From assembly GCA_027488815.1 (NCBI GenBank), contig JAIYAX010000001.1:124001-188000 (forward strand): DNA of 64,000 nt, given 5' to 3'. Source of the stretch: Cytophagaceae bacterium. GTDB taxonomy: Bacteria; Bacteroidota; Bacteroidia; Cytophagales; JAIYAX01. Numbering within the stretch: the first letter of the stretch is position 1; every line of letters begins with the position of its first letter. The notes beneath the pieces were generated by a model. It was not told the DNA's origin and made no database searches. It was given only the letters and a program-made list of their open reading frames with translations. Positions 1 through 64,000 of the stretch are shown piece by piece. Position numbers and translations under genes: made by a program.

Positions 1-101
1 TAAGTGAAAAACTAACGATCATAAGCACTCCTTATCTCAGTCCTCCTGCCCCTGGTATGGGGTTAAATGCGGGTCTTACCTTAAGTTTGCATTTCAGATG
101 A
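1..101 (+). CDS. C-terminal end of an unidentified protein upstream of dapB (5' truncated; possibly DUF5683)
   Basis: An open frame enters the window in phase 3 and ends at TGA 99-101, overlapping the dapB ATG at 98 in an ATGA junction, which suggests translational coupling. The 32 visible residues end in an alternating pattern (LNAGLTLSLHFR) typical of a final outer-membrane or beta-rich strand with a terminal aromatic. In many Bacteroidota the order parB, DUF5683, dapB, lepB is conserved, so a DUF5683 protein is the likeliest identity. That rests on gene-order knowledge and not on the few residues seen. The other two frames are closed at once by stops at positions 1 and 5. Confidence 0.5.
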   Translation, partial: SEKLTIISTPYLSPPAPGMGLNAGLTLSLHFR

Positions 102-805
102 AGATATTGCTGCTGGGTTATGGCAAAATGGGAAAGACCATTGAGCAAAGAGCTATCCATAAAGGACATGAAATCGTTGGCCGTATCAACTCTGCCGGAG
201 AGCGGGAGGCGTTTGCTCTACAAGCGGATGTAGCCATCGAATTTTCTGAGCCCTCAGCGGCCCCGGATAACCTGCGTTGGTGCCTCAAAAACCAACTACC
301 TGTTGTGTGCGGAACTACAGGTTGGCTCGATCAAAAACCTATGATCGATCAAGAATTTGCTGCTCAGGGAGGGGCCTTGTTTTATGCTGCCAATTACAGT
401 CTAGGAGTAAACCTGTTTTTCAAACTGAACGAAGCCCTTGCACGGCTCATGAACCATGCAAGCCAGTATCAATTTAGCATAGAGGAAATCCACCATACCG
501 AAAAGAAGGACTCCCCCAGTGGCACAGCTCTCGCTTTGGCAAGACAAGTGATCGCAATCCATGAAGGCTATCAACAGTGGCAAGAGGGATTAACCGCAGA
601 AACAGGAATTCTACCAATCCATTCAGTAAGGCTGCCCGGCGTACCGGGAACCCATATCTTGCGCTATCAATCTGAAATGGACGAAATCGAAATCAAACAT
701 ACCGCTCACAGCCGGGAAGGATTTGCAGACGGGGCAGTGATGGCTGCTGAATGGCTGCAAGGCCGTCAAGGGCTCTTTTCCATGGAGGATTTACTCTCTT
801 TTTAA
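98..805 (+). CDS. dapB: 4-hydroxy-tetrahydrodipicolinate reductase DapB
   Basis: Cytoplasmic enzyme that reduces 4-hydroxy-tetrahydrodipicolinate with NAD(P)H in the diaminopimelate/lysine pathway, feeding peptidoglycan synthesis. The 235-residue product opens with a Rossmann nucleotide loop, GYGKMG at residues 7-12. It carries CGTTGW near 72-77, the catalytic segment EIHH (130-133) followed by KKDSPSGTA (136-144), and the C-terminal HTAHSREGFADGAV stretch that closes the tetramerisation domain. It is slightly shorter than the roughly 270 residues of the E. coli enzyme, as is usual in Bacteroidota. The start overlaps the preceding stop by 4 bases, and lepB follows after 34 bases in the same direction, so the three are probably one operon. 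Confidence 0.95.
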   Translation: MKILLLGYGKMGKTIEQRAIHKGHEIVGRINSAGEREAFALQADVAIEFSEPSAAPDNLRWCLKNQLPVVCGTTGWLDQKPMIDQEFAAQGGALFYAANYSLGVNLFFKLNEALARLMNHASQYQFSIEEIHHTEKKDSPSGTALALARQVIAIHEGYQQWQEGLTAETGILPIHSVRLPGVPGTHILRYQSEMDEIEIKHTAHSREGFADGAVMAAEWLQGRQGLFSMEDLLSF

Positions 806-839
806 CTCATTCATTAAACAGCATACAATCAGAATTCCG

Positions 840-1949
840 ATGATCTGGGAAAAAATCAAACAGTACCGACAAAAACAAAAAGAGAAAAAAGCCAAGGCCC
901 CTAAAAAAACAGTTTGGCAGGAATGGAGAGACACCATCGTATTTGCTGTTGTGGTGGCGACCCTGATTCGTTGGGCAGCTTTTGAGGCCTTTACCATCCC
1001 TACGCCCTCCATGGAAAAATCACTGCTGGTGGGAGATTTTTTGTTTGTAAGCAAACTACACTATGGACCACGCACTCCAAAGACACCTTTGCAATTGCCG
1101 CTCACGCATCAGAAAATATGGGGCACAGAGCTTCCCTCCTATTCAGATATCATTCAACTGCCTCAGTGGAGGTTGCCCGGCTTTACGAAGGTGAAAAACA
1201 ATGACGTGGTGGTGTTTAACTACCCTATCGAAAAAGAGTACCCTTCAGATCTGAGAACCAATTACATCAAGCGATGTGTGGGGATACCGGGTGACAAGCT
1301 GGAAGTGAAAGATATGCAGGTGTTTGTGAACGGGAAAGAGCTTAGCTCTCCGGGATTGATGCAAAACAGGTATTACCTGATCACTTCCCAAACTTTGAAT
1401 GACAAGTTTTTTGAAAAATACGATATCACCGAAGCGGGTCCCATGCCTGGTGGCTACTGGATGATGGCCACACCGGAAATAGCGAAAAAACTGGCTACCA
1501 TGCCTTTTGTTCAGGAACTTGTGGTGGAAAAAAGGCAAAGGGGAGAAAGCGGCCCACACAATTACCCCAATAACCCACTTTTTACCTGGAATGAAGACTG
1601 GTTTGGCCCCATCTACATCCCTCGTGCCGGTGATGAAATCGTACTAAACGACAGCAATCTGGCCATTTACAAGACCGCCATTCTCGATTATGAAGACAAT
1701 GAAGGTATCGAAGAAAAAGATGGGAAGTTGTATCAGAATGGTGCCCTTCTGAGCCGATACACCTTCAAGCAAAACTATTACTTCATGATGGGTGACAATC
1801 GCCACAATTCTTTTGACTCACGTTTCTGGGGTTTTGTACCTGAGGATCATATCGTGGGTAAAGCCTTTGTGATCTGGATGTCACTCGATCCCAACAAAGG
1901 GTTGTTAAGTAAAATTAGGTTTGGCAGGTTGCTGGATTTGATTGAGTAG
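840..1949 (+). CDS. lepB: Signal peptidase I LepB
   Basis: Membrane serine protease that removes signal peptides from Sec-exported proteins, acting on the periplasmic face. A charged N-terminus (about 30 residues, rich in K and Q) precedes a membrane segment at about 32-52. The nucleophile is Ser57 in PTPSMEKSL, the general base Lys144 lies in NYIKRCVGIPGD, and box E, GDNRHNSFDSR, is at 318-328. At 369 residues it is longer than E. coli LepB; the extra sequence lies between the Lys box and box E (about 160-300), a layout common in Bacteroidota. Likely cotranscribed with dapB. This window encodes many signal-peptide-bearing substrates. Confidence 0.95.
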   Translation: MIWEKIKQYRQKQKEKKAKAPKKTVWQEWRDTIVFAVVVATLIRWAAFEAFTIPTPSMEKSLLVGDFLFVSKLHYGPRTPKTPLQLPLTHQKIWGTELPSYSDIIQLPQWRLPGFTKVKNNDVVVFNYPIEKEYPSDLRTNYIKRCVGIPGDKLEVKDMQVFVNGKELSSPGLMQNRYYLITSQTLNDKFFEKYDITEAGPMPGGYWMMATPEIAKKLATMPFVQELVVEKRQRGESGPHNYPNNPLFTWNEDWFGPIYIPRAGDEIVLNDSNLAIYKTAILDYEDNEGIEEKDGKLYQNGALLSRYTFKQNYYFMMGDNRHNSFDSRFWGFVPEDHIVGKAFVIWMSLDPNKGLLSKIRFGRLLDLIE

Positions 1950-2189
1950 GGTTCAAGTCTTTAATTTTCACAACTAAGGAAATTAACTCACACAACTATA
2001 TTAAATTGTTTTTCTATGTTGCATGGATAACACTTAGATTAAGTAAATCCATTGGGATTTAACTCCGAAAAAGCCTGCTGTGAGAATAAGCCCATCTTAA
2101 TTTAAAAATTGTCTTGCACAATATTTTAGTTCACACTAGTGAGTTGGTGAATGATGAAGCCTCTAAAGTATTTTGTTCCTTGAAACCCA

Positions 2190-2681
2190 TTAGAATACAA
2201 TAATCTCAGTCTGGAAATCTTTTCTGAATGTGGTTTCTCTTAAAAATCTTTGATTTTCTTCATTATCGAAGGCAACAAACTTCTCTAGCTTTTTATTGCA
2301 AGCAAAAACCTTTCTGTTTTTATATTGACTTATATCATGATTCTCCTTAAGGAAATCTATTGTAGATACCAGTTGCTCTAATGCTCCTGATTGCCAAGGT
2401 GGTTTTTGTTCTTTGAGCTCTACTAGATATAAACATTTTGAGTTTGTTAACATGCCATCACACCGTCCTCTGCCAGGGAATTGATGGTCTTGAATCACAC
2501 ATTTATCAATGGCAGTAAAAACTACACCCTCATTACTGCTATTCTTAACAGTTGCTATCCATGTGTTCGGTTTATCAATATTTGTGTATGCAGGTTTCCC
2601 TAGTCTGTCATCGCAAAGCCCAAATTCGCGCTCTACTATTGGCCCTTCTTGACACTTACTATTAAAGAAATCTAAACTCAT
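2190..2681 (-). CDS. PD-(D/E)XK nuclease-like protein partnered with an ATPase
   Basis: A 163-residue protein I do not recognise as a named family. The centre holds RCDGML (D75) followed, about 13 residues later, by a strand reading YLVELKEQK (E88, K90), and then GALEQL. The spacing D...ExK...Q matches the catalytic core of the PD-(D/E)XK nuclease fold, so a metal-dependent nuclease is inferred. Six cysteines (10, 23, 61, 74, 83, 128) are scattered without a clear zinc motif. Its ATG overlaps the stop of the upstream ATPase by 4 bases, which argues for coupled translation and a physical complex. The gene is AT-rich compared with its neighbours. ATPase-nuclease pairs of this shape are commonly antiphage modules. 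It could also be an inactive member of the fold. Confidence 0.6.
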   Translation of the reverse strand: MSLDFFNSKCQEGPIVEREFGLCDDRLGKPAYTNIDKPNTWIATVKNSSNEGVVFTAIDKCVIQDHQFPGRGRCDGMLTNSKCLYLVELKEQKPPWQSGALEQLVSTIDFLKENHDISQYKNRKVFACNKKLEKFVAFDNEENQRFLRETTFRKDFQTEIIVF

Positions 2682-3925
2682 AGTTCTAATTCCTGTTCGA
2701 TTTCAAGTAATTTGTCAAATTCCATGTTGCTTAAACGAATAGTTTGATTTAGGTAGTTTTTATCAGAAGGAATTCCTTCAAAATTCCCAAGTATTTTAAT
2801 AGATCCATTTGTTTCATCTAATTGATAAATAGCTAGTTCTTCCGGATTGATAGTTGATGCTTTTGGCACAACTTCGTAAAGTTGATTTTCATGTTCTTTT
2901 TTTTCAATTCTGTTTTTTAAATCATTTGCTTTAACCGCTAATGAAATAGAGTTTATCAAATACGGACTATGCGTCGTCATCACCAGCATATTATTTCCAT
3001 TGTTAAAAGCCAAAAGGCTATTTATGAGTAATCGCTGGGAAGTCGGAAATAAATTTTGCTCCGGTTCTTCAACAATATTTACAAAATACTTACAAATATA
3101 TTTTCCATTAATCTTCTTTTCATTTATTTTTAATTCTTTTTCATCTTGAATTTCTGCATTAACAGCTCTAAGTTCTTTTTCTCGTCTTATGGTTTGGTCT
3201 GTACTAAGTAATTCTAATAATTTTTTCTCTCCTTGCTTTAAAAACTCTAACAAATATCTTGTCACCCAATAAAGAGGAACAATCGAATGAAAGCCACTTG
3301 AACCCTCAGACAGTTTTAACCTTTTTTCTCCAAACAATAAATAGTTTTCATCTTCTTTAGCATCATACAAGACTTTAGTATTGTTAATTGGTAATTCAAT
3401 TACCTTGCCTTTATTTGAAAGTTGTGCATTTCTGAATTCAACAGAGTAATTTTTCAAACTACCTACTAAAAAATCAGACACTTTATTAATATTGGATACT
3501 GAACTTAAGAAATTCCGCTCAGCAGGCACGTACATTATCTTCGGTAACTTCACCGATTTATTATTCAACCTTTTTGCTTCAACAGTTTTCTTATTATGAC
3601 TACCATTCAATTTTAAACTATATGTTGCTCCCTCGTATTCAATTAGAGAGTCAGATTCTAAATAATTCTCTAGCCTGTGAAATTCAAGTAAATCAATAAA
3701 ATCGTTGTGTGAAACAGGTGCATTAATATCTCCTCTTATTAATGCCTTCTCTAACCAAATAAAGCTAGAAATCAACTTCGCCACCGTACTCTTACCACTC
3801 CCCTGATTACCAATAAACACGGTAACCTTCTTCACCTCTAGCCAATCATTTACAGTGCCATCAGGTAAAGTTTCTTTGAAACCTTCTTTAATAGGTCCAA
3901 AATTCTTTATTCTTATTTTACTCAT
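2678..3925 (-). CDS. ABC/AAA-type ATPase (RecF/OLD-like)
   Basis: A 415-residue ATPase with ABC-type head motifs: Walker A GNQGSGKS (39-46), a YVPAERN element at about 132-138, a signature-like LSEGSSG (205-211), Walker B with D-loop VNIVEEPEQNLFP (282-294) and an H-loop TTHSPYL (317-323). A charged helical stretch at about 228-272 probably forms the short coiled coil seen in this class. No TOPRIM or helicase domain is fused, which separates it from GajA-type and class 1 OLD proteins. It is the first gene of a two-gene operon with the PD-(D/E)XK-like protein, with overlapping stop and start. The region is strikingly AT-rich (14 G/C in bases 3061-3120, against 30 in 7501-7560), consistent with horizontal acquisition. 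A defence role is inferred from architecture only. Confidence 0.8.
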   Translation of the reverse strand: MSKIRIKNFGPIKEGFKETLPDGTVNDWLEVKKVTVFIGNQGSGKSTVAKLISSFIWLEKALIRGDINAPVSHNDFIDLLEFHRLENYLESDSLIEYEGATYSLKLNGSHNKKTVEAKRLNNKSVKLPKIMYVPAERNFLSSVSNINKVSDFLVGSLKNYSVEFRNAQLSNKGKVIELPINNTKVLYDAKEDENYLLFGEKRLKLSEGSSGFHSIVPLYWVTRYLLEFLKQGEKKLLELLSTDQTIRREKELRAVNAEIQDEKELKINEKKINGKYICKYFVNIVEEPEQNLFPTSQRLLINSLLAFNNGNNMLVMTTHSPYLINSISLAVKANDLKNRIEKKEHENQLYEVVPKASTINPEELAIYQLDETNGSIKILGNFEGIPSDKNYLNQTIRLSNMEFDKLLEIEQELEL

Positions 3926-3945
3926 TTTACTTCTATTCGGCTGTT

Positions 3946-3953
3946 CAAAGCTA
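3946..3953 (-). promoter_or_regulatory. Candidate -7 promoter box for the ATPase/nuclease operon
   Basis: Read on the minus strand the bases are TAGCTTTG, an exact match to the Bacteroidota -7 element TAnnTTTG. The predicted start of transcription is near 3939, giving a leader of about 14 bases before the ATPase ATG. No good TTG element is seen 17-23 bases upstream, so this rests on the -7 box and its position. Confidence 0.45.
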
Positions 3954-4043
3954 CAAATCTCTCAAACCATTATCATAATCAGTTATTTCTTAGACCACCA
4001 TTCGAGTTCACAATATTAAGATCTCTAACAAAAGCCATTCTAC

Positions 4044-4832
4044 CTACCCCAAAATCTCCCAGTCATTATTAAGACCTTGCAGGGCATAGTGGGCTGTCAT
4101 GTCAAAGGCGCAGGGCACAACGGAGATGTAGTTGTTGGCCAGCGCCCATTCGTCGGTGTCTTCTCCTCTGTCACCATTCACAAAGTTGCCTGCCATCCAG
4201 AAATACCTGCGTCCATAAGGATCAAAGCGCTCCTGAAACTCCTCCTGCCACTTGGCCATGGCTTGCCGGCAGATTTTGACACCCTTTACAGGCTCATTTT
4301 GCTTATGGGGGAAATTGACGTTCAAAGCAACTCCTTTGGGCATGCCCGATTTAAGCACTTGCCTTGCGATGTCTTCTACATGCTGCTCGATATGGTCGAA
4401 CTCTGCATCGTGGCTATAGTCACAAAGGCTGAAACCAATGGCCGGCAATCCTTCGATAGCGGCTTCAATCGCTGCTGACATAGTGCCACTGTATAGCACA
4501 CTGATGGAAGAATTGCTGCCATGGTTGATGCCGCTAACCACAAGATCAGGATTGCGGTCTTTCAGCACATAATGCTTGGCCAGCTTTACGCAATCGGCCG
4601 GAGTACCGCTGCATTCATACGCTTTGATGTCTCCGTAAATGGTATTAGGGTCAAGACGTAAAGTGTTACCTATGGTAATGGCGTGGCCCATGCCACTTTG
4701 CGGGCTATCGGGTGCGACTACGACTACCTCCCCTATCCGTCGCATGATCTTGATCAGTTGCCGAATGCCGGGTGAGGTGATTCCATCATCGTTGCAGACC
4801 AGTATAAGAGGTGTTTTGCTGCTGTCGTTCAT
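4044..4832 (-). CDS. surE: 5'/3'-nucleotidase SurE
   Basis: Metal-dependent phosphatase acting on nucleoside monophosphates, linked to stationary-phase survival. The 262-residue protein has the SurE signature: NDDGITSPGI with metal ligands N14, D15, D16; VAPDSPQSGMGHAIT with Ser46; the YECSGTPADC loop; and SGINHGSN with Asn103 completing the metal site. Length is normal for the family. It is the last gene of a minus-strand series dnaG, ribBA, hypothetical, surE, beginning 9 bases after the stop of the preceding secreted hypothetical, so it is probably cotranscribed with it. Confidence 0.95.
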   Translation of the reverse strand: MNDSSKTPLILVCNDDGITSPGIRQLIKIMRRIGEVVVVAPDSPQSGMGHAITIGNTLRLDPNTIYGDIKAYECSGTPADCVKLAKHYVLKDRNPDLVVSGINHGSNSSISVLYSGTMSAAIEAAIEGLPAIGFSLCDYSHDAEFDHIEQHVEDIARQVLKSGMPKGVALNVNFPHKQNEPVKGVKICRQAMAKWQEEFQERFDPYGRRYFWMAGNFVNGDRGEDTDEWALANNYISVVPCAFDMTAHYALQGLNNDWEILG

Positions 4833-4841
4833 GCGCTTGTG

Positions 4842-5483
4842 TTAACGTAGTTGATTGAAATAGTCAATGATGAGGAGTACATCTTCCTTACGGGTCGCTT
4901 TGAGCTTATTGGTTTTCATGTATTGCTTCACCTGACCTGATTTTGATCGTAGGTAGTTCATCAGGTCTGATTTATGAAAAGTATACCTTTTAATTTTTCC
5001 ACTTGCCAATGACCGAAAATACAGTGTGGTTACCAATCTGCGCTGCGACATGGTCACTGGCATGCTGTAGGGTGACATAAAGTTGGAGACCGTCTCCCAA
5101 ATGATGGCCTCACGGGACAACACTTGAATTTTACCATCTAATAAAAACTCAAACAGAACCGGCAACTCGTACCCGTTCTGGTTTAGGCTATACTCGAATA
5201 CCACAAATTCACGCAAGGCCTTGCTCGCTTCATCACTAATCTCGACTTTGTTGAGCTTGGCAGTATTGTAACTAAGCAAACGATCCCCAATCTGTACCTG
5301 AACCTGCTCAGCGCTAAAGTCATACTTCACCATTCCCTCCAGGGTATCACTTTCATAAAGGTAGACCCTGCCCGGGTGAAACAGGTCCATTGCAAATCGT
5401 TGAGCTTGAAGAGGTAATGCAATTAACATTAACCCCAACAGGCCCCATTTACTGCTCGCTACTGCTCTTGCGCAATATGTCAT
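4842..5483 (-). CDS. Secreted hypothetical protein between ribBA and surE
   Basis: I do not recognise a family. A signal peptide is visible ([14 protein letters not shown], cleavage probably after AQA/Q), followed by about 180 residues of mixed beta and helical sequence with a lysine-rich C-terminus, so it is exported to the periplasm or envelope. The N-terminus overlaps the 3' end of ribBA. ATG 5483 gives a peptide with basic residues before the hydrophobic core. An earlier ATG at 5522 adds 13 polar residues, and the next in-frame ATG (5414) would cut into the hydrophobic core. I prefer 5483 with modest certainty. The overlap of about 35 bases suggests coupling to ribBA. Confidence 0.75.
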
Positions 5484-6690
5484 GGCCCATTTTGTCTCGC
5501 TTGGTTTGAAGGTATTTTTCATTGTAACGGTTTGGAGCTATTTCCAGCTTCAAGGTATCAACGATTTCCAAGCCGTAGCCCATCAACCCGGCTCTTTTGC
5601 GGGGGTTATTGCTCAGCAGGCGAAGCTTGGTCACCCCTAGGTCTCGCAGGATCTGCGCTCCAACGCCATAGTCTCGCTCATCCATTCCAAAGCCTAATGC
5701 CTGGTTGGCCTGTACCGTATCCATGCCCTGCTCCTGCAGTTTGTATGCTTTGAGTTTATTCATCAACCCGATGCCCCTGCCTTCCTGATTCATGTACAGG
5801 ATAACTCCGGTGCCATCTTTCTCCACCATTTCCATGGCTGCATGAAGTTGCTCCCCACAGTCACATCGACATGAGCCAAATATATCTCCGGTTGCGCAGG
5901 AAGAGTGTACCCTTACCATCACAGGTTCATCAGGCTGCCACTTGCCCTTGACCAATGCCATGTGGACATCACCGGTATTGATCTGACGGTAGGCAATCAA
6001 CTCAAAATTTCCGTATTGAGTAGGCATATTCACCCCAATCTCTCGCTCAATCAGGCTCTCTTTTTGCAGACGGTACTCGATCAGGTCTTTGATGCTCACC
6101 AGTTTGAGCTTAAATCGGTCAGCTACTAGTCGTAAGTCAGGCAAACGTGCCATCGTTCCGTCTTCATTCATGATTTCGACGATAACTCCTGCTGGCTGAA
6201 AGCCGGCCAGTCTTGCAAAATCGATAGAAGCCTCGGTATGGCCTGTACGCCTGAGTACACCGCCCCTTTTTGCTTTAAGTGGGAAAATATGCCCCGGCCT
6301 GCCCAATACCTCTGATTTAGTTGCCGGATCTACCAATGCCTTGATGGTTTTGGAGCGATCGGCTGCCGAAATACCTGTGGTGCATCCATGTCCGAGCAGG
6401 TCCACACTCACCGTAAATGGAGTATCAAACGTAGCGGTGTTTTGACCTACCATAAGCTCCAGTCCTAATGCCTCGCAGCGGTCTTCAATCAAGGGAACAC
6501 ATATAAGTCCCCTGCCATGAGTGGCCATAAAATTGACTATCTCCGGTGTGACACATTCCGCTGCGCAAACAAAGTCACCTTCGTTCTCTCTGTCTTCATC
6601 ATCAACAACTATGATAATTTCCCCTCTGCGGATAGCTTCGATCGCTTCTTCGATGGTATCTAGAGGAATGCTGTTCTGGTCTTTTTTCAT
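5449..6690 (-). CDS. ribBA: Bifunctional 3,4-dihydroxy-2-butanone 4-phosphate synthase / GTP cyclohydrolase II
   Basis: Supplies both committed precursors of riboflavin. The N-terminal RibB half (about 1-205) converts ribulose 5-phosphate and contains [10 protein letters not shown] (30-39), TVSVD (93-97) and [21 protein letters not shown] (143-163). The C-terminal RibA half (about 215-413) opens the GTP ring and has its zinc ligands at C265, C276 and C278 in [20 protein letters not shown], plus [11 protein letters not shown] (299-309). Both active sites look intact and the length is normal for a RibBA fusion. It lies 20 bases downstream of dnaG and overlaps the following secreted hypothetical. 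I see no FMN riboswitch in the short space before it. Confidence 0.96.
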
Positions 6691-6710
6691 TTTATCGTCC
6701 TTCTGGTCCG

Positions 6711-8639
6711 TTATCTCCCTGCCACGACAATCCCCAGCTTCCCGGCCAGCTCTTTTTCTGTTTGTTTAAGTTCAAAATGTATCTTTTGATGCAGGTCTGT
6801 CTCTTCCTCAATTTCTGAGCTTTGCAATACTTTTTGATTTTCTTCGATGAGCTTGCGAATATGCTGCCATTTCAATCTAAGTACAGTAGTAACAACCACA
6901 TGAGACAAAATGTCCTGTTCTCTGGGTACTTCGATGTCGTGCTCTTTCCAGGCCTCACTGATTTCATAACGGGAACTGAGTAATTCAATGGCCATTTTGC
7001 GCAAGTCTTCACGCTCATGTGCCATAAAATACGGGCTCAGATCGGTACCCGGCTTTAGCATCGCCTCCGACTGGTAGGCTAACATAAATTCCTGGAATGG
7101 CCCTGCCATAAATGGAACATCCCCTGTTTCTTCAAAAAGGTAATCCACTACAAAACGGCCTTCATCTACGGAAATATGGCCATAGCTGAGCAACAAACGA
7201 CAAATTTCCCGCTCATAGCCACTGCGCAAATCCAGTGCACCGATGATGGGTTGCGGCTGGACATAATCTAATGTGGTGACAGCATTCACCACACCTTCCG
7301 GCAGATCAAGCTCTTTTCGTTGTTTGTCCTCTTTCCGTTTTTTAATCAGCCTTTTGTTAAGCTCAGCGATCAGCACATCTTCAGCCATTTGAAGCTGTAT
7401 GGAGCATTCCTTGAGGTAAACTGCCCTCTTGATGGTGTCGTCAATAAGAGCAATAGAACTCACAATTTCTCCTACAATCTCTGCTTTCTTCAAAGGATCC
7501 TTACCGGCCTCAGCCAGTTTGATTCCCAGCATAAAACTCATGAAGTCCCGAACCTCAACCTGCAAATAGGCCTGAAAAGCATCAGCGCCAACTTTGCGGC
7601 AATAGCTATCAGGATCTTCTCCATCAGGGAAGGTCACCGCCCTGACGTTCAGTCCTTCCTGAAGCAATAGATCTATCCCTCTGAAGCTGGCCTTAATACC
7701 TGCCTGATCTCCATCGTATAACACCGTTACATTATCGGTGTATCGTTTGATGAGTCTGATTTGCTCTTCAGTTAGCGAAGTGCCCGAGGAAGCCACCACG
7801 TTACTTACCCCTGCCTGATGCAGTGTCAGTACATCGGTATAGCCTTCGGTGAGATAGCAATTATCTTTCTGCCTGATTGCCTGCCTCGCTTGAGCTATAC
7901 CATACAGGATGTTCTTTTTATGGTAAAGAAGCGTCTCTGGGGAGTTGAGATACTTGGGTTGATTTTTATCATTGCCCATCATTCTGGCTCCAAAAGCAAT
8001 CACTTTACCGGAGACATTGTGAATTGGGAACATTACCCGACCTCTAAACCGGTCATAAAGCCGGCCATTGCTTTCGCTCAAAAGGCCAGCATTCAATAAG
8101 ATCTGCTCCTGGTATCCTTTGGCCAGGGCTTCCTCATGCAGGGCCTGCCCTGAGGCAGGGCTATAGCCTAGCTGGAATGTTTCGATGGTTTGAGAATTGA
8201 ACCCACGCTCCTTGAAATAGCTTAACCCAATGGACTGACCCTCTTCGGCTTCTTTCAGCTGTGTTTCATAATACCGGCAGGCAAAATTCATAGCGATCAA
8301 TTGCGCTTCACGCTCATTCTGCTCCTGTTGGGCTTCCGAACTTTGCTCTTCTTCTTTGACTTCTATTCCATATTTCTTCCCCAGCGCACGTATGGCTTCC
8401 AGATAGCCCAGCCCTTCAATCTCCATGATAAAGCCGATGGAGTCACCTGATTTGCCACAACCGAAACACTTGAAAATGCCTTTGCTGGGTGAAACTGAAA
8501 AAGAGGGCGATTTCTCCTGATGAAAGGGGCAGCAGGCCCATTGGTTTTGACCTTTGCGCTTCAAACTGACATAGTCTCCTACCACCTCCTCAATCCGGGC
8601 GGTTTCTCTGATCTGATCTATGACCTGCCTGCTTATCAT
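6711..8639 (-). CDS. dnaG: DNA primase DnaG
   Basis: Synthesises RNA primers for lagging-strand replication with DnaB helicase. The 642-residue protein has an N-terminal CHC2 zinc ribbon (C37, H40, C58, C61), the DnaG catalytic core, and a TOPRIM domain recognisable by [15 protein letters not shown] (about 263) and VLYDGDQAG (about 308). The C-terminal third is the variable helicase-interaction region. Length is typical. It is the first gene of the minus-strand series ending with surE and is divergent from mrp. Codon composition resembles the neighbouring core genes. Confidence 0.96.
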
Positions 8640-8773
8640 GATTTAGCCGAAGAGCTGATGAAAAAATAACATATTTGCGGTCAGAAGGGTTTTTCCTTCG
8701 GTCAAAGGTACTCATTGGAGCGCATGCACAGGAGATCTACCGGACGGAAGTTGTAAACAGGTTACCCACTCAC

Positions 8774-9871
8774 ATGACAATCAGCAAAGAAGCCATCATG
8801 AAGGCCCTCTCCACAGTAGAGGAGCCTGATCTGAAAAAAGACCTGGTAAGCCTGGGGATGATCACCGATCTGCAAGTAGAAGGCAAAGAGGTAAAATTCA
8901 CGGTGATACTTACCACTCCGGCCTGCCCACTGAAAGAACTCATCAAGGAACGTTGCGTGAAAGCCATTCACCAACTCGTTTCTACCGAAGCGATCATCAG
9001 CATCAGCATGACGGACAGGGTAACCAGCAGCAGAACTGCCGGACCTGTGCTGCCCGGTGTTAAAAACATCATCGCCATAGCGTCCGGCAAGGGTGGAGTA
9101 GGCAAATCAACTGTTACAACCAATCTGGCTGTAGCTCTGGCAAGGGCAGGAGCCAAGGTGGGCCTCATTGATGCCGACATCTTTGGACCATCAATCCCGA
9201 CCATGTTCAATGTGGAAATGAGCAGACCGGAAGTCAAAGAGGGCCCGGGTGGCAAGACCATTATAGTGCCCATCGAAATGTATGGAGTGAAAATGATCTC
9301 CATTGGTTTCCTTACCGCTGCTGACGATGCAGTGGTTTGGCGTGGGCCTATGGCCAGCTCAGCCTTGAAGCAGTTTATCAACGACACCGATTGGGGAGAA
9401 CTTGACTACCTGCTCATCGACCTACCTCCGGGTACAAGTGATATCCACCTGACATTGGTTCAAACAGTTCCCGTAACCGGAGCAGTTATCGTCACTACCC
9501 CTCAAAAGGTGGCACTTGCCGATGCAGTTAAAGGATTGAGCATGTTCAGGCAGCCCCAGATCAATGTGCCTGTGCTCGGAGTGATCGAAAACATGGCCTA
9601 TTTTAGCCCTGAGGAGTTACCTGACAACAAATACTACATCTTCGGCAAGGGTGGAGGTCAATGGCTGGCTGATAAGTTTCAGGTGCCTTTGTTGGGTCAA
9701 ATTCCGCTGGTACAAAGCATACGAGAGGCAGGTGATCAAGGCAGTCCTGCAGTACTGAGCCATTCCGTTTCCAGTGAAGCCTTCAGGAGCCTGGCAGAAA
9801 AATTGGCCCAGCAAATTGCCATCAGAAATGCTAACTTTGCTCAAACAGAGCCCGTAGCCATTCGTGTCTGA
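8774..9871 (+). CDS. mrp: Mrp/ApbC family iron-sulfur cluster carrier ATPase
   Basis: P-loop ATPase that carries and delivers Fe-S clusters. An N-terminal MIP18/DUF59 domain (about 1-80, TVEEPDLKKDLVSLGMI) precedes the deviant Walker A SGKGGVGKST at about 104-113 and the ParA/MinD-type core (DADIFGPSIPTMF, LIDLPPGTSDIHLTLVQT, ENMAYFSPEELPDNKYYIF). An upstream in-frame start at 8675 would add 33 residues with no family counterpart. ATG 8774 begins exactly where DUF59 proteins begin (MTISKEAIMKAL), so I chose it. The NifU-like scaffold gene starts 19 bases downstream, and the two form an Fe-S assembly operon. Confidence 0.92.
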   Translation: MTISKEAIMKALSTVEEPDLKKDLVSLGMITDLQVEGKEVKFTVILTTPACPLKELIKERCVKAIHQLVSTEAIISISMTDRVTSSRTAGPVLPGVKNIIAIASGKGGVGKSTVTTNLAVALARAGAKVGLIDADIFGPSIPTMFNVEMSRPEVKEGPGGKTIIVPIEMYGVKMISIGFLTAADDAVVWRGPMASSALKQFINDTDWGELDYLLIDLPPGTSDIHLTLVQTVPVTGAVIVTTPQKVALADAVKGLSMFRQPQINVPVLGVIENMAYFSPEELPDNKYYIFGKGGGQWLADKFQVPLLGQIPLVQSIREAGDQGSPAVLSHSVSSEAFRSLAEKLAQQIAIRNANFAQTEPVAIRV

Positions 9872-9890
9872 AAGCCTCGATCACCATTCC

Positions 9891-10148
9891 ATGAAACCAA
9901 GCATCTCGCAGATCGAAAAAGCAATCGATAGTATACGCCCCTACCTTCTGGCTGATGGAGGTGATGTAAAGGTCCTTGAAGTAGATGAAGAGGGAATTGT
10001 AAAACTAGAATTGCTCGGAAGCTGCAGCAACTGCCGCATGTCTTCGATGACCCTCAAAGCAGGGGTCGAGCAAGCGATCATGCAAGCGGTACCTGAGGTC
10101 ACCTCTGTGGTAGCAATCAACTCTATGGTCGAAAGTAACGCATCCTAA
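9891..10148 (+). CDS. NifU-like C-terminal domain Fe-S scaffold protein
   Basis: An 85-residue NifU C-terminal-type domain, the class that assembles and transfers [4Fe-4S] clusters. The diagnostic LLGSCSNCRMS stretch holds the CxxC pair C45 and C48, and YLLADGGDVKVLEV precedes it in the usual place. ATG 9891 is chosen over an in-frame GTG at 9864, which would overlap the mrp stop and add nine unrelated residues. Next to mrp, a joint role in cluster biogenesis is well supported by family knowledge. Confidence 0.92.
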   Translation: MKPSISQIEKAIDSIRPYLLADGGDVKVLEVDEEGIVKLELLGSCSNCRMSSMTLKAGVEQAIMQAVPEVTSVVAINSMVESNAS

Positions 10149-10164
10149 AAATCAAGTAAATCAG

Positions 10165-12303
10165 ATGAGAAAACTGATCATTCTATCTTTCTTTTGCCTC
10201 CTTGTATCTTTAGCCGGAGCTCAGGACTCACTGAATATGCGTCGAAATGCTGTTTGGGCATTTAGTGGCGCCACCGCATATAATGACTGCTGGGGATATG
10301 CTGCCAATGGACGTGAGTATGCCATTCTCGGAAGTAACTGGGGCACTCATTTTCTGGACATCACCAATCCTGAGCAGCCTGTTGTAGTTGGTAATTTCAT
10401 CGGGAAAACCAGCAATGTGATTTGGCGGGATTTTGATACCTACGGCCACTATGCCTACGGGGTAGCTGATGGAGCTCCAAACTCACTGCAAATATTTGAC
10501 CTTCAATACTTGCCGGACTCGGTGGTAAAAGTGTACGACAATGACTCGTTAACCAGAAGTGCCCATACCATGTACATCAATGGTAACCGACTTTATCTTT
10601 CCTCAAATACCAGAGGGCTTAATTTTTATTCAATGGAGATCCTCAGTATTGCCAATCCTACCGCACCAACGTTGCTTGGAACATTAAATAATGGAGGGCT
10701 CTTCAATGAAACGCACGACTTGTATGCAGTCAGAGATACTGTGTTTTTCTCCGGTGGAGCTGGAGGGACTTCAGGAGGGGGTTTGTTTATCTATGACTAT
10801 CGAAATCCTTCTGCTCCGGTATTGATCAGCAGTATTACCAGTTATCCGGAGAAAGGCTATAACCACAGCAACTGGGTAAATGCAAATAGAACTAAACTGG
10901 TATTTGCTGATGAAACGCATGGATCCGGACTTAAACTCTATGACATCAGCAACATCACTAACCCTGTTCTGCAAGGTGTCTTCCGATCAAACACCGGGGC
11001 AATAGCTCATAACCCTTATATCAGAGGTGACAGCGTGTATATCTCATATTACCATGATGGAGTACGAGTTTTTAGCATCGCAGACTCTTCAAACATTTCA
11101 CAAGTAGCCTATTATGACACCTATCCGGGCAATGTCGGCTATCCTGGTTTCCAAGGCGTTTGGAGTGTGTATCCTTACCTTCCTTCCAAAAGAATCCTGG
11201 CATCTGATATGTCCACAGGACTGCATATACTCACCCTGCTACCGGTAACGACCAAACCACAGGTCAACTTTAACATCAATTCGGTAGAAGGCTGTGGACC
11301 TTACAAAGTCAACTTGTTTAACGGCACAGTGAATGCAGCATCCTATCAATGGAAGTTATTGCTTGGAGGAAATCAGGTGAGTACTTTCTCCGGACAAAAC
11401 CCAAGCATCACCCTAAGTAATCCGGGCAATTATCAACTTCGCCTGGTGGCTACAAATTCTATTGGCACCGACTCGATCACACAAAATCTTTCCGTTGGCC
11501 AGCAAAGTGCTATTCCGGTTCCATCAATAGTGACTTTCAACAACAACCCGTTACCGGTTTGTCTGGAACGAAAAGCCAACTCAGACATTCTTGTCTCTCC
11601 AAATACAGGCTTACTCAGCACCCCGGCCCTTGAATTCAGAGGCGGGGAAGGAACCAATTTTGTTACGGGGCTCAATTGCCAATCCACCTTTACTGCCAAT
11701 CCTGACTATGTCGCTAAGGCAGGTTTAAGAGTCAATGTGCAAAACCTCAATTCGCTCAGTATGATTTATTACCTGCGATTTGAAAATCTAAACTCTGCCC
11801 CGGACCCTAGCAAAAGCAATTTCAGAATTAAAGTGAACGGGCAACTGACAGGGGTTTGTGACCGAAGCCAAAGCCAAAGCTATTTGTCAAATACTCTGGA
11901 CCTAAGCCCTTATCTATCTGACCCTGGCGACACCCTTTACATCGAATTTGAAGCCGCCAACCGGTTTTTCCGACCTGCCAATTTTATTTTCGATCGAATT
12001 TATTTGGAGAACCTCAATTTTTCCGGAACGCTGAATACCGAAAATACCCTTTTGCCTGCCGTACAAGTGGATCTGTTCCCCAATCCGGCTTCAGGGACCG
12101 TCACCCTACAGTGTACCGGAGATCGTAGCCAATCCATACCTTCCTATAAGTTGTATGACCTTCAAGGCCGTGCTTTAATGGAAGGGATGGTTGATCAGGA
12201 TCGAAAAGAGCTATCTGTGGATCATCTGGCGAATGGCATGTACCTGATAGAAATCGTTTGGGGCAGTCGCCTGGAACAAAAGACATTAATGATCCAGAAG
12301 TAA
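10165..12303 (+). CDS. Choice-of-anchor B family secreted protein with T9SS type A sorting domain
   Basis: A 712-residue exported protein. A signal peptide (IILSFFCLLVSLAGAQ) leads into about 350 residues of LVIVD-like beta-propeller repeats (HFLDITNPEQPVVVG, LQIFDLQYLPDSV, LKLYDISNITNPVLQG), the pattern of the choice-of-anchor B family. A PKD-like domain follows at about 370-445 (FNINSVEGCGPYKVNLFNG), then a jelly-roll-like module. The C-terminal 75 residues have VDLFPNPASGTVTLQ, LYDLQGR and NGMYLIEI, the type A sorting signal that routes cargo through the type IX secretion system. It probably ends up surface-attached or released. It lies 16 bases after the NifU-like gene and 16 bases before the ligase gene, but shows no functional link to either. 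Confidence 0.88.
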   Translation: MRKLIILSFFCLLVSLAGAQDSLNMRRNAVWAFSGATAYNDCWGYAANGREYAILGSNWGTHFLDITNPEQPVVVGNFIGKTSNVIWRDFDTYGHYAYGVADGAPNSLQIFDLQYLPDSVVKVYDNDSLTRSAHTMYINGNRLYLSSNTRGLNFYSMEILSIANPTAPTLLGTLNNGGLFNETHDLYAVRDTVFFSGGAGGTSGGGLFIYDYRNPSAPVLISSITSYPEKGYNHSNWVNANRTKLVFADETHGSGLKLYDISNITNPVLQGVFRSNTGAIAHNPYIRGDSVYISYYHDGVRVFSIADSSNISQVAYYDTYPGNVGYPGFQGVWSVYPYLPSKRILASDMSTGLHILTLLPVTTKPQVNFNINSVEGCGPYKVNLFNGTVNAASYQWKLLLGGNQVSTFSGQNPSITLSNPGNYQLRLVATNSIGTDSITQNLSVGQQSAIPVPSIVTFNNNPLPVCLERKANSDILVSPNTGLLSTPALEFRGGEGTNFVTGLNCQSTFTANPDYVAKAGLRVNVQNLNSLSMIYYLRFENLNSAPDPSKSNFRIKVNGQLTGVCDRSQSQSYLSNTLDLSPYLSDPGDTLYIEFEAANRFFRPANFIFDRIYLENLNFSGTLNTENTLLPAVQVDLFPNPASGTVTLQCTGDRSQSIPSYKLYDLQGRALMEGMVDQDRKELSVDHLANGMYLIEIVWGSRLEQKTLMIQK

Positions 12304-12319
12304 GTCCGTTCATAAGGAG

Positions 12320-14992
12320 ATGTTGAAAGTTGGCGTTTTCTTTGGAGGCTCCTCACGGGAGCGTGAGGTTTCCTTTGCAGGAGGCCGTACGGTAATCGAT
12401 AACCTCGACAAAAGGCTTTTTGAGGCAGTTCCTATTTTTGTTGACAGTCAGAACCGTTTCATATTGCTTGACTGGCATTTCTTGTACAAGGGCACCATCA
12501 GGGATTTTTATCCGGCTCCTGACCTCCTCTCCGGTTCAGGTTTTCAGATGTACATTGAGTCTCTACAGGATCAACCCCATCTGATAAGTCAATCCATTAG
12601 TCGTATCGGAAAGCTAATAAGCCCTGAAGAGTTCAGCAGCTTGTTCGACCTGGCTTTTCTTGCCTTACATGGACCTTTTGGTGAAGACGGCAACCTTCAA
12701 GGTCTGCTGGAGTGGTATGAAATCCCTTACACGGGGTCCGGGGTTTTTTCATCAGCCTTGGGCCTTTCAAAAACCATACAGGCTGACCTTCAAAAGGGTC
12801 TTGGCCTGAGAGCTGTTTCCTATAAAAAACTGTATCGTTCCGAACTTGAAAGTCGCTCCCTAAGTAACATCTGGCAGGAGGTTAAACAAGAAATTGGCCT
12901 GCCCTGTGTGGTCAAGGCCTCAAGCCAGGGATCATCTATCGGAGTGAGTATCGTTGAACATGAGGATGAGAAAGCCTTTGAAAAGGCTGTCAGAAAGGCC
13001 TTCTTCGAGGAGCTTATCGACTCTGCAGAATGGCAAAAACGTAGTTCTCAGGAAAAAACAAACTACGTGCGGCGGCTAGCTGACATCCGAGATGGCCTGG
13101 GTATGCCTGTCCGGCTGGAAGGAAGGCTTATCCTCAGACCTGAACAGTTGCTTGCAGCAATCGATCAGGAAAGTAAAATCAAATCAGAACTGATACTGCA
13201 AAGTGAACACCCCGAGCAAGTCATTCTCATAGAAGCATTCATTCCGGGTAAAGAGTTTTCCTGCATTGTCATCAGCGATGAACTAGGTCATCCTCTGGCT
13301 TTGCCTCCTACAGAAATTATCAAACGCAGTCAGGTGTTTGATTATCGGGCAAAGTATCTGCCGGGAATTTCCCGAAAGGTGACCCCAATCGAAACCGATG
13401 AGAAACACATCGAAGCCATCCGGAAAGCCTGCGAACAGCTTTATCTGGCCTTTCAATTTGAAGTGTACGCAAGGATTGATGGCTTTCTGAAGCCTGATGG
13501 CACCATCATACTGAATGACCCCAACACCACGTCCGGTATGATGCCTTCTTCTTTCTTTTTTCACCAGGCGGCTGAGATCGGGCTCAACCCATCCCAGTTC
13601 CTCACCTATATCATGCATCATTCTTTGCTGGCCAGAAGGAGAAGTGGCAGGTACAGCAACCGCTTATTGCCGGTACTGAACCAATTTGAGCAAAACCTGA
13701 AAGCCTCTGTATCCGCCAGAGATGAGCGTGTTCCGGTGGCAGTGATCATGGGAGGCTATTCTGCTGAGCGACATATCAGCGTGGAGAGCGGCCGAAACGT
13801 GTATGAAAAGCTTTCTTCATCGGGCAAGTACCTGCCCTACCCGATTTTCCTCAGTGGAAATGCGGATTCCTTTGAGCTTCACTTGCTTCCGATCAATGTG
13901 ATGCTCAAGGACAACGCTGATGATATCCGGGAAAAAGTTCATTCCACGCAATCCAAACACCCAGTCGTGAAACGAATAGTTGAGCAAAGTGCAGGAACGG
14001 CTCAGCTTTACAGGGGCGATTTTCTTGAATATCCCAAAAGGATCAGTCTTGCTGAGCTTGCAGAAACAGTCGACTTCGTATTTATCGCATTGCATGGCCG
14101 ACCTGGCGAAGATGGGGCATTGCAAACAAAACTGGAGCAGTTTGGAATTCCATACAATGGCTCTGGTGTAAAAAGCTCATCTACGACCATAAACAAATAC
14201 CTGAGCAATGAGATTTTAGCACAATCAGGAGTACCTGTAGCCAGTCACTTGTGGCTCACCAAGGAGCAGTGGCTTACTAACTCTCAGTCATTTTATGAAC
14301 AGGCCGAACAAGCTCTTGGCTACCCGATGATCTTAAAACCTGCTGATGACGGATGCAGCGCCGCTGTAAAAAAGATTAAAAACAGGGAAGAGTTCAAAGC
14401 CTTTGCAAGCCTCATTTTCAGACAAACAGAAGCCCTTTCTGAGTCCGAGGCCAACATCTTAAAACTAGCTCCTCAGGAAGAGTTCCCGATCAAACAAGGT
14501 CTCCTTGCGGAGCGATTTATCGATGCGGGGGGAGCCTCCCATTTTCTTGAAATCACAGGTGGTTTTGTGAGTGAATGGCTCAATGGAGAATCCCATTACC
14601 GTTTTTTTGAACCCTCTGAAGTGCTGGCCACAGGGGAAGTGTTATCCCTCGAAGAAAAATTTTTGGCCGGCGAAGGACAAAACATCACCCCTGCCCGCTT
14701 TGATCCTGACCCTGCAAAACGTGACCGGATCGCTGAAAAGGTAAAAAAGGATCTGGAAAAAACTGCCCGCCTGCTTTCTGTTGAAGGCTATGGTCGAATC
14801 GATGCATTTGTCCGTATCTTCCCTGACGAAATGGTGGAGACAATAATCATTGAAATCAACTCGTTACCTGGAATGACCCCGGCGACCTGTATATTTCACC
14901 AATGCGCTTTGGATGGGCTAAGTCCCTTTCAGTTCATTGATGAAATCATCCGTTATGGCATTCAACGAAAAGCTGTTCTGAGTCTTGAGTAA
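12320..14992 (+). CDS. ddl: Tandem (double-module) D-alanine--D-alanine ligase
   Basis: D-Ala-D-Ala ligases (about 310-350 residues) make the dipeptide ending of peptidoglycan precursors. This 890-residue protein holds two ATP-grasp ligase modules in tandem. Module 1 (about 1-440) has GGSSREREVS, HGPFGEDG (117-124), GSSIGVS (204-210), the substrate-loop YRAKYLPG (342-349) and ARIDGF...LNDPNTTSG (384-406), where the usual EIN metal-binding triplet reads DPN. Module 2 (about 471-890) has GGYSAERHIS, HGRPGEDG (592-599) and a canonical GRIDAF...EINSLPGMTPAT, but the Ser loop is GCSAAVK (678-684) and the tyrosine of the substrate loop is Phe. Each module therefore lacks a different canonical feature. 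No internal stop or frameshift is seen. It overlaps the PASTA gene by 8 bases. Confidence 0.88.
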   Translation: MLKVGVFFGGSSREREVSFAGGRTVIDNLDKRLFEAVPIFVDSQNRFILLDWHFLYKGTIRDFYPAPDLLSGSGFQMYIESLQDQPHLISQSISRIGKLISPEEFSSLFDLAFLALHGPFGEDGNLQGLLEWYEIPYTGSGVFSSALGLSKTIQADLQKGLGLRAVSYKKLYRSELESRSLSNIWQEVKQEIGLPCVVKASSQGSSIGVSIVEHEDEKAFEKAVRKAFFEELIDSAEWQKRSSQEKTNYVRRLADIRDGLGMPVRLEGRLILRPEQLLAAIDQESKIKSELILQSEHPEQVILIEAFIPGKEFSCIVISDELGHPLALPPTEIIKRSQVFDYRAKYLPGISRKVTPIETDEKHIEAIRKACEQLYLAFQFEVYARIDGFLKPDGTIILNDPNTTSGMMPSSFFFHQAAEIGLNPSQFLTYIMHHSLLARRRSGRYSNRLLPVLNQFEQNLKASVSARDERVPVAVIMGGYSAERHISVESGRNVYEKLSSSGKYLPYPIFLSGNADSFELHLLPINVMLKDNADDIREKVHSTQSKHPVVKRIVEQSAGTAQLYRGDFLEYPKRISLAELAETVDFVFIALHGRPGEDGALQTKLEQFGIPYNGSGVKSSSTTINKYLSNEILAQSGVPVASHLWLTKEQWLTNSQSFYEQAEQALGYPMILKPADDGCSAAVKKIKNREEFKAFASLIFRQTEALSESEANILKLAPQEEFPIKQGLLAERFIDAGGASHFLEITGGFVSEWLNGESHYRFFEPSEVLATGEVLSLEEKFLAGEGQNITPARFDPDPAKRDRIAEKVKKDLEKTARLLSVEGYGRIDAFVRIFPDEMVETIIIEINSLPGMTPATCIFHQCALDGLSPFQFIDEIIRYGIQRKAVLSLE

Positions 14993-15791
14993 GTTATTCC
15001 CCATCGACACTTTACCAAAGTTTCTAATCCACTTGGCAGTTTATGTTCTGACACTTGGAGTCGCTTTGTTTATCTTCTTTCAAGTCTATTTGCCGATTAA
15101 CACCCACCATGGAGAGAGTGTAACGGTACCCAACCTTCAGGGCATGACCTTAGAAGAGATCAAAGAATTTTTAGGCAGCCGTAACCTACGATTTGAGGTA
15201 AATGACAGCAGCTTTTATCTGGACAAAAAGCCTCTTTCTGTCCTTTCTCAGTACCCAAAGCCGGGAGCGGTCGTAAAAGAGGACCGAAAAATCTACCTGT
15301 CCATCAATTCACAGGTGCCTCCGGAGGTTAAGATGCCAAAGTTGATCGATAACTCTTTAAAAAGTGCAGAGATGACGCTCAAGTCATTTGGCCTGCTGCT
15401 TGGGAACATCAGCTACCGAAAAGACCTTGCTCAAAGTGCCATTCTGGATCAACTGATTAATGGTAAGCCGGTGAAAGCAGGCACTTTGGTGAAAAAAGGA
15501 ACCAAAATTGACCTGGTGGTGGGTGATGGTCTGGGAGAAACAGAGTTTGAAATTCCAGACCTCATCGGTATGGATCGGGATGATGCAGAGGTTTTATTGA
15601 TGGGACAGGGTTTACGGATTGGTGTGATGCTCTATGATGAAAGTGCAGCACAAGGCTCTAAAGGCAAAGTAGTGCGCCAAATACCTGCTCCCGGAGGTGA
15701 AAAAAAGATCAGAATGGGAGAAACCATTGACTTGTGGATCGGAGGAGTCGACCCAGCCAAGCAGTTTAGTGATGAAGACCCGGTTGAATAA
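14985..15791 (+). CDS. PASTA domain membrane protein
   Basis: A 268-residue envelope protein: one N-terminal membrane segment (about 12-34, LAVYVLTLGVALFIFFQVYL), then three PASTA repeats in the periplasm. Repeat 1 is about 42-108 (VTVPNLQGMTLEEIKEFL), repeat 2 about 110-180 (VKMPKLIDNSLKSAEMTL) and repeat 3 about 187-255 (FEIPDLIGMDRDDAEVLL), each ending with a GTxIDLxVG-like strand. No kinase or penicillin-binding domain is attached. Such stand-alone PASTA proteins next to ddl are common in Bacteroidota and are presumed to sense or bind muropeptide-like ligands. The ATG overlaps the 3' end of the ligase gene by 8 bases, indicating coupling. Confidence 0.88.
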   Translation: MSKLFPIDTLPKFLIHLAVYVLTLGVALFIFFQVYLPINTHHGESVTVPNLQGMTLEEIKEFLGSRNLRFEVNDSSFYLDKKPLSVLSQYPKPGAVVKEDRKIYLSINSQVPPEVKMPKLIDNSLKSAEMTLKSFGLLLGNISYRKDLAQSAILDQLINGKPVKAGTLVKKGTKIDLVVGDGLGETEFEIPDLIGMDRDDAEVLLMGQGLRIGVMLYDESAAQGSKGKVVRQIPAPGGEKKIRMGETIDLWIGGVDPAKQFSDEDPVE

Positions 15792-17613
15792 ATTTGGTTT
15801 TCTCTTTGCGATTTTACTTTTGGTCGCATTAAATGCACAAGCACAGCTACAGCTTGCTCCTTTGCATTCGGATCCGGTTCGTAAGGTTTTAAGCCAAACC
15901 CAAACCTCTACCGAAATCAGTGGGAACAAGATCCAAGCCTTGCTTGACCTTCCCTTTTTTGATGATTTCTCATCTTATACCGGTTCACCTGACCCACTTA
16001 GATGGGAAAGCTCAGGCGGCACTTACGTGAACAGAAGGTATTCTCAGACACCTGCCTCAGTTGGGGTCGTTACATTTGACGGCCTGCAAACCAATGGGGA
16101 CGCCTACTTCTTTGGCAATGTCATCAACCAACCCTGCGATAGCCTCATCTCAAAGCCTTTCCGAATGTCTACGTTCGGACCGGGGGACTCAGTTTATCTC
16201 ACTTTTTTCTGGCAACCGGAGGGAAACGGAGAGGCTCCAAATGCAAGTGAAGGTGACAGCATCTATTTATTGTTCAAAACCAATATTGATACATGGGTGC
16301 CCAAATGGGGTATCACCGGACGTAGAACCCAGCCTTTTCGTCATGCTGCTGTTCTGGTTGATGATGTATCTTTTTTTTATGACGGTTTTCAGTTCATGTT
16401 CGTTTCCGCAGGCAATCCAACAGGAGCTTATGACACCTGGAATTTGGATTACATCAGCCTTTCGGCCGGAAGAACATTAACCGACAGCACCTACAATGAC
16501 CTTAGCATCTCTGAACAACAGGGACGGCTTCTGAGCAAGTTTACTCGCATGCCGCTGGACCACTTTATGGTCAATCCCGCCAATCAGCTCTCTGATTCGC
16601 TGGTAGTGCTGGTTAACAACCTGGACAATACAAATCTTAACTTCACTTTCCGGTCAGCGGTATTTGGTTCAGGTGCCTGCTCCTTTTCTGATACTGCCTT
16701 GCTGGTTAATGGGAATATCCCTAACCGAACCTATGGCCAGGCCGTGGGAATTGCCATTAATAAGGATACCCTCGCTCAGTTGGCGACTAGTTTTTGTAGT
16801 TGGAAAACTATACATTTTTTCGACTCCATTGCGGTGATAAATACCCGTATTATCAACGATACGGTCTCTGAACAAACTGATTTTGCCGATGAATTTGCCT
16901 ATGACGATGGCTCTGCTGAATATGGACTGGGGATTGTCAATGCCATCAATGGGCGATTTGCAGTAAGATTTGAAGTTCCCAAATCAGACACCCTCGGACA
17001 GGTAAAAATGAACTGGGTAAGACTGGGTCGCAATGCAGAAAATCAAAATCTGGAACTGTTCATCTGGCGAAACCTGAGCAACGACACAGCAGACATTCTT
17101 CACCGCCAAACCATCACCATCCAGTACACGGATAGTTTAAATGGTTTTGTCACGTACAATTTGACCAAACCTGTTCCGGTAGGTACTACATTTCATGTTG
17201 GCTGGCTACAGTTCTCTACAGAATTCTTAAATCTGGGAGCCGACCTCAATAACAATTTCAACAACCGAATGTTCTTTAATACAAATGGGGTTTGGCAGGC
17301 AGCCAACCTTCCGAAAGGAGTTGCGCCTATGCTTCGTCCCGTTTTGTATGACCCTACAGCTGTGGGCTTTGAAGATGAAATTCTTACTGCTGAAAAAATT
17401 CGTGTATTCCCCAATCCTGCCATGGATCAGGTAAACATTGAAGGAGAATTTAGAAAAGGAAAACTGGCTGGCATGGACGGAAGAACTTTAATTTCTTTTG
17501 ATAAAAAGGAAGAAGAGGTCATGCTTGATCTTTCGGATTTGCCAATTGGTTTTTATATGCTCATTTTTGAAACATCGAATAATTACGTTTACCAAAAACT
17601 TATCAAACAGTGA
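15772..17613 (+). CDS. Secreted protein with T9SS type A sorting domain
   Basis: A 613-residue exported protein. The chosen ATG overlaps the PASTA gene by 20 bases and gives a clear signal peptide (MKTRLNKFGFLFAILLLVAL then NAQAQ). A longer frame from 15697 would put 25 polar residues in front of it. The body is beta-rich with no family I recognise; LPFFDDFSSYTG near residue 45 and a later FDDGSAEYGLGI-type element suggest jelly-roll or carbohydrate-binding-like modules. The last 70 residues (RVFPNPAMDQVNIEG, LSDLPIGFYMLIFE, YVYQKLIKQ) form the T9SS type A sorting domain. The stop overlaps the rhodanese start in a TGATG junction. Confidence 0.83.
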   Translation: MKTRLNKFGFLFAILLLVALNAQAQLQLAPLHSDPVRKVLSQTQTSTEISGNKIQALLDLPFFDDFSSYTGSPDPLRWESSGGTYVNRRYSQTPASVGVVTFDGLQTNGDAYFFGNVINQPCDSLISKPFRMSTFGPGDSVYLTFFWQPEGNGEAPNASEGDSIYLLFKTNIDTWVPKWGITGRRTQPFRHAAVLVDDVSFFYDGFQFMFVSAGNPTGAYDTWNLDYISLSAGRTLTDSTYNDLSISEQQGRLLSKFTRMPLDHFMVNPANQLSDSLVVLVNNLDNTNLNFTFRSAVFGSGACSFSDTALLVNGNIPNRTYGQAVGIAINKDTLAQLATSFCSWKTIHFFDSIAVINTRIINDTVSEQTDFADEFAYDDGSAEYGLGIVNAINGRFAVRFEVPKSDTLGQVKMNWVRLGRNAENQNLELFIWRNLSNDTADILHRQTITIQYTDSLNGFVTYNLTKPVPVGTTFHVGWLQFSTEFLNLGADLNNNFNNRMFFNTNGVWQAANLPKGVAPMLRPVLYDPTAVGFEDEILTAEKIRVFPNPAMDQVNIEGEFRKGKLAGMDGRTLISFDKKEEEVMLDLSDLPIGFYMLIFETSNNYVYQKLIKQ

Positions 17614-17912
17614 TGATGGACATTTACCCCGATGAACTGATCGAGCGAATGGCAAAAAAAGAGCCGCTGAATATCATTGATGTTCGTGAAGACTGGGAAT
17701 ATGAAGAGCGTAATCTTGGAGGTAAACTCATTCCACTTAGCACTTTACCGCATCGACTTGATGAGTTGGAAAGCATTAAAGACCACGAAATCATCATCCA
17801 TTGCCGCTCAGGAGCACGAAGTAACAACGCTAAACAGTTCTTATCTTCTAAAGGATTTAGTCGGGTACGAAACCTCATCGGAGGAATAGAGGCTATTCCT
17901 GAGAATCAATAG
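17613..17912 (+). CDS. Rhodanese-like domain protein
   Basis: A 99-residue single rhodanese domain. It has the N-terminal NIIDVREDWEYEERN and the active-site loop HCRSGARS with the cysteine that carries the persulfide, then NLIGGIEA. Probable role: cytoplasmic sulfurtransferase or sulfur carrier; the substrate is unknown. Starts at GTG 17610, ATG 17613 or ATG 17616 are possible. ATG 17613 overlaps the upstream TGA in a classic re-initiation junction. The 3' end overlaps the convergent site-2 protease gene by 7 bases. Confidence 0.9.
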   Translation: MMDIYPDELIERMAKKEPLNIIDVREDWEYEERNLGGKLIPLSTLPHRLDELESIKDHEIIIHCRSGARSNNAKQFLSSKGFSRVRNLIGGIEAIPENQ

Positions 17913-19051
17913 AAAGGTCGTGGTGAAAAGCTAAGCAGAAACACCAGCAAAGCCAGCCAGCCGATCACTTTGCGCCCGGTATTTAAGGGTTGATCATAAA
18001 ATGCAGGCGGGTGTTGAACACCCAAGAAACGGCCCAGCACAAATCCGAAAACCAGGTAGGATATGTTACCTTTTAGATCAGGCCATAGCAATGCCATTAC
18101 ATAGTGAAATGAAAAAATAGCCAGAGCGGCTAAAAGGGCATTCCGGATGCCCGGATACACCCGTTGAAACATCAAAAACAAAAGCCCCAGATACAAGGGA
18201 ATATACACCATCAACTCTTCCTGTGGCATTTTTGGGCTAATGGTTCCCAACCCGGAATAAACAATCAATGCTGTAAACAGCAATGGGCATACCTGATTGA
18301 AGCGTTTATGCCCTAAAAAACCATATAAGATATGTCCCCCATCCAACTGCCCGATGGGTAACAAGTTTAAAGCTGTGAAAAACAAGGAAAGATAGCCTGC
18401 AAAAAGAAAGGGGTAATGAATGAGTTCATAAGGATTAGGGATCGAAGCAGGATCACTGACCAGCAGGCTTCGAAATATCCACATGAGCAAATTATCTCCT
18501 ACGGCCAGCAAGTCTTCTTTTCCTTCATAAACATAGGCCGCATAGTCTTTCCCATAGGCTTCATACTCAGGATGAATGCTGAAGACATACTCGGGAGGTG
18601 GCAAATGGGTAAAGCCATATGCCAAAACAAAAAGAGCAGCGACAAAACCGGCCAATGGACCAGCCACTCCAATGTCAAAGAAATGACGACGGTTAAGGAT
18701 AGGGTCTTTGATACGAATGAATGCCCCCAAAGTGCCAATGGATGGCAGATCAAAAAACCATAAAGGAATGTAATAAGGAAGTGTGGTGGCCACCTGATGT
18801 ATCCGGGCCATAAAATAATGGCCAAATTCATGTACCGTAAGGATCAGTAAAAAAGGAAGGGCATAGCTGAGACCAGACCTAATAGTCTCGATACTGACCT
18901 GTTCGGGCCATCCAAACGAGTTCTGGCCTGTAATAAAGAAAGGCCTTCCTGTGGTCCACATCACCCCTGACACAGTGGTGGTGACCAGCGTGACCAAAAG
19001 TAAAAGGACAAAAATGAGGTAGGGCTTGATCTGTTTAAAATTCATAGCCAA
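17906..19051 (-). CDS. Site-2 protease family (M50) membrane metalloprotease
   Basis: A 381-residue polytopic membrane protein. The zinc motif HEFGH (H74, E75, H78) lies in a hydrophobic helix (LLILTVHEFGHYFMARIH), and the third ligand is the Asp of QLDGGHILYG near residue 240, both hallmarks of intramembrane-cleaving S2P proteases. Eight or so hydrophobic segments are visible, several C-terminal to the second motif. Members cleave regulatory membrane proteins; no partner anti-sigma factor is visible here. Its start lies inside the 3' end of the HAD phosphatase gene, so the two are coupled. ATG 19045 is an alternative start two codons in. Confidence 0.88.
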   Translation of the reverse strand: MAMNFKQIKPYLIFVLLLLVTLVTTTVSGVMWTTGRPFFITGQNSFGWPEQVSIETIRSGLSYALPFLLILTVHEFGHYFMARIHQVATTLPYYIPLWFFDLPSIGTLGAFIRIKDPILNRRHFFDIGVAGPLAGFVAALFVLAYGFTHLPPPEYVFSIHPEYEAYGKDYAAYVYEGKEDLLAVGDNLLMWIFRSLLVSDPASIPNPYELIHYPFLFAGYLSLFFTALNLLPIGQLDGGHILYGFLGHKRFNQVCPLLFTALIVYSGLGTISPKMPQEELMVYIPLYLGLLFLMFQRVYPGIRNALLAALAIFSFHYVMALLWPDLKGNISYLVFGFVLGRFLGVQHPPAFYDQPLNTGRKVIGWLALLVFLLSFSPRPFY

Positions 19052-19676
19052 GAAGATCGTACAATCCTACTCTGGGTTCGTAATGAATACCGGCAAAGCC
19101 CAGTTGTCTGGCTCCTTCCACATTGGGCAGGCTATCATCGATAAACAAGGTGCGGGTGGGTTCTAGCCTGTATTTTCGGGCGATATGATCGTATATTTTC
19201 AAATCGGGTTTTCTCAAATTCACTTCATAAGAAAGTACTACTCCTTCCATAATATCAGAAAACTGCCTGATGCCATGCTGCCGGTTGAGTATCTGTTCAA
19301 CCTCTTTAAAGTGAATTGAGTTCGTATTACTGAGCAGGAAGACTCTGTATTTCTTAGCCAATTCCCTGATCACATGAAGTTTACGGGCTGGTATATCCAG
19401 CAGCAATGCGTTCCAGGCCTGCACCAGGATATCACGATCAGAAGCGTTGCCGATGGCTTGTCTGAGAAGGTCCAAAAATGCCTCATCACTAAGGTGACCG
19501 GTTTCGAATCGCTCGAAAACTTGTAAGGCCTCAAATTGCTTCCTTATCTGATCCACAGGCTGTGAAGAAAGACCGGCAAAGGCTTGATACGTCAACTGAG
19601 GATCAATATGAATGATCACTCCCCCCAGATCAAAAACCACAGCCTCAGGTTCGCCCTCCAAATGTTCTACATGCAT
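19035..19676 (-). CDS. HAD superfamily phosphatase (subfamily IA)
   Basis: A 213-residue haloacid-dehalogenase-type hydrolase: motif I VVFDLGGVI with nucleophile D16, motif II LLSNTNSIH, the conserved Lys in NLRKPDLKIY, and motif IV RTLFIDDSLPNVEGARQLG. A four-helix C1 cap occupies about 25-100. Related proteins dephosphorylate sugar phosphates such as alpha-glucose 1-phosphate; the substrate here cannot be told. The downstream protease gene starts within its last codons. Confidence 0.88.
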   Translation of the reverse strand: MHVEHLEGEPEAVVFDLGGVIIHIDPQLTYQAFAGLSSQPVDQIRKQFEALQVFERFETGHLSDEAFLDLLRQAIGNASDRDILVQAWNALLLDIPARKLHVIRELAKKYRVFLLSNTNSIHFKEVEQILNRQHGIRQFSDIMEGVVLSYEVNLRKPDLKIYDHIARKYRLEPTRTLFIDDSLPNVEGARQLGFAGIHYEPRVGLYDLLGYEF

Positions 19677-19744
19677 GCTGCAAAATAAGTGTTTTTACGG
19701 GTTCTTGTCTTTTTATAAAGGCTCAAAAAGCAAGGATCATGGGT

Positions 19745-19775
19745 TTGAAATTCTCCATTTAGCGACGTATGTTTG
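19745..19775 (+). promoter_or_regulatory. Bacteroidota-type promoter of the tRNA(CAU) gene
   Basis: TTG at 19745-19747, 20 bases of spacer, then TATGTTTG at 19768-19775. This is an exact fit to the Bacteroidota primary sigma consensus TTG-N17-23-TAnnTTTG. Transcription would start about 6 bases before the mature tRNA 5' end at 19788. Confidence 0.75.
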
Positions 19776-19787
19776 CAGTCCTTTTCA

Positions 19788-19861
19788 GGGCCCTTAGCTC
19801 AGACGGTTAGAGCATCTGACTCATAATCAGGGGGTCGCTGGTTCGATCCCAGCAGGGCCCA
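19788..19861 (+). tRNA. tRNA with CAU anticodon, probably tRNA-Ile2 (reads AUA)
   Basis: A 74-base cloverleaf. The acceptor stem is gggccct/agggccc, the D-stem gctc/gagc, the anticodon stem tctga/tcagg with loop ctcataa (anticodon CAT at 19822-19824), the T-arm contains GTTCGATCC, and the discriminator is A followed by CC. The initiator type is excluded because the first base pair is G-C and there are no three G-C pairs in the anticodon stem. The acceptor stem, CTTAGCTCAG and GGTCGCTGG elements closely resemble bacterial tRNA-Ile2, whose C34 is converted to lysidine by TilS. Generic software may label it tRNA-Met. Confidence 0.93.
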
Positions 19862-19877
19862 CCTTTATTTGCACCCA

Positions 19878-20312
19878 TCAATACACCATTTTAATCTGAA
19901 TTGAGACAGGCGATTGCCTGATCTCAAAAGCAGCATTTTCAAATTTGGGTGGCCCCATAAATCCCTTTGCATTTCTCGATGTTCCGTAACCCTCTCTGGG
20001 TATGCCAAACATGTTTGAGTTAAGCTTTCGGTCCTCATTTTCATCATGAAACACCGCAACAGCATAGTTGCCAACGGGAATTCCATCAAAAACCACACGG
20101 GCTACCCCCTCACGAATTGGGGCAAAAGCACTCTTGACACTTTTACTTGCATCACCAGGAAAGGCTTCAGGCAAATTGTGAAGTGAAACACCCACGCTAC
20201 CTTTATTGCTTCGCAGGTTTTCAATAATGACGGTAAGCTTCCCTTGTCCCTGGAGATTTGACTGAGCTAAAGCCGGCAGTCCTACAATAATACACAAAAT
20301 CAACGTTTTCAT
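19878..20312 (-). CDS. DUF2141 domain secreted protein
   Basis: A 144-residue exported protein with signal peptide MKTLILCIIVGLPALAQ and a single DUF2141 domain: LTVIIENLRSNKGSVGVSL, then GVARVVFDGIPVGNYAVAVF and HDENEDRKLNSNMFGIPREG. The acidic N-x-D cluster (DENEDRKLN) is typical of this domain. Function is unknown for the family. An upstream ATG at 20345 would add 11 residues before the signal peptide; ATG 20312 fits better. It converges with the tRNA(CAU) gene 16 bases away and is divergent from porD. Confidence 0.85.
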   Translation of the reverse strand: MKTLILCIIVGLPALAQSNLQGQGKLTVIIENLRSNKGSVGVSLHNLPEAFPGDASKSVKSAFAPIREGVARVVFDGIPVGNYAVAVFHDENEDRKLNSNMFGIPREGYGTSRNAKGFMGPPKFENAAFEIRQSPVSIQIKMVY

Positions 20313-20379
20313 CTTCCACAAACCTTTGAGTAAACCCATACGCATTAGCTAAATTGCTGCCAATATGCATGCATTCCTC

Positions 20380-21330
20380 ATGAAATCGTATTGCTTTCCC
20401 AAATCTGTTTTCACAAAACGACTTCAGATTTTGTTGCTGCTTCTTTGCCTTTTTCTTTTGGCACCATGCCTGCCCTTGCCGGCTCAGGAGCTGAACTGTA
20501 AGGTGACTATCAATGCTCAGCAGGTTCAAACACTTGAACGTCAGGTCTTTCAGGAAATGGAAAACGCCTTTACACAGTTTTTGAATAACCGCCGCTGGAC
20601 GCAGGACAACTTCACCCCCAATGAAAGAATCCAGTGCAATTTGCTCATCACCATGCGGGAAGCAGCAGGCATCGGAACATTCAAAGCCAATGTGCAGGTG
20701 CAGATCTTAAGGCCAGTGTATGGGACTACGTACAATACTCAGCTTTTCAATTTTCTGGACCAGTATTGGGAGTTTGACTATGCCATCGGGCAGCAGATGG
20801 ATTTTAATGACAACCAGTTTATCAATAACCTGACGGCCATGCTGGGTTACTATGCCTACCTCATCATCGGCCTCGACTATGATTCGTTCTCCAAAATGGG
20901 TGGTACTCCATTCTTTGAAAAAGCGCTGATCATCACCAACTTTTCGGGCCAGGCCAGAGCTTCCGGATGGACCGCCTTTGAGAATAACAAAAACAACAAC
21001 CGCTATTGGATGATGGAGAACATCATGAACTCACAGCTTGCTCCCATACGTGAAAGCAATTACATATATCATCGGCAGGTGTTGGATCAGTTCACCGAGT
21101 CACCCGAAAAATCCAGAGACCTCATCATCAAAATCCTTAAAGACCTCAGCAAAGTCATCATATTAAGACCGGGTGCTGTGTTTCTGAATACGTTTTTTGA
21201 TACCAAAGGTGTAGAAATGGTCAATTTGCTTAAGGAAGGAACACCAGAGCAAAGAAGTGAAGCCGCTCAGTTGCTTTCCACATTGGACCCACCCAAAACC
21301 GAGCAATACATGAAGCTGGTAAATCCTTAA
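20380..21330 (+). CDS. porD: PorD-like T9SS-associated protein (DUF4835 family)
   Basis: A 316-residue exported protein whose sequence (LNCKVTINAQQVQ near the mature start, a central YWEFDYAIGQQMDFNDNQF and LGYYAYLIIGLDYDSFS) matches my knowledge of DUF4835, named PorD for its link to type IX secretion and gliding. A long signal peptide with an LLLLLCLFLLAPCLPLPAQ core precedes it. The start at ATG 20380 (MKSYCF) is preferred to ATG 20365. Relatives localise to the envelope; the exact role is not established. The gene stands alone between two tRNA genes rather than in the coaBC-recN neighbourhood often seen. Confidence 0.8.
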   Translation: MKSYCFPKSVFTKRLQILLLLLCLFLLAPCLPLPAQELNCKVTINAQQVQTLERQVFQEMENAFTQFLNNRRWTQDNFTPNERIQCNLLITMREAAGIGTFKANVQVQILRPVYGTTYNTQLFNFLDQYWEFDYAIGQQMDFNDNQFINNLTAMLGYYAYLIIGLDYDSFSKMGGTPFFEKALIITNFSGQARASGWTAFENNKNNNRYWMMENIMNSQLAPIRESNYIYHRQVLDQFTESPEKSRDLIIKILKDLSKVIILRPGAVFLNTFFDTKGVEMVNLLKEGTPEQRSEAAQLLSTLDPPKTEQYMKLVNP

Positions 21331-21340
21331 GTGGCAACAG

Positions 21341-21413
21341 TGCGTCCAAAGGGACTCGAACCCCTATCTTCAGAATCGGAATCTGAAATTCTATCCAGTT
21401 GAACTATGGACGC
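21341..21413 (-). tRNA. tRNA-Arg (anticodon CCG)
   Basis: Read on the minus strand this is a 73-base cloverleaf: acceptor stem gcgtcca/tggacgc with discriminator A, a weak D-stem gttc/gaat, anticodon stem tcaga/tctga with loop ttccgat (anticodon CCG, codon CGG), and T-arm ggggttcgagtcccttt. CCA is not encoded. It starts 11 bases after the convergent porD stop. Confidence 0.93.
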
Positions 21414-21548
21414 AAAAGAGGCGCAAGTTACAAATTGAGCCCCAACATTTATCAGCAGCCTGTGAAGCAGCTAAATTGAGCAGGGTTTTGATTTAAGTGC
21501 TTGATTATCGTATTTAGTCTTTTCAATAAACACGACAGAACAAATCCA

Positions 21549-23459
21549 ATGAGAAATTTCGATTTATACCACTCTCTGGGCAGTCTGCTGCTGCTCGGTG
21601 CCCTGATGTCTTTCTCCACTTTCAGTCATGCCGGCGATGACATAAAACTGAAGGCCGGACTAGTGATTAAAACCAATACCGTTGTAAAACCCGGCAATTA
21701 CAAGCTCATCCCAAAAGATAAAGAAGGCAATACCGGAGTCATCACGATCGAAGGCGACAATATCACCGTAGAGTTCAGAGGAGCTACCATGCAAGGCGCT
21801 GATGAGGAAACCAGCCCGGATCAATATGCAGGCACGGCGATCGTCGTAAAAGGCAAAAACGTAAGCATTCGCAACCTCACTATCAAAGGGTACAAAATAG
21901 CCATCTATGCAGAAAACTCCGACAATTTCGAGGTGTTTGAATGCAACCTGAGCTACAACTACCGCCCCCTTCTCAAAAGTGGTGTCGGTAAAGAAGATGA
22001 AAGTGACTGGCTATCGTTCCACAAAAACGAGGCCGACGAATGGAAACGCTATGGTGCCGCTATCTACCTGAAAAACTGCCAAAGACCAAAGCTAAGAGGC
22101 AACACAGTGAGCAATGGGATGAATGGATTTTTGTTGGTCAACTCCAACGATGGACGTATCTGGAACAATACCGTTACCTACAACTCAGGAATTGGTATCG
22201 GATTATACCGTTCTTCCAAAAACAGAATTCTTCATAACAAGCTGGACTACAACGTGCGAGGTATGTCTTTTGGCTTTTATAGCCGTGGGCAGGATGCTGC
22301 TGCCATATTGATCTATGAGCAGAGCAACGAAAACTTGATCGCTTATAACTCAGCTACTCATAGCGGCGATGGCTTGTTTCTTTGGGCCGGGCAAAGCACT
22401 ATGGACAGTGGTGAAGGTGGATGCAATGACAATGTGATCTATGGCAATGACTTCTCCTATGCTGTTACCAATGGTGTTGAAGCTACCTTCAGCCGCAATG
22501 TAATCTCCAACAATATCATCAACGAATGTAAAAACGGAGTATGGGCCGGATATAGCTACAATTCACAGATCATTGGAAACACACTAAAAGGAAATGAAGT
22601 AGCAGTCGCTATTGAACATGGGCAAGGAAATACCCTGGCCTACAACAAAGTGGAAGGTGGAGAAAAAGGCATTCACTTATGGGAGCGTGATGCCCAGCCC
22701 GCCGATTGGGCCTATCCGACTAAAAAGGATGTAAGCTCTAAAGACAACAGCTTGAAGAACAACACATTTACTAATGTCAAAATACCTTTTGCCATCAAAG
22801 GAGGCTCCAATACGACTTTGACCCAAAATGATATCAATCGTGCCGAAGTGGCTTTGCAATCCGAAAAGAGCACCAATGTAGTGTTCCGGAAAAACAACAT
22901 CAAAGCAACGATACCCGGTAAAGGTGCAGTTATCCCCAAAGACCAGAGCAATAATGAGAACTTTTTCGATGTTCCTGTAGAGGGCTTTAAGGCAGCAGCG
23001 GCGGCTTTTGATGCCAAAATGGACAAAGTGTATGTAGAGAGCTTTGCTCCGGAAAAGATGAAAGACGGTGTGGATGCTCTTGCGGCACCTGTTGTTCCAA
23101 AAGGACAAAAGCCACAACCCAAAGGAAGAAAATACATCGTGATCACCCCTCAGGGTCCCTACAACTTTGAATACCCGGTGCTTACCCTTACCGACCGGGG
23201 AAGCAATGGCAATTATACTTTTGAAGTGCTAGGCCCAAAAGGCAGCTACAGGGTGATCTCTGCCACCGGCATACCCAATCCCAAAGTAAAAACCGGGCCT
23301 ACTCCTGCGGTCATCAAAATCAGCGGCTGTAAAGAGGAGCCAAAAGAAGCCAGCCTGATCGTGGAATACACCGGTGCACCTTTCAAAGATGCGATGGGAA
23401 ATGAAGTGAAAACGGATAAAAACCCCTACCGAATGGAGTGGAAAGTCAAATTGCCTTAA
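21549..23459 (+). CDS. Secreted right-handed parallel beta-helix repeat protein
   Basis: A 636-residue exported protein. Signal peptide: LLLLGALMSFSTFSHA. From about residue 60 to 480 the sequence is a ladder of short repeats with N-x-I/V patterns (GIGLYRSSKNRILHNKLDYN, GLFLWAGQSTMDSGEGG, VWAGYSYNSQIIGNTLKGNE), the signature of PbH1 or NosD-type parallel beta-helices. Such folds bind or cleave polysaccharide. A C-terminal beta-sandwich (about 530-636) shows no T9SS sorting motif, so surface delivery by that route is not supported. ATG 21549 fits the signal peptide; an upstream ATG at 21501 adds unrelated residues. The gene ends 21 bases before a strong terminator. Confidence 0.85.
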   Translation: MRNFDLYHSLGSLLLLGALMSFSTFSHAGDDIKLKAGLVIKTNTVVKPGNYKLIPKDKEGNTGVITIEGDNITVEFRGATMQGADEETSPDQYAGTAIVVKGKNVSIRNLTIKGYKIAIYAENSDNFEVFECNLSYNYRPLLKSGVGKEDESDWLSFHKNEADEWKRYGAAIYLKNCQRPKLRGNTVSNGMNGFLLVNSNDGRIWNNTVTYNSGIGIGLYRSSKNRILHNKLDYNVRGMSFGFYSRGQDAAAILIYEQSNENLIAYNSATHSGDGLFLWAGQSTMDSGEGGCNDNVIYGNDFSYAVTNGVEATFSRNVISNNIINECKNGVWAGYSYNSQIIGNTLKGNEVAVAIEHGQGNTLAYNKVEGGEKGIHLWERDAQPADWAYPTKKDVSSKDNSLKNNTFTNVKIPFAIKGGSNTTLTQNDINRAEVALQSEKSTNVVFRKNNIKATIPGKGAVIPKDQSNNENFFDVPVEGFKAAAAAFDAKMDKVYVESFAPEKMKDGVDALAAPVVPKGQKPQPKGRKYIVITPQGPYNFEYPVLTLTDRGSNGNYTFEVLGPKGSYRVISATGIPNPKVKTGPTPAVIKISGCKEEPKEASLIVEYTGAPFKDAMGNEVKTDKNPYRMEWKVKLP

Positions 23460-23480
23460 AGGATACAGCCCAGCTTAAGA

Positions 23481-23506
23481 AAAAGCCCGTGAAAACGGGC
23501 TTTTTT
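23481..23506 (+). terminator. Intrinsic terminator after the beta-helix gene (bidirectional)
   Basis: Perfect 10-base-pair stem (23481-23490 with 23495-23504) around a GAAA tetraloop, followed by a T run on the plus strand and preceded by an A run that serves the minus strand. It ends the beta-helix transcript and can also end the Bro-N/DinD-like transcript from the other side. Confidence 0.88.
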
Positions 23507-23518
23507 AATTATTTAACT

Positions 23519-24378
23519 TCAAATAGAATCATTATTTTCTCTCTTCTTCTTTTCTGCCAATGACTTTGAGGGAGTTTTGGCATTTATTGAGCTCACGACT
23601 TTTTTGCCTGTTTTAGCCTCTAATTCAAGTCTTGCTACTCTTGCAACATTGCCACCCTGTCTAGCCACAGTTTTGCTTTCTTCAAAATTCTTTGGGCTGA
23701 TAGCTGCTGAGATATCTTTGGTGGAAGCCTCTGCAAGCATATTTAAGATAAGCTCGGTATTGGTCATATTGTCACGTAAATTCTGTCTTTTCAATCCTTT
23801 AAACATCTTGTAGTCTTTAGTGCTTTTGTCGCTCCAAGCCTTAGTAATGATATCTGTAAGAGTCGCAAATTGAACCCCCTCCATTAAACCTCTTTTCTTC
23901 CATTCATCCGTTAGTTCCTTTCGAATTTCGATACTTTAGGTCGTTGATTAATCCAGTTTTCCGCATACCCCATTTTAATGTATTGCTGTGAAGCCCTGTC
24001 AATACTCAGCTCTGGGTCCTGCATTTCGTCAAGTCTTTCTGAAGCAACCTGTGCCAGCCATAGTTTGAATGGCTCAGCCTTAGGTGATGGAATAGATTGG
24101 ATTAATCGAAATAATTGCTCAGTATCAGCTACATCAGTCAATCGCATTTTACCATCAGCTGCGAGCATTTTCAAACCGTGACAACTCGTCACGGTTTGAT
24201 TCCCTTCTTCCTTAAGACGCTGCTTGAGCTTACAACGCCAATAGGTGCCTGGGTTAATGCTTCCAGAAAGCACCTCTATTACATCTACAATAGAAAAATA
24301 CCATTTCTCTTGTTCAGCATCCCAAGAAATACGTACCTGCTTCTCTTCAAATAGCTTGATGGTGGTTTCTTTAGTCAT
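23519..24378 (-). pseudogene. Frameshifted Bro-N / DNA-damage-inducible protein D-like gene
   Basis: Two adjacent reading frames on the minus strand make one family member of about 285 residues. The first part (24378 to about 23940) is the Bro-N domain: WYFSIVDVIEVLSGS, LKMLAADGKMRLTDVADTEQ, PSPKAEPFKLWLAQVASE, ending GYAENWINQR. The family sequence then resumes one base off as SIEIRKELTDEWKKRG and continues into GVQFATLTDIITKAWS, LKGLKRQNLRDNMTNTEL and NVARVARLELEAKTGKK. Restoring one A in the AAA run at about 23935-23937 joins the frames, so a one-base deletion or sequencing error explains the break. Relatives are phage-antirepressor-like or DinD-like proteins of uncertain role. The conserved second half suggests the break is recent or artefactual. 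Confidence 0.85.
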
Positions 24379-24561
24379 ATGAGCAATTATCTGAATTGTG
24401 CTTACTTAACGTATAGACAGTCTTCAACCTTAAGAATAAAGTGAATTTTTATTTAGTATGATCAATAATTAAACACAACTCAATATTCAATCAACACGCT
24501 TATGAAGTGGTTCAATGGAAGCAACATATACATTCTTGATGTTCAATTCTCAAAAAATATA

Positions 24562-24590
24562 TTAACAAAAAAGCCCGTTTTCACGGGCCT
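24562..24590 (-). terminator. Intrinsic terminator of the giant SprB-like gene
   Basis: On the minus strand: a stem of seven pairs with one mismatch around a GAAA loop (24571-24578 pairing with 24583-24590) followed by a run of six T. It sits about 25 bases downstream of the adhesin stop at 24616. Loop and stem match the terminator at 23481-23506 almost base for base, in the opposite orientation. Confidence 0.85.
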
Positions 24591-24615
24591 TATAACTATC
24601 AGAACAATTAAAAGC

Positions 24616-27600
24616 TTACTTGATCACCGTCACGCTCCCTCGTTTGCTCGTCACTGAGCCATCCAGTATGCTTCGGTATTTGATTTCATACACATAGGTA
24701 CCTGTTGGCACTTCCTCTGATCTGTACTTTCCATCCCAGAGCTTGTTCTCAGGTGACCTCATGATGTGGATTACTTCGCCCCAACGGTTGAAGATGATCA
24801 ACTCCAGATCGGTGAAGTACTTTCCAAAAATTTCAAGTTTGTCATTAAGTCCGTCACCATTAGGGGTAAAGGCATTGGGAACAAAAACCCTTGGCTCACA
24901 AATCTCCGACACATAGAGTGAGTCGGTATTTCGGCAACCGGTTGTATCAGTTACTTCGTAGGCATAGTAGCCGGCCTCAATGATCTCAAGGTCAGGGGTG
25001 CTGTCATTGAACTGTAGCCAATAATAGCTCTTGTAGCCAGGAGCAATCTCAATGGTGGTCTTCTTACCTGTCTCAAAACAGAAAACAATAGAGTCTCTCA
25101 GAGCTATAAACGGCTTTGGAACCACCCTTACCTGCTGACTGGTGTCGTTGGAGGATACACATCCGGTGCTGTCAACCACGGTTAGCCTGTAGCGATACAG
25201 TCCATCCGGGTTAGTGCCAAGGAATTGTGGTCGGGCAACACTATCGAGGATATCCTGATTAAACAATCCCGTAAACCCGATAGGAAGACTATCCGGCCGG
25301 TCGATCAGCCTCCAATGGTACTTAAATACTGAGGAGCCATTGGTTGATGTGGCTGAAGCACCTAACCTTACCGGAATGCCTTCGCACACGATGATACTAC
25401 TGTCAGGCAGAGCAGTAGCCCTGTTAACCCTGACGATCCTTAGCAGGGAGTCCCTACAACCATTGAGGCTGATCACATACTTGATCACATGTGTACCCGT
25501 ATCAGCCAGTGCGGGGTTAAAGGTATAATTACCTGTGGTCGTATTCTGCTGTACACCCGGCCCACTGAAGACCCCTCCCGGAATGGCTGGTACCAGCAAC
25601 CTGGTCGGATTATTCACGCACATCAGTGGAGTGACACCGGTGAACGAGGTATTGGGCAATGGGTTAACAATCACTTGCTTGATCAAGGAATCAGTACACC
25701 CGCTGGCAGTTACTTTATATTGTACAAAACGAGTACCTACACCTGCCAGAGCAGTGCTAAAGGTGTTTCCAGTCACTCCAAGGCCAGTGAAAGTACCCCC
25801 GGTGACAACAGGTACCATCACATACACCCCCGAATTGATACACACATTGGTATCCAAGCCGCTGAATGAAGGATTTGGGGTAGGGATGATGTTTACAATT
25901 CTGGTGCTTGAGTCAGGACAGCCACCTACATTGACCACATATTTAATGGTAACCGGACCTGTAACCAATGCAGCATTCGGGTTAAAAACACCCGCAGGAC
26001 TTACACCGGGGCCACTGAATACTCCTCCAGGGGTAGCCGGCAATAAGGTGACCGACGGAGCATTCCGGCATATATTGACCGGCAATCCGATAAAGTTGGC
26101 ATTGGGCAGAGGGCTTACCCTTACGGTAACCAATGTGGTATCACGGCAGCCATTCGAGGTAATCAGGTGACTGATCGTATGCAAGCCCAATCCTGCGACA
26201 GCCGGATTAAAGGTACTGCCTGACACTCCGGGGCCGGAGAATACCCCACCCGAACTAACCGGGACCATAGCAACCGGTGCTGCATTGATGCAATAAACGG
26301 TGTCTAAGCCGGTGAATGCGGAGTTAGGGATAGGATTAACAGTCAGCACTGTGGTATCCGGGACACTATTGCAATTGATTGAGTCTCTCACCACAAGAAA
26401 GTAGACTATATTAACCGGTGCACCTGTCGTATTGATGCGGCTTACCCTTGGGTTCTGTATGGTGGGATTCGCTAGGCCGGTTGGGATCAGCCATGTGTAC
26501 TGGTAAGGTGCAAAACCGCCACTTGCGTTTCCACTGAAGGTGGCTGAGTCTCCTGAGCAAATGGTTCGAGAAGGGCCTGCACTTGCCACAGGGTTACTTA
26601 CAAAAATGCGTATAGTATCTCTGTTGAAGCAGGCATTCTGATCAGTGGCTGTTACTATCAAAGTGGTGTTTACCAGTATGTTTTGCACCAATGGCCCTGC
26701 GGTGGTACTGCTATTCAAAGTAGCCGCAGGTGATGTTGTCCATGAATAATTGAATGGTGCCGTACCTCCTGTAGCTAGGGAGTTTAATTGAACATTGGTA
26801 CCAATACAACGGTAAGGATCCGGCCCTGCGGAGATGGCTATCGGTGGATTGATAAAAATCCTTACCGTATCTCGCTGAATGCAAGATGAATTATCTGTTA
26901 CTGTTAACACATACTCAGTCAGTACAGTAGGTGTCAGGGTTGGGTTAACCACATTAGGGTTACTGATAGACCCTGCTGTGCCGGTGAGTACATTCCAGAA
27001 AATTGTCAAAGGGGCCGATCCTCCGGTAACAGTTCCGTTGAGGGTGATGTTATTTCCAAGACATATTGTTCGATCAATAAAGCCCGCAATGGCGATTCTC
27101 GGTGGAATAGTAACCACAAGAGAGTCAATGTCGGTACACCCCTGTGCATCGGTAACGGTGAGCACATATACCCTCACGATGGCTGCAGTTGTCAGGTTGG
27201 TACCACTCAGAATCGGGTTTCTGATGTTGGCATTGGAAAGACCTGTTGCAGGTGACCATACATAGTTGTACAGGAATGGATTACCTGTACCTCCGGTAGC
27301 GGAGCCATTAATCAACTGAGCATTACCACTACACAAGGTGAAATCGGCTCCAGCATTTGCGATCGGCGGTGTATTGATATTGATGATGACATTGTCAGTG
27401 TTCGTACAACCGGTTGTGGTATCATTTACCGTTAGGGTAAAGGTGGAAGAGATGTTCAGGTTATTGACAATAATAGTGTCATTTGAAGGGAGACCTGCAA
27501 TCACTGGTACTGCAGACCAATTGAAAATGTAGTTTCCGGATCCACCACTGGCTGTGCCTATCAAAGTTATGTTTGATCCCTGGCATTGCGTTTGGTCCAG

Positions 27601-30600
27601 ACCGGCATTCACCGTTGGAGGTTGAATAACAGTAATGGGCCAATTGACAAAGCTCAGACAGCCTGAGGAGTCAATCAATGAAAACTGCAAGGTCGTGGAG
27701 AAGCTCAGAGTTGCAGTCAGGGTATCTGTGGTTGCGATAATGGTTCCTGAGGAAAGATCTCTCCAAACCGGCGTGGTATAAGGTGGAGCCGGTGACCCGG
27801 TTGGAGGTAGTCCAATCAACTGGAAGGTCTCTCCTACGCACACGATACTATCTCCAAGTACTCTTGGAGGAGGACAACCATTCGCAATTACATCTACAGA
27901 ATTAGTTGCACCTACATTACATCCGTCATTACTTTGAATGATCAGCTGAGGTGTGTACGATCCTGGTATATTGTATGTATAATTGACAGTACTACCTGAG
28001 CCCAGATTTCCGTCACCAAAATCCCAAACGTATCCAAGAACCAGAGCACTGTCTGCTGGAATCGCCAGTACAGCAGTAAAACGGATGGTATATGGCAATG
28101 GATTGAATGGTCCCTGAACAAAATTGATAATGGAACCGGCAGTGAGAATTGCACCAACGCTTGGGGAGATTTGCTGAGCTGAATAGGTGGCATTAACTCC
28201 CTTGATCACAATGGTATCATTGGCAACGAGCGTACTGGTACATCCTGCTTCATCAGTCACCGTTAAGGTGACGGTATAACCATTTTGGTTGGGAACCGAA
28301 TAAATTTTGGATGGATTCTGAAGAGTAGAAGTAGTTCCATCCCCGAAATTCCAGAACCAGGAGACAATTTGAACGGTATCACCTGCTCTGATCGCCGGCT
28401 GAGAAATATCTGTAAACTGAACCAGCCTAGGTGGACAAGCGTTGGTATCAGCAACAAACGTAAAACCTACATCTGCTCTTCCGGGAATAACGGCTATCCG
28501 TACGACAGTATCTGAGCTACATCCGGTTCCCTGATCATAGTATTTGAAATCCTCAACGATCACTCTGAGATCATAAAACCGAGCAACGGTATCGTTGGTA
28601 GCTGGCAAAATAAATGACTGCTGGGTTGATATCCCCGGGCCTGCACTGAAGAGTAACGTAGGAGTTGAAAGTGTATCATAAACCTCATACCGTATACGGA
28701 AAGGCCGGTATCCGTTTGCGTCAGTACTTGCTACGGTGATGCTCAGTGAATCTTCCAGACATCCTCTTGGGCTTTGGTCCAGTGTCAATCCGATGACTGG
28801 TTGTGTGGGTCTAATTCTTAATGAGTCTGATGCACTACAACCTTTAGCATCAGTTAAAGTAAGCCTCAAAAGCACCCCTGCAATCTGAGAGCCTGGCAAT
28901 GGAAGAGTGTAGAAGTAGTTGAAATTGCGAAGACTGTCCAGATTTCTAAAAGTAGCACCTACCAGGAAGGGATCGCTGGAGAACACAGTGCCGTTGCCCA
29001 TGCTCCATGTACGGGTGGTGATGGAAGTAGGGGCTGTACTGTTGTCAACAAATTGAATGTTATCTCCAATACAGGCTTCAGACTCACAATAATCAAAATT
29101 GAGCCTGGGTCCGTTGATCTTGATCAGATCCTGATACACCTTGGTGAATTTACAACCGTCAGGTGTGACAATAATTACCGTGACGCTGTAAGTACCCGGC
29201 TCTGAATAAATAGCGGTGGGTGAAAAGTCAGAACTGGTCTGGCCATTTCCAAAATCCCAAAATATACTGTTGACGCCGGCTGTGGTTAGGTTAAAAAGTA
29301 CCGTATCCCCGAAGCAGTTGGCCTGGGAACTGTCATGTGTGCTTGTGATCTGAATAAATTGGTCTGGGCCGGGAGGCACAATGGCAGTTCTGGATATTGA
29401 TTGGCTACATCTAATGATCTGCACTGAGTCTCCTGTGGTGAATGGCCCGATCAACAGACTGTCTCCGGAAGTATTAAACTGGTAGGTGAATGGTGTGCTT
29501 GTAGCCGTGAAGAAAGCATTTGGAATAGCGTTACCCAGACTATCTCTGATAACGACCACATTATCATGGCTTACAGTGAGGGTCACGTTATACGTTCCGG
29601 CTACACCATAGGTAAATACCGGATTTCGGATACCGATGGGTGGGTTGCCCGGCAAATATTTGGTGATGCTATCGCTGATTACCGTAGAGGCAGTATCTCC
29701 AAAACTCCACACCCATTTTTGAGCACCGATCGACTGATCGACAAAATACATTTCTCCCACATCGCAATTGTTCACACTGAAGCTAAAATCAGCTCTGGGC
29801 AGCAACTGGGTATATCTTGGGTCTCTGGGGTTGGTGGTAGAATAATCCGTAGAGTCTGCGCAGCCACCATTCCAAACGACTAAGCCTGCAACATATACAT
29901 TAGGATCACCATTGTAGGCGAAGGTGTAGTTGGGAGGCCCTGGAAATGTTATGATCTGATCAGGTGCTAAACCATATCCAAATGGATACCAGAAAACTGA
30001 GTCATATTGTAAAGACCCCGTAAAAGTAAAGTTGACAGGAGTGTTTGCACAGCCAAAAGGAGGAGCAGAGGTAAATGCCGCTTCTCTTCGGTTTCCGACA
30101 CGAACAACATTCAGATTAAAAGCAGTATCAATACAACCGTCCACAGTAGTCACGATTAATCTCACACTATACCTTGCCCGGCCTCTGTTAACTGAGGTAT
30201 CCGTGTTAAAAGTGAAAGATGGATTTTGGTGAATAGCAGGGTTTGAACCGGAAATAGTTCCAACCTGTGTTCCTGTAGAGTCAAAAAACTGCCATGTCCA
30301 GTTGGTGATGGTGGTCACTGTCTGGGTGGTGTCAACAAAATTGACTGTAAAGTTCCCTCCTAGGTCATTACAGCCATTTGGGTTTTGGGCAATAAAACCG
30401 GGGTTAAGTGGCAAAATGCGAATGACGGCAGTTTTGGTCAGGGTGCTTGAACACCCCCCTGTATCTCGGACAGTTAAGCGTACATTGTAGGTTCCTATGC
30501 TGGTGTAGGCAAAAGTAGGATTTACCGTATTGGCGTCAATGGTGCCATTCCCATCAAAGTCCCACTCGTAAGTGGCGGCGTTTTGAGAGGCGGCTGCATT

Positions 30601-31824
30601 GAAGGTCACATTAAAGGGTACCTGACAAGAAGTAGAGTCCGTATTGGTGAATGAAGCTTGCGGTAGTGCTCCAATGACAAATGTTTGCTGCGTGGTCTGG
30701 ATAGGACAGTTATCCAATGAACCTTGTGCGCTCACTCTTATGGTATAAGTGCCGGAGCCTGGAAAGTTAAACAAAGGGTTAGCTATCACACTGTTTGAAG
30801 CCTGGCCACTTACTGTCCCTATCACCACACTACTTGCGTTCAAAAACTCCCAGGTCACCGTTTGCCAGGGTTGATTAACATTAGTAAAGGCGTTGGTCAC
30901 TTGCACCGGCACCGGATTGCAACTGCCTCCCACTCCAGGTTGAACAACCGCACTGAAATTCAATCCGTATTGTCGCAAGCGAACCATTTGCGGTCGAACC
31001 AAAGTGCTCACACAACCGGAGGGATCAGTAATTCGAAGCCTAACGGTGTAGTCTCCCAGATTATTGAAAGTAACCAAAGGACTGTTAGCAGAGGTGTTGA
31101 TGCTGGGTGCTACAGGTGTTCCTATTCCAAAAGGCTGGCCTGCATCATAATTGAAAAACTCCCATAGTATGGTGGATCCCGGAGGAATCCCGGTAGTCGT
31201 ATTGGTAAACTGAACGCTATGGGGAGCAACGCAAGAAAGACTTTGACTTGGGTTGAACGTGACGTTGATAGCTCCGTTAGCATTAACAAATGCCGTTTTT
31301 ACTTCGGTGTCTTCGCAACCATTGTTGGTTCTTACTCTTAGAGAAACATTATAAGTTCCGGGTGAGGTGTAGTTGTGTGTAGGGTTTTGAAGGGTAGAAA
31401 CATTTCCATCTCCAAAATCCCAGGCCCACGATACGATTGTACCTGTCGGAGTAGTAGAATTATCCTGAAAAGCAACTACAAGTGGATTTGAAACCGAAGC
31501 ACATCCTGAGGTGGGTGTAGTCGCACTAAAGTTGGCATTGGGTAGGTCAAACACCGTAATCGTAAGAGTGAAGCCGGGTGCTCCTGCCCTGGATACTGTG
31601 TAAGTACCGGGTAAATTGTAAATACGACTTGGGTTAGGTCCTGCAACTACGGGAGCACCATTTCCAAAGTTCCAGGTATCATTTGGCCCGGTAAAGTTGA
31701 CAATCAGCGGAGGACAGCCACTGGTCACATTGGCTGTGATCTGTGCATGAGCCTGCTGAACGAATAAAAAAAGTAAACCTGCTAAGGTGAGCGCCAGGCT
31801 CTTCGACATCCGGTGAATGGTCAT
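24616..31824 (-). CDS. Giant SprB-like PKD/Ig-repeat adhesin with T9SS type B sorting domain
   Basis: A 2402-residue exported protein. A signal peptide (LTLAGLLFLFVQQAHAQ) is followed by roughly 1350 residues of PKD domains (WDFGDGN, YTSPGTYNVSLRVR and repeated variants). Next come about five Ig-like repeats starting NAGxDxxxCxG (about 1398-1828), then four repeats of about 77 residues containing GGVFSGPGV (about 1828-2135). The last 90 residues (VFVPNAFTPNGDGLNDKLEI, LIIFNRWGEVI, LWDGKYRSEEVPTGTYVYEI) form the gliding-motility-associated or CHU_C type B sorting domain. The layout is that of surface adhesins such as SprB, which T9SS exports and gliding machinery moves. A PorP/SprF-family protein, the usual companion, is encoded nearby but in the divergent operon. 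Confidence 0.9.
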   Translation of the reverse strand: MTIHRMSKSLALTLAGLLFLFVQQAHAQITANVTSGCPPLIVNFTGPNDTWNFGNGAPVVAGPNPSRIYNLPGTYTVSRAGAPGFTLTITVFDLPNANFSATTPTSGCASVSNPLVVAFQDNSTTPTGTIVSWAWDFGDGNVSTLQNPTHNYTSPGTYNVSLRVRTNNGCEDTEVKTAFVNANGAINVTFNPSQSLSCVAPHSVQFTNTTTGIPPGSTILWEFFNYDAGQPFGIGTPVAPSINTSANSPLVTFNNLGDYTVRLRITDPSGCVSTLVRPQMVRLRQYGLNFSAVVQPGVGGSCNPVPVQVTNAFTNVNQPWQTVTWEFLNASSVVIGTVSGQASNSVIANPLFNFPGSGTYTIRVSAQGSLDNCPIQTTQQTFVIGALPQASFTNTDSTSCQVPFNVTFNAAASQNAATYEWDFDGNGTIDANTVNPTFAYTSIGTYNVRLTVRDTGGCSSTLTKTAVIRILPLNPGFIAQNPNGCNDLGGNFTVNFVDTTQTVTTITNWTWQFFDSTGTQVGTISGSNPAIHQNPSFTFNTDTSVNRGRARYSVRLIVTTVDGCIDTAFNLNVVRVGNRREAAFTSAPPFGCANTPVNFTFTGSLQYDSVFWYPFGYGLAPDQIITFPGPPNYTFAYNGDPNVYVAGLVVWNGGCADSTDYSTTNPRDPRYTQLLPRADFSFSVNNCDVGEMYFVDQSIGAQKWVWSFGDTASTVISDSITKYLPGNPPIGIRNPVFTYGVAGTYNVTLTVSHDNVVVIRDSLGNAIPNAFFTATSTPFTYQFNTSGDSLLIGPFTTGDSVQIIRCSQSISRTAIVPPGPDQFIQITSTHDSSQANCFGDTVLFNLTTAGVNSIFWDFGNGQTSSDFSPTAIYSEPGTYSVTVIIVTPDGCKFTKVYQDLIKINGPRLNFDYCESEACIGDNIQFVDNSTAPTSITTRTWSMGNGTVFSSDPFLVGATFRNLDSLRNFNYFYTLPLPGSQIAGVLLRLTLTDAKGCSASDSLRIRPTQPVIGLTLDQSPRGCLEDSLSITVASTDANGYRPFRIRYEVYDTLSTPTLLFSAGPGISTQQSFILPATNDTVARFYDLRVIVEDFKYYDQGTGCSSDTVVRIAVIPGRADVGFTFVADTNACPPRLVQFTDISQPAIRAGDTVQIVSWFWNFGDGTTSTLQNPSKIYSVPNQNGYTVTLTVTDEAGCTSTLVANDTIVIKGVNATYSAQQISPSVGAILTAGSIINFVQGPFNPLPYTIRFTAVLAIPADSALVLGYVWDFGDGNLGSGSTVNYTYNIPGSYTPQLIIQSNDGCNVGATNSVDVIANGCPPPRVLGDSIVCVGETFQLIGLPPTGSPAPPYTTPVWRDLSSGTIIATTDTLTATLSFSTTLQFSLIDSSGCLSFVNWPITVIQPPTVNAGLDQTQCQGSNITLIGTASGGSGNYIFNWSAVPVIAGLPSNDTIIVNNLNISSTFTLTVNDTTTGCTNTDNVIININTPPIANAGADFTLCSGNAQLINGSATGGTGNPFLYNYVWSPATGLSNANIRNPILSGTNLTTAAIVRVYVLTVTDAQGCTDIDSLVVTIPPRIAIAGFIDRTICLGNNITLNGTVTGGSAPLTIFWNVLTGTAGSISNPNVVNPTLTPTVLTEYVLTVTDNSSCIQRDTVRIFINPPIAISAGPDPYRCIGTNVQLNSLATGGTAPFNYSWTTSPAATLNSSTTAGPLVQNILVNTTLIVTATDQNACFNRDTIRIFVSNPVASAGPSRTICSGDSATFSGNASGGFAPYQYTWLIPTGLANPTIQNPRVSRINTTGAPVNIVYFLVVRDSINCNSVPDTTVLTVNPIPNSAFTGLDTVYCINAAPVAMVPVSSGGVFSGPGVSGSTFNPAVAGLGLHTISHLITSNGCRDTTLVTVRVSPLPNANFIGLPVNICRNAPSVTLLPATPGGVFSGPGVSPAGVFNPNAALVTGPVTIKYVVNVGGCPDSSTRIVNIIPTPNPSFSGLDTNVCINSGVYVMVPVVTGGTFTGLGVTGNTFSTALAGVGTRFVQYKVTASGCTDSLIKQVIVNPLPNTSFTGVTPLMCVNNPTRLLVPAIPGGVFSGPGVQQNTTTGNYTFNPALADTGTHVIKYVISLNGCRDSLLRIVRVNRATALPDSSIIVCEGIPVRLGASATSTNGSSVFKYHWRLIDRPDSLPIGFTGLFNQDILDSVARPQFLGTNPDGLYRYRLTVVDSTGCVSSNDTSQQVRVVPKPFIALRDSIVFCFETGKKTTIEIAPGYKSYYWLQFNDSTPDLEIIEAGYYAYEVTDTTGCRNTDSLYVSEICEPRVFVPNAFTPNGDGLNDKLEIFGKYFTDLELIIFNRWGEVIHIMRSPENKLWDGKYRSEEVPTGTYVYEIKYRSILDGSVTSKRGSVTVIK
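25420..26340 (-). repeat. Four tandem GGVFSGPGV repeats inside the giant adhesin
   Basis: Four consecutive protein repeats of about 75-80 residues. Each contains PxPNxxFxGL, a Cys, P-x-x-x-GG-x-F-S/T-G-P/L-GV, FNPxxA, and NGCxDS. Conserved Cys pairs suggest one disulfide per repeat. The DNA copies differ at many silent positions, so they are not a recent slippage product. Confidence 0.78.
26340..27630 (-). repeat. Tandem Ig-like (NAGxDxxxCxG) repeats inside the giant adhesin
   Basis: About five consecutive protein repeats of 80-90 residues. Each starts near a NAG-D or SAG motif, continues with a Cys, a SGGxxPxxYxW-type strand and xNPxxxxxxT, and closes with LTVTDxxGC. Nucleotide copies have diverged, so this is an old protein-level duplication. 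Confidence 0.75.
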
Positions 31825-31867
31825 TAAGGTTTTTTGATGAATTAGGAGTTACAAATATGCTTAATTT

Positions 31868-31875
31868 CAAATATA
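31868..31875 (-). promoter_or_regulatory. Candidate -7 box for the giant SprB-like gene
   Basis: Minus-strand TATATTTG, an exact TAnnTTTG match, about 44 bases upstream of the ATG. No TTG element is seen at the usual distance upstream, so confidence is moderate. Confidence 0.4.
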
Positions 31876-31964
31876 CACAGCATAAGGCTCACGAGAATAT
31901 GGTCATTCACCAAAACTTGGCTACTCATTATTGACTACTTTCAGCGTAAGTTTTGGAATTATAC

Positions 31965-31972
31965 TAATTTTG
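31965..31972 (+). promoter_or_regulatory. Candidate -7 box for the 1278-residue PKD protein
   Basis: TAATTTTG, an exact TAnnTTTG match, ends 21 bases before the ATG at 31994, giving a leader of about 15 bases. A TTG at the usual spacing is missing. Confidence 0.4.
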
Positions 31973-31993
31973 ATCGTTTTGTAACCCTAGCGT

Positions 31994-34900
31994 ATGTCAT
32001 TTCACAAGAAGTTTGCAGCCCTGCTTCCTCTTTTTTTCAGTTTATTTTTCTCATCAAGTGCGATAGCTCAACCTGATATTCTGGCATATGCTGGTGGTAA
32101 CGGCAGAGAACGATTTAATTCAGTAATTCAGTTAAGTGACGGCACTGTGTTGGTTGCAGGTACCGCCAGTAACCTCTCCTGGATACCCGTTTCTGTACCT
32201 CGAATTCAGTTGCCTGCGGATAGTATTCGTAATGAATTATCAACATCCCAGAATTTTGCATTTATCCTGCACCTTAGTGCAGATCTTCAAAACATTCTAA
32301 GAGTTGTTCATTTGCCTCAAGGTGCTGCCGATGATATTTTTCACATCAAAACCACCAGTTTACCCGGTCAACCTACAGGTGACCTTTACATTTCCGGTAA
32401 CATCAACTACACCGAAAGTGCCGGCCGTACTGGAGGTTATTTCCTTGCCCGACTCAATAACAATTTCGTTTCAGGTATCCCGTCTGGATTTAACTGGGCA
32501 CGAAATATTTGGGCAGAAGGCTTGCATAAGACTCGTCAACCCTGGGACGTTGGAAACGATGGAAGAGTGGTATATGTGACCGGGCAGTCCTATGCACAAG
32601 ACTTTTGTGCCATCTACAGACTGGCTCCGGACGGTTCAAGAAACGAAGTTGTCAATGGCTGGACTACACATAACTCAAGTCATATCGTAGACGGAACCAC
32701 GCTTTTGGGAGAATGGACGCCGGCTTATTCCAACAGTCAATATGTTCCTTTCGAAAGTTTAATCAACCTGAAGGCAGGTAGGTGCTCCATGCGTTCTTGG
32801 AAATTCAATGAATACAACCAGTTGATTAATGATGAAAATGGCTCTACCAAAAGGGGTCTCTGGCCATTGGACTTTTTTTATGCAGACTCATGTAATGTTA
32901 CTTTCCCCGGATCAACACAGGGAGGCCCCGGATATACCGGTTACAGGCAAGCCAATAACCCAACCCCTTATGTAGGTGGTGTAGCAGTAGACAGGATAAC
33001 CAATCACATGTATTTTGGAGCCAGCTACCAGTCACAAACCTCTGGAGGCCAGCCCGATTTTGAACCTTTTGTATTGGCCTACGACAATAATGGAAATCGC
33101 AAATGGTGGGTACGACTTTACAGAGAAACCACCTCCCAGTCTCCTCCTGATCAATATGTAGATGGCCTTGCAGTTGACTATGCCACACCAGGAGCCAATC
33201 GCAGCCTCATCGTACTGGGCCGTCAGCATGGTAATGCAACCAATGCCTTCTTTGCCGGAAACAGTATTGTAAACAATCCTCTGCACCCTCTGGGCACTGC
33301 CACTTTTCACTCGGCATTTACCGGAACCAACGGCAACATTCATGTATCCTGGCTTGGGAAATATAGGCTAAATGACGGAATTCTCCTTTACAGCAGCTAT
33401 GTGGCCGGTTTTTTTGGCACCGGTGGCATAGCAGGCATTGGTTCCATTGCGGAGGCACCCAACTGGCCAGCGCACAATCTAGGCAGTGCGGACTTAAGTG
33501 ACACCAGAGGAGAGATCAACATCAAGACTGATGTAAATGGAAACATTTACTTGACTTTAAGATCAAGAGGTTTTATCACAACCCGAAATGGTTTTCAGCA
33601 ACAAGAACCTCCTGTACTTCCAGCCAACAAAAGGGATAGCTGGGGAGACTATGTGGTGGTTTACAGCCCTGACCTTCGAAATATGATTTATAGCTCGATG
33701 TTAAGTGGAGAATGGAATCGTACGGAACCCAACCCCGGAAATCCATCTTCAGGAGGGAACAACATTGATATAACCGATGTATGTCCTTATCAGGGTGGTG
33801 TTTTGGTCGTTGGATTTCATCAAGATGCAAACAATGACAATCGCCCTGATGGTGCATTGATGCCTTTTAGCTATCAGCTTAACAAGCAAATAGCAGGAGC
33901 TGCAATTGTTCCTTCAGTAACCCCGGCTTGGGGAAGAGACACGCTTTTCGCAAATGATGGCGAAAGCGCCCTATTTGGCAGACTTACTTTTGCTAAATCC
34001 ATCAATGCGAACATTCAGGTAAGTCCAATAGCTGGGGCCTGTATCAACACACCGGTTAATTTTTCAGATCAGAGTTTCTCTAACAGCGGTATTGCTACCC
34101 GTCTATGGAATTTTGGTGCTGGGGCTACACCCGCCACCTCAACCCTCGCCAACCCGATCGTTCAATGGGCAACTGCAGGTATAAAAACAGTTATTTTAAC
34201 AGTAACCGATTCAGCCAGCCAAACTGCATCGGATACTTTGTTTTTCAATGTAACCGGTTTCCCTCCTTCAGCCTTCACATTTACCGGTGCTACCTCACCT
34301 GCCCCCACGACCTTAAATTTCAATGGACCTGCCGGAGCAAATCTGGTTTATCAATGGAGCATCACTGACCCTGTGACGGGTACAGTAACAAATTATGGCC
34401 TTCAAAATCCCTCTCATTTATTCAATACAGGAGGTGCAGGCACAGTTTATCCGGTAACCTTAACCGTTTCAAACGCATTTTGCAGCAGTAGCTCAACTCA
34501 GAACATCAACATCACAGGAGGGCCCGGGGCCATCAGCGCAGGATTTACCGTGAATGGTTCAGCAGGCACAACTAACGTTTGCATCGGGCAAACCGTCACT
34601 TTTACGGCTACCAATACAGCTAATGTCACATCATTTCTTTGGTTTTTCGGTGACAATGCTGTGCCTTCTTCAGCAACTACAGCCGGTCCTCATCAGGTAA
34701 CCTATACTTCAGGCGGAGTACAAAATACAGTACTTACTGTGGGCAATGGTCAGTCATTTGTTTCCAATAACATCAATGTGAATGTCTCCAATCAAGGAGA
34801 TGCAAGCTTTACCTTCACTGGTAACCTGACTGCAACACCCACTGTGCTGAATTTTACAGCCAATGATCCGGGAGCTACCGGTCACTTATGGAATTTTGGC

Positions 34901-35830
34901 ACTCCCTATGATACCGCCAACAATTCAGCCATCGGCTTTTCAGCTTCAAACCTGTACACCATACCGGGCGAGTATATTGTAAGACTCACCACTACCAATG
35001 CATTTGGTTGCTTGTCAACGACCACTCAAACAATCACCATTGGGAATGTTTTACTTAACCCACAAGCCAATTTCTATTTTGCACCTTCCTCAGGTGCTTG
35101 CGTAGGGAATCTGGTGACAATTTCTGAGGTCGCTACTGGTGGTCAAAGCGCAGGTGCTCCTACATTTGAATGGCACTTTGGTGAAGGGGCTACTCCTCAA
35201 AGTCACCTAGGCTACACCCCTCCACCTGTTATCTGGAGTACTCCCGGGTTGAAAATTGTAACCTTACGAGTAGGCAACTCAAGAGTAAAATCTCAAACCT
35301 ACCGTATTTCGAATTATCCTTCAGCAGCATTTACCATCGATACGGTGACCTCCAACTGCGGATCTCCACTACCCAGAAGACTGTCGTTCAAACCAGTTTC
35401 CGGAAGTGGCTTAACCTACAGGTGGGACTTTGACTTTCAGGCAAACCCTGGAACCATGACGAGTACAAGTTCCTATCCAAGAAATATTCAGTTTATAACT
35501 GCCCGCAAATACGCTGTGAGGCTAGAGGTAAACAGCAATGGCTGCAAATCAGTATCCGTAAAAAACATCACAATCAATGCCAGCAACTGCGTCCAACCTT
35601 CATTGTCTGCTGGGATATCCATCCAGCCTTCAAGAGACGGATGTGCCAGCAATAGCTATATTATCTCATCCACCAGTACAGGAAGCATAAACAGCTATAC
35701 ATGGACAGGGATCGGCCTATCAGGTCCCGGACCACAGACCTTTACCGGTCTGGTTTCTGGTGCCGTGATCAGCTTGACAGTAACAGATACTTTCGGAGGA
35801 TCCGATACGATTTCTGTTACAATTCCTTAA
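31994..35830 (+). CDS. Large PKD-domain secreted protein without a visible sorting domain
   Basis: A 1278-residue exported protein (signal peptide LLPLFFSLFFSSSAIAQ). The N-terminal 650 residues (AYAGGNGRERFNSVIQLSDG, GDLYISGNINY, VVYVTGQSYAQDF, GVAVDRITNHMYFGASY) look like a beta-propeller of the SBBP/delta-60 kind. Four or five PKD domains follow from about 690 (FSDQSFSNSGIATRLWNFG, VTSFLWFFGDN, TGHLWNFG, FEWHFGEGATP, LTYRWDFDF). The protein ends in VTDTFGGSDTISVTIP, a PKD-like strand, with neither a type A nor a type B T9SS sorting domain. The stop is clear and downstream frames do not continue it. The porP/sprF gene follows 30 bases later, a pairing normally seen with type B cargo. Confidence 0.85.
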   Translation: MSFHKKFAALLPLFFSLFFSSSAIAQPDILAYAGGNGRERFNSVIQLSDGTVLVAGTASNLSWIPVSVPRIQLPADSIRNELSTSQNFAFILHLSADLQNILRVVHLPQGAADDIFHIKTTSLPGQPTGDLYISGNINYTESAGRTGGYFLARLNNNFVSGIPSGFNWARNIWAEGLHKTRQPWDVGNDGRVVYVTGQSYAQDFCAIYRLAPDGSRNEVVNGWTTHNSSHIVDGTTLLGEWTPAYSNSQYVPFESLINLKAGRCSMRSWKFNEYNQLINDENGSTKRGLWPLDFFYADSCNVTFPGSTQGGPGYTGYRQANNPTPYVGGVAVDRITNHMYFGASYQSQTSGGQPDFEPFVLAYDNNGNRKWWVRLYRETTSQSPPDQYVDGLAVDYATPGANRSLIVLGRQHGNATNAFFAGNSIVNNPLHPLGTATFHSAFTGTNGNIHVSWLGKYRLNDGILLYSSYVAGFFGTGGIAGIGSIAEAPNWPAHNLGSADLSDTRGEINIKTDVNGNIYLTLRSRGFITTRNGFQQQEPPVLPANKRDSWGDYVVVYSPDLRNMIYSSMLSGEWNRTEPNPGNPSSGGNNIDITDVCPYQGGVLVVGFHQDANNDNRPDGALMPFSYQLNKQIAGAAIVPSVTPAWGRDTLFANDGESALFGRLTFAKSINANIQVSPIAGACINTPVNFSDQSFSNSGIATRLWNFGAGATPATSTLANPIVQWATAGIKTVILTVTDSASQTASDTLFFNVTGFPPSAFTFTGATSPAPTTLNFNGPAGANLVYQWSITDPVTGTVTNYGLQNPSHLFNTGGAGTVYPVTLTVSNAFCSSSSTQNINITGGPGAISAGFTVNGSAGTTNVCIGQTVTFTATNTANVTSFLWFFGDNAVPSSATTAGPHQVTYTSGGVQNTVLTVGNGQSFVSNNINVNVSNQGDASFTFTGNLTATPTVLNFTANDPGATGHLWNFGTPYDTANNSAIGFSASNLYTIPGEYIVRLTTTNAFGCLSTTTQTITIGNVLLNPQANFYFAPSSGACVGNLVTISEVATGGQSAGAPTFEWHFGEGATPQSHLGYTPPPVIWSTPGLKIVTLRVGNSRVKSQTYRISNYPSAAFTIDTVTSNCGSPLPRRLSFKPVSGSGLTYRWDFDFQANPGTMTSTSSYPRNIQFITARKYAVRLEVNSNGCKSVSVKNITINASNCVQPSLSAGISIQPSRDGCASNSYIISSTSTGSINSYTWTGIGLSGPGPQTFTGLVSGAVISLTVTDTFGGSDTISVTIP

Positions 35831-35860
35831 TTCATACGATATTTGACGAGCTTTAATCAG

Positions 35861-36916
35861 ATGCCATTGTTGATCAAACGTTTTGGGTTCATTTTTTCCT
35901 GCATACTAATCTTCGGGTCAGGCAGGGCAATAGCGCAGGATCCTCAGTTTTCGCAGTTTTATGCCGCTCCCATTTTTTTAAATCCTGCTTTCGCCGGATC
36001 GACAGAAGATACCAGACTTGTGTTAAATCACAGGAGACAATGGCCCGGGTTGGATGCCTCTTTTATTACAACTTCAGTTTCGCTAGACAAAAATCTGGCT
36101 AAATACAACAGTGGCGTTGGCCTGATGGTGACCAATGACTATGTAGATCCTGCTGGCTTGAAAAGTACAGAAATCGCCGGTCAATATGCATACCTATTGC
36201 CAATGACCAAAACCCTATCGTTCAGGGCCGGATTTCAGGCAGCTTATGTACAGCGTAGTGTTGACTTTGGTAAATTTATTTTCGGAGATCAGATTTCAAA
36301 CAACGGTCTTTCAGGACTTGCGACAAGAGAAACCTTTGTAAGCGACACCCGTGGCAATGTTGATGTTGGTCTGGGAGGAATGTTGTTCAGCAGACGCTTC
36401 TTCATGGGTCTTTCCTTGCATCATATCAATAGGCCAAATCAGGCATTTACTGATCAGGTTAGCAGGTTACCAGTAAGGACCACTCTTCATACAGGCTTTT
36501 TAATTCCTTTGAATAAATTTAAGTATGGCAAAAAAAATAAGCGCTTCACGGCCAATGAAGAAGAACAGAAAGGACTTACCCCTGCCATTATTTACAAATC
36601 ACAAGGACAGTTTGACCAATTGGACATTGGCTTACACTTTAATTATAATCCGATCGTAATTGGCTTCTGGTACCGTGGAATTCCAATTAAAACCTATGAA
36701 AAAGGGATCAACAACCACGAAGCACTTATTTTATTGGCCGGCCTCAGATTAGGTAGTTTGAGTTTGGGTTATAGCTACGATTATACCTTGTCCAAGCTTG
36801 CAGCCTACACAGGAGGTGCTCATGAGATTTCTGTTACTTATCTGTTTAGTACAACACCCAACGGTAAAAGGAGCAAGGTAAAAGGGCCAAGGTTTATTCC
36901 TTGCCCAACGATTTAG
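35861..36916 (+). CDS. PorP/SprF family T9SS outer-membrane protein
   Basis: A 351-residue outer-membrane beta-barrel of the PorP/SprF family. After a signal peptide (FIFSCILIFGSGRAIAQ) comes the family hallmark DPQFSQFYAAPIFLNPAFAGS, then NHRRQWPGL, and a C-terminal barrel (LSLGYSYDYTLSKLAAYTGGAHEISVTY). Members help deliver type B cargo to the surface and may bind the sorting domain. ATG 35861 is chosen over TTG 35843. It probably shares an operon with the upstream PKD protein and may also serve the giant adhesin encoded on the other strand. Its TAG overlaps the stop of the convergent aldehyde dehydrogenase gene. Confidence 0.93.
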   Translation: MPLLIKRFGFIFSCILIFGSGRAIAQDPQFSQFYAAPIFLNPAFAGSTEDTRLVLNHRRQWPGLDASFITTSVSLDKNLAKYNSGVGLMVTNDYVDPAGLKSTEIAGQYAYLLPMTKTLSFRAGFQAAYVQRSVDFGKFIFGDQISNNGLSGLATRETFVSDTRGNVDVGLGGMLFSRRFFMGLSLHHINRPNQAFTDQVSRLPVRTTLHTGFLIPLNKFKYGKKNKRFTANEEEQKGLTPAIIYKSQGQFDQLDIGLHFNYNPIVIGFWYRGIPIKTYEKGINNHEALILLAGLRLGSLSLGYSYDYTLSKLAAYTGGAHEISVTYLFSTTPNGKRSKVKGPRFIPCPTI

Positions 36917-38274
36917 GCTTCTACGACAGATTTGATGTTTACAAATTCATAGAATCCCTGTGAGGATAACTCTCTTCCGTATCCTGAACGTTTAACTCCT
37001 CCAAAAGGCAAACTAACATCCGATTTCATCAGTGTGTTGATGTACACTGATCCACTTTCCAGTTTTTCAGCGAGGTGCCTTGCTCTTTGCATATCTTGAG
37101 TCCAGATAGATGAACCTAAACCATAGTCACTTCGGTTGGCATAGTCAATTACTTGCTCATCCGAGCTAAAAGGCATGATAGCTGCAACCGGTCCAAATAC
37201 TTCTTCTTTCATCACCGGCATGTCGAAATGAAGTTGTGTTAAAACCAATGCTTTGATGAATGTTGGGAAATCCGGATCGTAATAGTCTGTTCGGCTGGGT
37301 TTAGCGCCCATTTGAATGCTCTTTTCAATCTGGTTGAGCAATTGGTCTACCAAATCTACCCGGGCCATAGGGCCATAATGTACTCCATTCTGCTCTGGGT
37401 TTCCCTGAATCAAGGCATGCATTTCTTGAGTAAAAGCATTTACAAACTCAGAATAAATCTTCTCATGAACAAAAAAGCGCTTGGCAGCTATGCAACTTTG
37501 GCCGCAGTTAATCATCCTGGATTTGACTGCTGTGCTCAAAGCCGAAGAGAAATCAGCATCTTCCAGAACAATAAATGGGTCACTTCCACCTAGTTCCAGA
37601 ACCGTTTTTTTAATGTTTTTTCCTGCAATTGAAGCCACGGCACTTCCAGCCCTTTCGCTTCCAGTTAAGCTGACCGCCTGAACAAAGGGATGCTCAATAA
37701 GTGGCTCGACTAAATCAATCTCCATCATCAGATGCTGAAATAGCCCTTTAGGGTAACCCGCTTCTGTAAACAAATCCTGAAGAGCCTCTCCGCAGCCCAG
37801 GGTATTAGGTGCATGCTTCAGGAATACAGCATTGCCTGCACTCAAAGCCGGTAATGCAAACCGGAAAACCTGCCAGAAAGGGAAATTCCAAGGCATAATA
37901 CCCAACACACCTCCAAGGGGGTCAAACCTAACATATGCCCTCTCCCCTGTCCTTTCCACTTCCTTTGGCAATAGCAAATGATCTAAATTTTGCACAAGAA
38001 AATCACACATGGTCTTACATTTCTGTATTTCCACAATACTTTCTGGTAATACCTTACCCATCTCCAAAGTGATGAGCCGAGCGTATTCCTGCTTTTTAGA
38101 GCTGATCAAATGGCCCAATCGACCAAGGATAAGTTTCCTATCAGCAATAGAAGTAGCCCTCCAGGAGTGCTGAGCTTCTTGGGCAGAATGTATAACTAAC
38201 TCAAGCTCAACTTTAGTTAATGTCTGGTAATGCTGTATGATTGACTGATCTACAGGGTTGCGAGTGGTGAACAT
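36913..38274 (-). CDS. NAD(P)-dependent aldehyde dehydrogenase, succinate-semialdehyde dehydrogenase type
   Basis: A 453-residue ALDH. It carries [31 protein letters not shown], the glutamate in [17 protein letters not shown], and the catalytic cysteine in [14 protein letters not shown], then [11 protein letters not shown] and [14 protein letters not shown]. The FTTRNPVD start and overall pattern resemble the Sad/YneI and GabD group that oxidises succinate semialdehyde, but the substrate is inferred. ATG 38274 is preferred: the longer frame (38322) would run 23 bases into the ArsR gene and adds 16 non-family residues. It lies 25 bases downstream of arsR and is probably controlled by it. Confidence 0.9.
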
Positions 38275-38299
38275 CCTGTAAATATAAACAAGCCCACCG

Positions 38300-38626
38300 T
38301 CAGGTGAGCTCAAAGCTCTCAATCAGAGCCCCTAGTCTTTCATTACTGAGTGAGTAATAGATGTTCTTGCCCTCCCTTTTTGAATTGAGAACGCCTTTGT
38401 TTCTCATCAAACCCAGGTGGTGTGAAGCCACCGCTTGCTCAATCCCTATTTGCTCATAGATTTCTGTTACTGAGAGGCTCTTTTGCCTGATTAACAAGTT
38501 CAGGATGGCTATTCTCATGGGATGCGCAACCGCTTTCAAAATGTTTGCAGACTCTTCAAGTCTGGCATTAGAATGCCCCTGTTTGGCTATAGTCTTTACT
38601 GAAGGTATAAAGCGATCCTGTTCCAT
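38300..38626 (-). CDS. ArsR family winged-helix transcriptional regulator
   Basis: A 108-residue DNA-binding protein: AVAHPMRIAILNLLIRQ, helix-turn-helix EIYEQIGIEQAVASHHLGLM and wing KREGKNIYYSL. The classical metal-binding CxC of ArsR/SmtB helix alpha-3 is absent, so the signal is not an obvious metal. ATG 38626 is chosen over 38632 because the candidate -7 box (38637-38644) places the start of transcription at about 38630. It is cotranscribed with the aldehyde dehydrogenase gene. Confidence 0.88.
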   Translation of the reverse strand: MEQDRFIPSVKTIAKQGHSNARLEESANILKAVAHPMRIAILNLLIRQKSLSVTEIYEQIGIEQAVASHHLGLMRNKGVLNSKREGKNIYYSLSNERLGALIESFELT

Positions 38627-38636
38627 TAGCATGAAA

Positions 38637-38644
38637 CAAATCTA
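38637..38644 (-). promoter_or_regulatory. Candidate -7 box for arsR-aldehyde dehydrogenase
   Basis: Minus-strand TAGATTTG (exact TAnnTTTG). A TTG lies 25 bases upstream, slightly beyond the usual 17-23. The implied near-leaderless transcript helps decide the arsR start. Confidence 0.45.
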
Positions 38645-38716
38645 GGAACTCTCCCTTGCTGAAAATGAGCAAAGAATGTCTAATCCTTACACGGTAAGCG
38701 AATGCTGATTATATAA

Positions 38717-39745
38717 CTATTGGCAATACGTCTTCAAACTATCCTGCGCCCAAAAATCAGCATTGCGAACAGAGGCTTCAAAGGAGGCACAAGCCTTTTC
38801 TTTTTGTCTTAACAGCAAATAGGCACTACCTAGATAAAGTTGAGACCATTCCATTTCCGAATGCTCTATCACTAAAGCCTCCAGATGTTGAGCACAGGCT
38901 TCTATATCTCCTTTAAGATAAGCAAGGATGGCAAGGTTACGGTTAACATAAGGCTGTAAGCTCTCTTCCTTAATTTCTTGAAGTAATTGCTTTGCCTCAT
39001 CAAAACGGCCCATATTCATCAGGATATAAGCCTGGTTATTCTTGTAAAGCGGAGTACCGGGATCGATCGATCTCGCAACTTGCATTTCTTCAAATGCCAG
39101 CTGCCATGCCCTTTTAGCTGAAAACACCAGGGCAAGATTGTTGGGTGGGATGGCATTGAATGGGGCTAGTTTCTTAGCCAGATTGAGATCTATTTCAGCA
39201 GCGATATAATCTCGAATCAGATAAAACACCATCGCACGGTTGATCAAATGCTCCACCTGTGACGGCTGCGTATCTATCAGATATGTGAAATCTTTCAGGG
39301 CTTTACTGTACTGCTTGTTCTCCAGATAAGCCTGTGCTCTGAGGTCTGTGAATCTCAAACTGTCCGGGAATGCCAACACCAGCTGTTCAGCAATTGAAAC
39401 CATTTCCGGCTCATTTCGCAAAGCCCTGCACCAGAAATACTTTTGAAGCATTGATGGCAGGTACCTGCTGTTTATCACCAGGGCATTCTCCATGTGCTCG
39501 ATGGCTTCCTTTTGTTGTTTGAGACCCCACAGGCAAATGGCCTTATTGTGTATGGCTTCAAAGTAAGTGCTATCAAGACCTATCGCCAGATCAAACTGGG
39601 GGATGGCTTGGGCATAGTCGCCAGATTGCAGCAGATCTAAGCCACTCTTGAAGTATGCTTTTGCCTGCTCAGGTGGCTGACTACCCTTTTCTGTACCACA
39701 TCTCAGAAGAGCAAATAAGCAAAGAACGAATAGTAAAATTCTCAT
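38717..39745 (-). CDS. TPR repeat lipoprotein
   Basis: A 342-residue lipoprotein. The signal peptide ends in the lipobox FALLRCG, giving a lipidated Cys16. About seven to eight tetratricopeptide repeats fill the rest (AKAYFKSGLDLLQSGDYAQA, AIHNKAICLWGLKQQKEAIE, NNQAYILMNMGRFDEAKQLL, LYLGSAYLLLRQKEKACASF). It should sit on a membrane facing the periplasm and act as a protein-binding scaffold; the partner is unknown. It stands alone between the arsR operon and the terminator of the large T9SS gene. Confidence 0.87.
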   Translation of the reverse strand: MRILLFVLCLFALLRCGTEKGSQPPEQAKAYFKSGLDLLQSGDYAQAIPQFDLAIGLDSTYFEAIHNKAICLWGLKQQKEAIEHMENALVINSRYLPSMLQKYFWCRALRNEPEMVSIAEQLVLAFPDSLRFTDLRAQAYLENKQYSKALKDFTYLIDTQPSQVEHLINRAMVFYLIRDYIAAEIDLNLAKKLAPFNAIPPNNLALVFSAKRAWQLAFEEMQVARSIDPGTPLYKNNQAYILMNMGRFDEAKQLLQEIKEESLQPYVNRNLAILAYLKGDIEACAQHLEALVIEHSEMEWSQLYLGSAYLLLRQKEKACASFEASVRNADFWAQDSLKTYCQ

Positions 39746-39749
39746 GGGG

Positions 39750-39783
39750 TAAAAATAACAAAGGCAGCCCTTGGGCTGCCTTT
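39750..39783 (-). terminator. Intrinsic terminator of the 1690-residue T9SS cargo gene
   Basis: An 11-base-pair stem (39760-39770 with 39773-39783) with a very tight loop, followed on the minus strand by GTTATTTTT. It lies about 20 bases after the stop at 39805 and overlaps the leader of the downstream TPR lipoprotein gene. Confidence 0.8.
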
Positions 39784-39804
39784 GCTGTTATGGATTTAAT
39801 CTAT

Positions 39805-42800
39805 TTAGTCAACAATAAGCTTAATGGTTTTAACACTATCACCGTTTATAAAGGTCGCATAGTATACACCTTTTGCATAGCCTGACATATTAAGTTCATC
39901 ATCAACCAGGCCGGCATCAACATTAAATACCTTACTGATGAGTTGTTTACCTGCAACGTCAGTTATTGTAACAGCGGCGTTGTTTTTAGCATCAGATAGC
40001 TTAATGTTAAATATCCCATTGCTTGGATTAGGGAAAATACTTAGTCCATTAATTGACTTATCGTTTTGGAAGCCTGAAACTATGCTGATTTGGATATCAT
40101 CAACAGCAATAAAGTCAAGATCAGCAACACTAAACGCATGGAATCCAAGTGAATAAACACCAGTGCTAGGAACAGTAAAATTAGTGTCGGCCTGAGCAAA
40201 TGCTGTCATATTCAAATTGGTTCTCACCCAAACAGTATCTATTGAACCAGCTGGTGACTGAGTACCTGACAAAACAACACGTAGATTCTCACCTACACCT
40301 TGCCATCCAGCTCCTCTATATTGGAATTGAAGCTTATAAGTCTGAGTGGCGTCAAGTGTCATGCTAGGTAGGAAGAACCAATCATTCTTTGGTTGAGTAG
40401 CATCAAAGAACGAAACCATAGCATTTGGTGATGATGGGAATGCAATTGGTTGGGCAAGTGTAGTACCATTGACATTCTGCCAGTTACTGTTACTCACACT
40501 ATTAACAGTTGAGATACAAGAAGGAATAGCCGGAGCAGTTACACCATTAAAGTTTTGAGAATAAGGAACAGTCACAGGTGTACACTGAGTTGTAAAGCTG
40601 ATCGCAGTTGACCATTGTGAAGTGTCACCAGCTGCACAAATGTTTCTTACATATGCTTGATAAGTTGTCTGTGAGGCTAGTCCTGAGATGGCTTCTACTG
40701 TATCAGCAGAAGTTACGATGGTGCCTGCTCCAAGGGTAAAACCTGTCACACCATACTGAATCTGGTAACCTATTGAAGGTGAAGCAGATTGCCATCTTAA
40801 TGTAGCACTTGAGGATGTTACATTACTTGAGGCTAAACCAAATGGCACTAGACAAAGAGGTGCTGGCAAGACATTGATTGAAAAGTCCTGCGCTTGACCA
40901 AATCCTGCCGTGTTGCAAGATCCAACAGCTGCATCTTGGTACTTTTTTATTATTCTTATTCTAGTGAGGCCTAAAGGTGCAGTAAGAGGTACCTGAATAT
41001 TGGATACAAGTTGTACAGCATCAATACCTGTTGAATTAACGATTGTTCCTAGATTAAACTCTTCTCCCGGATCGGTAAAGTCGAAATCTTTATTCCAATC
41101 CACAAAAGCCTTTATATTGCTAAGAAAGTTACCGTCTGTATTTCCTTTTATAGTAATAGGATAACTTACACCCCTGCTAACATTAGCAGTATCACTCAAA
41201 TAGTTGATCAAAGGTGATCCTCCAACTGCGTTTGGAGTGGTCCTGTTTATTCCAGCAAAATTTACAAGTGTGATAGGCTCAACATTGGAAGGGAAAGCTG
41301 GTGTACAATAAGAGCCGGTTACTGTTATATAATTAGTTCTGGTAACGGAGTCTGATCCTGAAACGTTATTTACCCTCAATTTAACAGTATACAAACCAAC
41401 AGCACTAAACTGAACCTGAGGATTCTGAGAAGAGTCGCTGGTACTGCTTACAAAATTAAATGTTGAAGGAGTAATTGTCCACTTCCAATTACTAGGGAAG
41501 TTCTTAGAAGTATCGGTTAAAGTAATTGTAGTAACCGTTCCACCAATGGATGCACTAAGACTGCTTGCTGAGAAGCCGGCTATTGGTGTGGCAGGGGGCA
41601 GCACAGTTACATCAACTGATCTATTTATGCTTGCACAACCTGGTTCTGATACAGTTGCATTATATGTCCGTAAACCTGACTGGTTGATAGGCCCAGTACT
41701 TACAGAAACTCCTGAAGCACTAAAACTATTGGGACCAGTCCAACTCACGGTAACATTGGCAATGTCAAAAAGTCCTGAATTGATTGTTCCCTGAGTTTGA
41801 GTAGGAGTAGGAATATTCGATTCTATCCAACCAGTTGCGCTATTGATATCTGCAACATTAAGAGAACTACCTGCACGACCAGATGGTGATGGAGCACCAG
41901 AACCAGACCACATACTGGCAGGCACTAATCCTGCTGGAAATGAGAATGCATTAAAAGCGACTGCATCATAGATTGTGTTACCAGATTTTAAAATAATTCC
42001 AGTGCTCGAACCTGAACCCCAAGACCCTGTTCCCGTAAAATACAATCTATTTACGGTATCCACTGTTCCACTACCTAGAAATACCATTACAATTCCAGAT
42101 GGAGGTATAATTGTATTGGGCGGAAATACAAAGCTCAACGCAGATGTACCTACTACGATTAGTGAATCACCACTTATGTTAACTGGGGAGTTAGAAAGGT
42201 TGGTGAATTCTAACATGTCATCGTTCGTTGGGAAGTAGCTAGGATAAGTAGGTGTTTGTCCGGTACCTGTCCTAAACATTGTAATTTCAGTTAACCTTAA
42301 AGCTTTAGACATAGAGATTCTTTGCCCCTCTACGCTCAACTGGGTACTTGATCCTAATGGAACTGTAGATGGGTTTGCACTCGCAGTTAATGATGCGTTC
42401 CTAACGGTTTGCCTAATCGTATCATTTGTCGCAATTGAATCTCCTGCAAGTGTAACTGAAACTTGAAACTGGTAATTACCAGAGTCCGCCATGCTTATGG
42501 TTCCAAGATTAACTAATTGAAAACCATTAACAGCGAGACTTCCTGAGTTAATAGTCACAGGACTAATCGCTTGAACTGAGTTATTAGGGAGTACAACCGA
42601 TCCTGAAACTACTGCATTGTTTGTAGCAAAGTTTATAGAGATGCCTCTGTTAACAATTCTAACGATAACGTTCTCGGATGTAGACTTACAACCAGAATTT
42701 ATCGGCGAAACTAAAGCGTTCATTTCAACATTTAGTCCGCTAGTTGTTGCCCAAGTAAAGAACTCCCCGTTAGCTAAATTTATACCAGCAACTGTGGTTC

Positions 42801-44874
42801 GTGATCCTGTTCCTGTAAAAGTTCCTAATGTAGAAGAAACACTTCTTTCAGTCCAAGTTCCAGATATAGTAGGAGATTGGGCAACTCTTAACTGCGATAC
42901 TGAACCTATTGCTAAGCTGTCTTGAGGACCCCAATTTAGAGTTAATGTCAAGCCTGCACCCAAACCACCTGTAGACTGAACCCTAAATGACCTATTACCC
43001 ATGACTGTAGTTAGTGGGGCACTTGTGATACCAGATGGTGCATTTCCTAAGTTTACTGTTACTTCTACAAGCGAACCTCCTGTAATTAGTCCCCCAAATC
43101 CTAACTGCCTCCTTAATGTACCATTTCCAATCGGAATTGTTCTTGTTTGTGCTGAAGTTGAATTTACCCGGAACTTCACAGTACCGTTTAAGTGCGAAGC
43201 ATCAGAGCCACCTGCAAAAGCGGTATATGCTGGGTTTGTAAAGGTAATCGAATTTGATGGAGGTATATTTAATACACCACTTGTAAGAGTCAAGGCTGTT
43301 GCTCCTGCACGAACATTAAGATCTCCTCCCGAAAGGTTAACTCCAGTCGTATTATTCAATGTCAAAGCATTAATGTTCCTGGAGGCCGGAATTTCAGCGC
43401 CTGTGGTTATGGTTGCCGAAGTTTGTCCTACAAAGACGACATATTGCACATTGACTGTATCGGAAACAAAAGTGGGTGTACCAACAATTTGTGAGACTGG
43501 GCTTCTTCTGATCGTGTGTGAGGCTGCAATTGGAGCGACCGTGTGATTAAACGTTAGGTTGCTGCCCACGTTAAAATTACCATTGATTAGGTCTAAGTTG
43601 AATGCTAACCTAACTGGTGCAGAAAGTGTCACTCCTGCTGGATTATTTATTTGTATCTGACCAACACCATTTCCATTTGCTAAAGTACCGGACCCGCCAA
43701 AAGTTTGTGGGCTAGTTCCAAGAAAAGTTAATGCGAAGTTCGGCTGAGAAAGATCACATGCTCCATTATTTACAAGGTTCCCTTTTATAGTAATCTGGCG
43801 TACCGCAGTACCTGTAGTGGGAATTGAATTTATAGCTCCTCCTGATCCTACTATCACATTTCCAGTTACAAGGTTTCTGGCGGCAGTGGCATTAAAGTTT
43901 AATATCCCTGATACACCCTGACCGACACGCAATTCTGCAATTTCTGTGTTAAGATCAACTGTAACCGTAGACCCGTCAGCAATAACTACTGTATCAATTG
44001 CACCAGGCAATACCCCTCCAACCCAAGTTGAAGTACTTGACCATAAACCTCCCGTAGGAGTTGATGTAATAACCGCACCGTTATAAATGGGGCTGGTATT
44101 AGTAAAAGTGTAAGTAAGGCCACCACTTGGTATAACATTAGGAGACGTATTGTTGAAAAAGCATGAAGCTGTGTTTGTTGCTCCGTGAGTTGAATTTGAC
44201 CATAAACTATCTGAAGCAAGTACTTGTCTGTTTAAAAATGATGTATTGGTAGCTCCTCTTAATCCAACTTGTATAGTGTTAGCACTTGGACCACCTGCTG
44301 CAATAGGACCTCCGTAAACAAACTTGATATCACCATTAGTTATGTTCAATCTTGCTTGAAAACTAATTCGCTCGTCTCCTGCAACATTATATCTCCTAAC
44401 ATCTTGCCATTGAACTACTAGCTCGTTACCAACAATTTGCCATCTAACTTCTGGAAAAACACCAGCAGCAGCTGACTGATTTAAATCCTGTCCGAAAGGT
44501 GAAATGGCAGCATTATAGGCTGTTACACCTGAAATTGGCGTATAGTTTGTTGTTCCTGGAGAAACAAGCCCTAACGTAATATGCCCGTTTGTATTAACAT
44601 ACATTGATGTGTAAGCAGCCCCATTAAACTGCACTGCAGGAATGGAAATTGGTCCAGAAACTAAATCATCAAAAACTCCAGAAAACACTAAAGTACCACC
44701 TGTTATAGGTACATATGTGCCTGGGCCTTGAGAAAATGTGTAACCAAGTTGTGCAAAACTCTGATATGAACAAATTACCTGAGCAAATAGAAAAACTATT
44801 GCTAACCTTAGTTTGCGGGAATTTGAAATACCTGAACCAGCCTTAGTCATTAAAGGAGTAAAAGGATTTTTCAT
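39805..44874 (-). CDS. Very large multi-domain T9SS cargo (lamin-tail, PKD, GEVED, FN3, type A sorting domain)
   Basis: A protein of about 1690 residues with a long-n-region signal peptide ending IVFLFAQVICSYQSFAQ. The first 700 residues are beta-rich, with an IPAVQFNGAAYTSMYVNTNGH-type opening and long S/T/N-rich stretches. Then come a lamin-tail-like domain (about 850-960), a PKD domain (about 1100-1190), a GEVED domain (about 1220-1335, FVDWNKDFDFTDPGEEF), a fibronectin III domain (about 1340-1430), a jelly-roll 'choice-of-anchor J'-like module (about 1435-1597) and a type A sorting domain (LSIFPNPSNGIFNI, about 1612 to the end). Probably a surface adhesin or S-layer-like cargo. ATG 44874 is chosen; 44895 would add seven residues. 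Confidence 0.87.
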   Translation of the reverse strand: MKNPFTPLMTKAGSGISNSRKLRLAIVFLFAQVICSYQSFAQLGYTFSQGPGTYVPITGGTLVFSGVFDDLVSGPISIPAVQFNGAAYTSMYVNTNGHITLGLVSPGTTNYTPISGVTAYNAAISPFGQDLNQSAAAGVFPEVRWQIVGNELVVQWQDVRRYNVAGDERISFQARLNITNGDIKFVYGGPIAAGGPSANTIQVGLRGATNTSFLNRQVLASDSLWSNSTHGATNTASCFFNNTSPNVIPSGGLTYTFTNTSPIYNGAVITSTPTGGLWSSTSTWVGGVLPGAIDTVVIADGSTVTVDLNTEIAELRVGQGVSGILNFNATAARNLVTGNVIVGSGGAINSIPTTGTAVRQITIKGNLVNNGACDLSQPNFALTFLGTSPQTFGGSGTLANGNGVGQIQINNPAGVTLSAPVRLAFNLDLINGNFNVGSNLTFNHTVAPIAASHTIRRSPVSQIVGTPTFVSDTVNVQYVVFVGQTSATITTGAEIPASRNINALTLNNTTGVNLSGGDLNVRAGATALTLTSGVLNIPPSNSITFTNPAYTAFAGGSDASHLNGTVKFRVNSTSAQTRTIPIGNGTLRRQLGFGGLITGGSLVEVTVNLGNAPSGITSAPLTTVMGNRSFRVQSTGGLGAGLTLTLNWGPQDSLAIGSVSQLRVAQSPTISGTWTERSVSSTLGTFTGTGSRTTVAGINLANGEFFTWATTSGLNVEMNALVSPINSGCKSTSENVIVRIVNRGISINFATNNAVVSGSVVLPNNSVQAISPVTINSGSLAVNGFQLVNLGTISMADSGNYQFQVSVTLAGDSIATNDTIRQTVRNASLTASANPSTVPLGSSTQLSVEGQRISMSKALRLTEITMFRTGTGQTPTYPSYFPTNDDMLEFTNLSNSPVNISGDSLIVVGTSALSFVFPPNTIIPPSGIVMVFLGSGTVDTVNRLYFTGTGSWGSGSSTGIILKSGNTIYDAVAFNAFSFPAGLVPASMWSGSGAPSPSGRAGSSLNVADINSATGWIESNIPTPTQTQGTINSGLFDIANVTVSWTGPNSFSASGVSVSTGPINQSGLRTYNATVSEPGCASINRSVDVTVLPPATPIAGFSASSLSASIGGTVTTITLTDTSKNFPSNWKWTITPSTFNFVSSTSDSSQNPQVQFSAVGLYTVKLRVNNVSGSDSVTRTNYITVTGSYCTPAFPSNVEPITLVNFAGINRTTPNAVGGSPLINYLSDTANVSRGVSYPITIKGNTDGNFLSNIKAFVDWNKDFDFTDPGEEFNLGTIVNSTGIDAVQLVSNIQVPLTAPLGLTRIRIIKKYQDAAVGSCNTAGFGQAQDFSINVLPAPLCLVPFGLASSNVTSSSATLRWQSASPSIGYQIQYGVTGFTLGAGTIVTSADTVEAISGLASQTTYQAYVRNICAAGDTSQWSTAISFTTQCTPVTVPYSQNFNGVTAPAIPSCISTVNSVSNSNWQNVNGTTLAQPIAFPSSPNAMVSFFDATQPKNDWFFLPSMTLDATQTYKLQFQYRGAGWQGVGENLRVVLSGTQSPAGSIDTVWVRTNLNMTAFAQADTNFTVPSTGVYSLGFHAFSVADLDFIAVDDIQISIVSGFQNDKSINGLSIFPNPSNGIFNIKLSDAKNNAAVTITDVAGKQLISKVFNVDAGLVDDELNMSGYAKGVYYATFINGDSVKTIKLIVD

Positions 44875-44917
44875 GTATTGGGTGTTTAAGTGCAAAATAT
44901 TACAAATACGGTAACCC

Positions 44918-44925
44918 CAAAGATA
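44918..44925 (-). promoter_or_regulatory. Candidate -7 box for the 1690-residue T9SS cargo gene
   Basis: Minus-strand TATCTTTG, an exact TAnnTTTG match, giving a leader of about 36 bases. No TTG at the usual distance. Confidence 0.42.
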
Positions 44926-45029
44926 GAGGATGACATTTGATATTTGAGTATTCGAGCAAATTATTTCTTGAGATTTATTCTCAATACCAAATATTCATTT
45001 GACAAAACTTACATTATATATCTTCTCCC

Positions 45030-45260
45030 CTACTCCATCTCCCTGACTTTCTGATCAATAGAACCGGCCCTTACCGCCAGGCAGATACCGCTGTTGATGC
45101 AGGCCAATGCAAGGGTTCCTGTGATCCCCCATGTCCAAAAACCCTGTCCTCCATACTTTAGCAGGATAGCCTCACCCAAAAGAGACAGTCCAAATCCGTT
45201 TAAAATCAATCCGCTGATGGCCATGATCAACCAGGTTCGTTTTAGTTTTTTTCTTTCCAT
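45030..45260 (-). CDS. Small two-helix inner-membrane protein
   Basis: A 76-residue protein with a basic N-terminus (MERKKLKR), two hydrophobic helices (about 10-30 and 42-64) and a charged tail (QKVREME). No family is recognised. It starts 78 bases downstream of the sdhB stop, beyond that operon's terminator, so it probably has its own promoter or is expressed by read-through. Coding status rests on the coherent membrane topology and position. Confidence 0.7.
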   Translation of the reverse strand: MERKKLKRTWLIMAISGLILNGFGLSLLGEAILLKYGGQGFWTWGITGTLALACINSGICLAVRAGSIDQKVREME

Positions 45261-45286
45261 GAGTAGTGCTGTTGGTGATGGGCTAA

Positions 45287-45313
45287 AATAAAAAAAGCCG
45301 GACTTGCCGGCTT
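45287..45313 (-). terminator. Intrinsic terminator of the sdhCAB operon
   Basis: The hairpin agccgg/ccggct (about 45296-45312) is followed on the minus strand by a run of seven T, about 26 bases after the sdhB stop. Confidence 0.8.
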
Positions 45314-45338
45314 CTGTTTTTTTAAAAATTGTTACTGA

Positions 45339-46097
45339 TCAGACTTCTTGTGCAGTTACTTTCGCTGTCAGATACTCCCTGTTGAGCCTGGCAATATTGG
45401 TCAATGAAATCTCTTTTGGGCAAACCGCCGAACAAGCTCCTGTATTGGTACAGGCTCCGAAGCCTTCTTCATCCATTTGTGCTACCATTTTCTGAACCCG
45501 GCGATGCCTCTCAGGCTGTCCTTGTGGCAGCAGTGTGAACTGTGAAACTTTAGCGCTTACAAATAGCATGGCTGAAGCGTTTTTACAAGCTGCCACGCAT
45601 GCGCCACAACCAATGCAAGTGGCTGAATCCATCGCTTCATCAGCGATGTCTTTGGGAATGGGAATCTCATTCGCATCTACACTCACTCCTGTATTTACAG
45701 AAACATAACCACCCGCCTGAATAATACGATCAAACGCAGATCGATCTACAACCAAATCTTTAAGCACCGGAAAAGCTCCTGCCCTGAATGGCTCGACAGT
45801 GATCGTGTCACCATCACTGAAAGAACGCATGTGCAATTGGCATGTGGTGGTTTGCAAAGGACCATGGGGTTTGCCATTGATGACCATGCTGCACGTTCCA
45901 CAAATACCCTCACGGCAATCATGATCAAAAGCCACCGGATCGATTTTCTTTGTGGCAAGATCCTCATTCAAAATATCCATCATTTCAAGGAAAGAAGACT
46001 CCTCTGAAACATTGTTCAGTTTGTAGGTTTCAAATTTACCTTTTCCTTTATCGTCTTTTTGTCTCCAGACTTTGAGAGTCAAATTCAGTTTTCTCAT
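45339..46097 (-). CDS. sdhB: Succinate dehydrogenase/fumarate reductase iron-sulfur subunit
   Basis: A 252-residue subunit that passes electrons between FAD and heme. The [2Fe-2S] domain has CREGICGTC with a further Cys in TTCQLHMR. The ferredoxin domain has [11 protein letters not shown] and [15 protein letters not shown] for the [4Fe-4S] and [3Fe-4S] clusters. It is the last gene of sdhCAB, 24 bases after sdhA. Sequence and three-subunit organisation fit the type-B enzymes of Bacteroidota, which work as succinate dehydrogenase in aerobes and fumarate reductase in anaerobes; the direction cannot be read from sequence. Confidence 0.95.
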
Positions 46098-46121
46098 TTC
46101 TAAACGATTTTGTTTGATGTA

Positions 46122-48038
46122 CTATTTGTAGCTTCTCTGACTGAGTTTCACGTTTTCGAATACCAAGTTCTCTTTGTGAAGTTGTGAAGGCTGATTCGCT
46201 CCCTTGAATTCCCAGGCGGAGACATAACAGTAGTTGGCATCATCTCTTTTTGCTTCACTATCCTCGGTCTGATATTCCACTCGGAAATGCCCGCCGCATG
46301 ATTCTTTTCTATCCAGGGCATCATCTACCATAAGCTCGCCGAGTTCAATGAAGTCTGCCACCCTACATGCTTTTTCCAGGGTTTGGTTAAGCTCTTCGTT
46401 GGCTCCGATCACATTAACATTTTTCCAGAAATCCTCCTTTAGTGTACGGATTCTTTCCTTGGCAAGTGCCAAACCCTCGGCAGAACGTGCCATTCCGCAA
46501 TAATCCCACATGATCAAGCCAAGTTCTTTGTGGTATTGATCTACCGTTTTGTTGCCTTTAATGGAAAGTAGTTTTTGAATAGTGGCAAGGGTTTCGGATT
46601 CGGCTTTTTTGAACTCAGAGTGGTCTGAATTCACTGCCTCAAATTTATTGGAAGCCAGATAGTCACCCAGGGTGTAGGGTATTACAAAGTATCCATCTGC
46701 CAGACCCTGCATCAGAGCACTCGCTCCCAGTCTGTTGGCTCCATGGTCTGAAAAATTAGCCTCTCCAAGTGCATATAACCCCGGAATAGTGGTCATCAGG
46801 TTGTAGTCAACCCATAAGCCTCCCATGGTGTAATGCACCGCCGGGTAGATCATCATAGGGGTTTCATAGGGGTTTTGACCTGTTATCTGCTGATACATGT
46901 CAAACAGGTTACCGTATCTCTGCTCGATAGCATTTCTACCATCTCTTTTGATGGCATCTCTGAAATCCAGGTAAACTGCTTTTCCTGTTGAACCAACTCC
47001 CCTGCCTTCATCACAAACTTCTTTGGCAGCACGGGAAGAAATATCTCTGGGTGATAAGTTTCCAAATGATGGATACTTACGTTCCAGGTAATAATCACGA
47101 TCGGCATCCGGTATATCCTCCGGTTTTCTTTTGTCGCCTATCGCTTTGGGCACCCACACTCTACCGTCATTTCTTAGGGACTCGGACATGAGGGTAAGCT
47201 TACTTTGAGAGTCTCCGTGTACCGGAATACAGGTAGGATGTATCTGGGTGAAGCATGGATTGGCGAACAAAGCTCCTTTTTTGTGGGCACGCCAGGCAGC
47301 AGTTACGTTAGAACCCATGGCATTTGTGCTCAGGAAGAAAACATTTCCATAGCCACCAGTGCACAACAGTACAGCATGAGCTGAATGTGATTCGATCTTT
47401 CCGGTCACCAGGTTTCGGGTCACGATCCCTCTTGCTTTGCCATCAACGACCACCACATCGAGCATCTCGGTACGGTTGTACATTTTCACTTTGCCGCTGG
47501 CTATTTGCCTGCTCAATGCAGAATATGCCCCAAGCAATAATTGCTGACCTGTTTGGCCTTTGGCATAAAATGTCCTTGAAACCTGCGCTCCACCAAAAGA
47601 CCTGTTGGAAAGTAGTCCTCCGTATTCTCTGGCAAATGGAACACCTTGTGCCACACACTGATCGATGATGTTTACCGAAACTTCAGCCAGTCGATACACA
47701 TTGGCTTCTCTTGCTCTGTAGTCGCCTCCTTTAATGGTATCGTAAAACAATCGGTGAACGCTGTCCCCGTCGTTTTGGTAATTCTTGGCAGCATTGATAC
47801 CTCCCTGAGCAGCGATACTATGCGCTCTTCTGGGGCTATCCTGAAAACAAAATGCTTTCACATTGTAACCCAATTCAGCCAGAGAAGCTGCCGCTGAGGC
47901 TCCGGCCAGACCGGTTCCTACAACGATAACTTCGTACTTTCTTTTGTTGGCCGGATTGACCAGTTTGAGATTAAACTTATGCTTGCTCCACTTCTCTGCG
48001 AGTGGGCCATCGGGTATCTTAGCGTCTAACACGGCCAT
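46122..48038 (-). CDS. sdhA: Succinate dehydrogenase/fumarate reductase flavoprotein subunit
   Basis: A 638-residue catalytic subunit with covalent FAD. Dinucleotide fold: [19 protein letters not shown]. The FAD-linked histidine lies in [17 protein letters not shown], and catalytic elements include the [11 protein letters not shown] and [20 protein letters not shown] segments plus [20 protein letters not shown]. The C-terminal domain has the [13 protein letters not shown] signature. It is in the sdhC-sdhA-sdhB order, 15 bases after sdhC. Confidence 0.96.
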
Positions 48039-48053
48039 TTTTTTAAAAAAAGC

Positions 48054-48728
48054 TTAGAAACTTAAATTGAAAAACATCATGACGGGAATGATGGCAAACA
48101 ATAGAGGAACTATGATTGCAAATGCCTTCCCAATAAACTGAATTGCTGGTGTATATTTCTTGTGGTTAAGACCCAGGGTTTGAAATGCGCTTTGAAAGCC
48201 ATGCGCCAGGTGTGAGGCCAGAAAAACCATGCTAACTACATACAAGGCTACCAACCACCACTGAGAAAAAGCCTCTTTGGTTTCCATATAGATATCCTTG
48301 TATCCCATGTCATCAAGTGGTACATATCCAAACTTCATCTTGAACCAGAAATTCTGTAAGTGAACAACAAGGAAGATGAGTATGATGGTTCCCAATATGC
48401 CCATGTTTCGGCTATTCCAGTTACTGGTCTTGGTGGTCTCAGATAGATAGCCCACTGGTCTTGCCTTCCTGTTTTGTAGCGTGAGCAGCAGTGCATAGAC
48501 AATGTGGAGAAGAATGAAGAAGAAGTTCCCTATCGATACCACCTTGATCAAAGGATTATGACCCATGAACTGGGCATAGGTGTTAAACGACTCTCCTCCA
48601 TCGTTCTTGAGGAGCTGTAAATTCCCGCTCAGGTGAACCACTAAAAATAAAATCAGGAACAATCCCGTTAATGCCATGATCAGTTTTCTTCCGATCGTGC
48701 TTGACATCATGCTAATAAACCAATTCAT
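48054..48728 (-). CDS. sdhC: Succinate dehydrogenase cytochrome b558 subunit (type B, di-heme)
   Basis: A 224-residue membrane anchor with five hydrophobic helices. Candidate heme histidines are in LVVHLSGNLQLL, ILLHIVYALLL, LVVHLQNFWF and LASHLAHGFQSAF, one per helix, matching di-heme type-B quinone-linked enzymes where a single subunit anchors the complex. It is the first gene of sdhCAB, with a well-formed promoter 29-59 bases upstream of its ATG. Confidence 0.94.
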   Translation of the reverse strand: MNWFISMMSSTIGRKLIMALTGLFLILFLVVHLSGNLQLLKNDGGESFNTYAQFMGHNPLIKVVSIGNFFFILLHIVYALLLTLQNRKARPVGYLSETTKTSNWNSRNMGILGTIILIFLVVHLQNFWFKMKFGYVPLDDMGYKDIYMETKEAFSQWWLVALYVVSMVFLASHLAHGFQSAFQTLGLNHKKYTPAIQFIGKAFAIIVPLLFAIIPVMMFFNLSF

Positions 48729-48756
48729 ATCTTGCTTCGGTCATGTATTGTGTCGC

Positions 48757-48787
48757 CAAAAGTAGTCCTCAATGTTTCGTTTTACAA
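48757..48787 (-). promoter_or_regulatory. Bacteroidota-type promoter of sdhCAB
   Basis: On the minus strand TTG (48787-48785), a 20-base spacer, then TACTTTTG (48764-48757). It is an exact match to the TTG-N17-23-TAnnTTTG consensus and has the same spacer as the tRNA(CAU) promoter. The predicted leader is about 22-25 bases. Confidence 0.75.
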
Positions 48788-48886
48788 TTCGCCTTCCTAT
48801 TTAGATTGTTTCTAAATACTAGACGAAAGGTTGGCTACGATGAACTAACAAAATAGGAAGAAAAGGGGTTTCAATTAATAGTTTTG

Positions 48887-48894
48887 TATCTTTG
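48887..48894 (+). promoter_or_regulatory. Candidate -7 box for the type B T9SS protein gene
   Basis: TATCTTTG, an exact TAnnTTTG match, ending 15 bases before ATG 48910 and only 6 before ATG 48901. Transcription would start near 48900, so either 48910 with a very short leader or leaderless 48901 is used. A TTG at normal spacing is not present. Confidence 0.45.
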
Positions 48895-48909
48895 AAATCA
48901 ATGTTCTAT

Positions 48910-51609
48910 ATGAAGAGGCTTCTGTTTTTGGTCATCGTCTTGGGCTTTGCTGCTGCGCCTTTATGGGCATCACATATAAGGGCCGGTGAAATTACCCTTC
49001 AAAAGACCAATCCACTCAATAACCTTCAGTACGAAATTACCATTTGGGTGTACTACGACAATACCTCCGGGGTTAACAATGACTCGGCTGATTTAGATAT
49101 TTACACAGGAACAAACCCTGCCCCAACCACCGTTAGGATACCGCAGGTTTCAAATGCAAACATTGGTAACAACACTAGATTGGGTATTTTCAAAACAATA
49201 TATGTCTTTCCAAGTTCTGGGGTTTTTACCTTAATCTACACTGAAATATTCAGAAATGGAGGCATCATCAATATGTCGAATCCTGCTGGTACAAATTTCA
49301 GCTTGCAAACCCGATTTACCATAGATGCCATTTTAGGGAACACTACTCCTGTTTTGACAGTTCCACCTATAGATGTTGCTTATACCAATGAAGTATGGTT
49401 GCATAACCCGGGCGCATACGATGCTGATGGTGATAGTCTCTCTTTCAGATTGGTGATCCCTAGGAGTGACTTTGGTGTCAATGTTATAGGGTATGTTTTT
49501 CCTAATTCTACCAGTATTCTAGGTAATACAACTTCGGATATCTTCGTTCAAGATCCAGTCAGTGGATTGATCACCTGGAATGTCCCAAGAATAGGAGGAA
49601 AAGAATACAATGTAGCTTTTTTAGTGGAAGAATGGAGGAGAGGGGTCATCTTAAGCAGCACACTCAGGGATATGCAGATTACAGTATTGCAGGGAATAAA
49701 CAATCCTCCGATCCTTCGATCTTTGATTGACACCTGTGTGATTGCCGGAGACACCATCACCAAGCTCATTTCCGCAGTAGATCCGGATGGAGACTCCATG
49801 AATCTGACAGCCTTTGGCGGACCCTTTTTATTGGGTAATAGCCCGGCCACTTTCAGTGTGACAAACCCGGTCCTAAATAATGAGCCCGGTCTTTTTGAAT
49901 GGAAAACCATTTGCAGCCATGTGAGGGCCCAACCTTATCAGGTCGTATTCAGAGCAACTGACATCAAGCCACAAAATAGAAATTTATCTGACATCAAAGG
50001 TTGGAATATTACCGTTCTTGGGCCACCTCCCAACCTGCTGAGTGCGATCCCGGCCGGCAAGACAGTTCAACTGAATTGGGCACCTTATGCGTGCAGCAAT
50101 GCCATCAGGATGGCCATTTGGAGAAAAGAAGGCCCTCCCGGTTTAAATTTGGGCACATGCCCTCGAGGAATGCCTGCCGGTAGCGGCTATGTTTTCATTG
50201 GTGAAGTTCCCATTGGTACCACTTCCTATATCGATAGCAACAATGGTTTAGGGCTAAAAAGAGGCGTGAACTATTGTTATGCACTGGTTGCAGAATTTCC
50301 AAGTCTGGGCAGAGGCAGAAGCATTCCTTCCAATGAACGATGTGTCACTTTGCTGCTTGACAGGCCTGTGATTACCCATGTGGATATCGTCTCTACTGCT
50401 GCTGTGAACGGAAAGGTTCGTGTAATCTGGTCTACTCCGAAAGAACTGGATAGTCTGGCTTATGGCCCCCCCTATCGATACACGGTTGAGCGGGCGACAG
50501 GTAACTCCGGAGGCACATTTAGTCAGATTTTTATCAGTAACAGTCTGACAGACACTGTATTTACAGATAGTTTGGCCAATACTCTGGTTAACCCCTATCG
50601 TTATAAGATCAGTTTTGCTTACGGAAATCAACTGACCTTTCTGGAACAGACAGAAACGGCAAGCTCTGTAAGGCTTTCTGCAATACCTTCAACAAACGAA
50701 ATCAGCCTTAGTTGGTCAGCAAATGTGCCTTGGAGTAATTTGGGCAAGAGACACTACATCTTTAGGAATATCGCCGGCACCTTTACCTTGATTGATAGTG
50801 TGCTCGTCAACGACAGTAGCGGCATGCGTTATACCGATCGTGGAGTGTTTGGAGGCATTCCAATCGAGCAAGGCAGAGAATATTGCTACCAAATCATTGC
50901 TCAGGGAAGCTATTTCAATCCGAGGTTGCCAAACCCTTTAGTAAATCGTTCTCAAGAGCTTTGTGTGATCGCAAAAGATACCATTCCCCCATGCCGAAAT
51001 CAGATTGACGTAAAATTGTACGATTGTGAAGTGATTGATCAGGGCCAGCTTCTTAAGGCTCAAATCAGTTGGTCAAAAAACCAAGACCCTGCCTGCGATA
51101 CGTCAATCGCTTTTTATCAGATCTATTTTGCTGAAAATCCTTCTTTAAGCTTTTCCAAAATAGCACAAGTCACGGATACCGTTTTTATCAAAACTGACCT
51201 GAACAATGTGTCCGGTTGTTACAAAGTGAGCAGTGTTGATGTAAGCGGCAATGAAAGTCCGCTTAGCAATGCAGTTTGCCTGGAGAGTTGCCCTTACTAC
51301 GAATTACCAAATTTCCTCACTCCCAATGCCGATGGTAAAAATGATTTATTCGTGCCCTTACCTACCCCTCGGTTTGTGAAATCTGTACAGTTCAAGGTCT
51401 TTAACCGCTGGGGAGTTGAGGTTTTTGAAATCGGCAATGACATTTATTTGAACTGGAACGGTAAAGACAAAAATGGGAAAGCACTCCCCGGCGGGGTTTA
51501 TTTCTACACTGCAGATGTGACATTCTTTACGGTGTCTGACCAATCCCGAACTAAATTTTTAAAAGGCTGGATTCAGGTCTTTGGGCAAGATGAAAGAAAA
51601 GAGCCCTAG
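48910..51609 (+). CDS. Secreted protein with gliding-motility (T9SS type B) sorting domain
   Basis: About 900 residues with signal peptide MKRLLFLVIVLGFAAAPLWA. The mature start SHIRAGEITLQ followed by a beta-sandwich (about 20-150) is a recurrent opening of large Bacteroidota surface proteins. A cadherin or PKD-like region lies near 160-370 (GAYDADGDSLSFRLVIP, AVDPDGDSMNLTAFGG), followed by several fibronectin-like modules. The end (LPNFLTPNADGKNDLFVPLP, KVFNRWGVEVFE, LNWNGKDKNGKALPGGVYFY) is the type B sorting domain. An alternative ATG at 48901 adds three residues. There is no adjacent PorP/SprF gene, so the one at 35.9 kb or another elsewhere would have to serve it. Confidence 0.87.
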   Translation: MKRLLFLVIVLGFAAAPLWASHIRAGEITLQKTNPLNNLQYEITIWVYYDNTSGVNNDSADLDIYTGTNPAPTTVRIPQVSNANIGNNTRLGIFKTIYVFPSSGVFTLIYTEIFRNGGIINMSNPAGTNFSLQTRFTIDAILGNTTPVLTVPPIDVAYTNEVWLHNPGAYDADGDSLSFRLVIPRSDFGVNVIGYVFPNSTSILGNTTSDIFVQDPVSGLITWNVPRIGGKEYNVAFLVEEWRRGVILSSTLRDMQITVLQGINNPPILRSLIDTCVIAGDTITKLISAVDPDGDSMNLTAFGGPFLLGNSPATFSVTNPVLNNEPGLFEWKTICSHVRAQPYQVVFRATDIKPQNRNLSDIKGWNITVLGPPPNLLSAIPAGKTVQLNWAPYACSNAIRMAIWRKEGPPGLNLGTCPRGMPAGSGYVFIGEVPIGTTSYIDSNNGLGLKRGVNYCYALVAEFPSLGRGRSIPSNERCVTLLLDRPVITHVDIVSTAAVNGKVRVIWSTPKELDSLAYGPPYRYTVERATGNSGGTFSQIFISNSLTDTVFTDSLANTLVNPYRYKISFAYGNQLTFLEQTETASSVRLSAIPSTNEISLSWSANVPWSNLGKRHYIFRNIAGTFTLIDSVLVNDSSGMRYTDRGVFGGIPIEQGREYCYQIIAQGSYFNPRLPNPLVNRSQELCVIAKDTIPPCRNQIDVKLYDCEVIDQGQLLKAQISWSKNQDPACDTSIAFYQIYFAENPSLSFSKIAQVTDTVFIKTDLNNVSGCYKVSSVDVSGNESPLSNAVCLESCPYYELPNFLTPNADGKNDLFVPLPTPRFVKSVQFKVFNRWGVEVFEIGNDIYLNWNGKDKNGKALPGGVYFYTADVTFFTVSDQSRTKFLKGWIQVFGQDERKEP

Positions 51610-51661
51610 GCAGGAAAGATCTATCCTGTTATTTTGCATCAAAACCAATTAAACCAACACG

Positions 51662-52537
51662 ATGAAGGCATATATTTTCCCCGGCCAGGGTGCCCAGTTT
51701 TCCGGTATGGGCAAAGATGTTTTTGTAACAGGTACCAAAGCCAAAGAACTTTTTCAGGCTGCTGACGATTTACTTGGATTTAGTCTTTCAAAGATCATGT
51801 TTGAAGGCACTGAAGAAGAGCTCCGAGAAACCAAAGTAACCCAGCCTGCTATCTTTCTTCATTCGGTTGTTCGGTACCTTACCGTTAGCCCCCAGGATGC
51901 AGGACTAGTGGCAGGCCATTCATTGGGGGAGTTTTCTGCCCTTGTAGCCAATGGCACTCTTCAGTTTGAAGATGGCCTAAAGCTGGTAAGCCAAAGGGCC
52001 AATGCCATGCAAAAAGCTTGTGAACTGAAGCCAGGAACCATGGCTGCTGTACTCGGACTTGCAGATGAGATAGTTGAAGAAGTATGTAGCTCCATCAAAG
52101 AAGAAATTGTGGTGGCTGCAAATTATAACTGCCCGGGTCAACTCGTTATCTCAGGAACGGTGGAAGGCATCCATCTGGCAGCAGAAAAACTGAAAACTGC
52201 CGGCGCTAAACGTGTATTGGTTTTACAAGTCGGAGGAGCTTTTCATTCACCCCTTATGGCTCCTGCACGTGATGATTTGAAAAAAGCCATCGAAAACACC
52301 CAGTTCAATGTACCAAAATGTCCCGTTATACAGAATGTAAATGCTGCTGCTTCAACTGACACACAAGTGATCAGACAAAGCTTAATTGACCAACTCACCG
52401 GCCCTGTACGATGGACTCAAAGTGTTCAGGCTATGGTTAATGCCGGTGCAACTGAATTTTTAGAGTGTGGGCCAGGAAAGGTTCTTCAAGGTCTTGTAAA
52501 AAAGATTTCACCGAACAAGGAATCCTACTCTGTGTAA
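51662..52537 (+). CDS. fabD: Malonyl-CoA:ACP transacylase FabD
   Basis: Loads malonate onto acyl carrier protein for fatty acid synthesis in the cytoplasm. The 291-residue protein begins with FPGQGAQFSGMGKD, has the nucleophile Ser87 in AGHSLGEFSAL and the catalytic histidine in GGAFHSPLM near 197, and ends with LECGPGKVLQGLVKKI. Length and motifs are normal. No other fab genes adjoin it. Confidence 0.95.
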   Translation: MKAYIFPGQGAQFSGMGKDVFVTGTKAKELFQAADDLLGFSLSKIMFEGTEEELRETKVTQPAIFLHSVVRYLTVSPQDAGLVAGHSLGEFSALVANGTLQFEDGLKLVSQRANAMQKACELKPGTMAAVLGLADEIVEEVCSSIKEEIVVAANYNCPGQLVISGTVEGIHLAAEKLKTAGAKRVLVLQVGGAFHSPLMAPARDDLKKAIENTQFNVPKCPVIQNVNAAASTDTQVIRQSLIDQLTGPVRWTQSVQAMVNAGATEFLECGPGKVLQGLVKKISPNKESYSV

Positions 52538-52559
52538 GTTTTGGTACAAAAGCAACTTT

Positions 52560-52587
52560 TTGTTGCCATTAGCGTTCAGTACCTTCG
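52560..52587 (+). promoter_or_regulatory. Possible promoter of the nucleotide-sugar dehydratase gene
   Basis: TTG (52560-52562), 17-base spacer and TACCTTCG (52580-52587), one mismatch from TAnnTTTG. It lies about 60 bases upstream of the ATG at 52648. Confidence 0.3.
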
Positions 52588-52647
52588 TAACGACTTATCA
52601 AACTATTCCAACTTGTATAAAGTTGCAGCCTTGCACCTAACCAAAAC

Positions 52648-54561
52648 ATGTCATCCTTTTTAAACCGAATCATCAAAAGCATCCCTCGTTGGATCGTATT
52701 GCTCATTGACCTGATTTTGATTATTCAGGCTTTGATCATTGCCTATGTACTGCGTTTCAATTTTGAGTTAAACAGCCAACTGTGGAAAGACATTGCCATT
52801 CGCATTCTTCCACTTATGGTTCTATATTTCAGTCTGTTTTTCTATTTCAAGACTTATGCCGGCATACTTAAGTTTACCAGCATACAGGATGTAAAACGAA
52901 TTTTCAAAGCCTCCACAGGAGCCTTTGTTTTCTTATTGGTTACTAATGCCATAACTCACCAGCTAGGATACAACAACTTCATCCCCTACTCAGTACTGGT
53001 CATTCTGTACTTTACAGGCATACTATTTATGTCTGCCTTCAGGATTTTGGTGAAGATCCTGCATGTCGAGCTAAACCAACTCGGCAGGGAAAAGACCAAT
53101 GTGATCATCTATGGTGCAGGTCAGGCCGGAGAGATTGCAAACAGAACCATCACCCAGGATCAGGGAACCAGCTACAGGGTAGTAGGATTTGTAGATGACA
53201 ATCCCACCAAGTCAAAAAACACCATTGACGGGATCAAAATTTATAATGCAGCTACACAACTGGAGACTTTGATCAAAGAAAAGAAAGTTGAAGTAGTGAT
53301 CATCGCTATTCAAAACATCAGTCAAACCCGGAAAAGCGAAATCTTAGAAACTTGCTTAAGCCTTGGAGTTCAGGTAAGAACAGTACCTCCGGTATTCAAA
53401 TGGATTAATGGTGAACTGAGCTTTAATCAGATCAAGGACATCAGTATTGACGAAGTGTTAGGACGAGATCCGATAGAGATTAACACCGACGGCATACGCA
53501 ACGAACTGACGGATAAGGTAATATTGGTTACTGGCGCAGCCGGTTCAATAGGCAGTGAAATCAGCAGGCAAATCTCCTGTTTCCGACCCAAAAAACTCAT
53601 TTTGCTGGATCAGGCCGAGTCGGCACTTTATGATGTGCATCTTGAACTGAACGAGAATGCCTTTAAGACGGTACATCAGTCTGTTTTGGCTGACATCACC
53701 AGCTTTGAAAGGATTGAAAAAGTGTTTCTTGAATTCAAGCCTGAGATCGTATTTCATGCCGCTGCCTATAAGCATGTGCCCATGATGGAGGAGAATCCAA
53801 GTGAAGCCATTCTGAACAATGTGTTTGGAACAAAAGTGCTGGCTGACCTCTCTGTAAAGAATGGGGTGAAAAAATTTGTGATGGTTTCCACAGATAAGGC
53901 GGTAAACCCAACCAATATCATGGGAGCCTCTAAGCGAATTGCGGAAATCTACACCCAGTCGTTAAATCATGACCTGCTTAACATCCATGGCACCAAGTTT
54001 ATCACAACCCGATTTGGAAACGTTCTTGGATCCTCAGGTTCTGTAATCCCTAGATTCAAAAAGCAAATCATGGAGCGTGGGCCGATTACAGTTACCCATC
54101 CGGAGATCAGAAGGTATTTTATGACAATCCCTGAAGCTACACACCTGGTGCTGGAAGCAGGGGCTATGGGAAAAGGGGGTGAAATCTTTTTGTTCGACAT
54201 GGGTGATTCGATCAAAATAGTTGATCTCGCTAAAAAAATGATCAAGATTTCAGGTCTCACGCTAGGTAGGGATATTCAGATTGTGTACACAGGACTGAGG
54301 CCAGGTGAGAAATTGTATGAAGAGCTTCTGAATGATCTGGAAAACACCTTGCCCACCCATCATCCTAAAATCATGATTGCCAAAGTAAGGCAATATGAGT
54401 TTGAAAGGGTAAGAAAAGACATTCATCACTTGATGAAAATGATGGAACAAAGTGACATCGAATCCATCGTGTTGAAAATGAAAAACATGGTGCCTGAGTT
54501 TGTTTCACAAAACAGCCCATTTGAGAAATTCGATAAAAAAGAGATTAAGGCTCTGGGCTAA
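52648..54561 (+). CDS. Membrane-bound nucleotide-sugar 4,6-dehydratase (CapD/WbpM/PglF-like)
   Basis: A 637-residue polysaccharide biosynthesis enzyme. Four N-terminal membrane helices (about 15-140) anchor it. A first Rossmann domain (VIIYGAGQAGE, GAGQAG at 156-161) precedes the catalytic SDR domain with TGAAGSIGSE (295-304) and STDKAVNPTNIMGASKR (414-430). The active site is MxxxK (M425, K429) rather than YxxxK, the known variant of the FlaA1/WbpM/CapD class that makes 4-keto-6-deoxy UDP-GlcNAc for O-antigen, capsule or glycan synthesis. It stands alone, so the pathway cannot be told. It overlaps folK by 17 bases at their convergent 3' ends. Confidence 0.92.
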   Translation: MSSFLNRIIKSIPRWIVLLIDLILIIQALIIAYVLRFNFELNSQLWKDIAIRILPLMVLYFSLFFYFKTYAGILKFTSIQDVKRIFKASTGAFVFLLVTNAITHQLGYNNFIPYSVLVILYFTGILFMSAFRILVKILHVELNQLGREKTNVIIYGAGQAGEIANRTITQDQGTSYRVVGFVDDNPTKSKNTIDGIKIYNAATQLETLIKEKKVEVVIIAIQNISQTRKSEILETCLSLGVQVRTVPPVFKWINGELSFNQIKDISIDEVLGRDPIEINTDGIRNELTDKVILVTGAAGSIGSEISRQISCFRPKKLILLDQAESALYDVHLELNENAFKTVHQSVLADITSFERIEKVFLEFKPEIVFHAAAYKHVPMMEENPSEAILNNVFGTKVLADLSVKNGVKKFVMVSTDKAVNPTNIMGASKRIAEIYTQSLNHDLLNIHGTKFITTRFGNVLGSSGSVIPRFKKQIMERGPITVTHPEIRRYFMTIPEATHLVLEAGAMGKGGEIFLFDMGDSIKIVDLAKKMIKISGLTLGRDIQIVYTGLRPGEKLYEELLNDLENTLPTHHPKIMIAKVRQYEFERVRKDIHHLMKMMEQSDIESIVLKMKNMVPEFVSQNSPFEKFDKKEIKALG

Positions 54562-55060
54562 AAAGCCTTACCTCCAGAGGGTCTTCGCAGATTTCAAGAA
54601 GTTCTAGCTGGCTTTTGTTTAAAACAGGATGAATTAGTCCTGGCTCCAGTTCTGCCATAGGCATTAAAGCAAATTTCCGTTGCTGAATTCTCGGGTGAGG
54701 GATTTGTAGAGTTGGCCCATACACCACCAAAGAAGAAAAATAAAGGATATCCAAATCAATACACCTGTCGGCATAGTGCCCTGAGTTAGGATTCCGACCC
54801 AAGTTTAGCTCAACAGACTTGAGCAGATGAAGCAGTTCAAAGGCATCCAATCTGGTAGAAATTTCCCATACCTGATTTAGGTAATCATTTTGGGAAGTCG
54901 ATCCCCATGGTTTTGTCTCATAAACTGCAGATTTTCTAAGCACAAATACACCTTGCGCAACTATTTGATGCTCAGCTTCAGAGAGAAATGCAAGGCGGTC
55001 ACCAAGATTGGAGCCGCTGAGTAAAAATATACCGTTAGTGTAAATTCTATTAGAATTCAA
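54545..55060 (-). CDS. folK: 2-amino-4-hydroxy-6-hydroxymethyldihydropteridine pyrophosphokinase FolK
   Basis: Transfers pyrophosphate from ATP to the pterin in folate synthesis. The 171-residue protein has LSGSNLGDRLAFL, VYETKPWGSTSQNDYLNQV, and the diagnostic DRCIDLDILYF and PHPRIQQRKFALMPMAEL. No ATG is available at the expected N-terminus. TTG 55060 is the best start, immediately back-to-back with the frame of sppA. The divergent arrangement with sppA leaves only about 45 bases for both promoters. Confidence 0.92.
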   Translation of the reverse strand: MNSNRIYTNGIFLLSGSNLGDRLAFLSEAEHQIVAQGVFVLRKSAVYETKPWGSTSQNDYLNQVWEISTRLDAFELLHLLKSVELNLGRNPNSGHYADRCIDLDILYFSSLVVYGPTLQIPHPRIQQRKFALMPMAELEPGLIHPVLNKSQLELLEICEDPLEVRLFSPEP

Positions 55061-55105
55061 TTGAGCTTGGGTATAATATTGCGAAAGATCATTTATCGAA
55101 ACTCA

Positions 55106-56866
55106 ATGTTACAATTCTTAAAATACTTTTTTGCAGCACTACTGGCCCTTGTGGTTTTTTTCTTTTTCTTCTTCATTATTCTGATTGGGATTGGTATCTC
55201 AGCCTCAAAAACTTCTGAGGTGGCCATTAAAGACAACTCGATCTTAAAAATCGACTTTAATGAGCAGGTAACTGATGAATATGGAGAAGATCCATTCGAA
55301 GATTTGAATATCCCCGGGTTCCAGATGGAAACCAGACTTAGTTTGCCATTGCTCAAAAAAGCAATCAGGGCAGCTATTACTGATCCCAAAATCAAGGGCA
55401 TTTACCTTCCTGTTGAATATGTCAGCGCAGGGCCGGCGGTAATGCTTGAAATACGTGATGAGTTGAAAAAGTTTAAAGCTGCCGGGAAATTTATTGTTGC
55501 CTATGGTGAGGTCTTTTCTGAGTCGGCCTATTTTATCAACTCCGTTGCCGACAGCGTGTACTTATTGCCTACTGGTTATATGGAGGTAAATGGGCTTTTC
55601 TCAGAAACCGTGTTCTTCAGTGGTTTCCTGGAAAAAATCGGTGTTAAACCAGAAATTTTTAAAGTGGGAGATTTCAAAAGTTTTGTAGAGCCCTTTGAGC
55701 GCAAAGAAATGAGTGAGCCAAACCGAATTCAAACCACAGCATTCTTGAATTCCATCTATCAGGTTTTCCTCAACGAAGTAGCCTCCTCCAGAAAACTAAA
55801 ACCCGAAGAACTTGAGAGGATTTCAGACTCTATGCTGGTTCGTAGTGCCAATGACGCTGTCAACATGAAGTTGGTGGACCGTCTGGCCTACTATGATCAG
55901 GTAGAAAAAACCCTGCATACTCTGAGTGAACTGGATTCAGCTGATGAAGTACGATTTGTGTCCACAAATAAGTATTTGAAATCGATCAAGTCAGACTCAA
56001 AAAACAGCAAAAATCGTATAGCCATCATTGTGGCTGAGGGAGATATCGTTAGCAGTACAGAAGATGATGCGAGCATGAGTGCAAAAGATATTGCTGAGGA
56101 GATCAGTAAAGCCAGAAAAGATGAAAAAGTAAAAGCCATTGTCCTTCGGGTGAATTCTCCAGGTGGCAGTGCCATTGCTTCTGATTTGGTGTGGAGAGAG
56201 GTTATGCTTACCAAAGGCGTGAAACCCATCATCGCCTCAATGTCAACTGTAGCGGCATCGGGTGGATATTATATTGCCATGGCGTGTGATACCATAGTTG
56301 CCCAACCGAATACGATTACCGGTTCAATTGGGGTCTTTGGTATTTTCTTCAATGTGAAAGAACTCATCAACGATAAGCTGGGTGTCTTTTCAGATGGAGT
56401 TAAAACTGGTGAGTTTTCTGATCTAGGGAATCCTGCCAGGGCATTTAGCCCATATGAGCGGCAAATGATTCAAACCGAGATAGATGAGATTTATCGTGAT
56501 TTCACCACCAAAGCATCTGAGGCCCGTAAAATGCCCCTTGCAGAACTTCTTACCGTAGCCTCAGGAAGGGTTTGGAGCGGAACAGATGCCAAGGAGCGCA
56601 AGCTGGTCGATGTATTGGGCAACCTCGATACCGCAGTTGCTATAGCTGCTAACTCGGCTAATCTTGGTACTGACTATTCGATCAGATACTACCCTCAGCA
56701 AAAGAATTTCTTTGAAAAAATCTTCTCCAACATGGAAACCGAAGTAAAAACCGGCATGCTAAAAAAGGAATTGGGCGAATGGTATCCGATGTATCAAAAG
56801 ATCAACTCCATAAAAAGTTGGGAAGGAATACAAGCCAGAATGCCAATCGAAGTTGACTTCCATTAA
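55106..56866 (+). CDS. sppA: Signal peptide peptidase SppA, 67 kDa type
   Basis: A membrane-anchored serine protease that degrades cleaved signal peptides. The 586-residue protein has one strongly hydrophobic N-terminal helix (FFAALLALVVFFFFFFIILI) and two tandem ClpP-like domains, as in E. coli SppA. The lysine base lies in KVGDFKSFVEPFERK (about 191) and the serine nucleophile in STVAASGGYYIAMACD (about 380), so the Lys/Ser dyad spans both halves. ATG 55106 is chosen; the frame opens 45 bases earlier at TTG 55061 with non-family residues. Functionally it complements lepB in this window. Confidence 0.93.
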   Translation: MLQFLKYFFAALLALVVFFFFFFIILIGIGISASKTSEVAIKDNSILKIDFNEQVTDEYGEDPFEDLNIPGFQMETRLSLPLLKKAIRAAITDPKIKGIYLPVEYVSAGPAVMLEIRDELKKFKAAGKFIVAYGEVFSESAYFINSVADSVYLLPTGYMEVNGLFSETVFFSGFLEKIGVKPEIFKVGDFKSFVEPFERKEMSEPNRIQTTAFLNSIYQVFLNEVASSRKLKPEELERISDSMLVRSANDAVNMKLVDRLAYYDQVEKTLHTLSELDSADEVRFVSTNKYLKSIKSDSKNSKNRIAIIVAEGDIVSSTEDDASMSAKDIAEEISKARKDEKVKAIVLRVNSPGGSAIASDLVWREVMLTKGVKPIIASMSTVAASGGYYIAMACDTIVAQPNTITGSIGVFGIFFNVKELINDKLGVFSDGVKTGEFSDLGNPARAFSPYERQMIQTEIDEIYRDFTTKASEARKMPLAELLTVASGRVWSGTDAKERKLVDVLGNLDTAVAIAANSANLGTDYSIRYYPQQKNFFEKIFSNMETEVKTGMLKKELGEWYPMYQKINSIKSWEGIQARMPIEVDFH

Positions 56867-56888
56867 TTTATTCCGATATTAGTCTTTG

Positions 56889-58451
56889 ATGAACTCAACG
56901 ACGAACTACCTAAGCCCGGTCAGCCAATTGCTTTCCGGGCTTTTGCTTTGCATCAACTTCAGTGCAAATGCACAGCCCGCCTCCAAACCCATTTTAACCG
57001 ACCTGCCGGAAATCGCCTGGACTATACCCCCTACCGCTGAAAAACTTATTCAGCAAACAGATCAAGGCTATGTCGCAGTCATTAAGAAAACCGGTGACTG
57101 GACAGGACCTATGACCTATGGTTTGTTCAAATTCGACCAGGAAGGAAAGGTCATTTCAGAAAACAGTATAGCTACACAAAAGGGTCAGCACCTGCTTGGT
57201 TTATTTAAGTTAAAAAACAGCCTGTTCCTGATCAGCGACCAACCTTCACCTTTTGGAGAAAACCGCTATCTGATTGCTCAAGAACTAAACTCTGACAGAA
57301 CAGGGCTAAATCCTGTCCAACTTCTCGACAGCAGCAGCCCTGGGAACATACCGCTTAAAGGACAAGTAGGTCTGGTAAAGGAGGCTTTCAAGTTTGAGGT
57401 AGCAGGATTTCTTGCTTTCGGGGGAGTGCCAGGGCCTGAGACCCGTTTTGAGGTCATTGTTTCTGAAAATGAAGAATATCTGGCCACTCATCATGTGAAC
57501 TGGTCAACCGGAGGGGCAGAATTTCATGTCAAGCTTTTTGATGCCAAGCTGAATAGTACCCTGGAGAATGATGTACCTGTGGTTCCGGGTTACCTTCATT
57601 TTGAATTCAAACTCAGCAATTGGGGGGATCTTTTTGGGGTCTCTGGTGATGAAAAAGGCAACCTGATCGTTGAAAAGTACGGGAAGGAAACAGTGCCTAT
57701 TCTTCTGTCGGCGGCCTCAAGCTTTCGCTCAGACCCTTTACTGTGCATCAAGGACAAAGACCGTGTGATCGTGGTATCCGTGAACTTGTTTAAAGACCAG
57801 CTATTTGGACTGCAAATACAAGAGCTTGATTTTGCCAATGAAGAATTGCTGGAGACCTCTTTTTACAAAATTGAAGCGGAGCTGGAAAAACAATTGAAGC
57901 TTAAATCCGAAGAGCAGGGCCTGAACCAATACCGTTTAAGCCAACTTCAGATCAATGAAAAAGGAGAAGTTTTCGCTTTGATTTCGCAGCACTGGTTGAG
58001 AATACCCAATGCCTTTTATGACCGATATGGTGCAAGGCGCAAAAAGCTGGCAGACTTTAAAAGTGCTGATGTTTTTGCCGGGCCGATGCTCCTGATGAGC
58101 TTTGCTGCAGACCTTCAACCAAGATGGCACTACATCGTTCCAAGAACGTATTCAGGTAAGTGCGAAGAAGGTCTTTTATTCCATGGATCTGTTTTCAGAA
58201 ATCTGAACCAACCTGAAATTGATTTTACGTTTTACATACCTGCCGGAGACCCACCGGTAAAAGGGTTTGTTAAGAATATCCGTATTGACCGGTACTCAGG
58301 TTTGAAAAAGAGAGAAGAAACAATTTTCAGTTCTTCAGAAGGTGGCCTTTTGAGCCCTATGAGTTACATCAAAGGCAATAAGGGGCTATTTATGATGAGA
58401 AATGCCTGGAGGTCTAAATCCCATAAGATGGTAAGCCTCAGTCTACCTTAA
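56889..58451 (+). CDS. Secreted hypothetical protein
   Basis: A 520-residue exported protein (signal peptide core QLLSGLLLCINFSANA). No family is recognised. The body is beta-rich with WTIPPTAEKLIQQTDQGYVA, FEVAGFLAFGGVPGPETRFE and repeated D/N-G turns, suggesting a beta-propeller. No T9SS sorting domain is present at the C-terminus (KSHKMVSLSLP). ATG 56889 follows a TTG at 56886. A terminator-like hairpin overlaps its signal-peptide codons. It overlaps the convergent enoyl-CoA hydratase gene by 4 bases. Confidence 0.78.
   Translation: MNSTTNYLSPVSQLLSGLLLCINFSANAQPASKPILTDLPEIAWTIPPTAEKLIQQTDQGYVAVIKKTGDWTGPMTYGLFKFDQEGKVISENSIATQKGQHLLGLFKLKNSLFLISDQPSPFGENRYLIAQELNSDRTGLNPVQLLDSSSPGNIPLKGQVGLVKEAFKFEVAGFLAFGGVPGPETRFEVIVSENEEYLATHHVNWSTGGAEFHVKLFDAKLNSTLENDVPVVPGYLHFEFKLSNWGDLFGVSGDEKGNLIVEKYGKETVPILLSAASSFRSDPLLCIKDKDRVIVVSVNLFKDQLFGLQIQELDFANEELLETSFYKIEAELEKQLKLKSEEQGLNQYRLSQLQINEKGEVFALISQHWLRIPNAFYDRYGARRKKLADFKSADVFAGPMLLMSFAADLQPRWHYIVPRTYSGKCEEGLLFHGSVFRNLNQPEIDFTFYIPAGDPPVKGFVKNIRIDRYSGLKKREETIFSSSEGGLLSPMSYIKGNKGLFMMRNAWRSKSHKMVSLSLP
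56912..56945 (+). terminator. Terminator-like hairpin inside the signal-peptide codons after sppA
   Basis: An eight-base-pair stem (56912-56919 with 56935-56942, aagcccgg/ccgggctt), a 15-base loop, then TTTTGCTTT. It begins 45 bases after the sppA stop, where an sppA terminator would be expected, but lies within the coding start of the next gene. It may be a terminator, an attenuator or a coincidence of coding sequence. Confidence 0.4.
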
Positions 58452-59218
58452 GTCCATTCCGGTTTTTGCTTGTTCAAAAAGGCTGCAATACCCTTCTTAC
58501 AGTCGTCTGAAGCCCTTGCAGCGGCATTTTGAGCGGCTGCATAATCCAAGGCTTCCGGTAAATTCATTCGACTGATTTCCGCCAGCATACTTCTGGTTAA
58601 GGCCATGGCCTGAGCTGAATTTTGTTCCTTGAGATTAAGGGCATACTGCCACACTTTTTCTGCTATTTCTTCAGCATTACAAATATGGTGTACCAACCCT
58701 TTTTGCTGGGCTTGATACGCATTGACCAGTTCACCGGAGAGCAACAGTTCTCTGGCAGCCGACTCGCCAATTTTACGAACTAAAAAAACCATCACCAGTG
58801 CTGGAATAAAACCAATTCTCACCTCAGTATAACCGAAAACCGCATCAGGAACACTGAAAACCACATCGCACAAGGTTACCAATCCGCAGCCACCGGCGAG
58901 CGCAGCCCCTTCCACCTGACCCACCAGGGGCTTTGGGTAGCGGTACATCAGTGAGAAAAGGTCTTTCAACTTGCGGGAATCGAGCAAATTGTCCTCATAT
59001 GAAAAATGCTGAAGGGCTTTGATATAGTCCAGATCAGCTCCTGCACAAAATGCCTTCCCATTTGCTTTGAGTATGACGATTTTAACAGCAGAGTCTTGTT
59101 GCCACTCCAGCAGAGTATGAAGCAGATCCCTGATCAGATCGGGATGAAGGGCGTTTCTTTTCTCAGGCCGGTTAAGTGTGATCAGCCCGATTTGGTTTTT
59201 TACTTCAGTTTGGATCAT
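58448..59218 (-). CDS. Enoyl-CoA hydratase/isomerase family protein
   Basis: A 256-residue crotonase-fold enzyme: ITLNRPEKRNAL, oxyanion-hole segments KAFCAGADLDYIKAL and EGAALAGGCGLVTLCDVVF, and the catalytic glutamate region VFGYTEVRIGFIPALV. Substrate is open (fatty acid, branched-chain or aromatic CoA esters). ATG 59218 starts the typical family N-terminus (MIQTEVKNQIGLI); the frame extends to 59275 with unrelated residues. It overlaps the 3' end of comEC by 14 bases, suggesting coupling without functional logic. Confidence 0.9.
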   Translation of the reverse strand: MIQTEVKNQIGLITLNRPEKRNALHPDLIRDLLHTLLEWQQDSAVKIVILKANGKAFCAGADLDYIKALQHFSYEDNLLDSRKLKDLFSLMYRYPKPLVGQVEGAALAGGCGLVTLCDVVFSVPDAVFGYTEVRIGFIPALVMVFLVRKIGESAARELLLSGELVNAYQAQQKGLVHHICNAEEIAEKVWQYALNLKEQNSAQAMALTRSMLAEISRMNLPEALDYAAAQNAAARASDDCKKGIAAFLNKQKPEWT

Positions 59219-61316
59219 ACAAGTCTTCTGTAATTTTAAAAATACCCTGCTTTTCCAGGAAATAGACCTCAACACCTTTCGTCATGGCTTCACCTGCTAC
59301 TCCTTTCCAGGAAGCTGGTGCTGAAAGTCCTTCAAATATCAGGTATTTAGGTCTTACTTGTTTGAGAATATACCTGGCATTTCCTTTGCAATACCGGTCA
59401 ACCAGCAATACATCGATGGGAAAAGCCTCTGCTCTGATAGGCAGTTTTCGGGTATCCTTCACCTTGAGTACGCTTAGACCATTCCAAACCCTGATAAAGT
59501 TGACCCGATGGTCATCCCAAATCAATTCGGCAGAGTCAGTTTCTATTTCTAAACCTGACATGCCCACCGATAGCAAATGTGGTTTTATAAAACGCATTGA
59601 GCTTTCCAGGCGATCAACCGGGCCATTGGATCGTAAACTGGCCGCAGCAAAGGACTTATCAATCAAGATGGATCCTGATCGATCCGGATAAATATAGGAA
59701 GTTTGTGCACTAAGGCTATGTTTGGGTTGTTGAAACCGATACTGAAGCCAAATAGCGGAGCTTAAAACCGCCATTAGCAGTAAACGTCGTCTTCCTGACA
59801 ACAAAAAGAAGCTTATCAGCAAAATGAGGATGCAAAGCAACGAGGCTTCCGGAGCTGATATTTGAATTTGATAGATCGTGCTGAAAGGCAAATAAGCCAC
59901 TATTCGCAGCAGTTCATTCATCGCCCAAATCACCCAATCCAGTGCAAATCCAACCCAGTTTGCCAAAAACTCCAGAACAGATATCACAATCAAAAGCAGT
60001 CCTCCTCCAAGCAAAAATCCGCTTACAGGTATCACGATAAGGTTAGACAAAAGAAAGTAGACCGGGAACTGATTGAAGTAAAGCAAGCCCAGTATGAAAG
60101 TCCCCAGCTGTGCCGCAATGGCTACACAGCCGAGATCCCATAGGTAGCGAATGAATGAGTTGGGTGGTTCATACCAATGGCTAATCCGGGGCTGAAAAAA
60201 GACGATTCCTAAGACGGCCAGATAAGATAGCTGAAAGCCAACCGAGGTGATTAAAAAGGGATCAAAAATGAGAAGTAGAAATGCACTGAAAGCCAGAGTG
60301 TTGTAAATGTTTGACTTCCGCTGACTAACCTTAGCAATAACCACTACACTAAACATAACTGCCGACCTCAATACCGAAGGACTAAGGCCAGTGACAAAGG
60401 CATATAGCCAGAGGATCAGCAATGAAATTCCCGCTGCCAGCCATGGGCCCCTGTTTAGCTTTTCGACAGGTTTTAGCAGCATTGAAATAATCACATACAA
60501 AATGCCCACGTGCAAGCCTGAAACCGCCAACACATGCATCGCCCCCGTTGCTGAAAAGGAATAAAGCAGCTCATCATCCAGGTGGTCTTTTACGCCCAGA
60601 ACAAGTGCGGATAAAACTGCCCTTGACTGAGGCTTCATCATGTATTTTCCTATGGCCTGCTCTCCAAAGTTGCGTACCCTTGCTGACACTCGATGAAGCA
60701 GGTAAGCATGATCATAGCCAACTATTCTTACCCCAGCCTGCTTCACAAAACTCTGCCGGTATATCTGTCTGAAGGAGGAATAACGGGCATAATCAAAGCC
60801 TCCGGGAAACAGATTGGCTGGTATGGGCACCGGGCTTGCGGCGACGAGCAGTACATCACCCGGAAGGTATTGCTCACTGATCAGGCTGTCGGTCAGGACA
60901 GAAAGAAATACACGACCGCTACAGTTTTGCCATTTACCATCTACCCAAACTTGCTGCACTTGCAGCTCTGCTTTGGAGCGACCTACCTTCTTTTGAAAAT
61001 AGCCGGTAAGCGTACCCGTGTAGCATTTGACCTCTCCGGATTGATAGTGAATTTGCTGATGATCTCTTCTGACATCCGTGACTCCGGCAAGAAAATAACC
61101 CAATGAGAAGAAGGAAATGTCAATCAAAAATGAGACAAGCAATGCCCCATACCACCATTTGACTCTAAGCTGAACGATTTCAAAAAACACGGCCAATGCA
61201 GCCGCCATCAGAAAGCAGGACTTAAAAAGGCCTGTGGCTTCAGCGTAAAAGAAGATATATCCTGCAATCCCGCAGATCAATAGAACGGTAAACCGGAAGA
61301 ACGGGATCGCTTTCAA
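59205..61316 (-). CDS. comEC: ComEC/Rec2 family DNA uptake membrane channel
   Basis: A 703-residue polytopic membrane protein for transport of single-stranded DNA into the cytoplasm during transformation. An N-terminal DUF4131 region with an OB-like domain (about 30-200) is followed by the competence domain with FSATGAMHVLAVSGLHVGIL (about 255) and about eight helices (LSPSVLRSAVMFS, FQLSYLAVLGIVFF). The C-terminal 160 residues keep the strand pattern of the metallo-beta-lactamase-like domain (LLSVGMSGLEIE, VLLVDRYCKGN), but no HxHxDH zinc motif is present. This is a recurrent state in Bacteroidota. No other competence genes are in the window. Confidence 0.9.
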   Translation of the reverse strand: MKAIPFFRFTVLLICGIAGYIFFYAEATGLFKSCFLMAAALAVFFEIVQLRVKWWYGALLVSFLIDISFFSLGYFLAGVTDVRRDHQQIHYQSGEVKCYTGTLTGYFQKKVGRSKAELQVQQVWVDGKWQNCSGRVFLSVLTDSLISEQYLPGDVLLVAASPVPIPANLFPGGFDYARYSSFRQIYRQSFVKQAGVRIVGYDHAYLLHRVSARVRNFGEQAIGKYMMKPQSRAVLSALVLGVKDHLDDELLYSFSATGAMHVLAVSGLHVGILYVIISMLLKPVEKLNRGPWLAAGISLLILWLYAFVTGLSPSVLRSAVMFSVVVIAKVSQRKSNIYNTLAFSAFLLLIFDPFLITSVGFQLSYLAVLGIVFFQPRISHWYEPPNSFIRYLWDLGCVAIAAQLGTFILGLLYFNQFPVYFLLSNLIVIPVSGFLLGGGLLLIVISVLEFLANWVGFALDWVIWAMNELLRIVAYLPFSTIYQIQISAPEASLLCILILLISFFLLSGRRRLLLMAVLSSAIWLQYRFQQPKHSLSAQTSYIYPDRSGSILIDKSFAAASLRSNGPVDRLESSMRFIKPHLLSVGMSGLEIETDSAELIWDDHRVNFIRVWNGLSVLKVKDTRKLPIRAEAFPIDVLLVDRYCKGNARYILKQVRPKYLIFEGLSAPASWKGVAGEAMTKGVEVYFLEKQGIFKITEDLYDPN

Positions 61317-61532
61317 TGCTGGCCGATAACTTAGCCTACATATTTAGCAAAAAAAGTTTTGCAGCTAGAAGAATTTGGCAATTTCGAAGCACCAAGCTGT
61401 CTGCCATCACAAGACAAATTTATTACTCTCGGAAGTGCAAAGCTCCATTTAACCAGTGAGCCGCCAGTTTCTTGTAAGTACTGTTACCAACTGGCTTAAA
61501 TTTATGAAGAGGTTTTGTAGTTGAAATCATTC

Positions 61533-62243
61533 TTAGTCAGGTGAATAGGAATACCAATCAATAAGCTCTCTTAGCCGTTTGACTAAAACATGAACTGTTG
61601 TGCTTGGATTAGCGTCAATCGGTTGTTTACCTTTTTGTTCGGCTAGAAGTTTTTCGGCTCGTTCAATTGCCTTTACTTCACTCCCTAATTTAACAAGTGC
61701 ATCAATTACTTCCGCCTTACCATGCTGATAAACAAATAGCTTATGGGTCTCAAATGATTTTATTACAGTTTGAAGACTTGAATAAATGTCTGCTCTTGGA
61801 ATTGGGTTTGTGGAACTGACATCAATAAAATGAAGCAACAGCCATAATTCAAAGACTTCGTTGCTAAATGCAATGTTTATTTTTTCTTGCCTAGCTAGAG
61901 CCCATGCCGAATTAAAACTTTCCAAAGTAGTTGCAGTATTCCCTTCGTCGTCTTTGTCGAAAACAACCCAAACTTCATCAATTGTTTTTTTTGCCTCAGC
62001 AGACAAGATTTCTCTTTCATTTATTGTTTGCTCAACAATACCCTTAGGTTTTTTACCGGTTCCTATCTCTCTCAAATACACCGTTTCCTCGGGAAACATC
62101 TTCTTAAATTGTCTAAAATAGGTAGGTTCCGTGTTTTGGTCTTCGCAAACTATAAGTATAAACATATCATACCTCTTTGGTCTGAAAGGTCTGATGTTTT
62201 CATCTTTTGATTTCGTCTTTTTTAATGTTCCTCTTCTTGCCAT
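61533..62243 (-). CDS. rloB: RloB-like TOPRIM-type protein
   Basis: A 236-residue protein of the RloB family as I recognise it: a basic N-terminus, then LIVCEDQNTEPTYFRQF (about 30-46) with the TOPRIM-like Glu, DEVWVVFDKDDEGN (89-102) carrying the DxD-type acidic pair, and FSNEVFELWLLLHF (126-139). These elements resemble the metal site of TOPRIM nucleases. It overlaps the upstream ATPase gene by 22 bases. RloA/RloB pairs were first noted next to restriction-modification genes, and similar ATPase-RloB pairs occur in abortive-infection modules (AbiL, from memory). No restriction genes are adjacent here. Confidence 0.85.
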   Translation of the reverse strand: MARRGTLKKTKSKDENIRPFRPKRYDMFILIVCEDQNTEPTYFRQFKKMFPEETVYLREIGTGKKPKGIVEQTINEREILSAEAKKTIDEVWVVFDKDDEGNTATTLESFNSAWALARQEKINIAFSNEVFELWLLLHFIDVSSTNPIPRADIYSSLQTVIKSFETHKLFVYQHGKAEVIDALVKLGSEVKAIERAEKLLAEQKGKQPIDANPSTTVHVLVKRLRELIDWYSYSPD

Positions 62244-63565
62244 TGGGTATTGCGAATAAATTTTTGAAAATTACCCAATGCAGGGATTGATCCATATCTG
62301 CCTTCAAAATAGCGTTTCTCTTTGTCGGTGTCAGGTCTTTCTTTTTCAGATTTGAACTCTCCGTTTTGCTCACCGAAATAAACAAAGTCAGAAAGTGAGT
62401 ATATTTCAGTGCTTTCCCATTTGTTTTTTTCCGCAAAACAAATTTGGTCTCGTCTAAGATTTGAATAACTCAATAGGTTCGTGTCATGAGTTGCAAAAAT
62501 CAATTGTGCATTATTAGGATTACTGCTTTTGTTTAAGAATACATCAATTGTATTCAACGTCATTACAGGATGCAGTTTGGCTTCAATTTCATCAATGATA
62601 AGAACGCCCCCGTTAGCTAACGCCCATAAAACAGGCCCACTTAATTGAAATGCTTTTTTTGCTCCCGATGATTCTTTGTCTTCCCATTTCCAACTATGTG
62701 TTTTGTCAGTTGGTAAAGCATTAGCATCATAGATGCGATGCTTAGCAAAGACTGTATAAATCTGTTTGCCTTTGAGTGTCTTTGCTAATCTAGATTTCAT
62801 GTTTTTAGGCAAGTCGTCTGGTAATTCGGATTCTTCAAAATCCTGTGTTGTTACATCAACATCAACTATATTTAGACTTAATGATGCTAAGTATTGCCTA
62901 ATCTTTTCTCTATATTCTTTTTCCTCCCAAAGTTCAACTGTTTGGATTTCTTCCATCTCTGTGTTTAGCCCGTCAACCATACTAAAATGTCTAAACCATT
63001 GCATTATACTTTTAGCTTCTTCAACATTTAACATGTCGCAAGTAGAAAGAAACAATGCATTAATTCTTGTTGCTTCAATTGCAGCATCAATGATTTTTTT
63101 TGAGCCATTGTAGCCTGAACTTACATCAATAGTTTCTCCCTCTCTTTCAAATAAATTGACTTCTCTTCCTGCTGATTTACGAAACAACCATTCCTTTTTT
63201 ATTTCACTTGCAGTAAACTCTAATCCGTAGCGATAACGATTATCCTCAATCACGAAAGAGATTTCAAATCCTGTTGGTTTGTCCTCCCAACCTTCTCTTA
63301 ATAAAAAAGGGTCGTAAGGCAAACGGGTAGTTGAAGATGTTCTTGCAGAAACATGAACCAATCTGTCTAAAAGGCTCATAGCTTTTAGAATGTTTGATTT
63401 TCCTCCGCCATTTGGGCCATATAACGATATAGCGTTTAACGCTTGATATCGTCCTTTAGTGACAATGTTTTGAAGATGGTCTTTTTGTTTAGGTGCAGGG
63501 ATTAAACTCATTGTCTGCTCGTCACCGATTGACCTGTAGTTGGAAACTTTAAATTCAAGCAACAT
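62222..63565 (-). CDS. rloA: RloA-like AAA/ABC-type ATPase
   Basis: A 447-residue ATPase: FKVSNYRSIGDEQTMSLIP at the N-terminus (the RecF/SMC-like opening), Walker A GPNGGGKSN (50-58), an inserted helical region with FRHFSMVDGLN, a signature-like SSGAKKAFQLSG (299-310), Walker B and D-loop GGVLIIDEIEAKLHP (319-333) and H-loop FATHDTNLL (357-365). It is the first gene of a two-gene operon with rloB. The gene is less GC-rich than the comEC-side genes (19 G/C in bases 62461-62520). A defence role is inferred from the pair. Confidence 0.88.
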   Translation of the reverse strand: MLLEFKVSNYRSIGDEQTMSLIPAPKQKDHLQNIVTKGRYQALNAISLYGPNGGGKSNILKAMSLLDRLVHVSARTSSTTRLPYDPFLLREGWEDKPTGFEISFVIEDNRYRYGLEFTASEIKKEWLFRKSAGREVNLFEREGETIDVSSGYNGSKKIIDAAIEATRINALFLSTCDMLNVEEAKSIMQWFRHFSMVDGLNTEMEEIQTVELWEEKEYREKIRQYLASLSLNIVDVDVTTQDFEESELPDDLPKNMKSRLAKTLKGKQIYTVFAKHRIYDANALPTDKTHSWKWEDKESSGAKKAFQLSGPVLWALANGGVLIIDEIEAKLHPVMTLNTIDVFLNKSSNPNNAQLIFATHDTNLLSYSNLRRDQICFAEKNKWESTEIYSLSDFVYFGEQNGEFKSEKERPDTDKEKRYFEGRYGSIPALGNFQKFIRNTQWQEEEH

Positions 63566-63776
63566 GGCTTATTTCGTATTTATTCCGCAAGTATAGTAAA
63601 CTTCGTTCAAATTTAAAGGTCGAATTTTGTTTTTACAATGTTAGTCAAAATTGGAAAAGTATTGAATTAAACTGTATCTAAGTCCATATCCATTAAGGCA
63701 CAAATGCTCCAAATTATGCACTGTCGCCCAAGCCTTACCGGTAACTGATGTGTAAATTAAATTCAATCAAACCGGC

Positions 63777-64000
63777 TCAAGCCAACCACTGCATTTTATA
63801 GTGCAGAATGTTGCACTCTGAAAAACGCTCTCCTACCATTTGGAAGTTAAAGCCTGAATAGAAAGGAATGGCATCCAGTTGAGCATGTAAATAAATCTTT
63901 TTGCCGTCTTTGTTTATGGATCGCACATCATCCAGAACACTTTGAAGTATGGCTGAACCCACTCCCCTCCCTCTGTATTCTTTCAAAACTGCAAATCGCT
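63777..64000 (-). CDS. GNAT family N-acetyltransferase (5' truncated by the window end)
   Basis: About 74 C-terminal residues are visible. RFAVLKEYRGRGVGSAIL is motif A of the GNAT fold, the Q/RxxGxG/A acetyl-CoA pyrophosphate loop, followed by KKIYLHAQLDAIPFYSGFNF, motif B with the usual FYxxxGF pattern. The frame is open through position 64000, so the true start lies outside the window. Substrate unknown. Confidence 0.88.
   Translation of the reverse strand, partial: RFAVLKEYRGRGVGSAILQSVLDDVRSINKDGKKIYLHAQLDAIPFYSGFNFQMVGERFSECNILHYKMQWLA

Follow-up and report, generated by a model that had tools for sequence, protein, structure and literature searches.

The nearest functionally tested design to the locus described here is WonAB (WASA OLD-ABC ATPase Nuclease), a two-gene system first found in Vibrio and carried mainly by Gram-negative hosts of diverse classes, which encodes an OLD-type ABC ATPase and a 16-kDa PD-(D/E)xK nuclease and requires both ATP hydrolysis and the nuclease lysine (PMC12137116). 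WonAB acts by abortive infection, arresting translation while chromosomal DNA stays intact, and rRNA or tRNA has been proposed by its authors as the target (PMC12137116). WonB is predicted to dock on the dimerised C-terminal extensions of WonA, and a simple sequestration model of the toxin-antitoxin kind has been ruled out (PMC12137116). Its authors place the system in a wider family that pairs ABC-ATPase sensors with nucleases, as kin of PD-T4-4 and of an operon of Krishnan et al. 2020; the latter is given as an in-silico "OLD-ABC ATPase + Novel REase" operon, and such operons vary in their insert and C-terminal regions, some with a distinct nuclease (PMC12137116). In PrrC, encoded within a type IC restriction locus, inhibition of that locus is answered with tRNA cleavage (PMC12707154).

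A comparable arrangement is found in the window, meaning the whole 64,000-nucleotide stretch of Cytophagaceae bacterium DNA analysed here. The first gene (2678..3925, minus strand) encodes PDC-M29A, hereafter A, an ABC/AAA_15 ATPase of 415 amino acids and putative infection sensor, assigned from PADLOC, Pfam and a structure model. The second (2190..2681, minus strand) encodes PDC-M29B, hereafter B, a putative PD-(D/E)XK nuclease of 163 amino acids whose core of D59, D75, E88-x-K90 and Q103 was defined from PADLOC, an alignment and a model. The two reading frames share the four bases ATGA (2678..2681, minus strand), an overlap that likely reflects translational coupling. A carries a Walker A motif (GNQGSGKS, residues 39-46), a signature motif (LSEGSSG, 205-211), the segment VNIVEEPEQNLFP (282-294, with Walker B at 282-290) and TTHSPYL (317-323, including H319). 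Both genes, their overlap, these motifs and residues D75, E88 and K90 of the partner are exactly as the preliminary description of the locus had reported them.

Searches against PADLOC-DB 2.0.0, in which PDC-M29 is represented by models PDLC04562/04563/04564, matched A to PDC-M29A with 434.5 bits (E 1.2e-130; residues 1-412 on model positions 1-409 of 410) and B to PDC-M29B with 230 bits (residues 3-162 on positions 1-160 of 162). The remaining PADLOC ATPase models all scored below 57 bits against A, that of PD-T4-4_A matching at 2e-9, while B showed a similarity to Cas4_II at 7.9e-5 over residues 59-147. With both models matched over their full length, in the same order and on the same strand, profile comparison establishes that the pair belongs to PDC-M29. 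Within the family the window ATPase is divergent, scoring 434 bits where most others reach 558-634, and has close relatives at loci L081-L083; the nuclease is a typical one. The preliminary description had held that the cassette fits no defence system and that an assignment by PADLOC would count against its proposal; such an assignment now exists, to a class of unpublished candidates (PMC11811056). PDC-M29 is not named in the literature searched, in which no experiment on any of its members was found. Pfam returned only AAA_15/AAA_21 over cut-off for A and nothing over cut-off for B, NCBIfam held no fitting model for either protein, and a sequence search of the PDB gave no relative of A or B. 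Pfam and PADLOC detected no TOPRIM or DUF4435 match in either protein, in keeping with the earlier statement that the ATPase lacks a fused TOPRIM, and Pfam, PADLOC and NCBIfam detected no PtuB or HNH match in B.

The base composition of the cassette sets it apart from its surroundings. Its G+C content of 32.5% compares with a mean of 44.2% across the window (s.d. 3.0% among stretches of 1.7 kb), and when the whole window was scanned in stretches of this length, values as low occurred at only 5 of 1246 positions, all around the cassette. Third-position G+C is 26-29% in the cassette genes and 49-57% in lepB, surE and dnaG. The sharp drop noted earlier is accurate: 14 of 60 bases are G or C at 3061-3120 and 30 of 60 at 7501-7560, and the cassette is the lowest-G+C stretch of the window. 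Upstream, on the same strand, a surE-like gene ends at 4044; downstream, a convergent lepB-like gene ends at 1949. Judged by eye from the list of open reading frames, the flanking genes resemble dapB and lepB beyond the nuclease gene and surE, ribBA and dnaG beyond the ATPase gene. The cassette stands alone between housekeeping genes, as had been observed, with no restriction genes adjoining it. Around the cassette, the search for direct or inverted repeats marking an insertion yielded just short, chance-like pairs, and no tRNA was found nearby. The single shared promoter once suggested fares less well: a Bacteroidota-type -7 element, TAGCTTTG, is indeed present at 3946..3953 (minus strand), lying 20 bases upstream of the ATPase start and accounting for the earlier drawing of the cassette end at 3953, but the window holds 45 copies of this octamer, a number that does not exceed chance expectation, and a sigma-70 scan returned fewer sites than expected by chance. 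The element is a candidate only, and the cassette promoter remains a guess. Elsewhere in the window, at 61533-63565 (minus strand), lies a second low-G+C ATPase-effector pair, consisting of a 447-aa ATPase and a 236-aa partner, which matches PADLOC AbiLi (276 bits) and AbiLii (94 bits), of the RloA/RloB type.

Conservation across genomes, which the preliminary description had left to be checked, is borne out. When 395 genomes of the phylum were searched by profile, 18 had B and 19 had A, two sets that coincide but for a few genomes. Outside this genome, A stands directly upstream of B on the same strand in 30 loci, 20 of them with the identical 4-base overlap, and this recurrence indicates that the pairing is more than chance. 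The alignment of B shows no substitution at D59, E88 or K90, either D or E at position 75 in every row and near-invariance at Q103, which upholds the PD-(D/E)XK-like core proposed for the partner; in A, the residues of the Walker A, signature, Walker B and H-loop motifs do not vary among 24 aligned sequences. Within one genus the ATPase is present in 11 of 65 genomes, with pairs at several different sites, and degraded copies occur at three loci (L036, L046 and L057). Such patchy presence, several sites and degraded copies fit the usual behaviour of defence genes. Searches of 50,697 phage records and of IMG/VR yielded nothing matching B, and plasmids yielded one match. On viral and plasmid contigs, more distant ATPases are followed by a small open reading frame with a C-D/E ... 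E-x-K pattern, most of these frames scoring below the nuclease profile, and the pair thus seems to be part of a larger class.

Several relatives stand in restriction loci. Five genomes encode HsdR no further than about 3 kb from the pair, four of one genus (G241, G371, G386 and G167) and one of another family (G300); a type I methyltransferase is also present at L044 and L050, and a specificity subunit at L041. In two lineages the gene order is hsdM-hsdS-[A-B]-hsdR, placing the pair inside or against the type I locus, and a Persicobacter plasmid carries the pair immediately ahead of genes for a type III methyltransferase and restriction enzyme. Since the four associations within one genus may represent one event, the independent associations number about three. 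Together with the patchy, multi-site presence in one genus, these relatives make it likely that the pair is a defence system. Macro-domain-like proteins are encoded near the pair in two families, at L050 11133-11573 (DarG, 223 bits) and, by eye, at L032 7180-7647.

The two genes of the window appear to differ in ancestry. Family-wide, the similarities of A and of B correlate, with r 0.86 when the window pair is left out; for the window pair r is 0.04. The ATPase body (residues 1-330) groups with L081-L083 (support 100/100), and the nuclease groups with L011, L012 and L047 (support 99/97). A tree holding the ATPase clade together with the nuclease's neighbours was rejected (AU p 0.003; 0.02 without long rows), the groups in these tests having been defined with the trees already known, and a nuclease clade including L081/L082, a long branch, was not formally rejected (p 0.07). 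The best reading of these trees is that the ATPase and the nuclease of the window pair come from different branches, with sensor and effector apparently exchanged between lineages. Exchange of the ATPase C-terminus along with the nuclease, hinted at by a breakpoint scan, is unsupported because the C-terminal 72 residues leave L081-L083 (AU p 0.048) but join L050 and not the clade of the nuclease. Among the close relatives, the pairs at L081 2209-4043 and L082 8198-10032 have ATPases 67-68% identical to that of the window, and their nuclease partner is longer (about 205 aa) and only 23% identical, keeping the D/E...E-x-K pattern. L083 carries an orphan PDC-M29A (9168-10421), 68% identical to the window ATPase and not followed by a nuclease; close to it lie a second, divergent pair of the M29-like kind (12793-14572) and what by eye resembles a DNA methyltransferase gene.

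Structure prediction, for which the plasmid row was left out of the inputs, produced a confident model of B (pLDDT 90.9, pTM 0.89). In this model D75 lies just before one strand, E88 and K90 end the next strand, and a long helix with Q103 comes after, the strand-strand-helix order that is usual in PD-(D/E)XK enzymes. Fold matches were weak. Foldseek gave nothing significant (best E 0.22), and in VIA-align, where every Z was below 8, the top rows were McrC with Z 5.9 and 5.6 (best over 106 residues, rmsd 3.6), followed lower down by FokI (4.7), EndoMS (4.4) and Can2, with Rab GTPases mixed in at similar Z. McrC, FokI, EndoMS and Can2 are PD-(D/E)XK nucleases. B therefore likely, though not provenly, adopts this fold, an assignment based mainly on its motifs, in view of the Foldseek result and the low Z, and on its predicted secondary-structure order and weak fold matches. 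The model of A (pLDDT 89.3) matches PtuA of Septu and retron complexes (Z 17-19, the best over 288 residues) and Rad50 (Z 17.6).

The most probable interpretation, favoured with some reserve, is that the cassette was acquired horizontally and is a two-gene system of the PDC-M29 type, acting by abortive infection in the manner of WonAB. A would dimerise head to tail around ATP, as the heads of Rad50 and PtuA do, acting as infection sensor and licenser of B. A phage cue would set off the ATP cycle of A and thereby activate B, whose D75/E88/K90 site would then cleave nucleic acid. The substrate would more probably be tRNA or rRNA of the cell than its chromosome, so that translation and phage production would stop and the infection would be aborted. 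The A-B complex, the RNA target, the trigger and the abortive outcome are drawn by analogy with WonAB.

A DNA-targeting defence, in which A would load or activate B on phage DNA in the manner of Septu/PtuAB or McrBC, leading to degradation of the invading DNA, is rather unlikely but has the stronger case among the alternatives. PtuA and Rad50, the closest solved folds of A, act on DNA, McrC, the highest-Z match of B, is a DNA nuclease, and type I or type III restriction genes adjoin some relatives. Fold similarity, however, does not tell DNA from RNA as a substrate, and WonAB spares genomic DNA and halts translation (PMC12137116).

A PDC-M29A-like ATPase also occurs in a cyanophage. Microcystis phage Mic1 (L084, MN013189.1) encodes an ATPase 38-41% identical to A, with its motifs intact, and this lone ATPase adjoins an RNA ligase gene (L084 1718-2737 and 3001-4239); a search without positive control found no homologue of B in the 92-kb Mic1 record. 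An ATPase decoy combined with repair by the ligase would make a possible counter-defence. In a wider and doubtful version of this idea, PDC-M29 would be a PrrC-like sentinel that guards restriction-modification or senses phage takeover and frees a tRNA- or rRNA-cutting nuclease, countered by the phage through its orphan-ATPase decoy and RNA-mending ligase.

Orphan ATPases, in L083 and in Mic1, can equally be cited for a function outside defence, the pair being a toxin-antitoxin or DNA-repair module kept by addiction or repair, as can the coupling of a small nuclease to its partner in one operon and the Rad50-like fold of A. This explanation is improbable: the scatter of the pair over about 5% of the phylum's genomes and over several sites in a single genus, its low G+C, the broken copies and the restriction neighbours are all better accounted for by defence, and toxin-antitoxin sequestration is excluded for WonAB (PMC12137116). 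Least probable is a guardian role, in which A would monitor a restriction enzyme and free B when a phage inhibits restriction, for although the pair lies in or against a type I locus in two lineages and once beside a type III system, and PrrC, in its type IC locus, cleaves tRNA upon inhibition (PMC12707154), most copies, that of the window included, have no neighbouring restriction genes, the placement may reflect defence-island shuffling only, and PrrC is a single chain as opposed to two genes here.

Returning to the abortive-infection reading, comparison with known systems shows where the cassette stands. Like PrrC and RloC, it would place a nuclease under the control of an ABC ATPase, and some of its relatives share with PrrC a position in a type I restriction locus; in PrrC and RloC, however, nuclease and ATPase form one chain, whereas here they are separate genes, with the window copy outside any restriction locus. 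Gabija, OLD and PARIS differ in relying on a TOPRIM, fused or as a DUF4435 partner, which is absent from A and B. Septu (PtuAB) and retron PtuAB offer the closest solved fold of A and likewise combine an ATPase with a small nuclease in two genes, but PtuB is an HNH nuclease, while B has D/E75-E88-x-K90 instead. PD-T4-4 (Vassallo et al. 2022) and the Krishnan operon are also operons of an ATPase with a restriction-fold nuclease. The likeness to WonAB is one of design: a two-gene operon, an OLD-type ABC ATPase without TOPRIM and a small single-domain PD-(D/E)xK partner with a catalytic lysine (putative here), WonB measuring about 16 kDa against the 163 amino acids of B. As WonAB is published and tested (PMC12137116) and PDC-M29 is catalogued, the design is already known, and the suggestion that the architecture may be undescribed does not hold. 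What the locus adds is comparative support for a catalogued candidate, in the form of operon conservation, invariant catalytic residues and restriction neighbours in relatives. Its apparent nuclease exchange between ATPase branches bears on the modularity of sensor and effector, the phage-borne lone ATPase beside an RNA ligase bears on counter-defence, and PDC-M29 itself is tied to the ATPase-plus-PD-(D/E)XK class in which WonAB was studied.
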